A stretch of 46,924 nucleotides of DNA from Bacilli bacterium (lineage in GTDB: Bacteria; Bacillota_I; Bacilli_A; RF39; UBA660): assembly GCA_017936845.1 (NCBI GenBank), contig JAGBES010000019.1, positions 1-46,924 of the forward strand. Direction: 5' to 3'. The translations under genes were made by a program, and so were the position numbers. Under the pieces are notes generated by a model. The model ran no database searches. It worked only from the letters and a program-made list of their open reading frames with translations, and was not told the origin of the DNA. Positions 1 through 46,924 of this stretch are shown here, piece after piece (position 1 is the stretch's first letter; each line of letters opens with the position of its first letter).

Positions 1-5
1 GGAAA

Positions 6-388
6 GTGAAAGAAAAATACTATACCTGCAAGTATGATAGAGCATTTAAAGAAATAATGTTAAAAGAAAGTAATAAAGATATCTTAAAAAAATTATTAGA
101 ACATATCTTAAAAGAAGAAATAGAAGAAATAACAATATTACATACAGAAAGAAATAATGGAAATTTAAAAATAAAAAGAAAAATACTTGATGCATTATTA
201 AAAACAAAATATGAGAGGATAGGATTAGAATTAAATTCAAATATAGAATCATATGTACTTCCAAAAAATATGGCTTAAAAAAATAAATCTATTGAAATAG
301 CTAAAAATCTTAAACAATCAAATATATCAACGATGATATTGTTAAAGCTACAAGGTTATCTATAGAAGAAATAAAAAATTTAAAGTAG
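6..388 (+). pseudogene. Remnant of an Rpn/PD-(D/E)XK nuclease family (transposase-like) gene
   Basis: The first 90 codons (6-278) match my recollection of the N-terminus of Rpn-family PD-(D/E)XK proteins (KYDRAFKEIMLKESN, then LLKKLLE-type helices, a DALL strand, and YVLPKNMA where the family has a conserved Asn-Met-Ala). They stop at a TAA straight after that motif, at about a third of the usual ~280 residues. The DNA beyond still encodes the family's typical C-terminal helix: SIEIAKNLKQSNIS (288-329), then after a frame change DDIVKATRLSIEEIKNLK (332-385) and a TAG at 386-388. So the catalytic middle is deleted and the tail is frameshifted. Intact members act in RecA-independent recombination or as toxins; this copy is almost certainly dead. 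A short 5' part could lie outside the window, but an ATG is present at position 6. Confidence 0.72.
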
Positions 389-407
389 AGGTTATCTACT
401 TTTTTTC
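382..407 (+). terminator. Intrinsic terminator after the Rpn remnant
   Basis: The arms AAAGTAGA (382-389) and TCTACTTT (395-402) form an 8-bp stem around loop GGTTA, followed by a T-run. The stop codon of the decayed gene lies inside the left arm, a pattern that recurs through the window. Confidence 0.75.
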
Positions 408-480
408 ATTTTTTCTTCAAAAAAATATCACCATTTTTTCACATAAAAAAAATATAATTTTATAGGAAATGGAGGATAAT

Positions 481-1914
481 ATGTATATTTTAAAAAATTC
501 GTGGATTAATATTGTAAGATCAAAAGGAAGAAATTTACTAATAGGAATTATTATAACAATAATAACTATTAGTGCATTGGTAGCTTTATCTATTAACAAA
601 TCAAGTAAAAATTTAAAGGAGAACTATATTAATAGTAATCCAGTTGAAGTATCATTTAGTTTAGATATGAGAAGTATTAGAAATGAAAGAATTGAGAATT
701 CTGATTTAACTATTGAACCAATTAACGAAGATGATATTAAAAATTATGGTAATTCTAAATATGTAAAAGATTATTATTATACTTATCAAAAAAGTTTATC
801 ATCTGATGATGTAGATGCTATTAGTATAAGTGATATATTAAAAAAAGAAGATAATAGTGAAGAGGATAGACCTAATGATATGATGCATGATAATAAAATG
901 GCAAGTCAAGGGGATTTTAAATTTGTAGCATATTCAGATATAGCTTATATTGAAAACTTTTTAAATGGTACAAATAAAATAATAAGTGGTAGTATATTCG
1001 ATAATGATAGTGAAGCAAATGTAATTGTTATCAGTTCAGATTTAGCAGAAGAAAATGATTTAGAAGTTAATGACAAAATAAAATTTTATGATCCTGAAGA
1101 TACTGATAAAGTATGTGAATTTGAAATAATTGCTATATATGAAGATACAAGTACAAACGATGATAATTTTATGAATATGAATGTTATGAATAGTCAAAAT
1201 CAAATATATACAACTATGACAGCTATTAAAAGTATGATAGATGAAAATAATTCTAATAATATAAGTGCTAAATTTTATTTAACTAGTAGTGATGATATAG
1301 AAAAATTTAAAGAAGAAGTAACTGAAAAAGGATTAAGTAGTTATTATACTTTAAATGATAATCAAGATGCTATTTTAGAAACATTAAAACCTGTAGAAAA
1401 TATAAGTAATTTTTCTATGACATTTTTAGTAATAATATTAATCGTAGGAATAATTATATTAATTGTAATAAATATGATTAATATACGTGATAGAAAATAT
1501 GAAATAGGTGTTTTAAGAGCAATTGGAATGAATAAGTTAAAAGTATCAGTAGAACTTATATTAGAATTATTTATAGTTTCTTTAGTATCACTTATAATAG
1601 GAACTTTAATAGGAATATCAGCTTCTCAACCGATAACAAATAAAATGTTAGAAAATGAAATAAATAGTTATACAGAGGAAAAACAAGAAGTTGAAAATAA
1701 TTTTGGTAGAGGAAATATTGAAAGAAAAGGATTCAATAAAATGGAAGCTAATAAAAATATAGATTATGTTGATAATTTAAACGTAAAAATAGATATATAT
1801 ACAATATTACAATTATTTGGTGTAGTAATACTAATTACTATTATAAGCGGAAGTATAACAATTATTTCAATTAATAAATATGAACCAAATAAAATATTAC
1901 AAAATAGAGTATAG
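481..1914 (+). CDS. ABC transporter permease, MacB/FtsX type
   Basis: Membrane subunit of an ABC exporter with the MacB/FtsX architecture. One N-terminal membrane span (about residues 18-38) is followed by a ~270-residue extracytoplasmic domain. A C-terminal FtsX domain has three spans (about 310-332, 358-384, 440-462) and the family hallmark RDRKYEIGVLRAIGMN just after the first of them. I place the start at ATG 481, because GGAGG at 471-475 sits 5 nt upstream; the in-frame ATG at 469 would have no ribosome site. A TATAAT-like -10 lies at 453-458. The ATPase gene follows after 8 bp, so the pair is one operon. Such pairs export peptides or antibiotics or act on the envelope; the substrate here cannot be told. 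The extracellular part is acidic and Asn-rich. Confidence 0.88.
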   Translation: MYILKNSWINIVRSKGRNLLIGIIITIITISALVALSINKSSKNLKENYINSNPVEVSFSLDMRSIRNERIENSDLTIEPINEDDIKNYGNSKYVKDYYYTYQKSLSSDDVDAISISDILKKEDNSEEDRPNDMMHDNKMASQGDFKFVAYSDIAYIENFLNGTNKIISGSIFDNDSEANVIVISSDLAEENDLEVNDKIKFYDPEDTDKVCEFEIIAIYEDTSTNDDNFMNMNVMNSQNQIYTTMTAIKSMIDENNSNNISAKFYLTSSDDIEKFKEEVTEKGLSSYYTLNDNQDAILETLKPVENISNFSMTFLVIILIVGIIILIVINMINIRDRKYEIGVLRAIGMNKLKVSVELILELFIVSLVSLIIGTLIGISASQPITNKMLENEINSYTEEKQEVENNFGRGNIERKGFNKMEANKNIDYVDNLNVKIDIYTILQLFGVVILITIISGSITIISINKYEPNKILQNRV

Positions 1915-1922
1915 GAGGCAAT

Positions 1923-2585
1923 ATGTGTATTTTAAAGATAGAAAATTTGAATTTTAGTTATGATAAAGAAAAATATGTTTTAAAAGATATAAATTTAGAT
2001 TTTAAAGAAGGAAAAGCATATGGTATTTTTGGAAAAAGTGGAGCTGGAAAAACAACCCTTCTTTCTTTAATCGCTGGTCTTGAAAAAATAACAGATGGAG
2101 ATATATTATACGATAATAAAAGTATTAAAAAAATAAATAGAGATAATTATAGATCAAGTGAAATTGGTGTTATATTTCAAAGTTACAATTTACTTCCTCA
2201 TTTAACAGCTTTAGAAAATGTTATTTTATCTATGGATATTAGTAGAGTAAAAGTACAAGATAAAAAGAAGAAAGCTCTAGAACTTTTAAAAAGAGTAGGA
2301 TTAGATGAGAAAAAAGCAAATAGAAAAATTCTTACTTTATCAGGAGGAGAACAACAAAGAGTAAGTATTGCTAGAGCACTATCTTATGATGCTAAAATAA
2401 TACTTGCCGATGAACCAACAGGTAATTTAGATAAAGAAACAGAAGAAGATATATTAAATTTATTGATAAGTTTAGCCGATAAAGATAATAAATGTGTTAT
2501 TATAATATCACATTCAAATAAAGTTAAAGAAAAGGTAGATATAGTTTATTATTTAGTTAACGGAAAGATTAAAGTTACAAATTAG
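1923..2585 (+). CDS. ABC transporter ATP-binding protein, LolD/MacB type
   Basis: ATPase partner of the FtsX-type permease just upstream (8-bp gap, AGGAGG before the ATG). All nucleotide-binding elements are present: Walker A GKSGAGKTT (residues 37-45), Q-loop Gln86 in VIFQSYNLLP, signature LSGGEQQR (139-146), Walker B IILADE (159-164), followed by PTGNLD as is typical of the LolD/MacB/FtsE branch, and switch His197 in ISHSNK. The 220-residue length is normal for this group. It should form a cytoplasmic dimer that drives conformational change in the permease rather than classic substrate import. A strong terminator follows, so the operon has two genes. Confidence 0.92.
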   Translation: MCILKIENLNFSYDKEKYVLKDINLDFKEGKAYGIFGKSGAGKTTLLSLIAGLEKITDGDILYDNKSIKKINRDNYRSSEIGVIFQSYNLLPHLTALENVILSMDISRVKVQDKKKKALELLKRVGLDEKKANRKILTLSGGEQQRVSIARALSYDAKIILADEPTGNLDKETEEDILNLLISLADKDNKCVIIISHSNKVKEKVDIVYYLVNGKIKVTN

Positions 2586-2629
2586 AAGTTTAGTTTCCTA
2601 ATTATAAAAAGTGGTAATTTTAATTTATA

Positions 2630-2659
2630 AAATATTAAAGTTTCTTTAATATTTTTTTT
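2630..2659 (+). terminator. Intrinsic terminator of the ABC exporter operon
   Basis: AAATATTAAAG (2630-2640) and CTTTAATATTT (2644-2654) form a perfect 11-bp stem with a TTT loop, followed by a T-run to 2659. It separates the ABC operon from holA. Confidence 0.9.
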
Positions 2660-2664
2660 AAATT

Positions 2665-2673
2665 TGTTATAAT
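2665..2673 (+). promoter_or_regulatory. Extended -10 promoter of holA
   Basis: TGTTATAAT occupies 2665-2673. Transcription would begin near 2680, leaving a leader of about 10 nt that consists of little more than the AGGTGAT ribosome site. The same TGnTAWAAT box precedes many other genes here. Confidence 0.6.
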
Positions 2674-2689
2674 TAAATAGGTGATAAAT

Positions 2690-3631
2690 ATGTACTTATA
2701 TTACGGATTAGAACAATATTTAATTGATAAAGAAATTAATAAAATTAAGTCAGAAAACAATATTTTAGATATTGATGTAATTAAATATGATTTAGAAAAT
2801 AATAAAATAGAAGATATTATAGAAGATGCTTTATCTATTTCATTATTTAGTAATAAAAAATTAATAATTGTAGATAATGCATACATATTTACTGGAACAA
2901 CCAATAAAAAATTAATAGAACAAAATATAGATATATTAAAAGAATATATAAATAATGGTAATTTTACTAATATAATTATATTTACTATATTAAAAGAGAA
3001 ATTAGATGAAAGAAAAAATATTGTTAAATTAATTAAAGAAAAAGGTATCGTTAAAGATTTTAATTTATCAAATAACATAAATAAATATATATTAGATATG
3101 TTTGATAATTATAAAATAAGTAATGAAAATATAAATTTACTAATAAATAGAGTAGGTAATAATTTAGAAATTTTGAATCAAGAAATAAACAAAATCAAAA
3201 CATATAAAGATGATGATTTTAACATAACAAAAGAAGATATTATTAATTTAACAAGTAAAAATATTGATACAAATTTTTTTAATTTAATAGAAAACATAGT
3301 AGAAAGAGATAAAGAAAAAGCTATGGAAAGTTACTTTGAAATAGTAAGAGATGGAGAAGAACCTATTAAAATTATAATAGTACTTGCTAATAAATTTAGA
3401 CTTATATATCAAGCTAAAAATTTATATAAAAAAGGATATTCAGAGAAAGATATTACTTCTATGCTTGGTAGTAATTATTATGCTATTAAAAAATGTTTAG
3501 AAAATGGAAGAAAATATGATGATAAATTTTTATTAGATTGTATTATGAAATTAGCAGATTTAGATATAAATATAAAAAGTGGTAAAATTGATAAAAATAT
3601 AGGACTAGAATTATTTATAATGGAAATATAA
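2690..3631 (+). CDS. holA: DNA polymerase III, delta subunit
   Basis: Clamp-loader delta subunit, which opens the beta sliding clamp and, with tau and delta prime, loads it at primed sites. The 313-residue product has the expected pattern: an N-terminal YYGLEQYLIDKEI segment, then the LFSNKKLIIVDNA strand-turn and NNIIIFT-type strands of the degenerate AAA+ domain (no P-loop, as is normal for delta). A C-terminal helical collar follows with the family stretch NTNFFNLIENIVERDKEKAM and EPIKIIIVLANKFRLIYQAKNL. ATG 2690 is preferred over the in-frame GTG at 2681, because that GTG is part of the AGGTGAT ribosome site. In Bacillus holA lies beside rpsT and gpr; here those two lie 6 kb further on, so the neighbourhood is partly kept. 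Confidence 0.88.
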   Translation: MYLYYGLEQYLIDKEINKIKSENNILDIDVIKYDLENNKIEDIIEDALSISLFSNKKLIIVDNAYIFTGTTNKKLIEQNIDILKEYINNGNFTNIIIFTILKEKLDERKNIVKLIKEKGIVKDFNLSNNINKYILDMFDNYKISNENINLLINRVGNNLEILNQEINKIKTYKDDDFNITKEDIINLTSKNIDTNFFNLIENIVERDKEKAMESYFEIVRDGEEPIKIIIVLANKFRLIYQAKNLYKKGYSEKDITSMLGSNYYAIKKCLENGRKYDDKFLLDCIMKLADLDINIKSGKIDKNIGLELFIMEI

Positions 3632-3632
3632 A

Positions 3633-3654
3633 AGGCACATAATTATATGTGCCT
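3633..3654. terminator. Hairpin between convergent holA and pilB-like genes
   Basis: AGGCACATA (3633-3641) pairs perfectly with TATGTGCCT (3646-3654) around loop ATTA. The stem includes the stop codon of the minus-strand gene. The T-run is only moderate on the minus strand and absent on the plus strand, so it probably serves the pilB-like gene mainly. Confidence 0.6.
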
Positions 3655-5137
3655 AAAATTGTATATCAAGTAAGTCATCTAAAGGATCTTTAGAATTTCT
3701 TTTTGTTTCAGATTTATTTATATCATCAAGTAAACTATTAATATTATTTAAATTATCTTTTATGTTATTGTCAAAATTTTTTGATTCATCACTTTTAGAA
3801 TTTTTAATTTCATCAGCTTTTAATTCCTTTAAAAAATCTTCTGTTTCTTCAAGTTCTGTTTCATGTTTTTCTTCTTTATGTTTACCATTTTGTGAAATAT
3901 TAGTTAAATCTAATGCATCTTTTAAATCATATTCTCCTTCAGTAGCTTTATCATCATTATCTAATTCAATTATTTTTAAAATTTCTTCTACTGTAGTTTT
4001 TCCTTCAACTACTTTTTCAAGACCATCTTGAAGTAGAGTAGTTACATCATTTCTATAAACAAGTTCTCTTAATTTATCTTTACGTAAATTACTACTTATA
4101 GCATCTTTGATTTCTTGATTAACAAGCAATACTTCATGAATAGCAATACGTCCTTTATAACCATTGCTACATTCTTCACATCCTTCTACTGTGTAAACTT
4201 CTTCTATATCACGATTAAGAACTTTTTTAAATAAGTCTTTTTCATAATCATTAGTTGGTCTTTTTTTTGCACATTTAGGACATAATCGACGAGCTAATTT
4301 TTGAGATATAATACCTGTCAAAGCGCTAGCTAATAAATATCTTTCAACATCCATATCAAGTAAACGCTCAATTGTATTTAATGAGTTATTGGTGTGAATT
4401 GTAGATAATACTAAGTGTCCTGTGATAGATGCACGAACAGCTATTTTAGCAGTTTCAGTATCACGAATTTCTCCAATCATTATTATATTAGGGTCTTGAC
4501 GTAATATAGAACGTAGGGCATTAGCAAATGTAAGACCAATTTCACTGTTTGTTTGAACTTGATTAATACCTTCAATGTTCATTTCAATTGGGTCTTCAAC
4601 AGTAATTATATTTGTGTCTTCTTTATTAAGTCTTTGTAATATAGAATATACAGTAGTTGATTTACCACTACCTGTAGCACCTGTAACTAAAATAATACCA
4701 TTAGGGGCTGTAATCATTCTTATGACTTTTTCATAGTTTCCTTCACTAAAACCTAATGTTTCGAGTCCAGCTTGACTCATTGAATAATCAAGAATACGAA
4801 TAACTATTTTTTCACCCTCTAAAGTAGGTAAACAAGAAACACGAAGGTCTAGATCTAGACCTTGCAAAGTCTGTTTTATTGCACCATCTTGAGGTAATCT
4901 AGATTCTGTTATATTCATACCAGATATAATTTTTATACGAGTTATTAAATTCTTTTTTATTCCGTTTGGAACTTCAGCGTAATCAATTAAAGCTCCATCA
5001 ATACGTATTCTAATAAGCATAAATTCTTCATGAGGATCAAAATGAATATCACTTGCACCTCTTTTACTACTATCAACTAATATATCATTAACAATTTCTA
5101 CTACAGGGACTTTATCAAAATCAAATTTTTTTAGCAT
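3653..5137 (-). CDS. Type IV pilus / type II secretion assembly ATPase (GspE/PilB/ComGA family)
   Basis: Hexameric ATPase that powers pilus or pseudopilus extension from the cytoplasmic face of the platform protein. Visible elements: Walker A GATGSGKST (153-161), Asp box EDPIE (181-185), Walker B region IIMIGEIRD (218-226), His box HLVLSTIHTN (241-250) and a zinc-binding tetracysteine (C286, C289, C320, C323). It starts directly with the N2 domain (SDIHFDP near residue 30), so it lacks the N1 domain of long PilB/GspE and resembles ComGA. Unusually, a tail of ~100 residues (about 395-494) rich in Asp, Glu, Asn and Lys follows the catalytic core and ends DPLDDLLDIQF. It is divergent from two pseudopilin genes and 20 kb from the pilC/pilD block it must work with. 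Confidence 0.93.
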   Translation of the reverse strand: MLKKFDFDKVPVVEIVNDILVDSSKRGASDIHFDPHEEFMLIRIRIDGALIDYAEVPNGIKKNLITRIKIISGMNITESRLPQDGAIKQTLQGLDLDLRVSCLPTLEGEKIVIRILDYSMSQAGLETLGFSEGNYEKVIRMITAPNGIILVTGATGSGKSTTVYSILQRLNKEDTNIITVEDPIEMNIEGINQVQTNSEIGLTFANALRSILRQDPNIIMIGEIRDTETAKIAVRASITGHLVLSTIHTNNSLNTIERLLDMDVERYLLASALTGIISQKLARRLCPKCAKKRPTNDYEKDLFKKVLNRDIEEVYTVEGCEECSNGYKGRIAIHEVLLVNQEIKDAISSNLRKDKLRELVYRNDVTTLLQDGLEKVVEGKTTVEEILKIIELDNDDKATEGEYDLKDALDLTNISQNGKHKEEKHETELEETEDFLKELKADEIKNSKSDESKNFDNNIKDNLNNINSLLDDINKSETKRNSKDPLDDLLDIQF

Positions 5138-5185
5138 AAAAAATTCAACTCCTCTTTATTCTTAATTTAGGACTAGCTTTTATCC

Positions 5186-5209
5186 TAAATATATTATATA
5201 ATATATTTA
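5186..5209. promoter_or_regulatory. 24-bp perfect palindrome between divergent pilus genes
   Basis: The intergenic space between the pilB-like gene and the pseudopilins holds a perfect AT-only palindrome (TAAATATATTAT and its reverse complement). It carries a TATAAT hexamer on both strands, so it could be overlapping divergent promoters. A second inverted repeat lies just beside it: ATTTAGGA (5165-5172) with TCCTAAAT (5183-5190). Symmetry of this length at a divergent promoter suggests an operator or a shared melting region; no regulator can be named. Confidence 0.45.
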
Positions 5210-5239
5210 AGTTAAAGACAATAAAAAGGAGTTAAATTT

Positions 5240-5767
5240 ATGAAAAAAAAGAGCAAAGGTTTTATGTTACTTGAAACATTAGTTGTATCTACTTTTATTA
5301 TTAGTACACTTATATATCTTTATATTCAATTTATAAATTTAAAAAAAAGTTACGATATAAGTTTTAGATATGATACTATTCCAGGACTTTATAATTTAAA
5401 AGAAGTAGATAAATTTATTAATACAAATTATGGGTATGCTGATTTTATAAATAATACAGATATAATTACAAATGGATATACTGAAATATATAATAATAAC
5501 GAATGTAACATTAATTTTTTTTCAAATAATAATAACTATTGTGAAAAATTAATGACTAGTATAGGTGCTAAGACTATATTATTAGCTAAAATTGATTTAA
5601 CTACTACTAAAAATAATTTAAAAAATAATAATCCTTATTCAAATAATTTGTATTTATATATAAAAAGTATAAATTACACAACAAACTTAAATACATATCT
5701 TTTAATAATTGAATATAACGATAACACTTTTTCTAATATAAAAATAGAAAAAGAGGAGGTAAATTAA
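5240..5767 (+). CDS. Minor pseudopilin with type IV prepilin leader
   Basis: A short basic leader ends in a prepilin peptidase site G7|F8, with Glu at mature position +5 (FMLLE) and a ~20-residue hydrophobic helix, the class III signal of type IV pilins. The rest (about 140 residues) is Asn/Tyr-rich with no recognisable domain and two cysteines near the middle (NECNIN and NNYCEKL). Length and composition fit a minor (initiating or tip) pseudopilin. It overlaps the next pseudopilin by one base (TAATG), so the two are translationally coupled. It is divergent from the pilB-like ATPase and would be processed by the prepilin peptidase encoded at 27.7-28.5 kb. The start follows AAAAGGAG. Confidence 0.82.
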   Translation: MKKKSKGFMLLETLVVSTFIISTLIYLYIQFINLKKSYDISFRYDTIPGLYNLKEVDKFINTNYGYADFINNTDIITNGYTEIYNNNECNINFFSNNNNYCEKLMTSIGAKTILLAKIDLTTTKNNLKNNNPYSNNLYLYIKSINYTTNLNTYLLIIEYNDNTFSNIKIEKEEVN

Positions 5768-6267
5768 TGAAAAAGAGAGGTTTTACTGTAGTTGAATTAA
5801 TGACAACATTTGTATTAATATCTGTAATTGCAACACTTTTAATTAAATTAACTATTTCTTTAAAAGAATTGTATATAAGTGGTGATATGAAAACCACATT
5901 ACTAGCAAAACAAGGAACATTAACTGATAAGCTCAAAAATGATTTAAATAATAATGTTCTAACTGAAATGAATTCATGTGGTAATAATTGTATTACTTTT
6001 GTTTATAATACAGGTAGTAAAAACTTAAAAGTAGATAAAACAAATAAAATTATCACTTATGATAATTATGCTATTAAACTTGGTAAAGAAAATTCATTTG
6101 GGGATATTTATATAAATAAAGATGATTATGATATAGGAAGTATTGTTAAAATAAATATTTCAATTAAAAATAAATTATTAAAAGGGGATTATGGTATTAA
6201 TATTGTTCATCAAATTAATGATACTACAACTTTTGATTCTAACATTTTAACTACTTTTAATAAATGA
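5767..6267 (+). CDS. Second minor pseudopilin with type IV prepilin leader
   Basis: The product begins MKKRGFTVVEL: prepilin cleavage G5|F6, Glu +5 and a hydrophobic helix through about residue 28. The soluble remainder carries a close pair CGNNC (possible disulfide) and many Asn/Lys residues; no further domain is recognised. GAGG lies before the ATG, which overlaps the stop of the upstream pseudopilin. Its own last 11 bases overlap the 3' end of the convergent ylbJ-like gene, and I see no terminator between them. With its partner it likely nucleates or caps the pilus. The exact homologue (ComGD/E/F/G or GspH-K type) cannot be settled by eye. Confidence 0.82.
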   Translation: MKKRGFTVVELMTTFVLISVIATLLIKLTISLKELYISGDMKTTLLAKQGTLTDKLKNDLNNNVLTEMNSCGNNCITFVYNTGSKNLKVDKTNKIITYDNYAIKLGKENSFGDIYINKDDYDIGSIVKINISIKNKLLKGDYGINIVHQINDTTTFDSNILTTFNK

Positions 6268-7183
6268 AATCGAACAAAAAATATATTATTATTCCGGTTA
6301 TAGAACTATGAATTAATCTTGCTATAAAAAAGGGATAATATTTAATTTTAGTATCTGATAAGATACTTTTTATTTGCATATGTACACTTAATCCTCCAAA
6401 AGATAATACCATACCAATTAATGTGCATTTATTTTTTAATGGAATATTTAATAAACTTATATTATTAATTCCACCACTCATTTCTAAAATACCACTTATA
6501 ATAGCTTTAAAATAAGGATTTAATGGTAATATTTGATCGATTAAATTAGTTACTATCAAAAATATTATAATAGTTCCTAATATTAAAAATAGAGTACTAA
6601 AACTATTAATAATAGCTTTACTTAATATACTAGAAAAAGATAATTCTTTTTCTTTTTTTTGTATAGATATAGAATTATTTATAGGGGTTTTAAGTATATT
6701 TCTAAATAGAAAACCTATAATAAAATTAGTTAAATAATGAATTATTAATATTATAAAACCAGCTTTTTTATCATTCAAAAAAGTAATAGAAATAGCTCCC
6801 ATAATGAATAAAGGATTAGAAAAATGAGTATACATGAGTATTTTAGAAGCTTCTAATTCATTAATTTCACCCCTTAAATACAAATCTTTAGTATATTTAG
6901 AATTACTAGGAAAACCAGAAATCATACTCATAAATAATATGAAAGAACATTTAGAATTTATTTTAAATATTTTATTCATAAATGGTTTAAATATATTAGA
7001 AATATATTCTACAAAACCATAATTAATCAATAATTCAGAAATAATAAAAAATGGAAATAATGAAGGAAAAATACTTTTTTTAAATAAATTAACAGAATAT
7101 ATAACTGTATTTATTACAATATCAGAGTTTTTAAGAATTAAGAAAGTTATTATAACTAATATATACATAATTATTTTTTTCAT
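6257..7183 (-). CDS. ylbJ: Sporulation integral membrane protein, YlbJ family
   Basis: Polytopic membrane protein of 308 residues with about eight hydrophobic segments. It matches the YlbJ (nucleoside-recognition/Gate domain) family: SIFPSLFPFFIISELL near the N-terminus, SMISGFPSNSKYTKDLY in the middle (the family's SGYPxGAK-like loop) and a second Gate half with LEMSGGINNIS. In Bacillus YlbJ is under the mother-cell sigma factor sigma-E and is needed for heat-resistant spores. The ylbL-like protease gene is the divergent neighbour, and ylbJ and ylbL also lie close together in Bacillus, which supports the call. Start ATG 7183 follows AAGGTGA. Confidence 0.85.
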   Translation of the reverse strand: MKKIIMYILVIITFLILKNSDIVINTVIYSVNLFKKSIFPSLFPFFIISELLINYGFVEYISNIFKPFMNKIFKINSKCSFILFMSMISGFPSNSKYTKDLYLRGEINELEASKILMYTHFSNPLFIMGAISITFLNDKKAGFIILIIHYLTNFIIGFLFRNILKTPINNSISIQKKEKELSFSSILSKAIINSFSTLFLILGTIIIFLIVTNLIDQILPLNPYFKAIISGILEMSGGINNISLLNIPLKNKCTLIGMVLSFGGLSVHMQIKSILSDTKIKYYPFFIARLIHSSITGIIIYFLFDFIY

Positions 7184-7212
7184 ACTTTCACCTTATTAAT
7201 TATATGTAATTA

Positions 7213-7221
7213 TGTTATAAT
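7213..7221 (+). promoter_or_regulatory. Extended -10 promoter of ylbL
   Basis: TGTTATAAT at 7213-7221, 38 bp before the ATG and giving a leader of about 30 nt. It lies in the 75-bp divergent gap with the ylbJ-like gene. Confidence 0.55.
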
Positions 7222-7258
7222 TATCTTAATAAGCATAATATTATTTAAGGAGAAAAAT

Positions 7259-8230
7259 ATGAAAAAATTATTAAAATTATTAAGAAAAAATATAGTATTT
7301 ATAATAGTATTAATAAGTATATTTTTATTATTTAATATAGAATTACCTTATTATATAGAAACATCTGGTGGAATTATAAATATAAATGATAGATATATAA
7401 TAGAAGAAAGTTATGAATCTAAAGGAAGTATTAATATGACATATGTATCAGAGTATAAGGGAACAATTCCAACTATTTTATTAGCATTTTTAAATAAAAA
7501 TATGGATATTATAAAAAAAGAAGAGGTAGTATATGATAATGAAACAGAAGATGAAACTAATTTTAGAGGTAAAATGATGCTTGATGAAGCTAATACAAAT
7601 GCTATTTTATTAGCTTATAAAAAAGCAGAAAAATCATTTAAAATAGATAATGTTGATATGTATGTTACATATATATATGATAATTCTAAAACAAATTTAA
7701 AAATAAAAGATAAAATTATAAGTATAAATGATAAAAAAGTTAATTCTAAAGAAGAAATACATGAAATTTTAAAAAATAAAGATAAAGTAAATATAAAAGT
7801 AATAAATAATGGAAAAGAATATGATAGATATGCATATGTAAAAGATGGAAAAATAGGTATAATAATAACTTATGATAGAAATATTACAACATATCCTAAA
7901 ATAAAATATAATAATGAAAAAAATGAATATGGTTCTTCTGGAGGATTAATGACAGCTTTAGTAATATATAATAAATTAATAAGTTATGATATTACTAAAG
8001 GCTATAAGATAGCAGGAACAGGTACAATAGATGAAGATGGAACAGTAGGGGAAATTGATGGTGTTAAATATAAACTAAAAGGTGCTGTTAAAGATAAAGC
8101 AGATGTTTTTTTAGTACCAAGTGGCAATTATGAAGAAGCAATAAAATTAAAAGAAAAAAATAATTATAAAATTAAAATAATAGAAGTAAAAACTTTTGAA
8201 GATGCTATTGATTATTTAAAAAATTTATAA
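7259..8230 (+). CDS. ylbL: PDZ-Lon membrane protease, YlbL/SepM family
   Basis: Membrane-anchored serine protease. An N-terminal span (about 10-28) leads to an extracytoplasmic PDZ domain (about 120-200, with KIKDKIISINDKKVNSKEE) and a C-terminal Lon-type proteolytic domain. The Ser-Lys dyad is assignable as S227 (GSSGGLM) and K270 (IDGVKYK), aligning with the PSAGLM and GGLKEK elements of Lon. The residue before the catalytic Ser is Ser rather than the usual Pro, and the next is Gly rather than Ala. Homologues process secreted peptides (SepM, streptococcal competence signal) or envelope proteins; in Bacillus YlbL has been tied to the DNA-damage checkpoint. The substrate here is unknown. GGAG precedes the ATG. 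Confidence 0.87.
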   Translation: MKKLLKLLRKNIVFIIVLISIFLLFNIELPYYIETSGGIININDRYIIEESYESKGSINMTYVSEYKGTIPTILLAFLNKNMDIIKKEEVVYDNETEDETNFRGKMMLDEANTNAILLAYKKAEKSFKIDNVDMYVTYIYDNSKTNLKIKDKIISINDKKVNSKEEIHEILKNKDKVNIKVINNGKEYDRYAYVKDGKIGIIITYDRNITTYPKIKYNNEKNEYGSSGGLMTALVIYNKLISYDITKGYKIAGTGTIDEDGTVGEIDGVKYKLKGAVKDKADVFLVPSGNYEEAIKLKEKNNYKIKIIEVKTFEDAIDYLKNL

Positions 8231-8231
8231 A

Positions 8232-8256
8232 AAAATAAAGTATTAAACTTTATTTT
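8232..8256. terminator. Terminator between convergent ylbL and transglutaminase-like genes
   Basis: AAAATAAAGT (8232-8241) pairs with ACTTTATTTT (8247-8256) around ATTAA. T-runs flank both sides, the longer one on the minus strand, so it likely works for both genes. Confidence 0.75.
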
Positions 8257-9164
8257 GCTTCAATATAATATTCTTTAGGATAATTATGTTCATTATCCTT
8301 TTTATTTTCTAAATTTATAGTATCAATTAAATAATAATCATATTGTAAAATATTTTTACCAGTATTTGTTACAGGATCATCCCATGTAAGATCAAGATGT
8401 TTCCATTTATTATCTACATAAACATAATTCCATATGTGATTATCACTTGCTATTTTATAACTTTTTATTCCTATTTTTTCTAAAAATAATTCCATCGCAT
8501 CAGTATAGCCACCACATAGTCCAATTTTTTCAATTAATGGTCCATATGCTATATTAGATTTATGAATTCTATTTTCACTTGAAGTTGTTATCCATGTTTT
8601 ATCATAAACAGAATTATTTATAATGTAGTCATGAATGATTTTAATCTTTTGTTCATCAGTCATATTATTTTTTATTAATTTAGTATAAGTATTATTAATA
8701 AAATTATTTAGAGTATAAATATCGTTACCATTATATAATTTAGTTATATTAACTGTTATTCTACCAAGTGAATTCATATTAACACTTATTGAACTATAAC
8801 TATTATATGGATGAACATAATTATTGATAATGGAAAGTATTTGATTATTATCTCTAGTTAAATCTTTTACATCACTTTCGCAATCTGTATAATTATCTCC
8901 ACAATAGAAAGTAAATGAATCATATCCATTATTTAATATTGTATAGAATATATTATATAATTCTTGTTTATTGTTAGGATAAAAATTATTTGTTTCTTGT
9001 ATAAATTGAAAATTATAATTTCTCTTATATTCGTTTGATTCTGGAATGTTTATTTCTTTTTTATATATATAATTATCAATTACATATTTTGTAATATCAT
9101 TTCTATAATAATAAATTACACCTATAAGCATAAGACAAAATAAAAAACTAATTAACTTTTTCAT
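8250..9164 (-). CDS. Secreted/anchored transglutaminase-like domain protein
   Basis: An N-terminal hydrophobic segment (about residues 3-20, no lipobox) indicates export with membrane anchoring. The C-terminal third is a transglutaminase-like fold with a full Cys-His-Asp triad: C217 in IGLCGGYTDA, H243 in DNHIWNYVYV and D258 in KHLDLTWDDP. The segment before it (DEQKIKIIHDYIINNSVYD) is the usual helix preceding the catalytic Cys. Residues ~50-160 are not recognised. Bacterial proteins of this group act on the envelope as peptidases or crosslinking enzymes; the substrate is unknown. The gene stands alone, with its own TGTTATAAT promoter and the AGGTGAT ribosome site. Confidence 0.82.
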   Translation of the reverse strand: MKKLISFLFCLMLIGVIYYYRNDITKYVIDNYIYKKEINIPESNEYKRNYNFQFIQETNNFYPNNKQELYNIFYTILNNGYDSFTFYCGDNYTDCESDVKDLTRDNNQILSIINNYVHPYNSYSSISVNMNSLGRITVNITKLYNGNDIYTLNNFINNTYTKLIKNNMTDEQKIKIIHDYIINNSVYDKTWITTSSENRIHKSNIAYGPLIEKIGLCGGYTDAMELFLEKIGIKSYKIASDNHIWNYVYVDNKWKHLDLTWDDPVTNTGKNILQYDYYLIDTINLENKKDNEHNYPKEYYIEAK

Positions 9165-9180
9165 ATTATCACCTATAATA

Positions 9181-9189
9181 ATTATAACA
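9181..9189 (-). promoter_or_regulatory. Extended -10 promoter of the transglutaminase-like gene
   Basis: Read on the minus strand, TGTTATAAT lies 16 bp before the start codon, giving a leader of about 10 nt. Confidence 0.55.
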
Positions 9190-9225
9190 AAAATATATAA
9201 AAATAAAAATGCTTTATAGCATTTT
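9190..9225 (-). terminator. Terminator of rpsT
   Basis: AAAATGC (9206-9212) pairs with GCATTTT (9219-9225). On the minus strand the stem begins inside the rpsT stop codon and is followed by TTATTTTTATA. Confidence 0.8.
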
Positions 9226-9487
9226 ATTTCATTTCATTTACTTTTTTAGTTAATCTTGATTTATTACGAGCTACATAGTTATTTGTAACAACTTTAGCAG
9301 ATCCTGCTTTATCAAGTCTTACAATAGCTGTTTTTAAAGCTTCAGTAGCTGCTTTTTTATCTTTAGATATAATAGCTTTTTCAACATTTTTAATAGCTGT
9401 TTTCATACTTGCTTTATAGTTATTATTAATTATTCTTTTCTTTTCAATAGTTTTTACTGCTTTCTTAGCATTTTTCATATTTGGCAT
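9224..9487 (-). CDS. rpsT: 30S ribosomal protein S20
   Basis: Primary 16S rRNA-binding protein of the small subunit. The 87-residue, Lys/Ala-rich helical product has the S20 pattern: MPNMKNAKKAVKTIEKKR, then two long helices and the ending NYVARNKSRLTKKVNEMK. GGAGG precedes the ATG. It is monocistronic, with its own promoter and terminator, and is divergent from gpr; rpsT beside gpr is also the Bacillus arrangement. Confidence 0.96.
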   Translation of the reverse strand: MPNMKNAKKAVKTIEKKRIINNNYKASMKTAIKNVEKAIISKDKKAATEALKTAIVRLDKAGSAKVVTNNYVARNKSRLTKKVNEMK

Positions 9488-9516
9488 AATTTCACCTCCA
9501 AGTCATCAACATATAC

Positions 9517-9525
9517 ATTTTATCA
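9517..9525 (-). promoter_or_regulatory. Extended -10 promoter of rpsT
   Basis: On the minus strand TGATAAAAT is preceded, 16 bp further up, by a weak -35 TTGCAT (9539-9544). The leader to the rpsT ATG is about 23 nt. Confidence 0.5.
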
Positions 9526-9586
9526 AAAAAAATATAAAAATGCAAATAAAATGTATTAATTTGGTAAAAATATTAAAGGTGATGAT

Positions 9587-10621
9587 ATGAATCATGAAAT
9601 AGATTTAAATAAATATGAAATTAGAACAGATTTAATTGATGAAACAATAGAAAATAATAATATAAATAATATTGATTCTAAAGAAGAAATAATAGATGAT
9701 ATTTATATTACAACAGTTAATTTAGATAAAACTAATAGTAAATTACTAAATAAAAAGGATGGAACTTATATAACAATAAAATTTAATGATATAACAGACT
9801 ATAACAATAAAGAAAAAGTAAAAAATGTTTTAAAAAATGAATTAAATAAATTGATAAAAAAACTAAATTTAAAAAAGGATGCTTTTGCTTTAATAATAGG
9901 ATTAGGAAATGAAAAATCAACTCCTGATTCATTAGGACCACTTACAATAAAAAATATAGTAGTAACTAATCATTTATATGAATTAAATGAATTAGATGAT
10001 GGCTTTAGACCAGTAGCTGCATTTTCACCTAATGTTACAGGGGTAACAGGAATAGAAACAAGTAAACTAATTAAAAGTATTGTAAATGAAATAAAGCCTG
10101 ATTTTTTAATATGTATAGATTCTTTAGCAAGTGGTTCTATAGATAGATTAAATAAAACTATTCAATTAACTGATACTGGAATTCATCCAGGTAGTGGAGT
10201 AGGTAATAAAAGAAAGGAAATTAGTTATAATACAATCAAAATACCAGTTATAGCCATTGGAGTTCCAACCGTAGTAGACGCAACTATAATTGTAAGTGAT
10301 ACAATTAATTATATGCAAAAACATTATGTTTTTAATAAAAAATTCCAAAATGATCCTATGAGTAAATTAACGATAAGTAGTAGTGTAAATTATTTAAAAC
10401 AAAATTTGAAAATAACTTCTGAAGATAAGAAAGAATTATTAGGATTATTAGGTAATTTTAATGAAGAAGAAATTAGAGAATTAGTTTTTGAAGTTTTAAA
10501 TCCAATTGGTTATAATTTAATGGTTACACCAAAAGAAATAGATTTTGTAATAGAAAAATTATCTGATATAGTTGGTAATGGTATAAATAAAGCATTACAT
10601 GAAAAAATCGATAATATATAA
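9587..10621 (+). CDS. gpr: Spore germination protease (GPR, peptidase family A25)
   Basis: Initiates degradation of DNA-protecting small acid-soluble spore proteins when spores germinate. The family pattern is clear: EIRTDLIDET near the N-terminus (matching the VRTDLA element beside the propeptide cleavage site), IIGLGNEKSTPDSLGP (residues 103-118), AFSPNVTGVTGIETS, FLICIDSLASGS and IQLTDTGIHPGSGVGN. By position the two catalytic aspartates known for Bacillus GPR correspond to D114 (TPDSLGP) and D178 (CIDSL); both are present. At 344 residues it is slightly shorter than Bacillus GPR (~370). It is divergent from rpsT. A working copy implies that SASPs are encoded elsewhere and that the organism makes spores. 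AAAGGTGAT precedes the ATG. Confidence 0.93.
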   Translation: MNHEIDLNKYEIRTDLIDETIENNNINNIDSKEEIIDDIYITTVNLDKTNSKLLNKKDGTYITIKFNDITDYNNKEKVKNVLKNELNKLIKKLNLKKDAFALIIGLGNEKSTPDSLGPLTIKNIVVTNHLYELNELDDGFRPVAAFSPNVTGVTGIETSKLIKSIVNEIKPDFLICIDSLASGSIDRLNKTIQLTDTGIHPGSGVGNKRKEISYNTIKIPVIAIGVPTVVDATIIVSDTINYMQKHYVFNKKFQNDPMSKLTISSSVNYLKQNLKITSEDKKELLGLLGNFNEEEIRELVFEVLNPIGYNLMVTPKEIDFVIEKLSDIVGNGINKALHEKIDNI

Positions 10622-10648
10622 AAAAATATATGTTCTTATAACATATAT
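10621..10648 (-). terminator. Terminator of the 35-aa membrane protein gene, shared 3' space with gpr
   Basis: ATATATGTT (10626-10634) pairs with AACATATAT (10640-10648). On the minus strand six T follow. The stem covers the last codons of the small gene and abuts the gpr stop codon. Confidence 0.75.
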
Positions 10649-10743
10649 GCAAATATAGAAGCTAATATTGATAATGTAATAGCTAATAACATAGCAATTG
10701 CTAGTATTTTTTGACCATTACTTGTTTTTTTCTTTTTGCTCAT
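10636..10743 (-). CDS. 35-residue single-span membrane microprotein
   Basis: Short gene translated MSKKKKTSNGQKILAIA and then a hydrophobic stretch to the C-terminus (ASIFAYML). A strongly basic head and one membrane helix predict an inner-face anchored protein with its C-terminus outside. Support for a real gene: GAGGTGAT ribosome site 4 nt before the ATG, a dedicated terminator, and conservation of reading frame up to that terminator. It resembles short Lys-headed DUF4044-type proteins of Firmicutes, but the match is by general pattern only. Its function is unknown. It converges on gpr and is divergent from spoIIM. Confidence 0.68.
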   Translation of the reverse strand: MSKKKKTSNGQKILAIAMLLAITLSILASIFAYML

Positions 10744-10836
10744 TATATCACCTCATACATAAATAAATTATAATATATTTTTAATGAAAATGGAATATTT
10801 TATTAAAAATAAAATATAATTTACTGAGGTGAGACC

Positions 10837-11442
10837 ATGAATTTATTTGATAAGATGAGAAAAAAATTAAAAATTAATAAAAATGGAATATTATTTTTAC
10901 TAGGAATTGCAGCTATTGGTTTTATTTCAGGGGTAATATTTATTACAATAATTTCTAAAAGTGACCAAACTTTAGTTAAAGAATATATAAATGATTATTT
11001 TAATAATATAAATAAAATTAATTATTTAGATGTATTTAAAAACACATTTTTAGAAAGTTTATCTTTTATTATAATTGTATGGTTGCTTGGAATGTCAGTA
11101 ATAGGTATACCAATTAATGTTTTTTATTATTTTATAAAATCGTTTATTATAGGATTTTCAATATCGTCTTTTATATTAACTTATAAAATAAAAGGATGTT
11201 TATATGCTTTTTTATATATAGTACCTCATAATATTATTAATTTAATTATATATACAATTTTAATATATTTCACTATTAATTTTTCTTTAACACTTATATA
11301 TGCTATATTCAAAAAGAAAAACATAAATTTTAAAATTATTATGAATAAATATGTCAATATTTTATTTTTATCATTAGGATTAATATTAATTACAAGTATT
11401 TATGAAACATTTGTAGTTCCAAATTTAATAAAGTTATTTTAA
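10837..11442 (+). CDS. spoIIM: Stage II sporulation protein M
   Basis: Membrane subunit of the DMP engulfment complex (SpoIID-SpoIIM-SpoIIP), in which peptidoglycan hydrolysis drives mother-cell membrane migration round the forespore. The 201-residue product has about five hydrophobic segments (about 18-38, 70-95, 98-118, 125-150, 170-195) and the family's feature pattern: LFLLGIAAIGFISGVIF, then WLLGMSVIGIPINVFYYFIKSFIIGFS, and YIVPHNIINL. GAGGTGAG precedes the ATG, with a TATAAT at 10815-10820. In Bacillus spoIIM lies near xerD and deoB; here those lie 10 kb away. SpoIID and SpoIIP are not in this window. Confidence 0.9.
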   Translation: MNLFDKMRKKLKINKNGILFLLGIAAIGFISGVIFITIISKSDQTLVKEYINDYFNNINKINYLDVFKNTFLESLSFIIIVWLLGMSVIGIPINVFYYFIKSFIIGFSISSFILTYKIKGCLYAFLYIVPHNIINLIIYTILIYFTINFSLTLIYAIFKKKNINFKIIMNKYVNILFLSLGLILITSIYETFVVPNLIKLF

Positions 11443-11455
11443 AGATAACTTTTTT
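11431..11455 (+). terminator. Terminator of spoIIM
   Basis: AAGTTAT (11431-11437) pairs with ATAACTT (11445-11451), followed by a T-run. The spoIIM stop codon lies in the loop. Confidence 0.75.
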
Positions 11456-11474
11456 ATTATAATAATAAAAAATA

Positions 11475-11483
11475 TGGTAAAAT
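11475..11483 (+). promoter_or_regulatory. Extended -10 promoter of mnmA
   Basis: TGGTAAAAT at 11475-11483, about 24 bp before the ATG; the predicted leader is about 17 nt. Confidence 0.55.
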
Positions 11484-11506
11484 AGTTATAGAAGTTGGTG
11501 ATAAAA

Positions 11507-12613
11507 ATGAAAAGAGTAGTGGTAGGAATAAGTGGGGGAGTAGACAGTAGTGTATCAGCTCTTCTATTAAAAGAACAAGGATATGATGTAATTGGATTAT
11601 TCATGAGAAATTGGGATGCTAATTTAAATAATGATACTTTGGGAAATCCTACTTTAAATGAAAATATATGTCCTCAAGAAAAGGATTATAATGATGCATT
11701 AGAAATTTGTAAAAAAATAGGTATACCATTAAAAAGAGTTGATTTTGTTAAAGAATATTGGGATTATGTTTTTACTTATTTTTTAGATGAATTAAAAAAA
11801 GGTAGAACTCCTAATCCTGATATAATGTGTAATAAATATATAAAATTTGATATGTTTTTAAATAAAGCAAAAGAAATGGGGGCAGATTATATTGCTACTG
11901 GGCATTTTGCTAGACTAAAAGATGGAAAATTGTTAAGAGGAATTGATAATAATAAAGATCAAACTTATTTTTTATCACAAGTAACAAAAGAACAATTAAG
12001 AAATGTTATTTTTCCAGTAGGGGAGTTAACAAAAGCTGAAATAAGAGCAATTGCTAAAGAAAATAATCTTATTACTTTTAACAAAAAAGATTCAACTGGT
12101 ATATGTTTTATTGGAGAAAGAAATTTTTCAAAATTTTTAGAAAATTATTTACCTAATATTCCAGGAGACATAGTCAATATAGAAACAAATGAAAAAATAG
12201 GAAAACATATTGGTCTTATGTATTATACTATAGGACAAAGAAAGGGTTTAAATATTGGTGGTAATTCTTCACGAATATTTGTTGTAGGTAAAAACTTAAA
12301 AGAAAACATTTTATATATAGCATTTGGAGATGAAAATGAATATTTATATTCTGACTCTTGTATAATCGATAATGTTAATTTTATTAGTGATTTAAGACCT
12401 GAAAAATGTAGTGCAAAATTTAGATATAGACAAAAAGATAATGATGTTATACTAGAATATTTAGATAATGGTGAAATACTAGTTAAGTATCCACAAAAAA
12501 TAAAATCTGTTACACCAGGACAAGCTTGTGTATTATATTTAGATGAAGAATGTTTAGGTGGGGGAATAATAAAAGAAGTAATAAAAAACAATGAAAAAGT
12601 ATGGTATTTATAA
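11507..12613 (+). CDS. mnmA: tRNA-specific 2-thiouridylase MnmA
   Basis: Thiolates the wobble uridine U34 of tRNA-Lys, -Glu and -Gln, using sulfur relayed from a cysteine desulfurase and ATP. The P-loop SGGVDSS (residues 9-15) begins the ATPase domain. The two catalytic cysteines are in place: C108 (PDIMCNKYIKF) and C200 (TGICFIGER). The GHFAR and DQTYFL motifs and the C-terminal beta-barrel (TPGQACVLYLDEECLGGG) are also present. The length of 368 residues is standard. I use ATG 11507, because the upstream in-frame TTG (11495) overlaps the TTGGTGAT ribosome site. It is monocistronic between spoIIM and the HTH gene. Confidence 0.95.
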   Translation: MKRVVVGISGGVDSSVSALLLKEQGYDVIGLFMRNWDANLNNDTLGNPTLNENICPQEKDYNDALEICKKIGIPLKRVDFVKEYWDYVFTYFLDELKKGRTPNPDIMCNKYIKFDMFLNKAKEMGADYIATGHFARLKDGKLLRGIDNNKDQTYFLSQVTKEQLRNVIFPVGELTKAEIRAIAKENNLITFNKKDSTGICFIGERNFSKFLENYLPNIPGDIVNIETNEKIGKHIGLMYYTIGQRKGLNIGGNSSRIFVVGKNLKENILYIAFGDENEYLYSDSCIIDNVNFISDLRPEKCSAKFRYRQKDNDVILEYLDNGEILVKYPQKIKSVTPGQACVLYLDEECLGGGIIKEVIKNNEKVWYL

Positions 12614-12634
12614 TACTATACTTTTACTTTACAC

Positions 12635-12662
12635 TTGACATTTGACATACAAATGGTAAAAT
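12635..12662 (+). promoter_or_regulatory. Promoter of the HTH-protein gene
   Basis: TTGACA (12635-12640), a 16-bp spacer, and TAAAAT (12657-12662) with TG one base before it. This is the only near-consensus -35 plus extended -10 I can see in the window. A second TTGACA overlaps at 12642-12647. The predicted start lies at about 12669, directly before the AGGAGG ribosome site, so the leader would be only ~15 nt. Confidence 0.65.
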
Positions 12663-12683
12663 GATAATAGGAGGTCTTATTAA

Positions 12684-13460
12684 ATGGAAAGATTAAACGA
12701 AATACTTCATGAATTAGGAATTTCAAAAGTCAAATTAGCAAAATTTTTAGGAGTATCTAGACAAATGATATATAATTATTTAGAACTAGATGATCTTAAT
12801 AAATGGCCTAAAGATAAAAAAGTTTTATTATTAAATTTACTAGGAATTAAATCATCAGAAGATTTAGATAATATTAAAGTCGATACTGACTATATTGTAG
12901 AAGTTGAATCTAGAATTGAAACATTATTTGAAAATAATAGTAAAAATATAATAAATATAGATGAAATATATACTGGATTAAATGAAAAAAATAAGGATTT
13001 ATTATCTAATATTATTAATTTGATGAAAGAAAATATAGAAGATGATGATTCAGAAAAAACATATAATGAATTATTATATTTATATCATTTCTTACAAGCT
13101 ATGAATACTACCAAAGAATTAAAGTATATATTAGCTTACGTATCTAAGTCTTCAGGATTTACAAAACCATTAGAATTTACATTTAATGAAGAAGAACAAT
13201 TTGTATTTGAAAGTATTATGTTTTCTGCAATGACATTATATAATAGTGGTAGTGTTTCTAATAATAAAATAGCAGAAGCTCATAAGAGATTTGTTGATAA
13301 AATAGAACAACGTATGGAAGAAAAAATTGGTAGAACATTGGAACTAAACTCTATTAAAGTACAGGCATTAAAAGAATTAGGATATACAGAAATAACAGAT
13401 GATAATGCTTCTGAAGTATTTGAAAAGATAGCAGAAATAGAATCAAGAAAACTTTCTTAG
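12684..13460 (+). CDS. XRE-type helix-turn-helix protein with helical C-terminal domain
   Basis: A helix-turn-helix occupies residues ~8-40 (LGISKVKLAKFLGVSRQMIYNYLE), typical of XRE/Cro-like DNA binding. The remaining ~200 residues are predicted to be mostly helical, charged and without a recognisable domain. The end (TLELNSIKVQALKELGYTEITDDNASEVFEKIAEI) looks like a compact helical bundle. No ligand or partner motif is visible. It has the best-looking promoter in the window and is followed within 20 bp by a 35-aa membrane protein that probably shares its transcript. It may be a housekeeping or developmental regulator; the target is unknown. Confidence 0.7.
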   Translation: MERLNEILHELGISKVKLAKFLGVSRQMIYNYLELDDLNKWPKDKKVLLLNLLGIKSSEDLDNIKVDTDYIVEVESRIETLFENNSKNIINIDEIYTGLNEKNKDLLSNIINLMKENIEDDDSEKTYNELLYLYHFLQAMNTTKELKYILAYVSKSSGFTKPLEFTFNEEEQFVFESIMFSAMTLYNSGSVSNNKIAEAHKRFVDKIEQRMEEKIGRTLELNSIKVQALKELGYTEITDDNASEVFEKIAEIESRKLS

Positions 13461-13477
13461 AATAAAGAGGAAAAAAT

Positions 13478-13585
13478 ATGAATAATAAAGTATCTACACC
13501 AATTGGATTAGTTGTTATAATTGTGTTTGCTTTTATAACATTAATAATGATATTTAGTCAATTAAAACAATATATGATTTATTAA
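13478..13585 (+). CDS. 35-residue membrane microprotein downstream of the HTH gene
   Basis: An AAAGAGGA ribosome site 6 nt before the ATG opens a frame reading MNNKVSTPIGLVV followed by a hydrophobic helix and a short polar tail (SQLKQYMIY). It would be a single-span membrane protein. It lies 17 bp after the HTH gene on the same strand, before a shared terminator, so it is probably the second gene of that transcript. No family is recognised. The ribosome site and placement argue for a real gene, but a frame this short could also occur by chance. Confidence 0.5.
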   Translation: MNNKVSTPIGLVVIIVFAFITLIMIFSQLKQYMIY

Positions 13586-13640
13586 GTATATTGTTTTATA
13601 ATTTCCTATAATATATATTATGTTAACTTTTTGATTTATA

Positions 13641-13676
13641 AATAAAAAAACGTATTCTTTTTATACGTTCTTTTTA
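13641..13676. terminator. Bidirectional terminator
   Basis: AACGTAT (13649-13655) pairs with ATACGTT (13663-13669). T-rich on both sides (CTTTTTATTT on plus, TTTTTTTATTT on minus), so it ends the HTH transcript and the zinc-ribbon gene. Confidence 0.85.
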
Positions 13677-14567
13677 TTTAATTAAACTACTTACATCTGA
13701 TGAATAATTAGTATAATTACCAACATATTCAGCATTTTCAAATAAACTTAATACTATACTTACATCACTATAATTTATAGTATATGATCTATTTGTTATA
13801 TAACCTTGATATACATAACCTGTCTTAGAAGATTCAATTATATACCATGTTCCTTTATATCCATTAACAGATGCATCACCAACAATTACTTCTGTACCAT
13901 TTATTGTTTTTGTTTGTAAATTAGTTATATCAACATTATTTTTTTTATATTCTGCTTCTAAAAGTGTTAAATTGTTTTTTAATGAACTAAATAATGAAGG
14001 AGATATTGTCATACCAGTAAAATAACTATCATTTGATATAATCAATGAACTTGATTTATCTTCATAATTATATCCTGATTTTTTTATAAATTTAAATCCT
14101 TTATATGTAATACTATCTGTTTCTTTATCTATAGTATCATCCAAATCAATATCATCATCTTCATCCTTATTATCAGTTATATTTTCTTCATAATCATTTG
14201 TATTATTATGATTTGTATTGTTTTCATCTTTTTTACTTATATTTAATATTATAAGTATTCCTACTACTGAAATTAATACTACGACAATAACAGATAATAT
14301 TATATATGGAATTATATTGGAATTTTTATTTTTTTGTGTATTATTTATGTTATTATTATTTGGAATTTGATTATAAACATTTTCTTGATTATTTAAATTT
14401 TGATTACTATTAATATTATTTTGTAATGGGGTAGTATTTATTTCTGAATTAATTACCCCTTCCCTACTCTCTTCTACAAAATTTGTTTGACCAGTTGGTT
14501 CACCACAATTTCTACAAAATTTTTCTCCTGAATTTATTTGTTCTCCACATTTTTTACAATTATTCAT
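13674..14567 (-). CDS. Zinc-ribbon single-span membrane protein
   Basis: An N-terminal zinc ribbon (CKKCG then FCRNCG within the first ~25 residues) is followed by an Asn/Gln-rich linker, one membrane span (about 85-108) and an acidic Asp/Asn stretch. The ~140-residue outer domain starts SITYKGFKFIKKSGYNYE and is not recognised by name; its strand-rich look suggests a small sensor or lipoprotein-like fold. With the ribbon in the cytoplasm the outer domain would face outside. I choose ATG 14567, because the upstream GTG lies only one base from GGAG. It lies 13 bp after the clostripain-type protease, so they are one operon and may be functionally linked (inference). Confidence 0.72.
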   Translation of the reverse strand: MNNCKKCGEQINSGEKFCRNCGEPTGQTNFVEESREGVINSEINTTPLQNNINSNQNLNNQENVYNQIPNNNNINNTQKNKNSNIIPYIILSVIVVVLISVVGILIILNISKKDENNTNHNNTNDYEENITDNKDEDDDIDLDDTIDKETDSITYKGFKFIKKSGYNYEDKSSSLIISNDSYFTGMTISPSLFSSLKNNLTLLEAEYKKNNVDITNLQTKTINGTEVIVGDASVNGYKGTWYIIESSKTGYVYQGYITNRSYTINYSDVSIVLSLFENAEYVGNYTNYSSDVSSLIK

Positions 14568-14580
14568 TTTTATCACACTC

Positions 14581-16509
14581 CTAATTCATTTTTATTAATT
14601 TTGAATAATATGTTTTATTATTTATATCTTTTATCATAAATACACAATAATAATCGTATTCATCATCAAGATTTTGAATTTTAAAATCTATATCCTTAAC
14701 ATCAATTTCTACACCTTCATATATTCCATTACTATTCCAATCAGTTTTATAATTTCCATTATCATCTAGTATTTTATATTTGAAACTACCAAAAGCTATA
14801 TTTTTATATTCGTTTAAGTCTACACTAGTAGAATTTGGTTTTAAATTTTCTTTATTATTTAATATAACATTATTGATAGATATTTTATTTGTTTTTCTAT
14901 TTAAAATTAAATTCATTTGAGCATTATCCATTTTGTAATCATTAAAATCTTTAAAATTTTGTAATATAACGCTTGTATTATATTTTATATAATCATTTGA
15001 TGTTTCTGATTCAATTAAAGTTAATATATAACCATTAAAACTTTTATCAGCTTTATCTATTACTTTTAATTGTCTATCTTTTATATTAGCACTTAATATA
15101 TTTCCATTTAAATTAGTTTCAGTACCTATATATATTGGATGATAATAACCATCTTTATTATCTCTAAATACAATATATTTTGCTTTAGCAAAACCATCTT
15201 TTTGTTCATCAGTTAATTCTAGTTTAAAATCAGCCTCTTTATTACTTATATTAACATCTACTTTATTATTACTAAAAGAATATGAATAATCATTTTGATT
15301 TTGTATAGAATAGAAAGTATTTATAAAATTATAATATTTATCTAAATTTTTAAAATTACTATATATATTTAAAAATAATTTTTTTACATTTTTATCTGCA
15401 TTATATGGAAAATATATGCTTATACCTCTTGAATTATTATTAGTAGCCCAATTATATTCAACAGCATTTTCTATATTATTTAATACTTTTTTAGCTTTAT
15501 TTTCATCATATTTTTTGAGTTTAGTTATTAAATTATATAAATCAACCATATCATAGTCTGCACTATCACTTTGTGTATATGCATATTGATATAAATTACT
15601 TCTTATACGGGATATTTCTTTATAATTTTCTTTGACATTTATTACATTTATAAATTCATTTAATGATTCAGTTAAATACTTAATTTTATTTAAATTTACA
15701 ATTGAATATGTTGAATAAATATCACTATCGTTTGAATAAGTAGATTTTAAAGTTTTAATATGATCTTTATATGATTCTATAAATTTATATCCTACATCAT
15801 AACTTGAATCAGTCGTTTCTATTTTATTTATAAAATTAAGAACGTTTGTAAATGGTGTACCATAAGTTACTTCTTCTGAGGCAACTAAATAATCTGCATA
15901 ATCTTCTAGCGAATTAGCAACTTCTAATGTTCCGTTTAAACAAGTTCTAAAAATTATTACTTCTAGTTTTTTATTATGAAATTTAGAGTTTTTAAGACCA
16001 TTTTCCATTTCATTAAGTGATAATATATCATCACTTATTTCATCCATTTGACTACCATATATAGCTCCACCATGATTCCAAAAAATTAAATCATATTTAT
16101 CTGTTTTATAATTAGTATAAACATAGTCTAAATAATTTTTAAAAACATTTTCGTCACCCATGTTTTGTAATTTTTGTGTTTTTACTTTTTCAAAGCCATC
16201 TTCTTTTAATTCAAATATTGAAGTCTCATCTTCATCTATAAATGAATTATTCCATTTTTCGCTTCCACCAGCTATTAAAATAACTTTTACATTTTTATTA
16301 TCCATTTTATCATAATCTATGCCTTTTAAATCTGTTGAAGCTAATCCAGATTTACTTTCTAAGTCTGCTCCTACCATATATATCATAACAGTTCTAGAAA
16401 CTTCTTTATCTTTAAAAATCAAATTATAAGTTAAAAGAATTGCTATAATAATTAGAACAAAAATAATACTAAATAATATTATCTTTTTATTATTTGATTT
16501 TTTTATCAT
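14581..16509 (-). CDS. Membrane-anchored clostripain-family (C11) cysteine protease
   Basis: Signal-anchor at residues ~8-30, then a C11 peptidase domain: VMIYMVGADLES (residues 41-52), the catalytic His in LIFWNHGG (H146) and the catalytic Cys in IIFRTCLNG (C190), followed by VASEEV and GTPF as in the family. The usual Asp-Ala before the Cys (DACLMG in most members) is replaced by Arg-Thr, so the specificity or activation pocket may differ. After ~residue 390 comes a C-terminal region of ~250 residues, Asn/Lys-rich and probably strand-forming, of unknown role. The protein would sit on the outer membrane face and cleave after basic residues if it acts like clostripain. It has its own TGTTATAAT promoter and precedes the zinc-ribbon gene. 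Confidence 0.86.
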   Translation of the reverse strand: MIKKSNNKKIILFSIIFVLIIIAILLTYNLIFKDKEVSRTVMIYMVGADLESKSGLASTDLKGIDYDKMDNKNVKVILIAGGSEKWNNSFIDEDETSIFELKEDGFEKVKTQKLQNMGDENVFKNYLDYVYTNYKTDKYDLIFWNHGGAIYGSQMDEISDDILSLNEMENGLKNSKFHNKKLEVIIFRTCLNGTLEVANSLEDYADYLVASEEVTYGTPFTNVLNFINKIETTDSSYDVGYKFIESYKDHIKTLKSTYSNDSDIYSTYSIVNLNKIKYLTESLNEFINVINVKENYKEISRIRSNLYQYAYTQSDSADYDMVDLYNLITKLKKYDENKAKKVLNNIENAVEYNWATNNNSRGISIYFPYNADKNVKKLFLNIYSNFKNLDKYYNFINTFYSIQNQNDYSYSFSNNKVDVNISNKEADFKLELTDEQKDGFAKAKYIVFRDNKDGYYHPIYIGTETNLNGNILSANIKDRQLKVIDKADKSFNGYILTLIESETSNDYIKYNTSVILQNFKDFNDYKMDNAQMNLILNRKTNKISINNVILNNKENLKPNSTSVDLNEYKNIAFGSFKYKILDDNGNYKTDWNSNGIYEGVEIDVKDIDFKIQNLDDEYDYYCVFMIKDINNKTYYSKLIKMN

Positions 16510-16533
16510 TAATATACTCTCCTATCTTTATTA

Positions 16534-16542
16534 ATTATAACA
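16534..16542 (-). promoter_or_regulatory. Extended -10 promoter of the C11 protease operon
   Basis: TGTTATAAT on the minus strand, 24 bp before the start codon; leader of about 18 nt with GGAG. Confidence 0.55.
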
Positions 16543-16619
16543 TATTTTATTTAAAAAATACATTATTTTCCAATTATATTTTAATAATTTTATTTCATAA
16601 TAAATAATGGGTGATATAA

Positions 16620-16808
16620 ATGAAAAAGAATAAAAAACAATCAAATATTACTAATAAAAGTAATAATCAAATAACTGATTGTAATTCAAAAAGTGTTTCA
16701 AATAAATCTAATAATAAAGTAACAGATAAAGAAAACATTGGTTTTAAAAATGAATCTAAGTCTTTTAAATTAGATGATAATGATGAACATTCTTTTGAAC
16801 TTAGATAA
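16620..16808 (+). CDS. 62-residue hydrophilic Asn/Lys/Ser-rich protein
   Basis: A small basic, fully hydrophilic protein with no membrane segment. It contains an imperfect internal repeat: NKSNNQITDCNSKSVS (14-29) and NKSNNKVTDKEN (30-41). It ends in a more acidic segment FKLDDNDEHSFELR. GGGTGAT stands before the ATG and a strong terminator follows, supporting expression. Small hydrophilic Asn-rich proteins of this kind occur in spore formers, sometimes as spore components, but I cannot match it to a named SASP or coat family. Low complexity makes any homology call unsafe. Confidence 0.6.
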   Translation: MKKNKKQSNITNKSNNQITDCNSKSVSNKSNNKVTDKENIGFKNESKSFKLDDNDEHSFELR

Positions 16809-16814
16809 GACCCA

Positions 16815-16840
16815 AAAAGAGATATTAATTATCTCTTTTA
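16815..16840. terminator. Bidirectional terminator
   Basis: AAAAGAGATA (16815-16824) pairs with TATCTCTTTT (16830-16839), giving a 10-bp stem between the 62-aa gene and the ZIP gene, whose stop codon lies in the right arm. Confidence 0.8.
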
Positions 16841-17584
16841 AAATACAAAATGACTAAAAAGTACAAATATAATACCTATTATAAATGAAATAAAAGTTAT
16901 TTTTTTATTTTTATAATTTAGTGATGTAGGTAATAATTCTGTTAAAGATATATACAACATAATTCCTGCAATTAAGGAAAATAATATTCCCATTAAAAAA
17001 TTATTTATAAGAGGTTTTAAAAATAAATAAGTTATTACAGCTCCTAAAACTTCCGATAATCCTGATATAAATGTATACAAGATAGCTTTTAATTTACTAT
17101 TTGTTGAATAATAAATTGGAACTGCTATACTTATACCCTCTGGTATATTATGAAGTGCTATTGCTATTGTAAGTGATATTCCAAGACTTATATTAGTATT
17201 ACTTGCCATAAACGTAGCCATACCTTCTGGTATATTATGCATTATAATAGCGAGCATTGATATTAAACCTACTTTATACAAATTATCATTATTATTTTCA
17301 GGAATATATTTTTTTATATAAAATGATAATATTATTCCTACATTAACACTTATTAATATTATTAAAATGAGTGGTACTAACTTAAATATATCATTAAGCA
17401 TATTATATGATTCTGGTAATAAATCTGTTAAAGATATTGTAAACATTACTGACGATGCAAAAGCTAAAGAAGAAATAATAATTTTATCTTTATTTTTTTT
17501 ATTTAAAAATATTACTATACTACCTATTAATGTAGAAAGACCAGCTATTAATGTAAGTAAAAATGATAATATTGTAGGATTCAT
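16838..17584 (-). CDS. ZIP-family metal transporter (ZupT-like)
   Basis: A 248-residue polytopic membrane protein with about eight spans. Two HNIPEG motifs, at residues 116-121 and 145-150, are the paired metal-binding signatures of spans 4 and 5 in the ZIP family; LLPES and LTELLP elements lie in other spans, as in ZupT. It would import zinc, and possibly iron or manganese. It is monocistronic; an AGGTGAT site precedes the ATG. No Zur or MntR-like operator is evident in the short upstream gap. Confidence 0.9.
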   Translation of the reverse strand: MNPTILSFLLTLIAGLSTLIGSIVIFLNKKNKDKIIISSLAFASSVMFTISLTDLLPESYNMLNDIFKLVPLILIILISVNVGIILSFYIKKYIPENNNDNLYKVGLISMLAIIMHNIPEGMATFMASNTNISLGISLTIAIALHNIPEGISIAVPIYYSTNSKLKAILYTFISGLSEVLGAVITYLFLKPLINNFLMGILFSLIAGIMLYISLTELLPTSLNYKNKKITFISFIIGIIFVLFSHFVF

Positions 17585-17636
17585 AAAATCACCTATTTAA
17601 TTATATGAAAATATTTATATTTTACTTATTTTCATT

Positions 17637-17666
17637 AAAAAATATTAGCAAAAACTAATATTTTTT
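17637..17666 (-). terminator. Terminator of the vanY-like gene
   Basis: A perfect 12-bp stem (17637-17648 with 17655-17666) around loop CAAAAA; A-rich on one side and T-rich on the other. It sits between vanY and the ZIP gene. Confidence 0.85.
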
Positions 17667-18819
17667 AATATTTACTTGTTATCCCTAAATATTCTTCTAA
17701 AGACAACCAATTACCATTATTATATAATTTAGTTGCAATATCTACTCCGACATATCTTATATGCCATGGTTCATACATGTAACCTGTTATAGATTCTTTT
17801 CCTTTAGGATATCTTATAATAAATCCATATTTATAACAATTATCATTCAACCATTTACCCTCTTTTGTATTTATAAATGATTGTTCTAAACTATTTATAT
17901 CAGCTGCAAGACCTGTTTGATGTTCAGAATGACCTGCTCTTGCTGAATATGTATCAGCTGCTGTTTTTCCATCTCTTTTTACATAATTATTATAAAGTGA
18001 GCTTTGAGTATTATATGATCTAAAACCACTTCTAATTTTTAAATTAATTCCTTCATTTAAAGCATCATTTTTCATTTTATTATAATTTGTCATAAATATA
18101 TTTAAAAGTGTACCTGGATTATACGAACTAGGTAAAGAATATGTTTTATTGGCTATTAATATACCATCTACATAATATATACCATTTTTTTGTTCAATTT
18201 TATAACCTTTACTAGATGTTCCTATTGTTTTAGTGACATTTGAATTATTAGTTATTGTAGTATTATTTACAACAACTTTTTCTTTTACAATAAGTTTAAA
18301 TTCTTTTGTCTCTTTATTATTACTTTTATCAGTAGCAACATATTTTAAATTATATTCTCCTTTTTTAGATATATCATAAATACCTTCTACTTTAATATCT
18401 ACTTTATCATAACTATTATCATTTACTTTAATATTTTTAAGTAAATCAATATTCTCTTTTTCATATATAGTAATATCTTTTACATTTTCTATAGAAGGTG
18501 CTACATCATCTATTACATTTAATTTAATAGTTATTTTTTTATTATTAAAGTTAAATATTCCCATATATGTTCCAGAATAATATGTTGTATTATTTTCTAT
18601 TATTATATCTTTCCAATCAATATTAATATCTTTTACTTTTTTTAAATCTTTATTATCTACATAAGCATTTATATTTGGTAATTCTTCCCCTATTTTTATA
18701 GTTAAATCTTTTTTATATGATATTTTATTTTGTTCTTCTTTATATTTAAATATTACTAATATTGATATGAATACTAAAATAATGAATAATACTATAAATA
18801 AATTTTTAATTTTTTTCAT
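17665..18819 (-). CDS. D-Ala-D-Ala carboxypeptidase, VanY family, with Ig-like N-terminal domains
   Basis: Membrane-anchored cell-wall peptidase. A signal-anchor (about 7-24) is followed by ~150 residues of Ig-like strand repeats (VIDDVAPSIENVKDITIYEKEN and GEYNLKYVATDKSNN are typical of DUF5011-type surface domains). The VanY/peptidase M15B domain follows with its zinc site complete: H300 and D307 in SEHQTGLAADI, H353 in EPWHIRYVG, and catalytic E350 beside it. It would trim the terminal D-Ala of peptidoglycan stem peptides. It stands alone, so a role in wall remodelling is more likely than a vancomycin cassette; no vanRS or vanHAX genes are near. Confidence 0.9.
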   Translation of the reverse strand: MKKIKNLFIVLFIILVFISILVIFKYKEEQNKISYKKDLTIKIGEELPNINAYVDNKDLKKVKDINIDWKDIIIENNTTYYSGTYMGIFNFNNKKITIKLNVIDDVAPSIENVKDITIYEKENIDLLKNIKVNDNSYDKVDIKVEGIYDISKKGEYNLKYVATDKSNNKETKEFKLIVKEKVVVNNTTITNNSNVTKTIGTSSKGYKIEQKNGIYYVDGILIANKTYSLPSSYNPGTLLNIFMTNYNKMKNDALNEGINLKIRSGFRSYNTQSSLYNNYVKRDGKTAADTYSARAGHSEHQTGLAADINSLEQSFINTKEGKWLNDNCYKYGFIIRYPKGKESITGYMYEPWHIRYVGVDIATKLYNNGNWLSLEEYLGITSKY

Positions 18820-18879
18820 TTGATCACCTACTATTAAAATAATTATATAATATTTATAAAAAAAATAAAAGATTAACCT

Positions 18880-19317
18880 TTATTTTAGACTACTATTTAT
18901 CATCCATTGTTCTTTTGTAAAAAACATTAAATTATCATTTAATATATTAATTGTATAATAATCATTTTCATTATTAAAATAAGCAATTAAATCATTTGTA
19001 TATTCTTTTAAAAAACTAAAATCATTATCTAATACTTCCATTACTTGTGTACCAGTATAATCCTGACTTTTCATTGATTTTATACTAGAAATATCTTCTA
19101 TCTTTTTTAATGAAGTTATTGGATATCCATTTAGCATTTTTATTCTTTCAGCTATATTATCATACATTATATCTATTTTTTCATAATATTCTTCTAGTTT
19201 TTTATGAATACTTCCAAAACTACTACCTATTATATTAAAATGCATGTTATATAAATTATTATTAAATACTTTTAAATTTGACATATATTCATTTAAAATA
19301 TCAATATTTTTATTCAT
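18880..19317 (-). CDS. dps: Dps-family DNA-protection / ferritin-like protein
   Basis: Mini-ferritin that oxidises and stores iron with hydrogen peroxide and shields DNA. All five ferroxidase-site residues of Dps keep their exact spacing: H26 (NMHFNIIG), H38, E42, D53 and E57 (DNIAERI), that is 12, 4, 11 and 4 residues apart as in E. coli Dps. The length of 145 residues is normal for the short Firmicute form. I place the start at ATG 19317, since the in-frame GTG at 19326 is part of AGGTGATTATA. A weak hairpin at ~18862-18886 overlaps the stop and may be its terminator. It is monocistronic. Confidence 0.88.
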   Translation of the reverse strand: MNKNIDILNEYMSNLKVFNNNLYNMHFNIIGSSFGSIHKKLEEYYEKIDIMYDNIAERIKMLNGYPITSLKKIEDISSIKSMKSQDYTGTQVMEVLDNDFSFLKEYTNDLIAYFNNENDYYTINILNDNLMFFTKEQWMINSSLK

Positions 19318-19362
19318 TATAATCACCTAATTTATATTATGAAATAAGTAATTTTTAGCAAC

Positions 19363-19389
19363 AAAAAATTAGGACTATTTCCTAATTTT
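19363..19389 (-). terminator. Terminator of the xerD-deoB-alkD operon
   Basis: AAAATTAGGA (19365-19374) pairs with TCCTAATTTT (19380-19389). On the minus strand TTTTTT follows. The stop codon of the alkD-like gene lies in the loop. Confidence 0.85.
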
Positions 19390-20082
19390 CTTTATTTTTT
19401 CTTTTTCTTCTATAGTAACTCTTTTAGAATCACATATTTTACTTATTGATTTATTAAGAGTAAATTTATCTAATTTATTATTTAATAAGTAGTTATATGT
19501 TTTTTCTTTAAATTTTATATAACATATAGATATTAACCATGCATTAGCCATTTTTACGTAATAATTATCTAATTTAATAGAATTACTGATTTTAAATATT
19601 TTATCTATATATTCTTCATTTATATAAAAATCAATTAATAATACTAATCCCATTCTAATATAAAAAGGATTATTTATTTTTAAATATTTTTCTATTAATT
19701 TATATCCTTCTTGATAATTCTTTTTAAATATCTTCATATTAGCACATACAATGTCATTTATAGCCCAATTAGTATTATAAGGTATAAAATTATCTAAAAG
19801 TTCTTTTACTTCATTAAAGTCTTTTAAATATCCAATTATTAAACCATGAATAATTATTTCTTCATAATACTTATGTTTATTTAGTTTTATAAAAGATTTA
19901 TAATCCCCTTTGCTTATCTTTTTTGCTATTTCTTTTAAAATTGGTGTTTTTATACCTATTAAATTATTATCTAATATTAGTTTTGAATGAAAGTTTTTAT
20001 AGTTTATATTTTGTAAGCTTTTTAAATATTTTATAAATTTTTCATATACTTTTTCATTCCATATAGTATTTTCTAAAATCAT
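19375..20082 (-). CDS. DNA alkylation repair protein (AlkC/AlkD-like HEAT-repeat)
   Basis: An all-helical 235-residue protein fitting the AlkD group of DNA glycosylases, which remove N3- and N7-alkylated bases by trapping the flipped nucleotide in a HEAT-like superhelix. Family features visible are GIKTPILKEIAKKI near residue 45, EEIIIHGLIIGYLK, NWAINDIVC (the Trp-Asp pair of the lesion pocket), FYIRMGLVLLI and YYVKMANAWLIS. It overlaps deoB by 4 bp (ATGA), so it is the last gene of the xerD operon. Its presence beside uvsE and rarA in this window adds to a repair-rich gene set. Confidence 0.85.
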   Translation of the reverse strand: MILENTIWNEKVYEKFIKYLKSLQNINYKNFHSKLILDNNLIGIKTPILKEIAKKISKGDYKSFIKLNKHKYYEEIIIHGLIIGYLKDFNEVKELLDNFIPYNTNWAINDIVCANMKIFKKNYQEGYKLIEKYLKINNPFYIRMGLVLLIDFYINEEYIDKIFKISNSIKLDNYYVKMANAWLISICYIKFKEKTYNYLLNNKLDKFTLNKSISKICDSKRVTIEEKEKIKKIRK

Positions 20083-21227
20083 TTTAAATTATCTAATATA
20101 CTATTTTCTTTAGATAATTTAAAATTATCTAATATAGTATTTCCTATTACATCAAAGCATTTAATTGTATCTAATTTTTTAGGATTTTTAAATCTTTTAG
20201 AATAAATTATAAGTGGTGTATATTCTCTTGTATGATCTGTTCCTATGTAGGTTGGATCATTACCATGATCAGCCGTTATCATAAGTAAGTCATCTTCTTT
20301 TAGATTATCTATTATTTTATCTAGATAATCATCAAATTCTTTTAATGCATTTCCATATCCTATTGGATCTCTTCTATGACCATATTTTGAATCAAAATCA
20401 TTTAAATTAGCAAAACATAAACCTTTGAATTCTTCTTTTTCTATCTCAATTATTTTTAAAATTCCATCTAAATTATCTTGTGTTTTTATACTTTTTGTAA
20501 TACCACAATTATTAAATACATCTGCTATTTTACCTATTGAAATAACCGAATAACCATTTTCTTTTAATTTATCAAGTGCTGTAGAATGAACAGGATTTAA
20601 AGCATAATCATGCCTATTAGCTGTTCTAGTAAAATTTCCATTGCTTCCTACATATGGTCTTGCAATAATTCTACCAATTTTATATTCTTCTTTTTTTGTA
20701 AATTCTCTTATTTCACTACATATTCTATATAATTCTTCTAATGGTATTATATCCTCATGTGCTGCTATTTGAAGAACTGAATCAGCAGATGTATAAACAA
20801 TAAGTTCTCCAGTTTTCATTTGTCTATCTCCTAATTCTTTTATTATTTCTGTACCACTTGCTACACAATTTCCAATTACTTTTCTACCACTTATTTCTTC
20901 TATTTTTTTTATTATTTCATCTGGAAATCCATTCATAAATGTTTTGAATGGTCTTTCTGTTACAATACCCATCATTTCTAAATGTCCTGTTAATGTATCT
21001 TTTCCATTACTTATTTCATCTAATTTTAAATGATAAGCATTTGCTTCTTCATTTTTATTTGCTATTAAATTAAACATTCCCATTTTTTTTAAATTTGGAT
21101 ATGTATTATTTGTCTTTTCTATAGCATGTTTAAATGTGTTAACTCCTACATCATTAAATAATTTAGAATCTTCTTTTTCACCAATTCCTACAGAATCCAA
21201 TACTATTAAAAATATTCGTTTAAACAT
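20079..21227 (-). CDS. deoB: Phosphopentomutase
   Basis: Interconverts ribose/deoxyribose 1- and 5-phosphates, linking nucleoside breakdown to the pentose pathway. Alkaline-phosphatase superfamily metal ligands are in place: D11 in VLDSVGIGE, the TADHGNDP motif and DHTREYTP near the C-terminus, with YTSADSVLQIAAHE in the middle. The length of 382 residues is typical. GGAG lies 7 nt before the ATG. It follows the 845-aa unknown by 4 bp and overlaps the alkD-like gene by 4. In Bacillus deoB (drm) directly follows xerD; here the large unknown is inserted between them. No purine nucleoside phosphorylase is adjacent. Confidence 0.95.
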   Translation of the reverse strand: MFKRIFLIVLDSVGIGEKEDSKLFNDVGVNTFKHAIEKTNNTYPNLKKMGMFNLIANKNEEANAYHLKLDEISNGKDTLTGHLEMMGIVTERPFKTFMNGFPDEIIKKIEEISGRKVIGNCVASGTEIIKELGDRQMKTGELIVYTSADSVLQIAAHEDIIPLEELYRICSEIREFTKKEEYKIGRIIARPYVGSNGNFTRTANRHDYALNPVHSTALDKLKENGYSVISIGKIADVFNNCGITKSIKTQDNLDGILKIIEIEKEEFKGLCFANLNDFDSKYGHRRDPIGYGNALKEFDDYLDKIIDNLKEDDLLMITADHGNDPTYIGTDHTREYTPLIIYSKRFKNPKKLDTIKCFDVIGNTILDNFKLSKENSILDNLK

Positions 21228-21231
21228 TTTA

Positions 21232-23769
21232 TCATCTCCTATTATGTTCCTTATTATCTAGTGCACTATAAAGTTCATAATTTAATTTAACTTTCATAAG
21301 TTCTCTTAAATACTCATCTTTTGCTCTTTTATCGTATGATAAACAAGCGGTTTTTAATGAAAAATCTTCTCTTAAAGCAATATACCAATCTTCATTGCAA
21401 ACAACATATATATAGTCATCTATATTTATATTACTATATTCTTGATTATTTTGTTTTAAACTATTATATTCAATTTCATTTATTCTTTCTTCTATTATTA
21501 ATTTATCTTGATTTTGTTCTTTAGAAAAAACATAATTTTTTTGTCTTGGAATCAAATATTCTATTTTAGGTCTATATTCTTTTATATTATTAGCATTTCC
21601 AACTAATATATAATTCACTATATCATTTTTAATAAAATCGCAATAAAAATTATTATCTATAATAGGAATATTTTTAATTTTTATTTTTTCATATTTGCTG
21701 TTATCATTAATATAATTATGAAGATTTGTTATAGTACAAAAATCTATTTTCTCTGTTTTATCACTTTTTTTTATTATTTCACTATAACATTTTTTTAATG
21801 CTTCTATTATTATTGGAATTGTATCTTTATTTATATTATCTGGATCTATACCATTTCCATATATTCCATTTCCATTTCTTATTATTGGACACATATAAAA
21901 ATTGTTATTATTATCCCAAATTCCAATAACATCTGAATATTTACTAGTTAAGGCATATTTATAAAATTCTCCTCCTAATGCTCCTGGTTTAAAACAACTT
22001 CCAACATCTATTCCACATGTAAGTAGTTCAATATCATTTTTATCTAAAACTTTATATCTAATATTATTTTTGGTTACTCCTTTTGCTTTAGGAATTGTAG
22101 ATGAATTTTTCTTTCTATTCTCTTTAAAAATTTTTTTAAATTCTTTTAATGCCTCATTTTCATTAATAGTTAAGTGTTTTTTAGAAATAATGGTTTTTGA
22201 TAAAGCACTTAAAGGAATATCTTTTTCATCTACATCTAAGTTAAATTTCAATATTTTATGAACATCCAATATATTTAATAATTCTTTTTCACTAAAAGTT
22301 TTTTTATTTTCTTTACATAGATTTAACATTCTATCTATTTTATCAAATTCATTTATAATATTTATTAATTCTACATCATAATTAAGTAATTGATTATTAA
22401 AAAACATTCTAAGCAAACAATCATTATCTTTTTTTTCATTATCAAGTAATAAGTCTCTAATTTTAGAATCCATTACTACATTACCATTCTGATCAAATTT
22501 AGTTAAAAAACAATCATATTCTGAAAATATATTAAATAATTCCTCACAAGTTAATGGATTTCTTTTTTTACTGTTATTTTGATAGTAATTAGCTGTATAA
22601 AATGATTTTATATTTTTTTCTCTTTCATTTATCTCATTTTTAATAGTTTCATTTAGATAATTTAACATTTTTTGATCATTTTTATATAAAGTATAATTTT
22701 CTTTTAATTGTTCAAATAAAGAATTTACATATACTGTATCACCATTTGAACTTATTTTTTTTATAAAACCTTTTTCATTATTTTGCAAAGCTTTTTTCAG
22801 TTTTTCTATAGTTTCATAACTATAAAATTCATCTTGATTATTTATTCTATAATTACGTCTTTCATATAAAAAATTAAAATTTGCAGCTTTTTCTAAACTT
22901 TTGTTAGTAGAATATGTAAAATTATCATTTATAACTTTTAATGCGTTATCTAATCCAAATAGACAATATAATTTAATAGCTGTTATAAATATTTTATCAT
23001 TATTATCATATTTTTCTTTTTCTTTTAATTTTTGAATTATTTTTATAACATGTTTATTATTTAATATTTCTAATAATTCTAAGGATATATTATATTTATC
23101 TTGATTTTCATCATTAAATATTTCCTCACTTACTACAATATTAAATTTATTATATATATATAATTGGTTATATGTTTTTACTCTATATAATTCAAATATA
23201 TTTCTATTTTTTAACAAAAAATTATAACTTATTTGTTTTGCTAATTCATCGTTATTAATATTAAAATCATTTTTAATTTTCTGAATTAATTGTTCAATGT
23301 AATAACTATTTTTTACATTATTTCTAAAATCATTATATAAATTATTTATATTTACAATTAATGAATTCTTAGAAAAAACATCATTGTTATAAATATAATT
23401 ATTTAAATTATTTATAAACAATTCATATACATCTTTATTCATTGATTTTACTATATTATAGAGTTCTATATCATTTAATTTTAAAAATGGTTCTATGTTT
23501 TTTATTACTTCGTACTGTGTATCATTATCAATTACATTAAATTTTATTTTTTGACTTTGAATGGATTTAAGAAGTTTAAAAAGTAATTCTTGATTTTCAA
23601 TAAAAAATTTTTTTAAATTTTTACTTAAAAAATTAAATGTGCTATTGATAATATGATTTTCTGCATTTTTAAATTCTTCTGATGAAATTAATTCTTCTAA
23701 TTCAGAATCTGACATATTTTGAATTTTTTTTATGTAATCTACTAGATTTAATTTAAATATTTCTTCCAT
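21232..23769 (-). CDS. Large protein of unknown function (845 aa) in the xerD-deoB operon
   Basis: Not recognised by name. No signal peptide and no membrane span, so it is probably cytoplasmic. Residues 1-550 are Asn/Lys/Glu-rich and predicted to be helical. Residues ~565-840 look like a separate globular domain: it opens IRYKVLDKNDIELLTCGIDV and GSCFKPGALGG (cysteines at 585 and 592), then YALTSKYSDVIGIWDNNNNF, RNGNGIYGNGID and later YIYVVCNEDWYIALR. The Gly-Ser-Cys-Phe then Gly-Gly-Glu pattern recalls a poorly characterised Cys-containing, GNAT-like domain in large bacterial proteins (LTLG..T.CF..GG.GE type), but this is memory of a pattern only. AGGAGG stands before the ATG; the gaps to xerD (10 bp) and deoB (4 bp) show co-transcription. 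A wholly new gene in a conserved operon is notable. Confidence 0.75.
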   Translation of the reverse strand: MEEIFKLNLVDYIKKIQNMSDSELEELISSEEFKNAENHIINSTFNFLSKNLKKFFIENQELLFKLLKSIQSQKIKFNVIDNDTQYEVIKNIEPFLKLNDIELYNIVKSMNKDVYELFINNLNNYIYNNDVFSKNSLIVNINNLYNDFRNNVKNSYYIEQLIQKIKNDFNINNDELAKQISYNFLLKNRNIFELYRVKTYNQLYIYNKFNIVVSEEIFNDENQDKYNISLELLEILNNKHVIKIIQKLKEKEKYDNNDKIFITAIKLYCLFGLDNALKVINDNFTYSTNKSLEKAANFNFLYERRNYRINNQDEFYSYETIEKLKKALQNNEKGFIKKISSNGDTVYVNSLFEQLKENYTLYKNDQKMLNYLNETIKNEINEREKNIKSFYTANYYQNNSKKRNPLTCEELFNIFSEYDCFLTKFDQNGNVVMDSKIRDLLLDNEKKDNDCLLRMFFNNQLLNYDVELINIINEFDKIDRMLNLCKENKKTFSEKELLNILDVHKILKFNLDVDEKDIPLSALSKTIISKKHLTINENEALKEFKKIFKENRKKNSSTIPKAKGVTKNNIRYKVLDKNDIELLTCGIDVGSCFKPGALGGEFYKYALTSKYSDVIGIWDNNNNFYMCPIIRNGNGIYGNGIDPDNINKDTIPIIIEALKKCYSEIIKKSDKTEKIDFCTITNLHNYINDNSKYEKIKIKNIPIIDNNFYCDFIKNDIVNYILVGNANNIKEYRPKIEYLIPRQKNYVFSKEQNQDKLIIEERINEIEYNSLKQNNQEYSNINIDDYIYVVCNEDWYIALREDFSLKTACLSYDKRAKDEYLRELMKVKLNYELYSALDNKEHNRR

Positions 23770-23779
23770 GATATACCTC

Positions 23780-24643
23780 CTAACTATGTGGATGATAATG
23801 ATAGTTTTCTTTTATAAAATTATTTGATACATTTGTATATATTTGTGTTGTTGAAATATCAGAATGTCCTAATAACTCCTGTATAGTTCTAAGATCTGCT
23901 CCATTTTCTAACATATGCGTAGCAAAACTATGTCTTAATGTATGAGGAGAAAAAGAAGCTTTTATATTTTTTTCTTTTGCTATTTTTTTTATTATTTTAA
24001 AAAAAGCTTGTCTTGTCATTAATGTTCCATGTGTACTTAAAAATAAATAATCTGTATTTTTTTTTATAAATTCTTTACGATAATTTTCTATATATATATT
24101 TAAATATTTTAATGCATAATCACCTACTGGTATTATTCTTTCTTTATTTCCTTTTCCCATTATTTTTAAAGAACAATTATTAATATTTAAATCATGTGTT
24201 TTTATATTTATAAGTTCACTTATTCTAATACCTGTTGAATACATCAATTCAAGCATTGCTTTATTTCTATAGTCATATTTATCTTTTAATTCAATATTTA
24301 ATAATTTATCCACTTCTTCTACTGATAATACTTTAGGTAATGTTTTTTTTGTTTTAGGTAATATTAAGAATTCAGCTGGACTTTCTTTTATAATTTCTTC
24401 TATTATTAAGTATTTATAAAATCCTCTAAATACTGTTATAAAATGGGATATTGTTTTTTCATTTTTTGTTTCTTTTTGTTTTTCAATAAATTTAAGTAAA
24501 TCTTTTTTATTTAATTGTGTAATTTCTTTATTTTTATAAAAATTTTTTAATTCTTTTAAATCGTTTTGATATGATTTAATTGTATTATTACTATATTTTT
24601 TATCTATAAGTAAATATTTTATATATTCTTCTATATATTTCAT
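23780..24643 (-). CDS. xerD: Tyrosine recombinase XerD
   Basis: Site-specific recombinase that, with XerC or alone, resolves chromosome dimers at dif at the septum. The 287-residue product has an N-terminal SAM-like core-binding domain (NTIKSYQNDLKELKNFY) and a catalytic domain with all active-site residues: R140 (TGIRISEL), K164 (GKGNKERI), H234 and R237 (HTLRHSF), H260 (LLGHSDI) and the nucleophile Y269 (TQIYTNV). Its operon position ahead of deoB matches Bacillus XerD/RipX rather than a mobile-element integrase, and no attachment repeats or cargo are seen. A GGGG site precedes the ATG. It is the first gene of the four-gene operon. Confidence 0.93.
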   Translation of the reverse strand: MKYIEEYIKYLLIDKKYSNNTIKSYQNDLKELKNFYKNKEITQLNKKDLLKFIEKQKETKNEKTISHFITVFRGFYKYLIIEEIIKESPAEFLILPKTKKTLPKVLSVEEVDKLLNIELKDKYDYRNKAMLELMYSTGIRISELINIKTHDLNINNCSLKIMGKGNKERIIPVGDYALKYLNIYIENYRKEFIKKNTDYLFLSTHGTLMTRQAFFKIIKKIAKEKNIKASFSPHTLRHSFATHMLENGADLRTIQELLGHSDISTTQIYTNVSNNFIKENYHYHPHS

Positions 24644-24716
24644 ATTATCTACCCCTTTAATTATATCAAATATTAAGTTATTTTTCTCTATTTTTTTATA
24701 TTTTTTAATTAATTTA

Positions 24717-24725
24717 TGTTAAAAT
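24717..24725 (+). promoter_or_regulatory. Extended -10 promoter of rarA
   Basis: TGTTAAAAT, 16 bp before the rarA ATG, giving a leader of about 10 nt that begins at the AGGTGAT ribosome site. Confidence 0.55.
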
Positions 24726-24741
24726 ATGTATAGGTGATGTT

Positions 24742-25953
24742 ATGGAACCTTTAGCTATTAAATTAAGGCCTAAAAAATTAGATGATGTTATAGGACAAGA
24801 ACATTTAATTGGTGAAAATAAAATAATTAGAAATTTAGTAAATAATAAAAAAATATTTTCTATGATTTTATATGGTAATCCTGGAATTGGGAAAACTTCT
24901 TTAGCACTTGCTATTGTAAATGAATTAAATTTAAAATATCGTATGTTAAATGCTGTTATAAATAACAAAAAAGATTTTGATATTGTAATTGAGGAAGCTA
25001 AAATGTATAAAGGATTAGTTGTATTAATGGATGAAATTCATAGATTAAATAAAGATAAACAAGACTTATTATTACCTTATTTAGAAAGTGGTTTAATTAC
25101 TTTAATTGGTATGACTACATCTAATCCATATCACAAAATAAATCCTGCTATTAGAAGTAGATGTCAAATATTTGAACTTAAATCTTTAAATAATGATGAT
25201 ATTATAAAAGCTATTAATAAAGTAATTGATAGTAATTATTTAGAAAATATAAAAATTGATAATGATGTTATTGATTATATAGCTAAATTATCTAATGGTG
25301 ATGTTAGATATGCTTATAATTTAATTGAAGTAGCATATTATTCTACTAATGATTTTCATATTACATTAGATGTTATTAAAAATATTAATAATAAACCTAT
25401 ATCTTTTTATGATAATGATGAAAGTGGACACTATGATACTATAAGTGCCTTTCAAAAATCTATTAGAGGAAGTGATGTTAATGCCTCACTACATTATCTA
25501 GCTAGACTTATAGATGCTGGTGATTTAGATATTATATATCGTAGAATGACTGTTATAGCTTATGAAGATATAGGACTTGCTAACCCATCAATTGGCCCTA
25601 AAGTTGATGCTTGCATTAATGCTTGTGAAAGATTAGGACTACCTGAAGCAAGAATTCCGCTTGGAGTAATGGTTATAGAAATGGCTTTATCGCCTAAATC
25701 TAATAGTGGACACATTGCTTTAGATAACGCTTTAAATGATATTTATAAAGGTAATATTGGTACTGTTCCCGAACATATAAAAACAAATTCACCTAATTAT
25801 AAATATCCTCATGATTATCCTAATAGTTTTGTTAAACAACAGTATTTACCTAATAATTTAAAAAATAAAAAATACTATATTCCTAAAGAAACAAGTAAAT
25901 ATGAACAAAGTTTAAAAAAAGTATACGATAAAATAGAAAAAAGCATAAATTAA
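24742..25953 (+). CDS. rarA: Replication-associated recombination protein A (RarA/MgsA AAA+ ATPase)
   Basis: Clamp-loader-like AAA+ ATPase acting at stalled replication forks. The N-terminus shows the family LAIKLRPKKLDDVIGQEHLIG, Walker A GNPGIGKT (residues 45-52), Walker B VVLMDEIHR (Asp97-Glu98), sensor-1 region IGMTTSNPY and the arginine finger in RSRCQIF. The C-terminal tetramerisation part carries the strongly conserved YEDIGLANP and ALSPKSN stretches. It is monocistronic and convergent with the pilus block, from which a bidirectional terminator separates it. It is divergent from xerD across ~100 bp. Confidence 0.95.
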   Translation: MEPLAIKLRPKKLDDVIGQEHLIGENKIIRNLVNNKKIFSMILYGNPGIGKTSLALAIVNELNLKYRMLNAVINNKKDFDIVIEEAKMYKGLVVLMDEIHRLNKDKQDLLLPYLESGLITLIGMTTSNPYHKINPAIRSRCQIFELKSLNNDDIIKAINKVIDSNYLENIKIDNDVIDYIAKLSNGDVRYAYNLIEVAYYSTNDFHITLDVIKNINNKPISFYDNDESGHYDTISAFQKSIRGSDVNASLHYLARLIDAGDLDIIYRRMTVIAYEDIGLANPSIGPKVDACINACERLGLPEARIPLGVMVIEMALSPKSNSGHIALDNALNDIYKGNIGTVPEHIKTNSPNYKYPHDYPNSFVKQQYLPNNLKNKKYYIPKETSKYEQSLKKVYDKIEKSIN

Positions 25954-25965
25954 TTATGCTTTTTT
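25939..25965. terminator. Bidirectional terminator between rarA and the pilus block
   Basis: AAAAGCATAA (25939-25948) pairs with TTATGCTTTT (25954-25963). T-runs on both strands. The rarA stop codon lies between the arms. Confidence 0.88.
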
Positions 25966-25966
25966 A

Positions 25967-26443
25967 TTATTGACAAGCTATCCAATTTACTGATGTATCA
26001 TATGTCATAATGTACCATGATGATATACCATTAAATATTATTCCATTATTATTTAATTCAAACATTGAACTATAATCTGTAGCTTTGTCATCATTTCCAT
26101 TGTTATAATAAGCCGAACCAATAATTTTTTCACTAATATTGTTATTATAATTAAATGAATAAAACATTTGTTTAGATGAAGTATATGAAAATATTGTAAA
26201 TTTACTAGGTTTAAATCCAATTTCTATATTCCATATAGGTTCATTTCCACCAATATGATTGAAACTTCCGGTTGTACAATTATTACTTTTATTATACAAA
26301 TCATTCAATGCACTTTCTACAGTTGTGTCCTTATATTTAATATTACTTGCTAAATATGTAGTTGCTGCATAAACTGAAACTATACTAAAAGGCAAACCTA
26401 TTAATATTCCTAATATTAAATTTTTATTTAATACTTTTTTCAT
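25967..26443 (-). CDS. Secreted pilus-block protein with YKDTTVESALNDLY motif
   Basis: An N-terminal hydrophobic segment with a likely signal cleavage after VYAAT (about residues 12-28), not a prepilin leader. Straight after it comes IKYKDTTVESALNDLYNKSN, a motif also found behind the signal peptide of the 230-aa protein upstream and, in variant form, at the end of the major pilin between them. The remainder (about 100 residues) is Asn/Ser/Tyr-rich and probably strand-forming, with two cysteines (NNCTT and the penultimate Cys). It is the last gene of the pilC-pilD-pilin transcript. A minor pilus component or surface adhesin is the best guess; there is no named family. Confidence 0.72.
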   Translation of the reverse strand: MKKVLNKNLILGILIGLPFSIVSVYAATTYLASNIKYKDTTVESALNDLYNKSNNCTTGSFNHIGGNEPIWNIEIGFKPSKFTIFSYTSSKQMFYSFNYNNNISEKIIGSAYYNNGNDDKATDYSSMFELNNNGIIFNGISSWYIMTYDTSVNWIACQ

Positions 26444-26451
26444 TTAATCAC

Positions 26452-26943
26452 CTAATTTTCGTATAAATAATCTAATGCTTCTTCTACTGTTGAAACATTC
26501 CAATTTGGATCACTAGGAGTAAATTTAACGGCTGAAGCATTAATTTTTTCATTCACTTCATTACATTTACCTACTACTTGTGCTTCAATTCCGTTATATT
26601 CTACGCTATAATCATTTATACATAAAGTTGCTTTTATAACTCTTCCTTTTGTTATTGATATTTTCCCACTTTCTGGCTTTGTTCCTTTTAATTCTAAATT
26701 TCCTATTGTACTTATATCAATATCTGTTCCATCATTTATTAATGGATACTTTGTATTATTAATTTGATACATTGAATTATTATATTCTATGGCTTCAATG
26801 TAACCATATGCTGAGTCTACAGCTGCTGATTTTTTAGAATCATTTATTATATTTAATATTATTGGAGTTGCTATAAGCGCTATAATTGCTAATATTACTA
26901 TAACAGCAAGTAACTCTATTAATGTAAAACCGCTTTTTTTCAT
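26452..26943 (-). CDS. Major pilin, type IV / ComGC-like prepilin
   Basis: Begins MKKSGFTLIELLAVIVILAI: prepilin peptidase site G5|F6, Glu +5 and a 25-residue hydrophobic helix identical in layout to ComGC and PilA. Then NIINDSKKSAAVDSAYGYIEAI continues the long N-terminal helix. The C-terminal part has a Cys pair (TLCIN and GKCNE, likely disulfide) and finishes with NVSTVEEALDYLYEN, a motif it shares with the two neighbouring secreted proteins. The best consensus prepilin leader of the three in the window, together with its place beside pilD, makes it the likely main fibre subunit. AGGAGA precedes the ATG. Confidence 0.88.
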   Translation of the reverse strand: MKKSGFTLIELLAVIVILAIIALIATPIILNIINDSKKSAAVDSAYGYIEAIEYNNSMYQINNTKYPLINDGTDIDISTIGNLELKGTKPESGKISITKGRVIKATLCINDYSVEYNGIEAQVVGKCNEVNEKINASAVKFTPSDPNWNVSTVEEALDYLYEN

Positions 26944-26964
26944 AATATTCTCTCCTTCTATAGA

Positions 26965-27657
26965 TTATTGTAATTCAATTTTTGTTATCTTAACATCACA
27001 TTGATTTAATCCAACTGCAATATAATATTCACCATTTAATGATGAAATATCAATTTCTTGCTTAAAATCACCAACATTATATTTTGTGTTTTTTAAAATT
27101 TTAGTATTTGATGGTTCATATGAACTTCCCCAATATTTATTTTCTGAAACTAGTGTATAAACTCCTTCAGATGAATCAGGATAAATTGATGATAAAATAG
27201 TTCCTTCAACAATTAATTTTGAAAAATCAGATAAATCGACTTTCTCTTTAGTGAATACTCCTCCACCTCCACCATTTGTGTTTCCATTTATGAATATATG
27301 ATCATTATTTAATGTATATGTTATGCCTGAATATGTTGTCCTATTAATTTTTTCAAAATCTATTGATGCATTGCCATTTAAGTATAATTCTCCAGTAATT
27401 GGAAGTCCTGCATTATAGTGTTTAATTGATATCCATTTGTTTAATTTACTATTATATACTTCTACATTTTTGCTTGCTTCATTATATCTAACATATTTAT
27501 TTGAAGAATTACTATATAATTCATTTAGAGCATCTTCTACAGTTTTATCTTTATACTTAATATCTTTAGCCATGTATGATACAGCATATACTGTTCCACT
27601 TGTACAAATAATAGCAGTTATTATAATGGCTATTATAATTTTAAAATTTTTTTTCAT
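26965..27657 (-). CDS. Secreted pilus-block protein (230 aa) with YKDKTVEDALNELY motif
   Basis: N-terminal signal/anchor (about residues 5-27, ending VYAVS), then MAKDIKYKDKTVEDALNELY, the block's shared motif. The remaining ~180 residues are strand-rich: a NKWISIKHY segment, a GGGGG turn near residue 133 and an ending NGEYYIAVGLNQCDVKITKIELQ, which looks like a beta-sandwich or tail-fibre-like surface domain. It does not begin with a prepilin leader. AAGGAG lies before the ATG, directly behind the T-run of a hairpin that follows pilD. A role as accessory pilus or adhesion subunit is inferred from position and motif; no family is recognised. Confidence 0.72.
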   Translation of the reverse strand: MKKNFKIIIAIIITAIICTSGTVYAVSYMAKDIKYKDKTVEDALNELYSNSSNKYVRYNEASKNVEVYNSKLNKWISIKHYNAGLPITGELYLNGNASIDFEKINRTTYSGITYTLNNDHIFINGNTNGGGGGVFTKEKVDLSDFSKLIVEGTILSSIYPDSSEGVYTLVSENKYWGSSYEPSNTKILKNTKYNVGDFKQEIDISSLNGEYYIAVGLNQCDVKITKIELQ

Positions 27658-27671
27658 AATATTTTCTCCTT

Positions 27672-27699
27672 AAAAAATATAAATTTAATATTTATATTT
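27672..27699 (-). terminator. Hairpin with T-run inside the pilus operon, after pilD
   Basis: ATTTATATTT and AAATATAAAT (27675-27684 and 27690-27699) form a 10-bp stem. On the minus strand TTTTTT follows and runs straight into the AAGGAG ribosome site of the 230-aa gene. The stem includes the pilD stop codon. It may attenuate transcription or protect a processed 3' end. Confidence 0.65.
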
Positions 27700-28459
27700 C
27701 ACTTAGTAAATTTAAAACCCAATTGAAATCTATTTTAAATAGTACCATTATAATTGCTGAAATTGCTAAAAACGGTCCAAATGGTATTTCATGATTTTTT
27801 AATTTTTTTATTAATATTAATGATACAGGTAATCCTATAAATGATGCTAAACATATAGATATACATGATGTAGGCCATCCTAAAACCATTCCATATATAA
27901 ACATAAGTTTAATATCTCCTCCACCCATTGATTCTTTTTTAAACATAAAATCTCCAATTAGTTTTATAATAAACATTATTGAAAACATTATAACTCCATT
28001 TAATAAAGAATTTAGCAAACCAGTTATATTACTTTTAAAATAAATTTCAATAGCTAATAAAATGCTCGTAAAAATTAATAATTCATCTGGAATAATCATT
28101 GTTTGATAATCGCTTATTATTACGATTAATAACATAGAAATAAATGTTAAAGCTATTAATAAATCTATTGATATTCCAAACACTAAATAAGAAATAGAAA
28201 ACAATAATCCTGTTGTAAATTCAAATATTGTATAAAACCATGATATTTTATCACCACATTTAGTACATTTACCTCTTTGTAGTAAAAAAGATATTATTGG
28301 TATTAATTCAAATGGTGTTAATTTATGTCCACATTTAGTACAATGAGATGCGGGAAATGCAATTGATTCACCTCTTGGAAGTCTATAACCAACCACATTA
28401 TAAAACGAACCTAAAATTGTGCCAAATATAAAGAATACAATTGCATAATATATTTCCAT
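27692..28459 (-). CDS. Type IV prepilin peptidase / N-methyltransferase (PilD/ComC)
   Basis: Membrane aspartyl protease that cleaves the Gly|Phe leader of the three prepilins in this window. It begins with the FGTILGSFYNVVGYRLPRGES element and keeps the cytoplasmic zinc-binding tetracysteine (C40, C43, C65, C68) typical of bifunctional enzymes that also N-methylate the new Phe. The catalytic aspartates are D117 (ISDYQTMIIPD) and D182 (GGGDIK). About seven to eight membrane segments; 255 residues is usual. It lies 9 bp after pilC in the same operon. Confidence 0.94.
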   Translation of the reverse strand: MEIYYAIVFFIFGTILGSFYNVVGYRLPRGESIAFPASHCTKCGHKLTPFELIPIISFLLQRGKCTKCGDKISWFYTIFEFTTGLLFSISYLVFGISIDLLIALTFISMLLIVIISDYQTMIIPDELLIFTSILLAIEIYFKSNITGLLNSLLNGVIMFSIMFIIKLIGDFMFKKESMGGGDIKLMFIYGMVLGWPTSCISICLASFIGLPVSLILIKKLKNHEIPFGPFLAISAIIMVLFKIDFNWVLNLLSEI

Positions 28460-28468
28460 ACTTTTCTC

Positions 28469-30463
28469 CTATCCCATTTCTTGAACAGCTGAATACATAG
28501 TAAACATAGGTATAATAATTGATAATAAAATTACACCTACACCGAATGTTAAGAAAATAGTAAGTGCTGGTTCAACAAATGTTTTAATTCTTGTAACTGA
28601 ATTTTTATGTAAATCTTGATAATATAAAGATACTTTACCCATCATTTCTGATAATTCACCAGTCATTTCTCCTGTTACAATCATTTCGTAAGCTGGAACT
28701 GGAAATGCCCAATGGTCTTTAAATGCATCTGATATTTTTCCACCTCTTGCTAAATTAGCAATAGTATCAAGAATAAGCATTTTATAAATTTCATTATTTG
28801 TTATTTTATTTAATATTTCCATACAATCTGTTATTGGAACATTATGTGCTAGTAACGAAGAGAAAGTTTTAGTAAACATCGTAACCTCGTTATAAATTAT
28901 AGTATTTTTAATAACAGGAACATGCATCATTATCCATTGACACATTGTTCTGAATGATATTATTTTTTTATAACTATATATAAATATTGCTATAAATGCA
29001 ATTACAACTAATATTAATAATATATAATAATGTGTTAAGAATGAACTTAAAGCTAATATTGCTTTTGTAATACCTGGTAATTCCGTATCCATTGTTTCAT
29101 ATATTTCAACGAATTGAGGTACAACATATACCATTATAAAAATCATAACTGCAATAGCAAATATAAATACAAGTGTTGGATATGTCATAGCTGTAATCAT
29201 TTGTTTTCTTGTTGCTTCAGCTTCAGTATAATAATTTGCCATATCATCTAATACTTCAGGCAATGAACCTGTCATTTCAGCTGTTTTAACCATGTTAATT
29301 AACAATTTTGGAAAAGCTACACCTTGTTTTTCCATAGCTGTACTAAAATTTTCTCCTATCGTTAATTCATAAATAACTGATCTAAAGATTTTTTGATATG
29401 ATTTTTTCTTATATTGTCTTGATATTATTCTAAGTGATTCAACAAGTGGTATACCTGCTTTAATATAAGTTGATAATTGTGTTAAGAAAAATATTAAATC
29501 TTTATTTTTAAATTTTGTTTTATTTGTATTGCTATTTTTATGAAATAACTGAATAAATTTATTAGTTCTAATACTATATACTTCATATCCTTCACTAAGT
29601 AAATAAGAGTGAACTTCTACTTTTGAATAAGCATTAAAATAATCTTTTATTATTTTTCCGTTTTTATCTTTTGCTACATATTCATATAATAGTTTCTTTT
29701 CACTTTTTTTAGCATCTTCTCCTTCAAAATCAATTAACAATATTTGGCGCTTCATATCTTTTTTATTACGTCTATTTTTTGAGAAAGAATTGTTTGTTAT
29801 TTTTGATCCAAGTGAAACAAAAACCAATCCTATATTTTTAAAGAATGAATTTAATTTTGATTTTAATGTAGGTTTTTCAAGTTTTACATTTTTATTAACA
29901 TAAGCTTCTTCATTGATTTTTTTCTTACGTAATTTTTCTTTTTTTTCTTTTTCTTTTTCAAGATTCTTTTTCTTTTTGATTTCTAATAATTCTTGTTTTT
30001 CTCTTTTTTCTTTTTCTTTTTTTTCTATAAAAATAGTAGCTAATTCTTTTATTTTTTCTTGTCTTAACTGTTTTTTATCAATTTTATTAATTTTTTCTTT
30101 TTTTACTGTTTCTTTTTTCTTTTCTGCTATAATTTCTTTTTTTACTGGTACAATTTCTTTTTCTTTCTTTATTTGTTTGATTTTTTTTGTTTTTTCTTTT
30201 CTTTTAAAAGGCATTATAATTAATTTACCTATTAATTTAAATACATCAAATACACAAACACATACAAATAGAATTCCATAAAAAGCTTTCTTTATAATTA
30301 AAAAATTAATATATAATAGATATTCTAACCCTAAAAATAAATATTTAGCCATTTTATAAATTAAGTATATTATAAAGAATAATCCTTTAAATGGATAGAA
30401 AAATAATTTTACAATTGAAAAATTAGATTTATTTTTTTGTTTATTTTTCATGTAAAACACCAT
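28469..30463 (-). CDS. Type IV pilus/type II secretion platform protein (PilC/GspF/ComGB) with long N-terminal extension
   Basis: The C-terminal ~400 residues (from about 260, YEYVAKDKNGKIIKDYFNAYS) are a normal platform protein with two T2SSF domains (about 325-450 and 525-655) and three membrane spans, including MVYVVPQFVEIYETMDTELP after the first span. This part binds the PilB-like ATPase and pilin. Ahead of it lies a ~255-residue extension not normal for the family: hydrophobic segments at about 15-80 (one to three possible membrane helices), then ~100 residues of almost pure Lys/Glu repeats (about 87-190), predicted to be a charged single helix or coiled coil. ATG 30463 follows GGGAG. 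It is the first gene of the pilC-pilD-pilin operon. Confidence 0.9.
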   Translation of the reverse strand: MVFYMKNKQKNKSNFSIVKLFFYPFKGLFFIIYLIYKMAKYLFLGLEYLLYINFLIIKKAFYGILFVCVCVFDVFKLIGKLIIMPFKRKEKTKKIKQIKKEKEIVPVKKEIIAEKKKETVKKEKINKIDKKQLRQEKIKELATIFIEKKEKEKREKQELLEIKKKKNLEKEKEKKEKLRKKKINEEAYVNKNVKLEKPTLKSKLNSFFKNIGLVFVSLGSKITNNSFSKNRRNKKDMKRQILLIDFEGEDAKKSEKKLLYEYVAKDKNGKIIKDYFNAYSKVEVHSYLLSEGYEVYSIRTNKFIQLFHKNSNTNKTKFKNKDLIFFLTQLSTYIKAGIPLVESLRIISRQYKKKSYQKIFRSVIYELTIGENFSTAMEKQGVAFPKLLINMVKTAEMTGSLPEVLDDMANYYTEAEATRKQMITAMTYPTLVFIFAIAVMIFIMVYVVPQFVEIYETMDTELPGITKAILALSSFLTHYYILLILVVIAFIAIFIYSYKKIISFRTMCQWIMMHVPVIKNTIIYNEVTMFTKTFSSLLAHNVPITDCMEILNKITNNEIYKMLILDTIANLARGGKISDAFKDHWAFPVPAYEMIVTGEMTGELSEMMGKVSLYYQDLHKNSVTRIKTFVEPALTIFLTFGVGVILLSIIIPMFTMYSAVQEMG

Positions 30464-30495
30464 CCATTCTCCCTTATTATTATTTTACTATAATA

Positions 30496-30504
30496 AATTA
30501 TAAC
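30496..30504 (-). promoter_or_regulatory. Extended -10 promoter of the pilC operon
   Basis: TGTTATAAT on the minus strand, 32 bp before the pilC start; leader of about 26 nt with GGGAG. Confidence 0.55.
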
Positions 30505-30571
30505 ATATTTTTTTAAAATGTAAAACAATTTTAGATAAAAACATATAATATTTTAGAAAGGAGTATTCTAT

Positions 30572-30937
30572 ATGAATTATTATAACCCTTATTTTGGAAT
30601 GTATCCTTATATGACTACTCAAGCTGCTAGACCAGGAATTTTTAGTAGATTACTTGGTGGTATGAAAGGAATTAATTTTAGTTCTATTTTATCTGGAACT
30701 CAAAAAACATTAGGTATTGTTAACCAAACTATCCCTTTAGTAAAACAAGCTACACCTATTGTTAAAAATGCTAAAACCATGTTTAAAGTCATGAACGAAT
30801 TTAAACGTATGGATAATCCAAAAATAGATAAAAAAAACAATACTAATCTAAATAGTAAAGTTTCTGAAATTAAAACTGAAGCTAAGGAATATATAGAAAA
30901 AAACAATTTAAATAATGGCCCTACTTTCTTTTTATAA
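30572..30937 (+). CDS. YqfQ/VrrA-like protein
   Basis: A 121-residue protein with an Asn/Tyr/Pro start (MNYYNPYFGMYPYM), then GIFSRLLGGMKGINFSSILSG, a central helical TQKTLGIVNQTIPLVKQATPIVKNAKTMFKVMNEF and a polar Lys/Asn tail. The Tyr/Pro-rich head followed by the NAQK..I..TxPMVxxxxP.xKN type core is the pattern of the YqfQ/VrrA proteins of Bacillus, which some studies link to the spore. In Bacillus yqfQ lies in the dnaG-sigA-trmK-yqfO region; here the gene is convergent with trmK of the same cluster, which strengthens the call. Its last 17 bp overlap the 3' end of trmK. AAAGGAG and TATAAT (30544-30549) precede it. Confidence 0.72.
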   Translation: MNYYNPYFGMYPYMTTQAARPGIFSRLLGGMKGINFSSILSGTQKTLGIVNQTIPLVKQATPIVKNAKTMFKVMNEFKRMDNPKIDKKNNTNLNSKVSEIKTEAKEYIEKNNLNNGPTFFL

Positions 30938-31565
30938 TTTTTTTTAGATATTTTGTTTTTTTTAATATATTAATTCTTTCAATTATATTTTTTTTAGGTA
31001 TCTTACTTAAAATATTTCTATTTTTATCAATTAAGTAATTAATATATTCTTTGTTTTTTAAATTAATTCCATAAATATATTCATATTTTTTGTATTTTTT
31101 ATGTCCTTTTTTAAATTTTATTATAATATAATATATTTTTCTATCTTTTATAACAATTTCTTTATCAATATAAAATCCTAATTTTACAATTTCTTTTCTA
31201 AGTAAATAGTGGTTATTATTTGATTCTATAATTAAATTATCAATCTTATCTTCATGATTTTTTACTATTTTAAGTATAGTATTTGTCCCCATTCCAGATA
31301 TAATAATTGTATTATTATCTGGAATTTTTATATTTTCTAAACCATTAGTTAAAAAAGTTTTAATTTCTTTTTCTAATTTATATTTTTTTATATTGGAAAT
31401 TGCAATATTTAAAGCATTTTTATTAATATCTGTTGCTATACAGTTATTTTTTTTATTTATTGTTAAATATATATCAAGTAAAGCATGATCACAACCTACA
31501 TCAATAACTTTTGTATCTTTATCAACAAGATTTGCTATTTCTTGTAATCTTTTAGGTAATTTCAT
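30921..31565 (-). CDS. trmK: tRNA (adenine22-N1)-methyltransferase
   Basis: Methylates N1 of A22 in the D-arm of tRNAs. The SAM-binding Rossmann fold is visible: VIDVGCDHALLDIYL (residues 20-34, motif I with the family's GCDHA), then ATDINKNAL and the catalytic-region IIISGMGTNTILKIV. The Lys-rich C-terminal helical domain completes the 214 residues. The start codon shares one base with the rpoD stop, so it is co-transcribed with dnaG and rpoD, the same order as in Bacillus (dnaG-sigA-yqfN). Its 3' end overlaps the convergent yqfQ-like gene. Confidence 0.92.
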   Translation of the reverse strand: MKLPKRLQEIANLVDKDTKVIDVGCDHALLDIYLTINKKNNCIATDINKNALNIAISNIKKYKLEKEIKTFLTNGLENIKIPDNNTIIISGMGTNTILKIVKNHEDKIDNLIIESNNNHYLLRKEIVKLGFYIDKEIVIKDRKIYYIIIKFKKGHKKYKKYEYIYGINLKNKEYINYLIDKNRNILSKIPKKNIIERINILKKTKYLKKIIKRK

Positions 31566-32644
31566 TAATCACCCATATAATCTTTTAACTTTCTCGATCT
31601 TGATGGATGTCGTAATTTTCTTAATGCTTTTGCTTCTATTTGTCTTATTCTTTCTCTTGTTACTCCAAACATTTGTCCTACTTCTTCTAATGTTCTACTT
31701 TTTCCATCTTCAAGTCCAAATCTAAGTCTAATTACTTTTTCTTCTCTTTCAGTTAATGTTTGTAATACTTCTGATATTTCATCTTTTAATAATTCATTAG
31801 TTGCATATTCTTCTGGACTAACATTTCTTTCATCTTTTATAAAATCACCTAAATGTGAATCATCTTCTTCTCCAATTGGAGTATCTAAACTAACTGGTTC
31901 TTGACTTATTTTATATATATCTCTTATTTTATCTACTGATAAATTCATTTTTTTAGCTAATTCTTCTTCTGTTGGTTCACGATTAAGTTCTAGTGTCATT
32001 TGTCTTTGAATACGAGCTAATTTATTAATTGTCTCTACCATATGTACAGGAACTCTTATTGTTCTTGCTTGATCAGCAATTGCTCTTGTTATAGCTTGTC
32101 TAATCCACCATGTAGCATATGTAGAAAATTTATAACCCTTTGTTACATCAAATTTATCTACGGCTTTCATAAGTCCAATATTTCCTTCTTGAATTAAGTC
32201 TAAGAAAAGCATTCCACGACCTACATATCTTTTTGCTATACTAACAACAAGTCTTAAATTTGCTTCTGCAAGTTCTGCTTTAGCAAGTTCATCTCCTTCT
32301 AAAATTCTATCAGCTAGTGCTAATTCTTCATCCATTGATAATAATTTTATTTGACCTATTTCTTTTAAATACATGCGAACTGGATCATTAATAGTTAAAT
32401 CTTTTGTTAAGATATTATCATCTAATATTAATTCATCTCCACCTTCAGTGTCGTCATCATCATCAGATACTATTTTTATATTATTTTCATTAAATAAATT
32501 ATATAGTTCATCTAATTCTTCGTTTGTTAATTCTAATCCTTTTAAAGAATTTGCTAATTCTTCATATGTTAATATTCCTTTTTCTTTTCCTTTTTTTAAT
32601 AATTCTTCTTTTCTTTGTTCAAATGTTTTTATTTCATTTACCAT
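31565..32644 (-). CDS. rpoD: Primary (housekeeping) sigma factor SigA
   Basis: Directs RNA polymerase to vegetative promoters. Regions are in order: 1.1 (acidic, with an [12 protein letters not shown] stretch), 1.2 ([11 protein letters not shown]), 2 ([32 protein letters not shown], then [13 protein letters not shown] and the TIRVPVHM end), 3 and 4 ([32 protein letters not shown]). It is shorter than Bacillus SigA mainly by linker length. I favour ATG 32644: AGGGG lies 7 nt before it but only one base before the ATG at 32650. The latter would overlap the dnaG stop by 4 bp. The middle gene of dnaG-rpoD-trmK. Confidence 0.97.
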
Positions 32645-32646
32645 AT

Positions 32647-34401
32647 TCATTCCCCTATCTCATTATTTAGTTTATTTATTTCTAATATTTTTTCAGCATA
32701 TTCTGCTTTTTTTACTGGATCTAATTCCATTCTCATTAAATCTTTTAATCTTTTGCTTTCAAATTTAATATTATATCTTTTTATTGAATTAATATAATCT
32801 GTTATTTGTTCTTTTGAATACTCATCTTTTAGATTTAAAAGATTTATTTCTTTAATTATATTTATCAACTCTTCATTTTCATTTAGAGATATCATTAAAT
32901 CTGATATATTTATATAACCATTTTTTTTATAAAAATAATTTATTTCAAATGCTAATTTACGATATTTATCAGTTGGCATATATCCAATCTGATTTTGATA
33001 CATTTTTATTACTTCTACATTATTTAACATATAATATAAAAGATACTGTTCGGCTTTTATATACATATTTGTTTTTATTTCTTCTTTTTTTTCTATTTTT
33101 ACTTTTGTTTCTTTTTTGTTTTCTAATTTATTTTTTATTAGATTTGGATCTATATTTGATTCGTTACTAATTTTTTTTATTGTTATTTCTCTTAAAATAT
33201 CATCATCTATTTTATTTAATTCATCTATTACCTGATTTATATAATTGGACATATCTATGCTATTATTTAAGTCTTTATTTTCTTTTAAATAATGCATTTT
33301 AAAATCCATTACACTAATAGGATTATTTATTTTATTTAGAAATTTATCTTTTCCATATTTAAGTATGTATTCATCTGGATCTAAATTTTCTTCTAATCTT
33401 ACTATTTTAGGTGTTATTCCTAAAGCTATTAATTCATTACTACATGAGTATGTTGCTTTTTCTCCAGCTTTATCACCATCAAAACATAAAATAATATCTT
33501 TAGCTATTCTTTTAAGTAAAAGCGCTTGTTCTTTTGTTACAGCCGTTCCCATACTAACAACAACGTTTTTTATACCTACACTATAAGCTCTAAATAAATC
33601 CATGAATCCTTCCATTATAATTACTATTCCTCTTTTTCTAGCTTCTTCTTTTGCTCTAGAGTAATTATATAAAATCTCACCTTTTTTAAATATTTCTGTT
33701 TCTTTTGTGTTTTTATATTTTGAAGGAGTATTGTCTAAATATTTTTTATATATTCTTCCACTAAAACCTACTACTTTACCACTAGAATCTTCTATTGGAA
33801 ATATTATTCTATCATAGAACGAATCAAATATATTTATTCCATTTTTACCTATTAGACCACTTTTTTCTAATAATTTTTCATCGTATTCTTTCTTTAGTAA
33901 CAATCTGGATAACTTATTATCATTTAATGCTAGTCCAATTTTAAATTCTTTTATTATATCATCATCAATTTTTCTTTCTTTTAAATATTTTTTTGCTTCT
34001 AATCCATGATTTGTATTTATATTATTTTGATATAGTTTCGTTGCTATTTCATATATATCATATAATTTATTATTTTTATTTTGTTCTTTTATTCCTCTTA
34101 TATTTAAAGGTATCCCTGATTTATCAGCACACATTTTTACAGCTTCTATAAAGCTTATATGTTCATAATCTTGTAAAAAGGTAAATACTGTTCCAGTAGC
34201 ACCACATGAAAAACATGTATATATTTGTTTTTCTCTTGATACACTCATACTTGGATTTGTATCATCATGAAATGGACAAACTCCGAAAAGATTTTTCCCT
34301 TTACTTGTAAGTGGAATATAAGATGAAATAACATCAACTATATCAACACTATTTTTTATATTATTTATTGTATCATAGTCAAGTTTCTTTACTTCATTCA
34401 T
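32647..34401 (-). CDS. dnaG: DNA primase
   Basis: Makes the RNA primers for replication. The CHC2 zinc-binding domain is complete (C42, H45, C63, C66: CPFHDD and YTCFSCG), followed by the catalytic core with a TOPRIM domain ([13 protein letters not shown], then [13 protein letters not shown]). A C-terminal helicase-binding region of ~150 residues follows. The 584-residue length is normal. The start is ATG 34401: the upstream in-frame GTG (34410) is part of the GGGAGTG ribosome site. It is the first gene of the macromolecular-synthesis operon dnaG-rpoD-trmK. Confidence 0.97.
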
Positions 34402-34451
34402 AAAAAACACTCCCTAGTATTAATATACGACAAAAAAATTTAAAATCCTTT

Positions 34452-35390
34452 TTATTTTACTAAAAAAGTTGTTTCATTTATAAATTTATAATTTGTTTTA
34501 TATTTTAATTGTCTTATTAATCTAAACATTGCATCATCTTTTCCTTTTGCTTCTATCATAATATCAAAATCCTTATTAACAAATTTTATTTTCTCTATAA
34601 ATTTTATAAATTCATCACTATCTATATATTCATTATGACTTCTTTTTTCTTTTTTATTTTTTGGACTTGAAAAATGTATTTTAGGTGTTGTCTTCCAAGT
34701 AGAAAATATTTTTTCTATATAATTTTCTATTTTTTCATTATTATTATTACATTTATAATGATGATAATCTAATACCATAGGAATATTTAATGTATTAGCT
34801 ATTTTTAATGTATTTCTTATATTATATGTTTTATCATCATTTTCTAATATTATCATTTCTTTTAATTCCTTATTTAATAAATTAAAATTATCTATAAATC
34901 TTTTCATACTTTCTTTTTTTCCATTTGTTTTACTTCCTATATGTAAGACTAAATTAGAATTTATCTGCATAGCATTAAACATATTTTGACAAAATTCGAG
35001 TATATTAATAGTAGAATTTATAGTTGATTCATTTATACTGTTTAAAACACAATATTGATCTGGATGCATATCTACTCTTAAATTATTATTTTTTATAATA
35101 TTTCCTATTTCTATAAATTCTTTTTCATATTTTTTAAATACTTCATATGATACATTTGGATGAGTAGCAAGTGGAATTAAATTTGATGTCATTCTATAAA
35201 AGTATATTTGATTTTTTATATTATAATTTAATATTTCTTTTAATGCTTCAAAATTAGATTTTATTATTTTATCTAATTTTTCATTTCCATATTCTTCTCC
35301 TAATTTTTTATAATATTTATATGTTAAAGTGCTAGAAGATGTAATATCCAGTGCATTTGTTATACATGCATACCCTAGTCTTATTTTCAT
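34452..35390 (-). CDS. uvsE: UV damage endonuclease (UvsE/UVDE family)
   Basis: TIM-barrel endonuclease that nicks 5' to UV photoproducts, an alternative to UvrABC that is common in spore formers. The family opening RLGYACITNAL, YRMTSNLIPLATHPNV, LRVDMHPDQYCVLNS, LVLHIGSKTNGKKESM, IILENDDKTYN and VLDYHHYKCN are all recognisable; the His, Glu and Asp residues in them form the three-metal site. The length of 312 residues is usual. It is divergent from a membrane protein gene with a 39-bp gap. It stands alone, downstream of nothing obviously SOS-regulated. Confidence 0.93.
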   Translation of the reverse strand: MKIRLGYACITNALDITSSSTLTYKYYKKLGEEYGNEKLDKIIKSNFEALKEILNYNIKNQIYFYRMTSNLIPLATHPNVSYEVFKKYEKEFIEIGNIIKNNNLRVDMHPDQYCVLNSINESTINSTINILEFCQNMFNAMQINSNLVLHIGSKTNGKKESMKRFIDNFNLLNKELKEMIILENDDKTYNIRNTLKIANTLNIPMVLDYHHYKCNNNNEKIENYIEKIFSTWKTTPKIHFSSPKNKKEKRSHNEYIDSDEFIKFIEKIKFVNKDFDIMIEAKGKDDAMFRLIRQLKYKTNYKFINETTFLVK

Positions 35391-35429
35391 TTTATCACCA
35401 TTTATAATATGGTTAGAAAGGAGCTTTTT

Positions 35430-35966
35430 ATGACATTAAAAAAAGTAAAAATTATTAGTATTATTGGTACATTTTTATTATGTTTTTTAACACATTTTTT
35501 ATATGAGGTATTTCCTAATAATTTATTTTCTATATTTTTTCCTGTTAATGAAAGTATTTGGGAACATATGAAAATGTTATTTACAACTATCTTATTATTT
35601 AGTTTGTTTGAGTATTTTTTATTAGTTTACTTTAAATTGAATTTTAATAATTTCGTTTTTTCTAAATTTATTGAAGCTATATTATCTATTCCTTTATATT
35701 TGTTTTTATTCCTACCGATCTACTATAAATTTGGTGAAAACATGTTTGTATCTATTTTTTTGATGTTAATAGTTATTATAATAGTGTCAATTATTAGTTA
35801 TAAATTTATGACTTTAAATAACTTTAAATATTCTAATATTATTGGTATTATTTTAATTATTATTTCTTATATTACATTTGGTTATTTAACTTATAATCCT
35901 ATAAAAACACATTTATTTTTAGATACTGAAAATGAAAAATATGGAATAAATGATTATAACATATAA
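35430..35966 (+). CDS. Five- or six-span membrane protein, DUF6512-like
   Basis: 178 residues with hydrophobic segments at about 8-25, 45-65, 78-98, 102-125 and 133-155. The first loop carries FFPVNESIWEHMKMLF, a stretch I associate with the DUF6512 group of Firmicute membrane proteins; the function of that group is unknown to me. I choose ATG 35430, because AAAGGAG (35417-35423) lies 6 nt before it; the longer frame from 35409 would run through that site. Monocistronic, convergent with the 292-aa gene. The C-terminal tail (LDTENEKYGINDYNI) is polar. Confidence 0.68.
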   Translation: MTLKKVKIISIIGTFLLCFLTHFLYEVFPNNLFSIFFPVNESIWEHMKMLFTTILLFSLFEYFLLVYFKLNFNNFVFSKFIEAILSIPLYLFLFLPIYYKFGENMFVSIFLMLIVIIIVSIISYKFMTLNNFKYSNIIGIILIIISYITFGYLTYNPIKTHLFLDTENEKYGINDYNI

Positions 35967-35984
35967 AAACACTAATGTGTTTTT
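35965..35984. terminator. Bidirectional terminator
   Basis: AAAAACAC (35965-35972) pairs with GTGTTTTT (35977-35984) around TAAT, with T-rich flanks on both strands; it ends the DUF6512-like gene and the 292-aa gene. Confidence 0.82.
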
Positions 35985-36850
35985 ATTTTTGTTATATTAT
36001 CTTGATCTTCATTATATTTTTTAAATGCATTAATTACTTCATCATATCCTACTTTATTATATATTTTTAATTCTTTTTCTCTAAAACTATAATTTATTTG
36101 TTCTATTTCATCTTCGTCTAAAAAATTAAACATTGTTCTTAAATATAAAGATCTAATTTTAGAATTAATTGAATTATTTAAATCTCTATATGAATGCATT
36201 ATAACAATATCTTTTTCTATTGCTTCTATTACATAATTATTTAACATATATTCATAATCTGATTTAAAATCTTCCCATAAATTATCATATAAATTATCTT
36301 CTGATTTTACTAATTGTTTTATATCATTATTTTCTTTTATTTTTTCCTCTAAATATGATGAAATAAATGATAAATTTTTAATATATTCTTTATTATTTGG
36401 TATTTTTTCCAGTTGCATTAAATATAAAAATTTTATTTCTATATTTGCTATTATTTTTTCAGCTAATTCTATCATAGCATTTTCTATGAAATTACTTTCT
36501 AATATAATTTGATCATTTAAAGTTACTGAAGTCATTTTTTCATTTGAATAATCACACAATAATTTATCTGATAATTTATTATAAATTCTTCTTATTATAA
36601 AAGCTTTTTTATCTCCATATAATAAAACTTCATAATTATCATCTTCATTTTGATTTATTTTATCATATTCTTCCTCTACATACTCTAAAAATTCATTGAA
36701 TTTATTTAAACTCAATTTATTAAAAATACTATCATATATTGAATCTTCTAATGATAATATATAATTTAGTATTTTTTTGTCATTTATATTATATTTATCA
36801 TACAATTTATCAGTAAACTGATAGATATCTTTATATATTTGTTTTATCAT
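35972..36850 (-). CDS. Unknown 292-aa helical protein, partner gene of the SpoIIID-like regulator
   Basis: Not recognised. It is acidic overall, Asn/Glu/Lys/Ile/Tyr-rich, predicted to be almost entirely alpha-helical, with no signal peptide, membrane span, metal-binding cluster or nucleotide-binding loop. Examples of the helices are YKDIYQFTDKLYDKYN, NAMIELAEKIIANIEIKFLYLM and YRDLNNSINSKIRSLYLRTMF. It begins one base after the SpoIIID-like gene ends, so the two are surely co-transcribed and probably translationally coupled. A scaffold or regulator-binding protein is possible, but there is no direct evidence. Confidence 0.7.
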   Translation of the reverse strand: MIKQIYKDIYQFTDKLYDKYNINDKKILNYILSLEDSIYDSIFNKLSLNKFNEFLEYVEEEYDKINQNEDDNYEVLLYGDKKAFIIRRIYNKLSDKLLCDYSNEKMTSVTLNDQIILESNFIENAMIELAEKIIANIEIKFLYLMQLEKIPNNKEYIKNLSFISSYLEEKIKENNDIKQLVKSEDNLYDNLWEDFKSDYEYMLNNYVIEAIEKDIVIMHSYRDLNNSINSKIRSLYLRTMFNFLDEDEIEQINYSFREKELKIYNKVGYDEVINAFKKYNEDQDNITKIKTH

Positions 36851-36851
36851 T

Positions 36852-37163
36852 TTATCGCCTCTTCATTCCTGTAAATTTTCCTTCTCGATCCTTTAACGAT
36901 TCATTATTAATTGTAGATATAATTCCGCCCATTAAATTTCCTTCTTCTTTTTTTGATTGTAATTTTTCTTTTATTTTTAATTTTGTATTTATACCTAGTT
37001 CAAATTCTATATATGGATCATTTAGATATCTTTGAATTGTTGATGTTGATTTTCCAAGTATCATAGCAATATCTTTTATATAATAATCATTTTCTAAAAA
37101 AAGTTTAGCACTCATCAATATACATTTTTCTTTTTCTATTATATTTTTTTCTTTTTTATTCAT
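36852..37163 (-). CDS. SpoIIID-like sporulation transcriptional regulator
   Basis: A 103-residue DNA-binding protein. The helix-turn-helix is at about residues 19-48 (LENDYYIKDIAMILGKSTSTIQRYLND), matching the SpoIIID layout TKKTVRVIAKEFGVSKSTVHKDL. It is followed by the family's helix and a basic end in which EGNLMGGIISTIN aligns with the ERHIRGGxAT element of SpoIIID. In Bacillus SpoIIID switches mother-cell transcription between sigma-E and sigma-K stages. The similarity is distant, so a SpoIIID-family assignment is likely but orthology is not certain. GGGG precedes the ATG. It forms an operon with the 292-aa unknown. Confidence 0.65.
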   Translation of the reverse strand: MNKKEKNIIEKEKCILMSAKLFLENDYYIKDIAMILGKSTSTIQRYLNDPYIEFELGINTKLKIKEKLQSKKEEGNLMGGIISTINNESLKDREGKFTGMKRR

Positions 37164-37221
37164 ATAATTCCCCCTTTATTTAATGTTTCTTATATTAACA
37201 AATAATAAGTAAAATTGCAAG

Positions 37222-37250
37222 AAAAAATCCAAATTATTTGGATTTTTTTA
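37222..37250 (-). terminator. Terminator of the tmk gene
   Basis: Perfect 12-bp stem (37222-37233 with 37237-37248) around TTA; T-run on the minus strand. The tmk stop codon is in the loop. Confidence 0.88.
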
Positions 37251-37935
37251 TTATTTTTTTATTTATTTCTTTTTTTACTATTTCATACAATTCTTCATTA
37301 ATATCTTCTATTGATTTTATATTTTTATCTTTAACACAATCTATTGTTTCAAAATTATATAATTCAGCTATTTCTAAAAATGAATTTTCAGCATTTTTTA
37401 AATGATTTTCATCTTTTTCATGTTGATCAGCTATTTCTACTCTATTTTGTTTTAATATTTTAGAATATTCTGTAGGCATATGTAAAAATATTTTTATATC
37501 TGGCTCTGGTAAACCTAATAAATCAAATTCTAATTGTTCTAACCATCTATACATTTCTTGTCTTTCTTTTTTATCTTTAATTTTACCACCTTGATGAGCC
37601 ATATTTGAATAAACATATCTATCTAATATTATATCAATACCATTTTCTATATCTTTATTTATTTTTTCTATATTATATAATCTATCTGCAGCATAATAAA
37701 GTGATGCGACTTTATAAGGTACTTGTGGCGCACCTTCATTAAACCAACCATCACATATATAGTTTTTACCTAAATAAGGTCCTCCAACTATTTTTCCTGT
37801 TGGTGTATCATACATTGGAAAACTATATCTTTTAACTTGTCTATTGTCATTTGTCAATTTTTCTACTAATTTTTTTGTTTGTGTTTCTTTACCTGAACAA
37901 TCTGTTCCTTCTACAACTATTAATTTTCCTCTCAT
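37234..37935 (-). CDS. tmk: Thymidylate kinase (dTMP kinase)
   Basis: Phosphorylates dTMP to dTDP. P-loop EGTDCSGKETQT (residues 9-20): the position after the invariant Lys is Glu instead of Ser/Thr, a variant I also recall (as Gln or Ala) from a longer clostridial subtype. The DRY motif is ILDRYVYSNMAHQG, and the family's phosphate-contact region reads YSFPMYDTPTGKIVGGPYLG. The insertion CDGWFNEGAPQVPYKVASLYYAADR also belongs to the long subtype. The lid region carries KQNRVEIADQHEKD. At 233 residues it is longer than the usual ~210. In Bacillus tmk lies near holB; here it stands apart. Confidence 0.87.
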   Translation of the reverse strand: MRGKLIVVEGTDCSGKETQTKKLVEKLTNDNRQVKRYSFPMYDTPTGKIVGGPYLGKNYICDGWFNEGAPQVPYKVASLYYAADRLYNIEKINKDIENGIDIILDRYVYSNMAHQGGKIKDKKERQEMYRWLEQLEFDLLGLPEPDIKIFLHMPTEYSKILKQNRVEIADQHEKDENHLKNAENSFLEIAELYNFETIDCVKDKNIKSIEDINEELYEIVKKEINKKIIKKSK

Positions 37936-37999
37936 TTTATATTCTCCATTCCATATTTTATTTATTATGAATTAAAAAGTTATTTATTTCAATAATTTT

Positions 38000-38590
38000 T
38001 TAATCACTTATTTCATTATTATTAAAATTAGCATTTAAAAACTTTCTACTTGCTAAAAAATCACACATATGTACAAATTTTTGATATTTATTTATCGGTT
38101 TTGGGAGTACTTCATTTCCTTTATAATCTGTATTCCATGGTCCCATGTGTGACTCTATAACATTTGTAATAAAATCTATTTCTCCATCTGTTAATGTTAG
38201 TTTATCTTTATTTTCTTTTATATAATTAGCTATTAATAATGGATGTTCTACTAATGTATATTCTGATTTTTGAAGTCCAGATTTTAAACCATCATGTAAT
38301 ACTAAAGCAAATATCATTAAATCTTTTTCATTATCTGTAAACTTTCCAGTTATTGATTCATCACTATATAATTCATGTGCTATTCTAACAGCAAATTTAG
38401 TGTGTCTAACAAGTCCACCTTCTCCTAATGAAAATGGTGGGTGATATTTTCCAGTTGATGAAGCTGGAACACTAAAAAAATAATCTGGAAGTAATTCAAC
38501 CATTATTTTTAAATTATCTCTATATTTCTTATTTTTAATATATGTGTACTCTTTATTAAAAATTTCTTCTTTTGTTTTTGACTCAATCAT
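38000..38590 (-). CDS. HD-domain phosphohydrolase
   Basis: 196 residues with an HD-superfamily metal site in the right order: H63 (LVRHTKFAVRIA), H99-D100 (LVLHDGLKSG), H116 (VEHPLLIANYI), H148 (ESHMGPW) and D176 (HMCDFLASRKFL). The extra histidines between HD and the last Asp suggest a two-metal enzyme, as in YqeK- or PDE-like HD proteins, so a phosphate-ester substrate (nucleotide or dinucleotide) is likely. It overlaps hemW by 4 bp (ATGA). The N-terminal region SVPASSTGKYHPPFSLGEGG looks like a substrate loop. The exact reaction is unknown. Confidence 0.8.
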   Translation of the reverse strand: MIESKTKEEIFNKEYTYIKNKKYRDNLKIMVELLPDYFFSVPASSTGKYHPPFSLGEGGLVRHTKFAVRIAHELYSDESITGKFTDNEKDLMIFALVLHDGLKSGLQKSEYTLVEHPLLIANYIKENKDKLTLTDGEIDFITNVIESHMGPWNTDYKGNEVLPKPINKYQKFVHMCDFLASRKFLNANFNNNEISD

Positions 38591-39675
38591 AATTCACCTA
38601 TAAAATTAATTAAAACTTCATTTGATAAATATATATATTTTTCATTTATAAATATATAGTTATCTTTTTTTATTAATTTCCCTTCCTCTAATAATTTATC
38701 TATTTTAAATACTTTTTCTATTTCTTCATGATACTTTTCTTTAAATGTATTTAAATTCACACCTTCTAATTTACGAAGTCCTAATATCATTTCATTTTGC
38801 ATATTTTCTATTTTAGTCATTTTTTCTTTATCTTTTATATAATTACTTTTTAAGTATTCATTTATACTTGATGTATTTGTATATCTTATATTATTTATAA
38901 ATCCACTAGCACCTAATCCAAAACCATAGTATTCATTATTAGACCAATATGTTAAATTATGCTTTGATTCATATCCTTTTTTTGAAAAATTACTTATTTC
39001 ATAATGGATAAAACCTTGTTCTTTTAATTTTGTACAAATAAATTTATACATTTCATAATCCAATTCTTCATCTATATTTTTTTCTTTATCTATATAAAGT
39101 TTTGTATGTGGTTCAATTATAAGAGAATATGTTGATATATGATTTATATCTAATTTTAAAAATTGTTCTATATCATCTTTTAACATTGAAATTGTTTGAT
39201 TTTTTAAAGCATATATCAAATCTATATTAATATTATCAAAATATTTTTTTGCTTCTACTACTTTTTTAAACACTTCATCTCTTGTATGAAATCTATTTAG
39301 ATATTTTAAATTATCTTCATTAAATGTTTGAACTCCTATACTAAGTCTATTAATATTATATTTTTTTAAAAGTTTTAGTTTTTCTATATTTAATGACTCT
39401 ATATTACATTCAAATGTATATTCATATTTTTTATTTAATTTAAATATTTGTACTATTTTTAATAATTTTTCTAATTGTTTAATATTTAAACTACTTGGTG
39501 TTCCCCCACCTATATAGATTGTATTTATTAAATCATTTTTATAATTTAATTTTATTTCTTTTTCTAATTCATTTAAATACATATCTACTAATTTTTCATT
39601 ATAATACATTTTTGTAAAATCACAATAAGAACATATATGATTACAAAATGGTATATGAATATATACTGATTTCAT
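38587..39675 (-). CDS. hemW: Radical SAM heme chaperone HemW
   Basis: A HemN-like radical SAM protein; HemW proteins bind and insert heme into respiratory enzymes rather than oxidise coproporphyrinogen. It begins YIHIPFCNHICSYCDF, with the CxxxCxxC cluster ligands at C11, C15 and C18 and the Phe typical of HemW after the third Cys region. It then has TIYIGGGTPSSL, SIGVQTFNEDNLKYLNR and IDLIYALKNQT. The 362 residues are normal. It overlaps the HD gene by 4 bp. In Bacillus this gene (yqeR/hemN) lies next to lepA in the gpr region; here it has moved away. No heme biosynthesis genes are in the window. Confidence 0.9.
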   Translation of the reverse strand: MKSVYIHIPFCNHICSYCDFTKMYYNEKLVDMYLNELEKEIKLNYKNDLINTIYIGGGTPSSLNIKQLEKLLKIVQIFKLNKKYEYTFECNIESLNIEKLKLLKKYNINRLSIGVQTFNEDNLKYLNRFHTRDEVFKKVVEAKKYFDNINIDLIYALKNQTISMLKDDIEQFLKLDINHISTYSLIIEPHTKLYIDKEKNIDEELDYEMYKFICTKLKEQGFIHYEISNFSKKGYESKHNLTYWSNNEYYGFGLGASGFINNIRYTNTSSINEYLKSNYIKDKEKMTKIENMQNEMILGLRKLEGVNLNTFKEKYHEEIEKVFKIDKLLEEGKLIKKDNYIFINEKYIYLSNEVLINFIGEL

Positions 39676-39750
39676 TTAATCACCATTATAATTATAAAAT
39701 AATTATTTAATTAAATCAATAAAATTAATAAAACATACAAACATATTTTC

Positions 39751-40353
39751 TTATTTTAAATTTTCTTTCATTAATTTTTCTATTTTTTTATAAAGTATAT
39801 TATTAGCTTCTTCTAATGACATATCTTCTACTTTGAATGGTTCTCCAAATTTTATTTTTAAGTTTTTACTTCTAAATTTATAATCCCCAGTAAGGCCAAA
39901 TGGCACTATTAAGGCATCAGTTTTCTTTGCCATTGATACTGTTCCATATTTAAATGGTAATAAAAAGTCTTTTGTTTTATTCCTTGTTCCTTCTGGAAAT
40001 AAACCAACTGCACCATTATTTTTTAATATTTCCAAAGCTTTTTCTTTTGCTTTTTCATCTTTTTTACTTCTATCTACTGATATGCACCCAGTTGCTTTAA
40101 AAAACCAAGACATTTTTGAATCAAAGTATTCTTTTTTTGCCATATAGTTTATAAATCTTTTTGTTGCGATTATTGTTAGACACTGATCATATACATGTTT
40201 GTGATTTCCTACTATTAATATTGGACCTTCTTTAGGAATTGCTTCTTTATTTATTATTTTAGGATTATAATATAATTTAAATATTGGTCCTAATATAAAT
40301 TTACTTATTTTATATAATATTGGTGTTTTAATAATCATCATCTCCATCATCAT
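39751..40353 (-). CDS. 1-acyl-glycerol-3-phosphate acyltransferase-like protein (PlsC family)
   Basis: Transfers an acyl chain to lysophosphatidic acid or a related lysolipid at the membrane. The catalytic NHxxxxD motif is NHKHVYD (H51, D56), and the substrate-binding block is GLFPEGTRN, followed by PFKYGTVSMAKKT and IVPFGLTG. The start is uncertain: five ATG codons cluster at 40338-40353 inside the 3' end of the ligase gene, with GGAG among them, so translation is probably coupled to the ligase stop. It is the last gene of a three-gene lipid operon. Confidence 0.87.
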   Translation of the reverse strand: MMMEMMIIKTPILYKISKFILGPIFKLYYNPKIINKEAIPKEGPILIVGNHKHVYDQCLTIIATKRFINYMAKKEYFDSKMSWFFKATGCISVDRSKKDEKAKEKALEILKNNGAVGLFPEGTRNKTKDFLLPFKYGTVSMAKKTDALIVPFGLTGDYKFRSKNLKIKFGEPFKVEDMSLEEANNILYKKIEKLMKENLK

Positions 40354-42061
40354 CTTGTAATGATTTAAAGTCTATTTTTCCTAATCTTGTCTTTGGAAGT
40401 GCTTTTCTAAATACATATTTATATGGACACATATAATGAGATAAATTTTTTTTACAATAATCCTTTATAGCCATTTTTTTAAATATTCCAGCATTTTTTC
40501 CATCTTTTAATACTATAAATGCTTTAGGTACATTTACTTTATATGGATGTGGCATAGCAACTACTGTACATTGAAGTACATCTGGATGTCTTTCGATTAC
40601 TTCTTCTATATGTGATGGATAGACATTATAACCTGATGTTATTATCATTCTTTTAATTCTTTGATCATAAAATAAATATCCATCTTCATCCATGTGTCCC
40701 ATATCACCAGTATGAAGCCATACATGTCCATCTTTATGTACTTGTAATGCATCATTAGTTTCTGATTCGTCGTTTAAATATCCTTTCATTACTGTAGGAC
40801 CATTTATACAAATTTCTCCTATCTTTCCATATGGTAGTGTTTCTCTAGTTGCTGGATCTATTATTTTTATATGATTTCTTGGAAGTGGTAATCCTATACT
40901 TTCTTCTTTTCTTCTATCATCATAACATAAACATACAGCTGCTAGGGCTTCACTTAGTCCATATCCTTGTGTAATTTTTACTTCACAATTATGTTCTTTT
41001 AAATATATATTTATTTTATCTTCTAGTATTTTATTTATTTTGTCACCACCACTAATTACATATTTCATATATGATAAATCAAAGTTTTTTACATTATGAC
41101 TATTTATCAATGCTTCATATAATGTTGGAACTCCAAGTATTGTTGTTGGTTTAGTTTTGTTAATTAATATATCAAATTTTTTAGCATCAAATTGTGGTAC
41201 TAATATTGTATAAAAGCCAAAACAAAGTGGTGTATGCATACAAACACTAAGTCCAAATCCATGAAAATTAGGCATAATTGCTATCGTTGAATCACCTGGA
41301 ACTAATTTTTTTAATACTATTTTTTCTTGAATTGCTGATACATTAAATGCTTTATTTGTTAATACTACATATTTAGGTTTACCACTTGTACCTCCACTAT
41401 GTAGTATAACTGCTGGGGTATTTTTATCAATTAATTGTTTTTTTACTCTTTTTATTTTTAAATGTTTTTTAATAAAATAGTTCCATGATATGTATTTTTT
41501 ATTTTTTGGATATTTTTTATATTTTCTTTTTCTTGTTAAATTATATCCTATATGCATTATTAAATTCATAGAATTAGCGGGTGATACAAATATTACTTTT
41601 TCTATTTTTGTTTTATCTATTATATTTTTTAATTTTTCGTAATTTATATCAATCATAATCAATATTTTAGAATTTGTATTATTAACTGATTCTTTTATTT
41701 CTTCTTCTGCTGATAAAGGATGAATCATATGTGCTATTGCACCTATTTTATTTAATGCATATAAAGCAATTAATACTTCTGGTGTATTTGGCATACATAT
41801 AGTTACTATATCACCTTTTTTTATTCCATAATATGTAAAAGATTTACTAGCCTTTTCTATTTGTTTTATTAATTTTTTATATTTTGTTTTTTTACCAAAG
41901 TATTCTATAGCTGTATTATTTGGATATTTTAGTGCACTATCCAGTACCATTTCATACATTGTTTTATTTGGTATCTTAAAATTTAATTCTTCTTCTTTAT
42001 AATATTTCTTCCAAGGTTCATCAAATTTCTTTTTATTTTTAAATATTTTAAATATTCCCAT
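40328..42061 (-). CDS. AMP-forming acyl-CoA synthetase (fatty acid-CoA ligase like)
   Basis: Activates a carboxylic acid through an acyl-adenylate. ANL-superfamily motifs: A3 SGGTSGKPK (residues 222-230), the A5 motif QGYGLSEALA, A7/A8 LHTGDMGHMDEDGYLFYDQRIKRMI and the C-terminal catalytic Lys region KTRLGKIDF. The start MGIFKIFKNKKKFDEPWKKYY, and a Lys/Arg-rich insertion near residue 180 (LTRKRKYKKYPKNKK), could lie against the membrane. Its neighbours on both sides are PlsC acyltransferases, so it most likely supplies acyl groups for phospholipid assembly. Carrier (CoA or ACP) and chain length are not shown by the sequence. It begins 1 bp after the upstream acyltransferase. Confidence 0.88.
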   Translation of the reverse strand: MGIFKIFKNKKKFDEPWKKYYKEEELNFKIPNKTMYEMVLDSALKYPNNTAIEYFGKKTKYKKLIKQIEKASKSFTYYGIKKGDIVTICMPNTPEVLIALYALNKIGAIAHMIHPLSAEEEIKESVNNTNSKILIMIDINYEKLKNIIDKTKIEKVIFVSPANSMNLIMHIGYNLTRKRKYKKYPKNKKYISWNYFIKKHLKIKRVKKQLIDKNTPAVILHSGGTSGKPKYVVLTNKAFNVSAIQEKIVLKKLVPGDSTIAIMPNFHGFGLSVCMHTPLCFGFYTILVPQFDAKKFDILINKTKPTTILGVPTLYEALINSHNVKNFDLSYMKYVISGGDKINKILEDKINIYLKEHNCEVKITQGYGLSEALAAVCLCYDDRRKEESIGLPLPRNHIKIIDPATRETLPYGKIGEICINGPTVMKGYLNDESETNDALQVHKDGHVWLHTGDMGHMDEDGYLFYDQRIKRMIITSGYNVYPSHIEEVIERHPDVLQCTVVAMPHPYKVNVPKAFIVLKDGKNAGIFKKMAIKDYCKKNLSHYMCPYKYVFRKALPKTRLGKIDFKSLQDDDGDDDY

Positions 42062-42062
42062 T

Positions 42063-42626
42063 TTAATTTTCCTCCAGCATTTTGATAATTTTATCTCTAA
42101 ACTTTTTATTTTCTTCTTCTAAATTATCACTTTCTACTTTAAATGGTTCTCCATAAATTATTTTTAATCCTTTTTTAAAATATTGTCCTTTTATAACGAA
42201 TGGCACTATTTTGGTATTTGTATCATGTGCTATTTTAATTGTTCCAATTTTAAATGGCAACAATTCGTGTTTTTTAGAATATGTTCCTTCTGGAAATATT
42301 CCTATTAATTTATTTTGCTTTAAATATTTTTCTGCTGCTGGTATTACTGATTTATCTTTTATTTTTCTATCTACTGGTATTAAATCCATATTTTTAAATA
42401 TAAATTTAAATTTTCCTTCAAACAATTCTTTTTTTGCTAAAAAGTGAACATGTCTTTTAGTAGATGCCATAAGTAATAAACAATCTAAATCGTGTGTATG
42501 TGTTCCTGCTAATATAAGTTTTTCATCTGTTATATATTCTTTATTTATTATCTTTGGCCTTAAGATTATTTTTACAAATATTTTTATAATTGGTAGTGAA
42601 AACGTGTATAATTTTGATTCTTTCAT
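42063..42626 (-). CDS. PlsC-family acyltransferase, second copy
   Basis: 187 residues with the acyltransferase block GIFPEGTYSKKHELLPFKIGTIKIA and IVPFVIKGQY. The catalytic motif reads THTHDLD, keeping the His and Asp but with Thr in place of the usual Asn. It is only moderately similar to the other PlsC-like gene of this operon, so the two may handle different positions or head groups. It is first in the operon, with a TGTTATAAT promoter 18 bp upstream and an AGAGGT ribosome site. The ligase follows with a 1-bp gap. Confidence 0.85.
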   Translation of the reverse strand: MKESKLYTFSLPIIKIFVKIILRPKIINKEYITDEKLILAGTHTHDLDCLLLMASTKRHVHFLAKKELFEGKFKFIFKNMDLIPVDRKIKDKSVIPAAEKYLKQNKLIGIFPEGTYSKKHELLPFKIGTIKIAHDTNTKIVPFVIKGQYFKKGLKIIYGEPFKVESDNLEEENKKFRDKIIKMLEEN

Positions 42627-42643
42627 ATTATTACCTCTTTGTT

Positions 42644-42652
42644 ATTATAACA
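42644..42652 (-). promoter_or_regulatory. Extended -10 promoter of the lipid operon
   Basis: TGTTATAAT on the minus strand; the start codon of the first acyltransferase lies 17 bp further on. Confidence 0.55.
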
Positions 42653-42675
42653 TATTCTACTACTTTTTAAAAATT

Positions 42676-42707
42676 AAAAAAAAAGATATTTTAAATATCC
42701 TTTTTTA
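42676..42707 (-). terminator. Terminator of mscL
   Basis: On the minus strand AAAAGGATATT and AATATCTTTTTT form a stem (with one G-T pair) around TAA, followed by a long T-run. The mscL stop codon is in the loop. Confidence 0.75.
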
Positions 42708-43080
42708 ATAAATCTCTTATTTCTTCTAATAATATTACTTCATCTGCTTTTTTAGGTATTTCCTTTTTTTCTTCTTTATGAAATATTTTATTCATTATTT
42801 TAACTAATATAAATACTATAAATGCCATTATAATAAAGTTAATTACATCTGTTAAAAATGCTCCATATTTTAAAGATAAATGTATAAATGCTATATTTAT
42901 ATTTAATATCATTCCTGAAAAATCTGTTTTTCCAAACATACCTATTATAGGTGAAATTATATTATCCGTTAATGATGTTACCAAATTAGAAAAGGCTGAT
43001 CCAATTAGTACACCTACTGCTAAATCAATTACATTTCCTCTTGATATAAATTTTTTAAATTCTTTTATTATATTTTTCAT
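42691..43080 (-). CDS. mscL: Large-conductance mechanosensitive channel
   Basis: Pentameric membrane valve that releases solutes on osmotic downshock. The N-terminus MKNIIKEFKKFISRGNVIDLAVGVLIGSAF matches the MscL amphipathic helix and pore-lining TM1 (GNVxDLAVGVxIG), followed by the NIISPIIG constriction end, TM2 (VINFIIMAFIVFILVKIMNK) and the C-terminal helix EVILLEEIRDLLKK. I place the start at ATG 43080 after TAGGAG; a longer frame to 43116 would have no ribosome site. The periplasmic loop is short. It is on the same strand as, and 10 bp after, an 87-aa membrane protein gene. Confidence 0.95.
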   Translation of the reverse strand: MKNIIKEFKKFISRGNVIDLAVGVLIGSAFSNLVTSLTDNIISPIIGMFGKTDFSGMILNINIAFIHLSLKYGAFLTDVINFIIMAFIVFILVKIMNKIFHKEEKKEIPKKADEVILLEEIRDLLKKDI

Positions 43081-43090
43081 AAAATATCTC

Positions 43091-43354
43091 CTAATTTGTA
43101 TAAGTAATTGTTCCAAATATCATAAACATTATAAATAGAATTAATAATATTATACTTATAATTATCCATTTGCAAAAATAAGATCTTGCAAAGTTTTTTA
43201 AATTGATATTTGAAGTTCCACCAAATGAAAATATAATTATTAATATTAATCCAATAATTGGAATTGAAAATAAAATTTGATATCCAAAATATCCCCACAT
43301 TGTAATTGGTTTATATTCATTTGAAATATTTGGTGTATTTTTTTGTTCGTTCAT
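43091..43354 (-). CDS. Small two-span membrane protein (87 aa)
   Basis: Two hydrophobic segments (about 25-45 and 63-84) joined by a conserved-looking link: MWGYFGYQILFSIPIIGLIL then FSFGGTSNINLKNFARSYFC. This block (WGYFGY...FSxGGTxNxNxxNFARSYF) is familiar to me from small membrane proteins and zinc-ribbon membrane proteins of gut Firmicutes, but no function is known. GGAAG stands before the ATG. It lies 17 bp after pheT and 10 bp before mscL with no terminator in between, so it can be read from the pheST transcript. Confidence 0.72.
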   Translation of the reverse strand: MNEQKNTPNISNEYKPITMWGYFGYQILFSIPIIGLILIIIFSFGGTSNINLKNFARSYFCKWIIISIILLILFIMFMIFGTITYTN

Positions 43355-43371
43355 TTAAATACTTCCTTTCC

Positions 43372-45741
43372 TTACTTATCTCTTAATTTTGCACCTGTTT
43401 TTTCTACTTCTTCTATTATTCTATTAAATTGTTTCATTACTTCTTCTTCACTTAATGTTCTTGTATTATCTAAAAAAGTTAATGAATATGCCATTGATTT
43501 TCTTCCTGGTTCTATATCTTTATAGATATCAAATATTTCAACCGATTCTAATAATCTACCTCCTGCATGTTTAATAATTGCTTCTAATTCACTATTTAAA
43601 GTATCATTATTAACTATAAATGCAACATCTTTTTTTATTGCAGGATATTTCGATGCTTCTTTAAATTTAATTGGTTTTACTGTCTTTTCATATAATTCAG
43701 TTAATGATAATTCTGCCACATATACATCTGTTTTTATTAAAGAAGGATGTACTTTACCAATAATACCAATTGGTTTTTTATCAACTAGTATTCGTGCACC
43801 TATTGTTGGATGTATTTCTTTTAATATATCAGCTTTAAATTCATATCTATTTTTAAATCCTAAATAATCTAATAAATTTTCAACTAATCCTTTCATTACA
43901 TAAAAATCTGCTTTTACAATAGTTCCATTCCATTTATTTTCAATATAATTTCCTTCTATTAACATTGCTACTTTTTGATCTTCTTTAAAGTTTTTATCAT
44001 AAGTTTTAGCTATTTCATATAACTTAATATTACTAATTTTTCTTGCTTTATTATATTCATATGTATTTATTAAAGAAGCAATAATAGAAGTTCTAACAAC
44101 TGCTTTATCAGCACTTAATGGATTTGGAAGTTTAAGTAATTCTTTATTATCATAATTGAATTTTAAAGCTAATTCTTCAGGTACTAAAGTATAAGTTCTA
44201 GTTTCATTTAAACCAATACTTCTAAGTCTTTTAGATGTACTTTTTCTTAGTAAAACATCTCCTACATAAACTCCTCTTTTAGTTTGAACTTTAGGTAATG
44301 TATCATGAAGATTGTTATATCCATAAAGTCTTCCTATTTCTTCTGCTAAATCTGCTTTATTAGCTTCAACATCCAATCTTCTTCTTGGAATTGTAATATG
44401 AAATTTTTTATCTTTCAACTCATATGGAAAATCTAATTTATCTAATTGAATTTCAACATCTTTATCTTCCATTTCTAAACCTAAGACTTTGTTTAATTCT
44501 TCTGTTGTAACATCTATTGTTTTTTCTGTTTTATCTACAACATCATGTAAAACTCTACCAGATAATACTTCTCCAGAAGCATATTTTTCTAGTAATGAAA
44601 GACATCTATCCATAGCTGATATAGTATATTCATAATTTAATCCTTTTCCATATCTCTTAGATGCTTCTGATTTTAAATTTAATCTTGTAGAAGTTTTTGT
44701 TATTGAAAATGCATCAAATATAGCTGCTTCTATAAATATGTTTTTTGTATTAGAATCAATTTCTGTATTTTGTCCACCCATAACTCCTGCTATACAAATT
44801 GGCTTTAAAGAATCAGCAATAACAATATCTTTAGATGATAAATTTCTTTCTTGTTCATCTAGGGTAATTATTACTTCACCATTTTTAGCATCTCTTACTA
44901 TTATATTTTCTCCTAATTTATCAGCATCGAAAAAATGTGTTGGCTGACCATATTCTAACATAACAAAGTTAGAAATATCTACAACATTATTAATTGGTCT
45001 CATTCCAGCAGCAATAATTCTTTTTTTTATCCATTCTGGTGATTCACCTATTTTTACATTTCTAACCATTTTACCATAATAAAATGGACATCTATCCGTT
45101 TCTACTTTTAGATTTATATAATTATTTACATCATCAGATATCTCTTTATATTTTGCTTCTGGATAATTTACTTTTTTTCCAAGTACTGTTCCTACTTCAT
45201 GTGCAAATCCAATATGATAATAACAATCATTATTTCGATGTTTATGAACATCTAAATCATATAATGTATCATCTAAATCCATATATTTTATAGGATCTTT
45301 TCCTATAGGCGCATTACTATCTAATTCATGAATACCTTTAGCATAGTTTTCTTCATTTTTTTCTTCTAATCCTAATTCAAATAAAGCGCAAAGCATACCA
45401 TTTGATTCTACACCTCTAATTTTACCTGCTTTAATTTCAAAATCACCTGGTAATTTAGCACCTGGTAAAGCTACAATTACTTTAAGACCAACTCTTACAT
45501 TTGAAGCACCACATACTATTTGTTGTAGTGTATCACTTCCTATATCAACTTTACAAATATGTAAATGATCTGAATCTGGATGAGCAATACATTCTTTTAC
45601 TTCACCAATTACTAAGTTATCAATTTGATTAGAAATAACTGCTTCTATATTGATCCCTGCTTGAGTTACTTTTGTAGCAAGTTCAATTAAGTTTTCATCT
45701 TCAAGATCAATATAATCTTTGACCCATTTCATACTTATCAT
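43372..45741 (-). CDS. pheT: Phenylalanyl-tRNA synthetase, beta subunit
   Basis: The beta chain of the (alpha-beta)2 enzyme, with tRNA-binding and editing functions. Domain order: the MKWVKDYIDL start, then an EMAP/OB tRNA-binding domain (about 40-150: GEVKECIAHPDSDHLHICKVD through NGMLCALFELGL), B3/B4 editing domain (RPINNVVDISNFVMLEYGQPTHFFDADKL), the B5 domain and a catalytic-like core. A C-terminal ferredoxin-fold anticodon-binding domain (KYPAIKKDVAFIVN through SLTFLDNTRTLSEEEV) follows. The start is ATG 45741, one base after the pheS stop; in-frame upstream TTG and ATG codons lie inside pheS. AAAGGA within the pheS end is the ribosome site. The length is 789 residues. Confidence 0.95.
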   Translation of the reverse strand: MISMKWVKDYIDLEDENLIELATKVTQAGINIEAVISNQIDNLVIGEVKECIAHPDSDHLHICKVDIGSDTLQQIVCGASNVRVGLKVIVALPGAKLPGDFEIKAGKIRGVESNGMLCALFELGLEEKNEENYAKGIHELDSNAPIGKDPIKYMDLDDTLYDLDVHKHRNNDCYYHIGFAHEVGTVLGKKVNYPEAKYKEISDDVNNYINLKVETDRCPFYYGKMVRNVKIGESPEWIKKRIIAAGMRPINNVVDISNFVMLEYGQPTHFFDADKLGENIIVRDAKNGEVIITLDEQERNLSSKDIVIADSLKPICIAGVMGGQNTEIDSNTKNIFIEAAIFDAFSITKTSTRLNLKSEASKRYGKGLNYEYTISAMDRCLSLLEKYASGEVLSGRVLHDVVDKTEKTIDVTTEELNKVLGLEMEDKDVEIQLDKLDFPYELKDKKFHITIPRRRLDVEANKADLAEEIGRLYGYNNLHDTLPKVQTKRGVYVGDVLLRKSTSKRLRSIGLNETRTYTLVPEELALKFNYDNKELLKLPNPLSADKAVVRTSIIASLINTYEYNKARKISNIKLYEIAKTYDKNFKEDQKVAMLIEGNYIENKWNGTIVKADFYVMKGLVENLLDYLGFKNRYEFKADILKEIHPTIGARILVDKKPIGIIGKVHPSLIKTDVYVAELSLTELYEKTVKPIKFKEASKYPAIKKDVAFIVNNDTLNSELEAIIKHAGGRLLESVEIFDIYKDIEPGRKSMAYSLTFLDNTRTLSEEEVMKQFNRIIEEVEKTGAKLRDK

Positions 45742-45742
45742 A

Positions 45743-46777
45743 TTATTCAGCATCCTTTCTATCAAAGTTTCTTGTTTCTCTTAAATCAGTATTATAAAAT
45801 GTTCTAATGTCATTTATTCCATACTTTAACATAGCACATCTTTCAGCACCAAATCCAAAGGCAAATCCAGACCATATATTTGGATCATATCCACATCCTT
45901 TTAAAACATCATAATGAACTACACCTGCTCCTCCTATTGTAATCCAACCTGTATTTTTACAAATAGAGCACCCATTTCCTTTACAAGCAAAACATGAAAT
46001 ATCCATTTCAACTGATGGTTCTGTAAATTGATAATAACTTGGTCTAAATCTTGTTATTGTATCATTACCAAACAATTTTTTACATATAAGTGTTACTGTT
46101 CCTTTTAAATCAGATAAAGAAATATCTTTATCAACTAATAATCCTTCTATTTGTGTAAATTGATGTGAGTGTGTAGCATCGTCATCATCTCTTCTATAAG
46201 CTTTTCCAGGACAGATTATTCTAACTGGTTCTTTACCTTCATATTTTAACATTGTACGAGCTTGAACTGGAGAAGTATGAGAGCGCATAAGCATTTCATC
46301 ACCTTTAACATAGAATGTATCTTGAGCATCTCTTGCAGGATGTCCTTTTGGTAAACCTAGTAATTCAAAATTAAATTTATCTTCTTCTACTTCTGGTCCA
46401 TCTACAACATCATATCCCATGGACATAAATACTTCTTCAAAATCTTCTACAACTTTTTCCAAGATATTAGGAGCCCCTACATTTATTTTAGTAGCAGGTA
46501 GACTTATATCTATTTTTTCATTTTCTAATTTCTTATTTAATTCTTCTGTTTCTAATTTTTCTTTTAAAGTATCGAATAAATTGTTTACTTCATTTTTAAA
46601 AGCATTTAATTTCATTCCATATTCTTTTTTTTCTTCTATACTCAAATCTTTCATTTTAAGTGATAGTTCATTTATAGGTCCTTTCTTACTTAAGTACTTA
46701 ATTTTAAGTTCATTTAATGATTTTAAATCAGTTATGTTTTTTATTTCTTCTTTTATATTTTTTAATAATTCTTCCAT
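45743..46777 (-). CDS. pheS: Phenylalanyl-tRNA synthetase, alpha subunit
   Basis: The catalytic chain. An N-terminal coiled coil (about 1-85) precedes the class II core: motif 1 region FMSMGYDVVDGPEVE, the LPKGHPARDAQDTFY loop, motif 2 ICPGKAYRRDDDDATHSHQFTQIEG and motif 3 GFAFGFGAERCAMLKYG. A four-cysteine cluster (CFACKGNGCSICKNTGW) replaces the shorter loop of enzymes such as E. coli and could bind zinc; it is known in many Firmicute PheS proteins. GAGGAAG lies 6 nt before the ATG. pheS and pheT form one transcript, with an unusual leader upstream. Confidence 0.96.
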   Translation of the reverse strand: MEELLKNIKEEIKNITDLKSLNELKIKYLSKKGPINELSLKMKDLSIEEKKEYGMKLNAFKNEVNNLFDTLKEKLETEELNKKLENEKIDISLPATKINVGAPNILEKVVEDFEEVFMSMGYDVVDGPEVEEDKFNFELLGLPKGHPARDAQDTFYVKGDEMLMRSHTSPVQARTMLKYEGKEPVRIICPGKAYRRDDDDATHSHQFTQIEGLLVDKDISLSDLKGTVTLICKKLFGNDTITRFRPSYYQFTEPSVEMDISCFACKGNGCSICKNTGWITIGGAGVVHYDVLKGCGYDPNIWSGFAFGFGAERCAMLKYGINDIRTFYNTDLRETRNFDRKDAE

Positions 46778-46793
46778 TATATCTTCCTCGTAT

Positions 46794-46830
46794 AATCAAT
46801 CTTAGGAGAAATCCTATAGATTGATTTTTT
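46794..46830. promoter_or_regulatory. Strong hairpin just upstream of the pheS ribosome site
   Basis: The arms 46794-46807 and 46812-46826 pair for 14 bp with a single bulged base and a four-base loop, reading GAAA on the plus strand. In the pheS (minus) direction the stem ends about 6 nt before GAGGAAG. Only the plus strand has the T-run (TTTTTT, 46825-46830), so in shape it is an intrinsic terminator pointing away from pheT, antisense to the operon. It could block antisense reading or act as a leader structure for translation of pheS. Confidence 0.6.
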
Positions 46831-46847
46831 CTTTCTATTTATATTTT

Positions 46848-46924
46848 TTGAGTTATAATAACTCTTGCCTGTGGATTTGTTTCTATCATCCTACAGCTTT
46901 GACTGTTTAGAAAGGCTCTTACCA
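46848..46924. other. Probable structured RNA region at the window edge, upstream of pheS
   Basis: On the minus strand the segment can fold: outer GCCT/AGGC pairing encloses a hairpin CAG/CTG, and a hairpin CTGTAGGAT with ATCCACAG (one bulged base); TTTCTA and TAGAAA are also complementary and could form a pseudoknot. GAGTTA/TAACTC follows. I see none of the T-box signature (GGTGGNACCGCG) expected for pheS in Firmicutes. On the plus strand a TATAAT (46854-46859) could start an RNA running out of the window. The identity is open and the element is cut off by the window end. Confidence 0.4.

Follow-up and report, generated by a model that had tools for sequence, protein, structure and literature searches.

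Gene context of the 845-residue protein

The window, by which we mean the whole stretch of 46,924 nucleotides analysed here, carries xerD, a gene for an 845-residue protein and deoB on the same strand, with gaps of 10 bp and 4 bp between successive genes (Table 1). The tight spacing and the good ribosome-binding site (AGGAGG, 6 nt 5' of the ATG) described in the first-pass annotation were both confirmed, and the two C-terminal motifs that it quoted, TCGIDVGSCFKPGALGG (residues 584-600) and RNGNGIYGNGID (residues 631-642), are present. The whole protein gave no match in Pfam, PHROGs, NCBIfam, PADLOC or the PDB sequences, in keeping with its earlier description as unrecognised, and a search of its own genome found the gene in single copy. 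Full-length homologues and dN/dS values of approximately 0.14 (L005/L019), 0.19 (L005/L022) and 0.21 (L025/L082) in close orthologue pairs indicate that the reading frame is a real gene and not a chance occurrence. A scan for transcription signals was uninformative, with 69 promoter-like sites, against 59.7 expected, and 0 terminators.

The GC content is 18.3% for the gene, 19.4% for xerD and 24.6% for deoB, the mean for window stretches of 2,538 bp being 21.7%. The composition, which had been described as like that of the neighbours, is thus inside the window range yet at its low end (rank 6 of 222 stretches), and a recent foreign insertion, as judged by composition, was rejected. Amino acid identity to the congener G030 is 55% for the 845-residue protein, compared to 68% for DeoB and 80% for XerD, indicating that the gene evolves faster than its neighbours. 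Names of neighbouring genes given without a Pfam match were assigned by eye; these include type IV pilus-like genes (PilB-like ATPase, pilin-like, prepilin peptidase and PilC-like) at window positions 3653-6267 and 25967-30463. Two more tyrosine-recombinase-like matches lie close together in the window genome (G000:C8:197-1042 and 2041-2898).

Table 1. Features of the locus, in window coordinates.
Feature	Position	Strand	Basis
845-residue solenoid-GNAT-fold gene	21232..23769	-	ATG start; homologues, dN/dS
xerD, upstream flank	23780..24643	-	Pfam phage-integrase family
deoB, downstream flank	20079..21227	-	Pfam metalloenzyme superfamily
Ribosome-binding site AGGAGG of the 845-residue gene	23776..23781	-	6 nt 5' of ATG; sequence
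AGGAG of deoB, within the last codons of the 845-residue gene	21236..21240	-	sequence
Residues 1-430, predicted all-alpha, solenoid-like by eye	22480..23769	-	AlphaFold2 full length, almost only helices
Residues 560-727, predicted GNAT-fold domain	21589..22092	-	AlphaFold2, Foldseek-PDB, VIA-align
Residues 742-838, predicted second alpha/beta half	21256..21546	-	VIA-align to N-terminal halves of GNAT folds
C592 codon, invariant Cys of the family	21994..21996	-	Cys in 85/87 rows, other two gapped
R631 codon	21877..21879	-	Arg in 81/87 rows

The xerD-deoB interval in related genomes

We compared the gene order at 79 related deoB loci from outside the genus of the window, which comprise L127-L145 and 60 loci chosen mostly top-down from a further list, with some skipped; L146-L149 (split deoB, two weak matches) were omitted. 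Here and below, genome surveys are drawn samples and not exhaustive. Six of the 79 loci do not have xerD inside the stretch and were excluded, leaving 73 pairs. The gap between the two genes is 11-80 bp in 66 of these pairs, all within the order, which corroborates the claim that the gene is inserted in a conserved xerD-deoB operon. The remaining seven pairs carry inserts of 507-1,312 bp, and the 845-residue gene is found in none of the 73.

Within the genus, G000, G030 and G146 carry the 845-residue gene between xerD and deoB, and in G147 the family gene is split over two contig ends, one beside xerD and the other beside deoB. In a further congener, G145, the slot is occupied instead by a 273-residue gene (L160:7186-8007), whose product matches AbiEii (PF08843, E = 1e-14) and gave no match in the PDB. 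Among the genomes checked, the gene is thus a genus-specific insert in the xerD-deoB interval. The first-pass annotation had considered it not an obvious recent insertion, and this holds to the extent that the insert is old, with congeners at 55% identity; its confinement to the genus among the genomes checked speaks the other way.

An AbiEii protein also accounts for one of the seven inserts outside the genus, a 274-residue protein in G078, from genus g78 (L189:104-928; PF08843, E = 8e-14). Each of the two AbiEii genes stands alone in its slot, no antitoxin gene being recognised beside either. Inserts encoding proteins of 162-163 residues that belong to one family are found in three genomes of two other genera (L128:1002-1493, L164:4035-4523 and L185:101-589), and the one member tested had no Pfam match. 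Of the remaining inserts, one encodes a 260-residue protein whose RIO/kinase matches are below threshold, one comprises two ORFs and one encodes a 221-residue protein.

A large unnamed family shares the C-terminal domain

The C-terminal domain is common to a large unnamed family of proteins of approximately 600-1,800 residues found in gut Bacilli, some Clostridia and large phages. Searching with the single sequence detected homologues, some of them full-length, in 12 of 145 genomes of the taxonomic family, the window's own included. A profile of these first 12 homologues matched 91 of the 385 genomes sampled from the order, and many of the matches are much larger proteins with other N-terminal regions; the protein family is therefore common among these gut Bacilli with small genomes, where it occurs in several architectures and at times in more than one copy, and the members tested gave no profile match in the libraries searched. 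The A5 profile, built from nine proteins with the window protein excluded, recovered the window gene with E = 1.1e-33 as an independent check, and the protein also has C592 and G586, which characterize the family (see below). In wider samples, the A2 profile matched 12 of 296 genomes of the class (ten in the taxonomic family, the others with E values of 1.6e-7 and 7.1e-4), and the A5 profile matched 4 of 392 genomes of the phylum, all in the taxonomic family.

The A6 profile, representing the canonical branch, identified 36 loci in genome contigs, titled mostly as uncultured Bacilli and Clostridia, as well as 3 viral contigs of 129-379 kb (L119-L121). A tblastn search with one member gave matches in three records of Microcystis phages (E = 3e-5 to 4e-5) and a weak match to one Alkaliphilus plasmid gene (E = 5e-3), while a Foldseek search against viral models gave one strong match, A0A7G9A3X2 (BFVD, E = 1.5e-8). 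The full-length 845-residue protein had no match in phages, and scanning genome and viral contigs for patterns of the single sequence revealed no relatives. The earlier designation as lineage-specific is consequently correct for the insertion, seen in the genus only, and incorrect for the family, whose members extend to Clostridia and phages. We found no description of the family in searches of the open literature or in the GNAT passages of PMC7824862 and PMC5512222, subscription papers and preprints being outside this scope.

In a tree with two fragmentary rows and with long branches that group together among the paralogues, 20 rows including that of the window form one clade (100/100). Elsewhere than in the window genus, orthologues have varied neighbourhoods and a patchy distribution, and in G054 the orthologue is interrupted (L081:4183-7176), with its N- and C-terminal pieces split by an opposite-strand ORF that presumably encodes a transposase, judging from its appearance. 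Together with the faster divergence compared to neighbouring genes, these features point to an accessory character. Large family members also occur as neighbouring tandem copies (L099:5315-11098 and L102:3093-12779). A defence-island context was considered and rejected, the neighbours at 12 loci looking, by eye, like ordinary chromosomal genes.

Predicted structure

We modelled residues 430-845 with AlphaFold2 using a 50-row alignment (mean pLDDT 87.5, pTM 0.85), as well as the full-length protein using 20 rows (mean pLDDT 87.0, pTM 0.74). According to these models, the protein, which would be cytoplasmic, consists of two parts, a helical, solenoid-like N-terminal region and a C-terminal domain with an atypical GNAT fold. 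When the C-terminal model was compared to the PDB using Foldseek, the best 50 listed matches were all acetyltransferases or complexes containing them, with a best E value of 0.038 that never reached 0.001. For the full-length model, the best E value was 0.14 (probability 0.99), and 48 of the best 50 listed rows were GNAT proteins, the exceptions being Cand1-Cul1-Roc1 and condensin.

VIA-align, whose lists cover residues 560-727 and partly residues 742-838, also returned mostly GNAT-fold chains for both models, with best Z values of 7.9 (C-terminal model) and 8.3 (full length) for residues 560-727, values between 7 and 8.3 being in the middling range for this tool. The alignment of this region to 8gxj_B (Z = 8.3) superimposes 145 residues at 3.6 Å. 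Residues 742-838 align to the N-terminal halves of GNAT folds, such as 1yr0_A (Z = 7.6, 2.7 Å, 87 residues), a weak likeness of the model that may simply reflect a common arrangement.

Acetyltransferase profiles of Pfam and NCBIfam did not match the 845-residue protein, nor did those of Pfam match any of the 50 members scanned, in which scattered weak matches, in one or two members each, were rejected. The A2 profile matched PDB sequences with a chance-like E value of 0.1 at best. A match to a well-described enzyme family, which the first-pass annotation had named as evidence against its reading, hence did not turn up at the sequence level, and the structure prediction that it had called for upheld the GNAT-like character of the C-terminal region at the level of the fold. 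The E values are weak and the GNAT assignment rests mainly on the consistency of the structural match lists; on this basis, we consider the GNAT-like fold and the family assignment to be highly probable.

An invariant cysteine and a missing CoA motif

Conservation was analysed in an alignment of 87 rows (50 A2, 33 further bacterial and 4 phage or plasmid sequences). C592 and G586 are kept in 85 rows, that is, in every row not gapped at these positions, and the AlphaFold model places C592 in the loop that connects the first helix of the GNAT domain to the second. Cysteine is found at position 585 in 4 of the 50 A2 rows and at position 591 in 16 of them. The conservation test proposed earlier for C585 and C592 is thus passed by C592 and failed by C585, and the notion of a C585/C592 catalytic pair was rejected. 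R631 is not Arg in any of the four phage or plasmid rows; at position 639, the 37 rows outside A2 all have D, and the A2 rows have N, D or Q. The canonical branch reads G-x-x-T-x-C-C ... AQSWxWRNGNxxCFDNxE, and the window branch has lost the AQSWxW segment.

In GNATs, the acetyl-CoA pyrophosphate motif [RQ]xxGx[GA] follows strand beta-4. We found this motif in the beta-4/alpha-3 loop in 0 of the 87 aligned rows, and a GxG sequence in the same loop in six, three of them from phages. Its absence suggests that acetyl-CoA, bound as is usual in GNATs, may not serve as the donor. The most fitting description is that of a family with a GNAT fold that does not pass the CoA-motif test.

A cold-shock-like partner gene

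At 13 of 21 loci, an ORF for a cold-shock-like protein of 63-81 residues overlaps the 3' end of the large gene, in one case (G147) as a fusion, a count that is partly circular since ten of the 11 sequences in the A7 partner profile come from the genomes counted. The A7 match to the PDB, in which cold-shock proteins are the best matches (E = 1.4e-4), and the detection of partners in G222, G353 and G355 are free of this circularity. By this PDB match the partners qualify as cold-shock domain proteins; against the Pfam CSD profile (PF00313), the L092 ORF scored E = 2.1e-5 and 24.7 bits, below the curated cut-off of 27 bits, and the L029 ORF alone had no CSD match.

The window species and 7 other loci of the 21 lack the partner, which is therefore not strictly needed. 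In the tree it was lost twice, in the clade of g52 and g81 and in the window genus after G147 had branched off. G057, which lies outside the 20-row clade, also has a cold-shock-like partner, so the pairing of the two genes predates the split of the clade. An in-frame fusion in G147 joins the partner to the DeoB N-terminus (457 residues, L015:779-2152), with neither an ATG nor a stop at the old deoB start. An intact partner elsewhere in the window genome was sought and rejected, since the only match was a generic one (22.5 bits, compared to 87.7 bits for the G147 partner).

Other genes also overlap or abut large family members. Proteins of approximately 320-340 residues with partial similarity to aldehyde dehydrogenases overlap the ends of large members at L105:8310-9332, L103:8205-9173 and L076:3509-4468, and another type of partner, carrying a DKAEVLAxLYN segment, overlaps or abuts them at L087:8200-9606, L089:8239-8979 and L049:6327-6986. 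This segment is conserved and recurs in phages and on a plasmid, the L089 partner having relatives in Dulem virus 39, Streptomyces phage Gilgamesh and a plasmid of Priestia.

Possible function

From the computed fold, family, partner gene and slot, we infer a catalytic activity, a target and a role in conflict. Our preferred explanation, which we hold tentatively and with somewhat less than even confidence, is that of an accessory solenoid-GNAT transferase-like protein, ancestrally associated with an RNA-binding-type partner and plausibly involved in phage or mobile-element conflict. The family gene, ancestrally paired, at least in the window branch, with the overlapping downstream gene for a small cold-shock-domain-like protein, would have entered the xerD-deoB interval in the window genus as accessory cargo. 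The solenoid would recognise a macromolecular target, probably RNA or a ribonucleoprotein in view of the cold-shock-type partner, and the GNAT domain would transfer an acyl or aminoacyl group to it. We see the chances that the family catalyses the transfer of some group as evenly balanced. Such a transfer could form part of a response to phages or mobile elements, as suggested by patchy presence, fast divergence, the interrupted copy in G054, the phage relatives and the sharing of the slot with AbiEii. The missing PADLOC match, the ordinary neighbours elsewhere, the other unexplained slot inserts (AbiEii being one of seven outside the genus) and the failure to recognise antitoxins next to the AbiEii genes speak against a conflict role, and the preferred explanation as a whole has against it the missing CoA motif (0/87), the weak Foldseek E values, the middling VIA-align Z values and a partner that is not universal.

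The main alternative to acetyl-CoA as a donor is aminoacyl-tRNA, from which FemABX, Aat and Ate1 take their donor group instead of from CoA. A GNAT-fold domain using this donor, with the partner handling RNA, would account for the missing CoA motif and for an RNA-binding-type partner gene, and FemA (1lrz) is among the top VIA-align rows (Z = 7.9, 3.6 Å, 135 residues aligned), with the highest identity of that list (16%). Dozens of CoA-dependent GNATs, however, score equally well (Z within 1), and no sequence match to the FemABX or Ate1 families was found in Pfam or NCBIfam; we regard this alternative as unlikely. The missing P-loop motif would equally suit a non-catalytic scaffold, in which the fold is kept for binding only and the solenoid serves as an adaptor or sensor. 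Ornithine decarboxylase antizyme is a GNAT-like fold kept for binding, antizyme chains are among the VIA-align matches (Z = 6.9 and 6.7), and R631 and its flanking motifs change between clades. Yet the invariance of C592 and G586 across Bacilli, Clostridia and phages, and the restriction of position 639 to D, N or Q, exceed what a bare scaffold would need, and we doubt this reading as well.

The same cysteine, with G586 the most conserved residue and placed by the model in the loop mentioned above, could instead act as a nucleophile or acyl carrier in a thiol enzyme, an option raised in the first-pass annotation and narrowed here to one Cys; the second Cys is nevertheless dispensable (positions 585 and 591), and there is no match to a thiol-enzyme family in Pfam or NCBIfam, making this distinctly improbable. 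A housekeeping role tied to XerD or DeoB, in chromosome dimer resolution or nucleoside metabolism, would fit the tight spacing and shared direction with deoB and the fusion of the cold-shock-like domain to DeoB in G147. Gene order disfavours it strongly, since the family gene is absent from the slot at 73/73 related loci outside the genus, orthologues elsewhere adjoin unrelated genes and one congener has AbiEii in the slot instead; we consider such a role very improbable.

Returning to the solenoid-GNAT transferase-like protein, the family, if it does consist of transferases, would represent a branch of the GNATs that has an invariant Cys but not the usual CoA motif. Should it have a role in conflict, the xerD-deoB interval would provide a clean natural experiment, with the family gene or an AbiEii toxin in the slot within one genus. 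A bolder version, which we put forward as a speculation that is probably wrong in at least some part, is an undescribed conflict module in which a long helical arm recognising an invader- or stress-linked nucleoprotein is joined to a GNAT transferase that works without the CoA P-loop via the invariant Cys; this module would have a cold-shock RNA-binding partner, swap chromosomal slots with AbiEii-type toxins and have counterparts in large phages.

Comparison with known systems

The likeness to the GNAT superfamily lies in the predicted fold of residues 560-727; the 845-residue protein differs in having neither the CoA P-loop motif nor a Pfam GNAT match, and in being much longer, with a helical N-terminal half. 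GNAT-RHH type II toxins (AtaT, TacT, KacT) share the GNAT fold and, possibly, a translation- or RNA-linked target. According to published abstracts, however, they are two-gene modules with a DUF1778/RHH antitoxin, whereas the 845-residue protein and its relatives have a downstream cold-shock-type partner or none. The window locus, where the neighbours are xerD and deoB, shows no small toxin with an adjacent RHH/DUF1778 antitoxin. AbiEii toxins (PF08843) share the occupation of the slot, being found there in one congener as well as in genus g78, but are unrelated proteins, the 845-residue protein having no PF08843 match in Pfam.

Polyvalent proteins unite several enzymatic domains in a single polypeptide encoded by a phage or conjugative element. 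In the passages of PMC5512222 on GNAT domains, they are large conflict-element proteins that can include such a domain; their GNATs are described there as RimI-like, with an ART domain as the typical neighbour in one family. In contrast, the 845-residue protein joins an atypical GNAT fold to a helical arm, in a chromosomal housekeeping context (by eye), and no second enzyme domain was recognised in it using Pfam. Large phages encode proteins, annotated as hypothetical (those of Microcystis phages MaMV-DC, AGR48633.1, and MaMV-DH01, UWV19712.1, those of L119-L121 and A0A7G9A3X2), in which a long N-terminal region precedes the same C-terminal domain with its Cys. Unlike the window protein, those read keep AQSWxW, FDNxE and a GxG after beta-4, and do not have R631.
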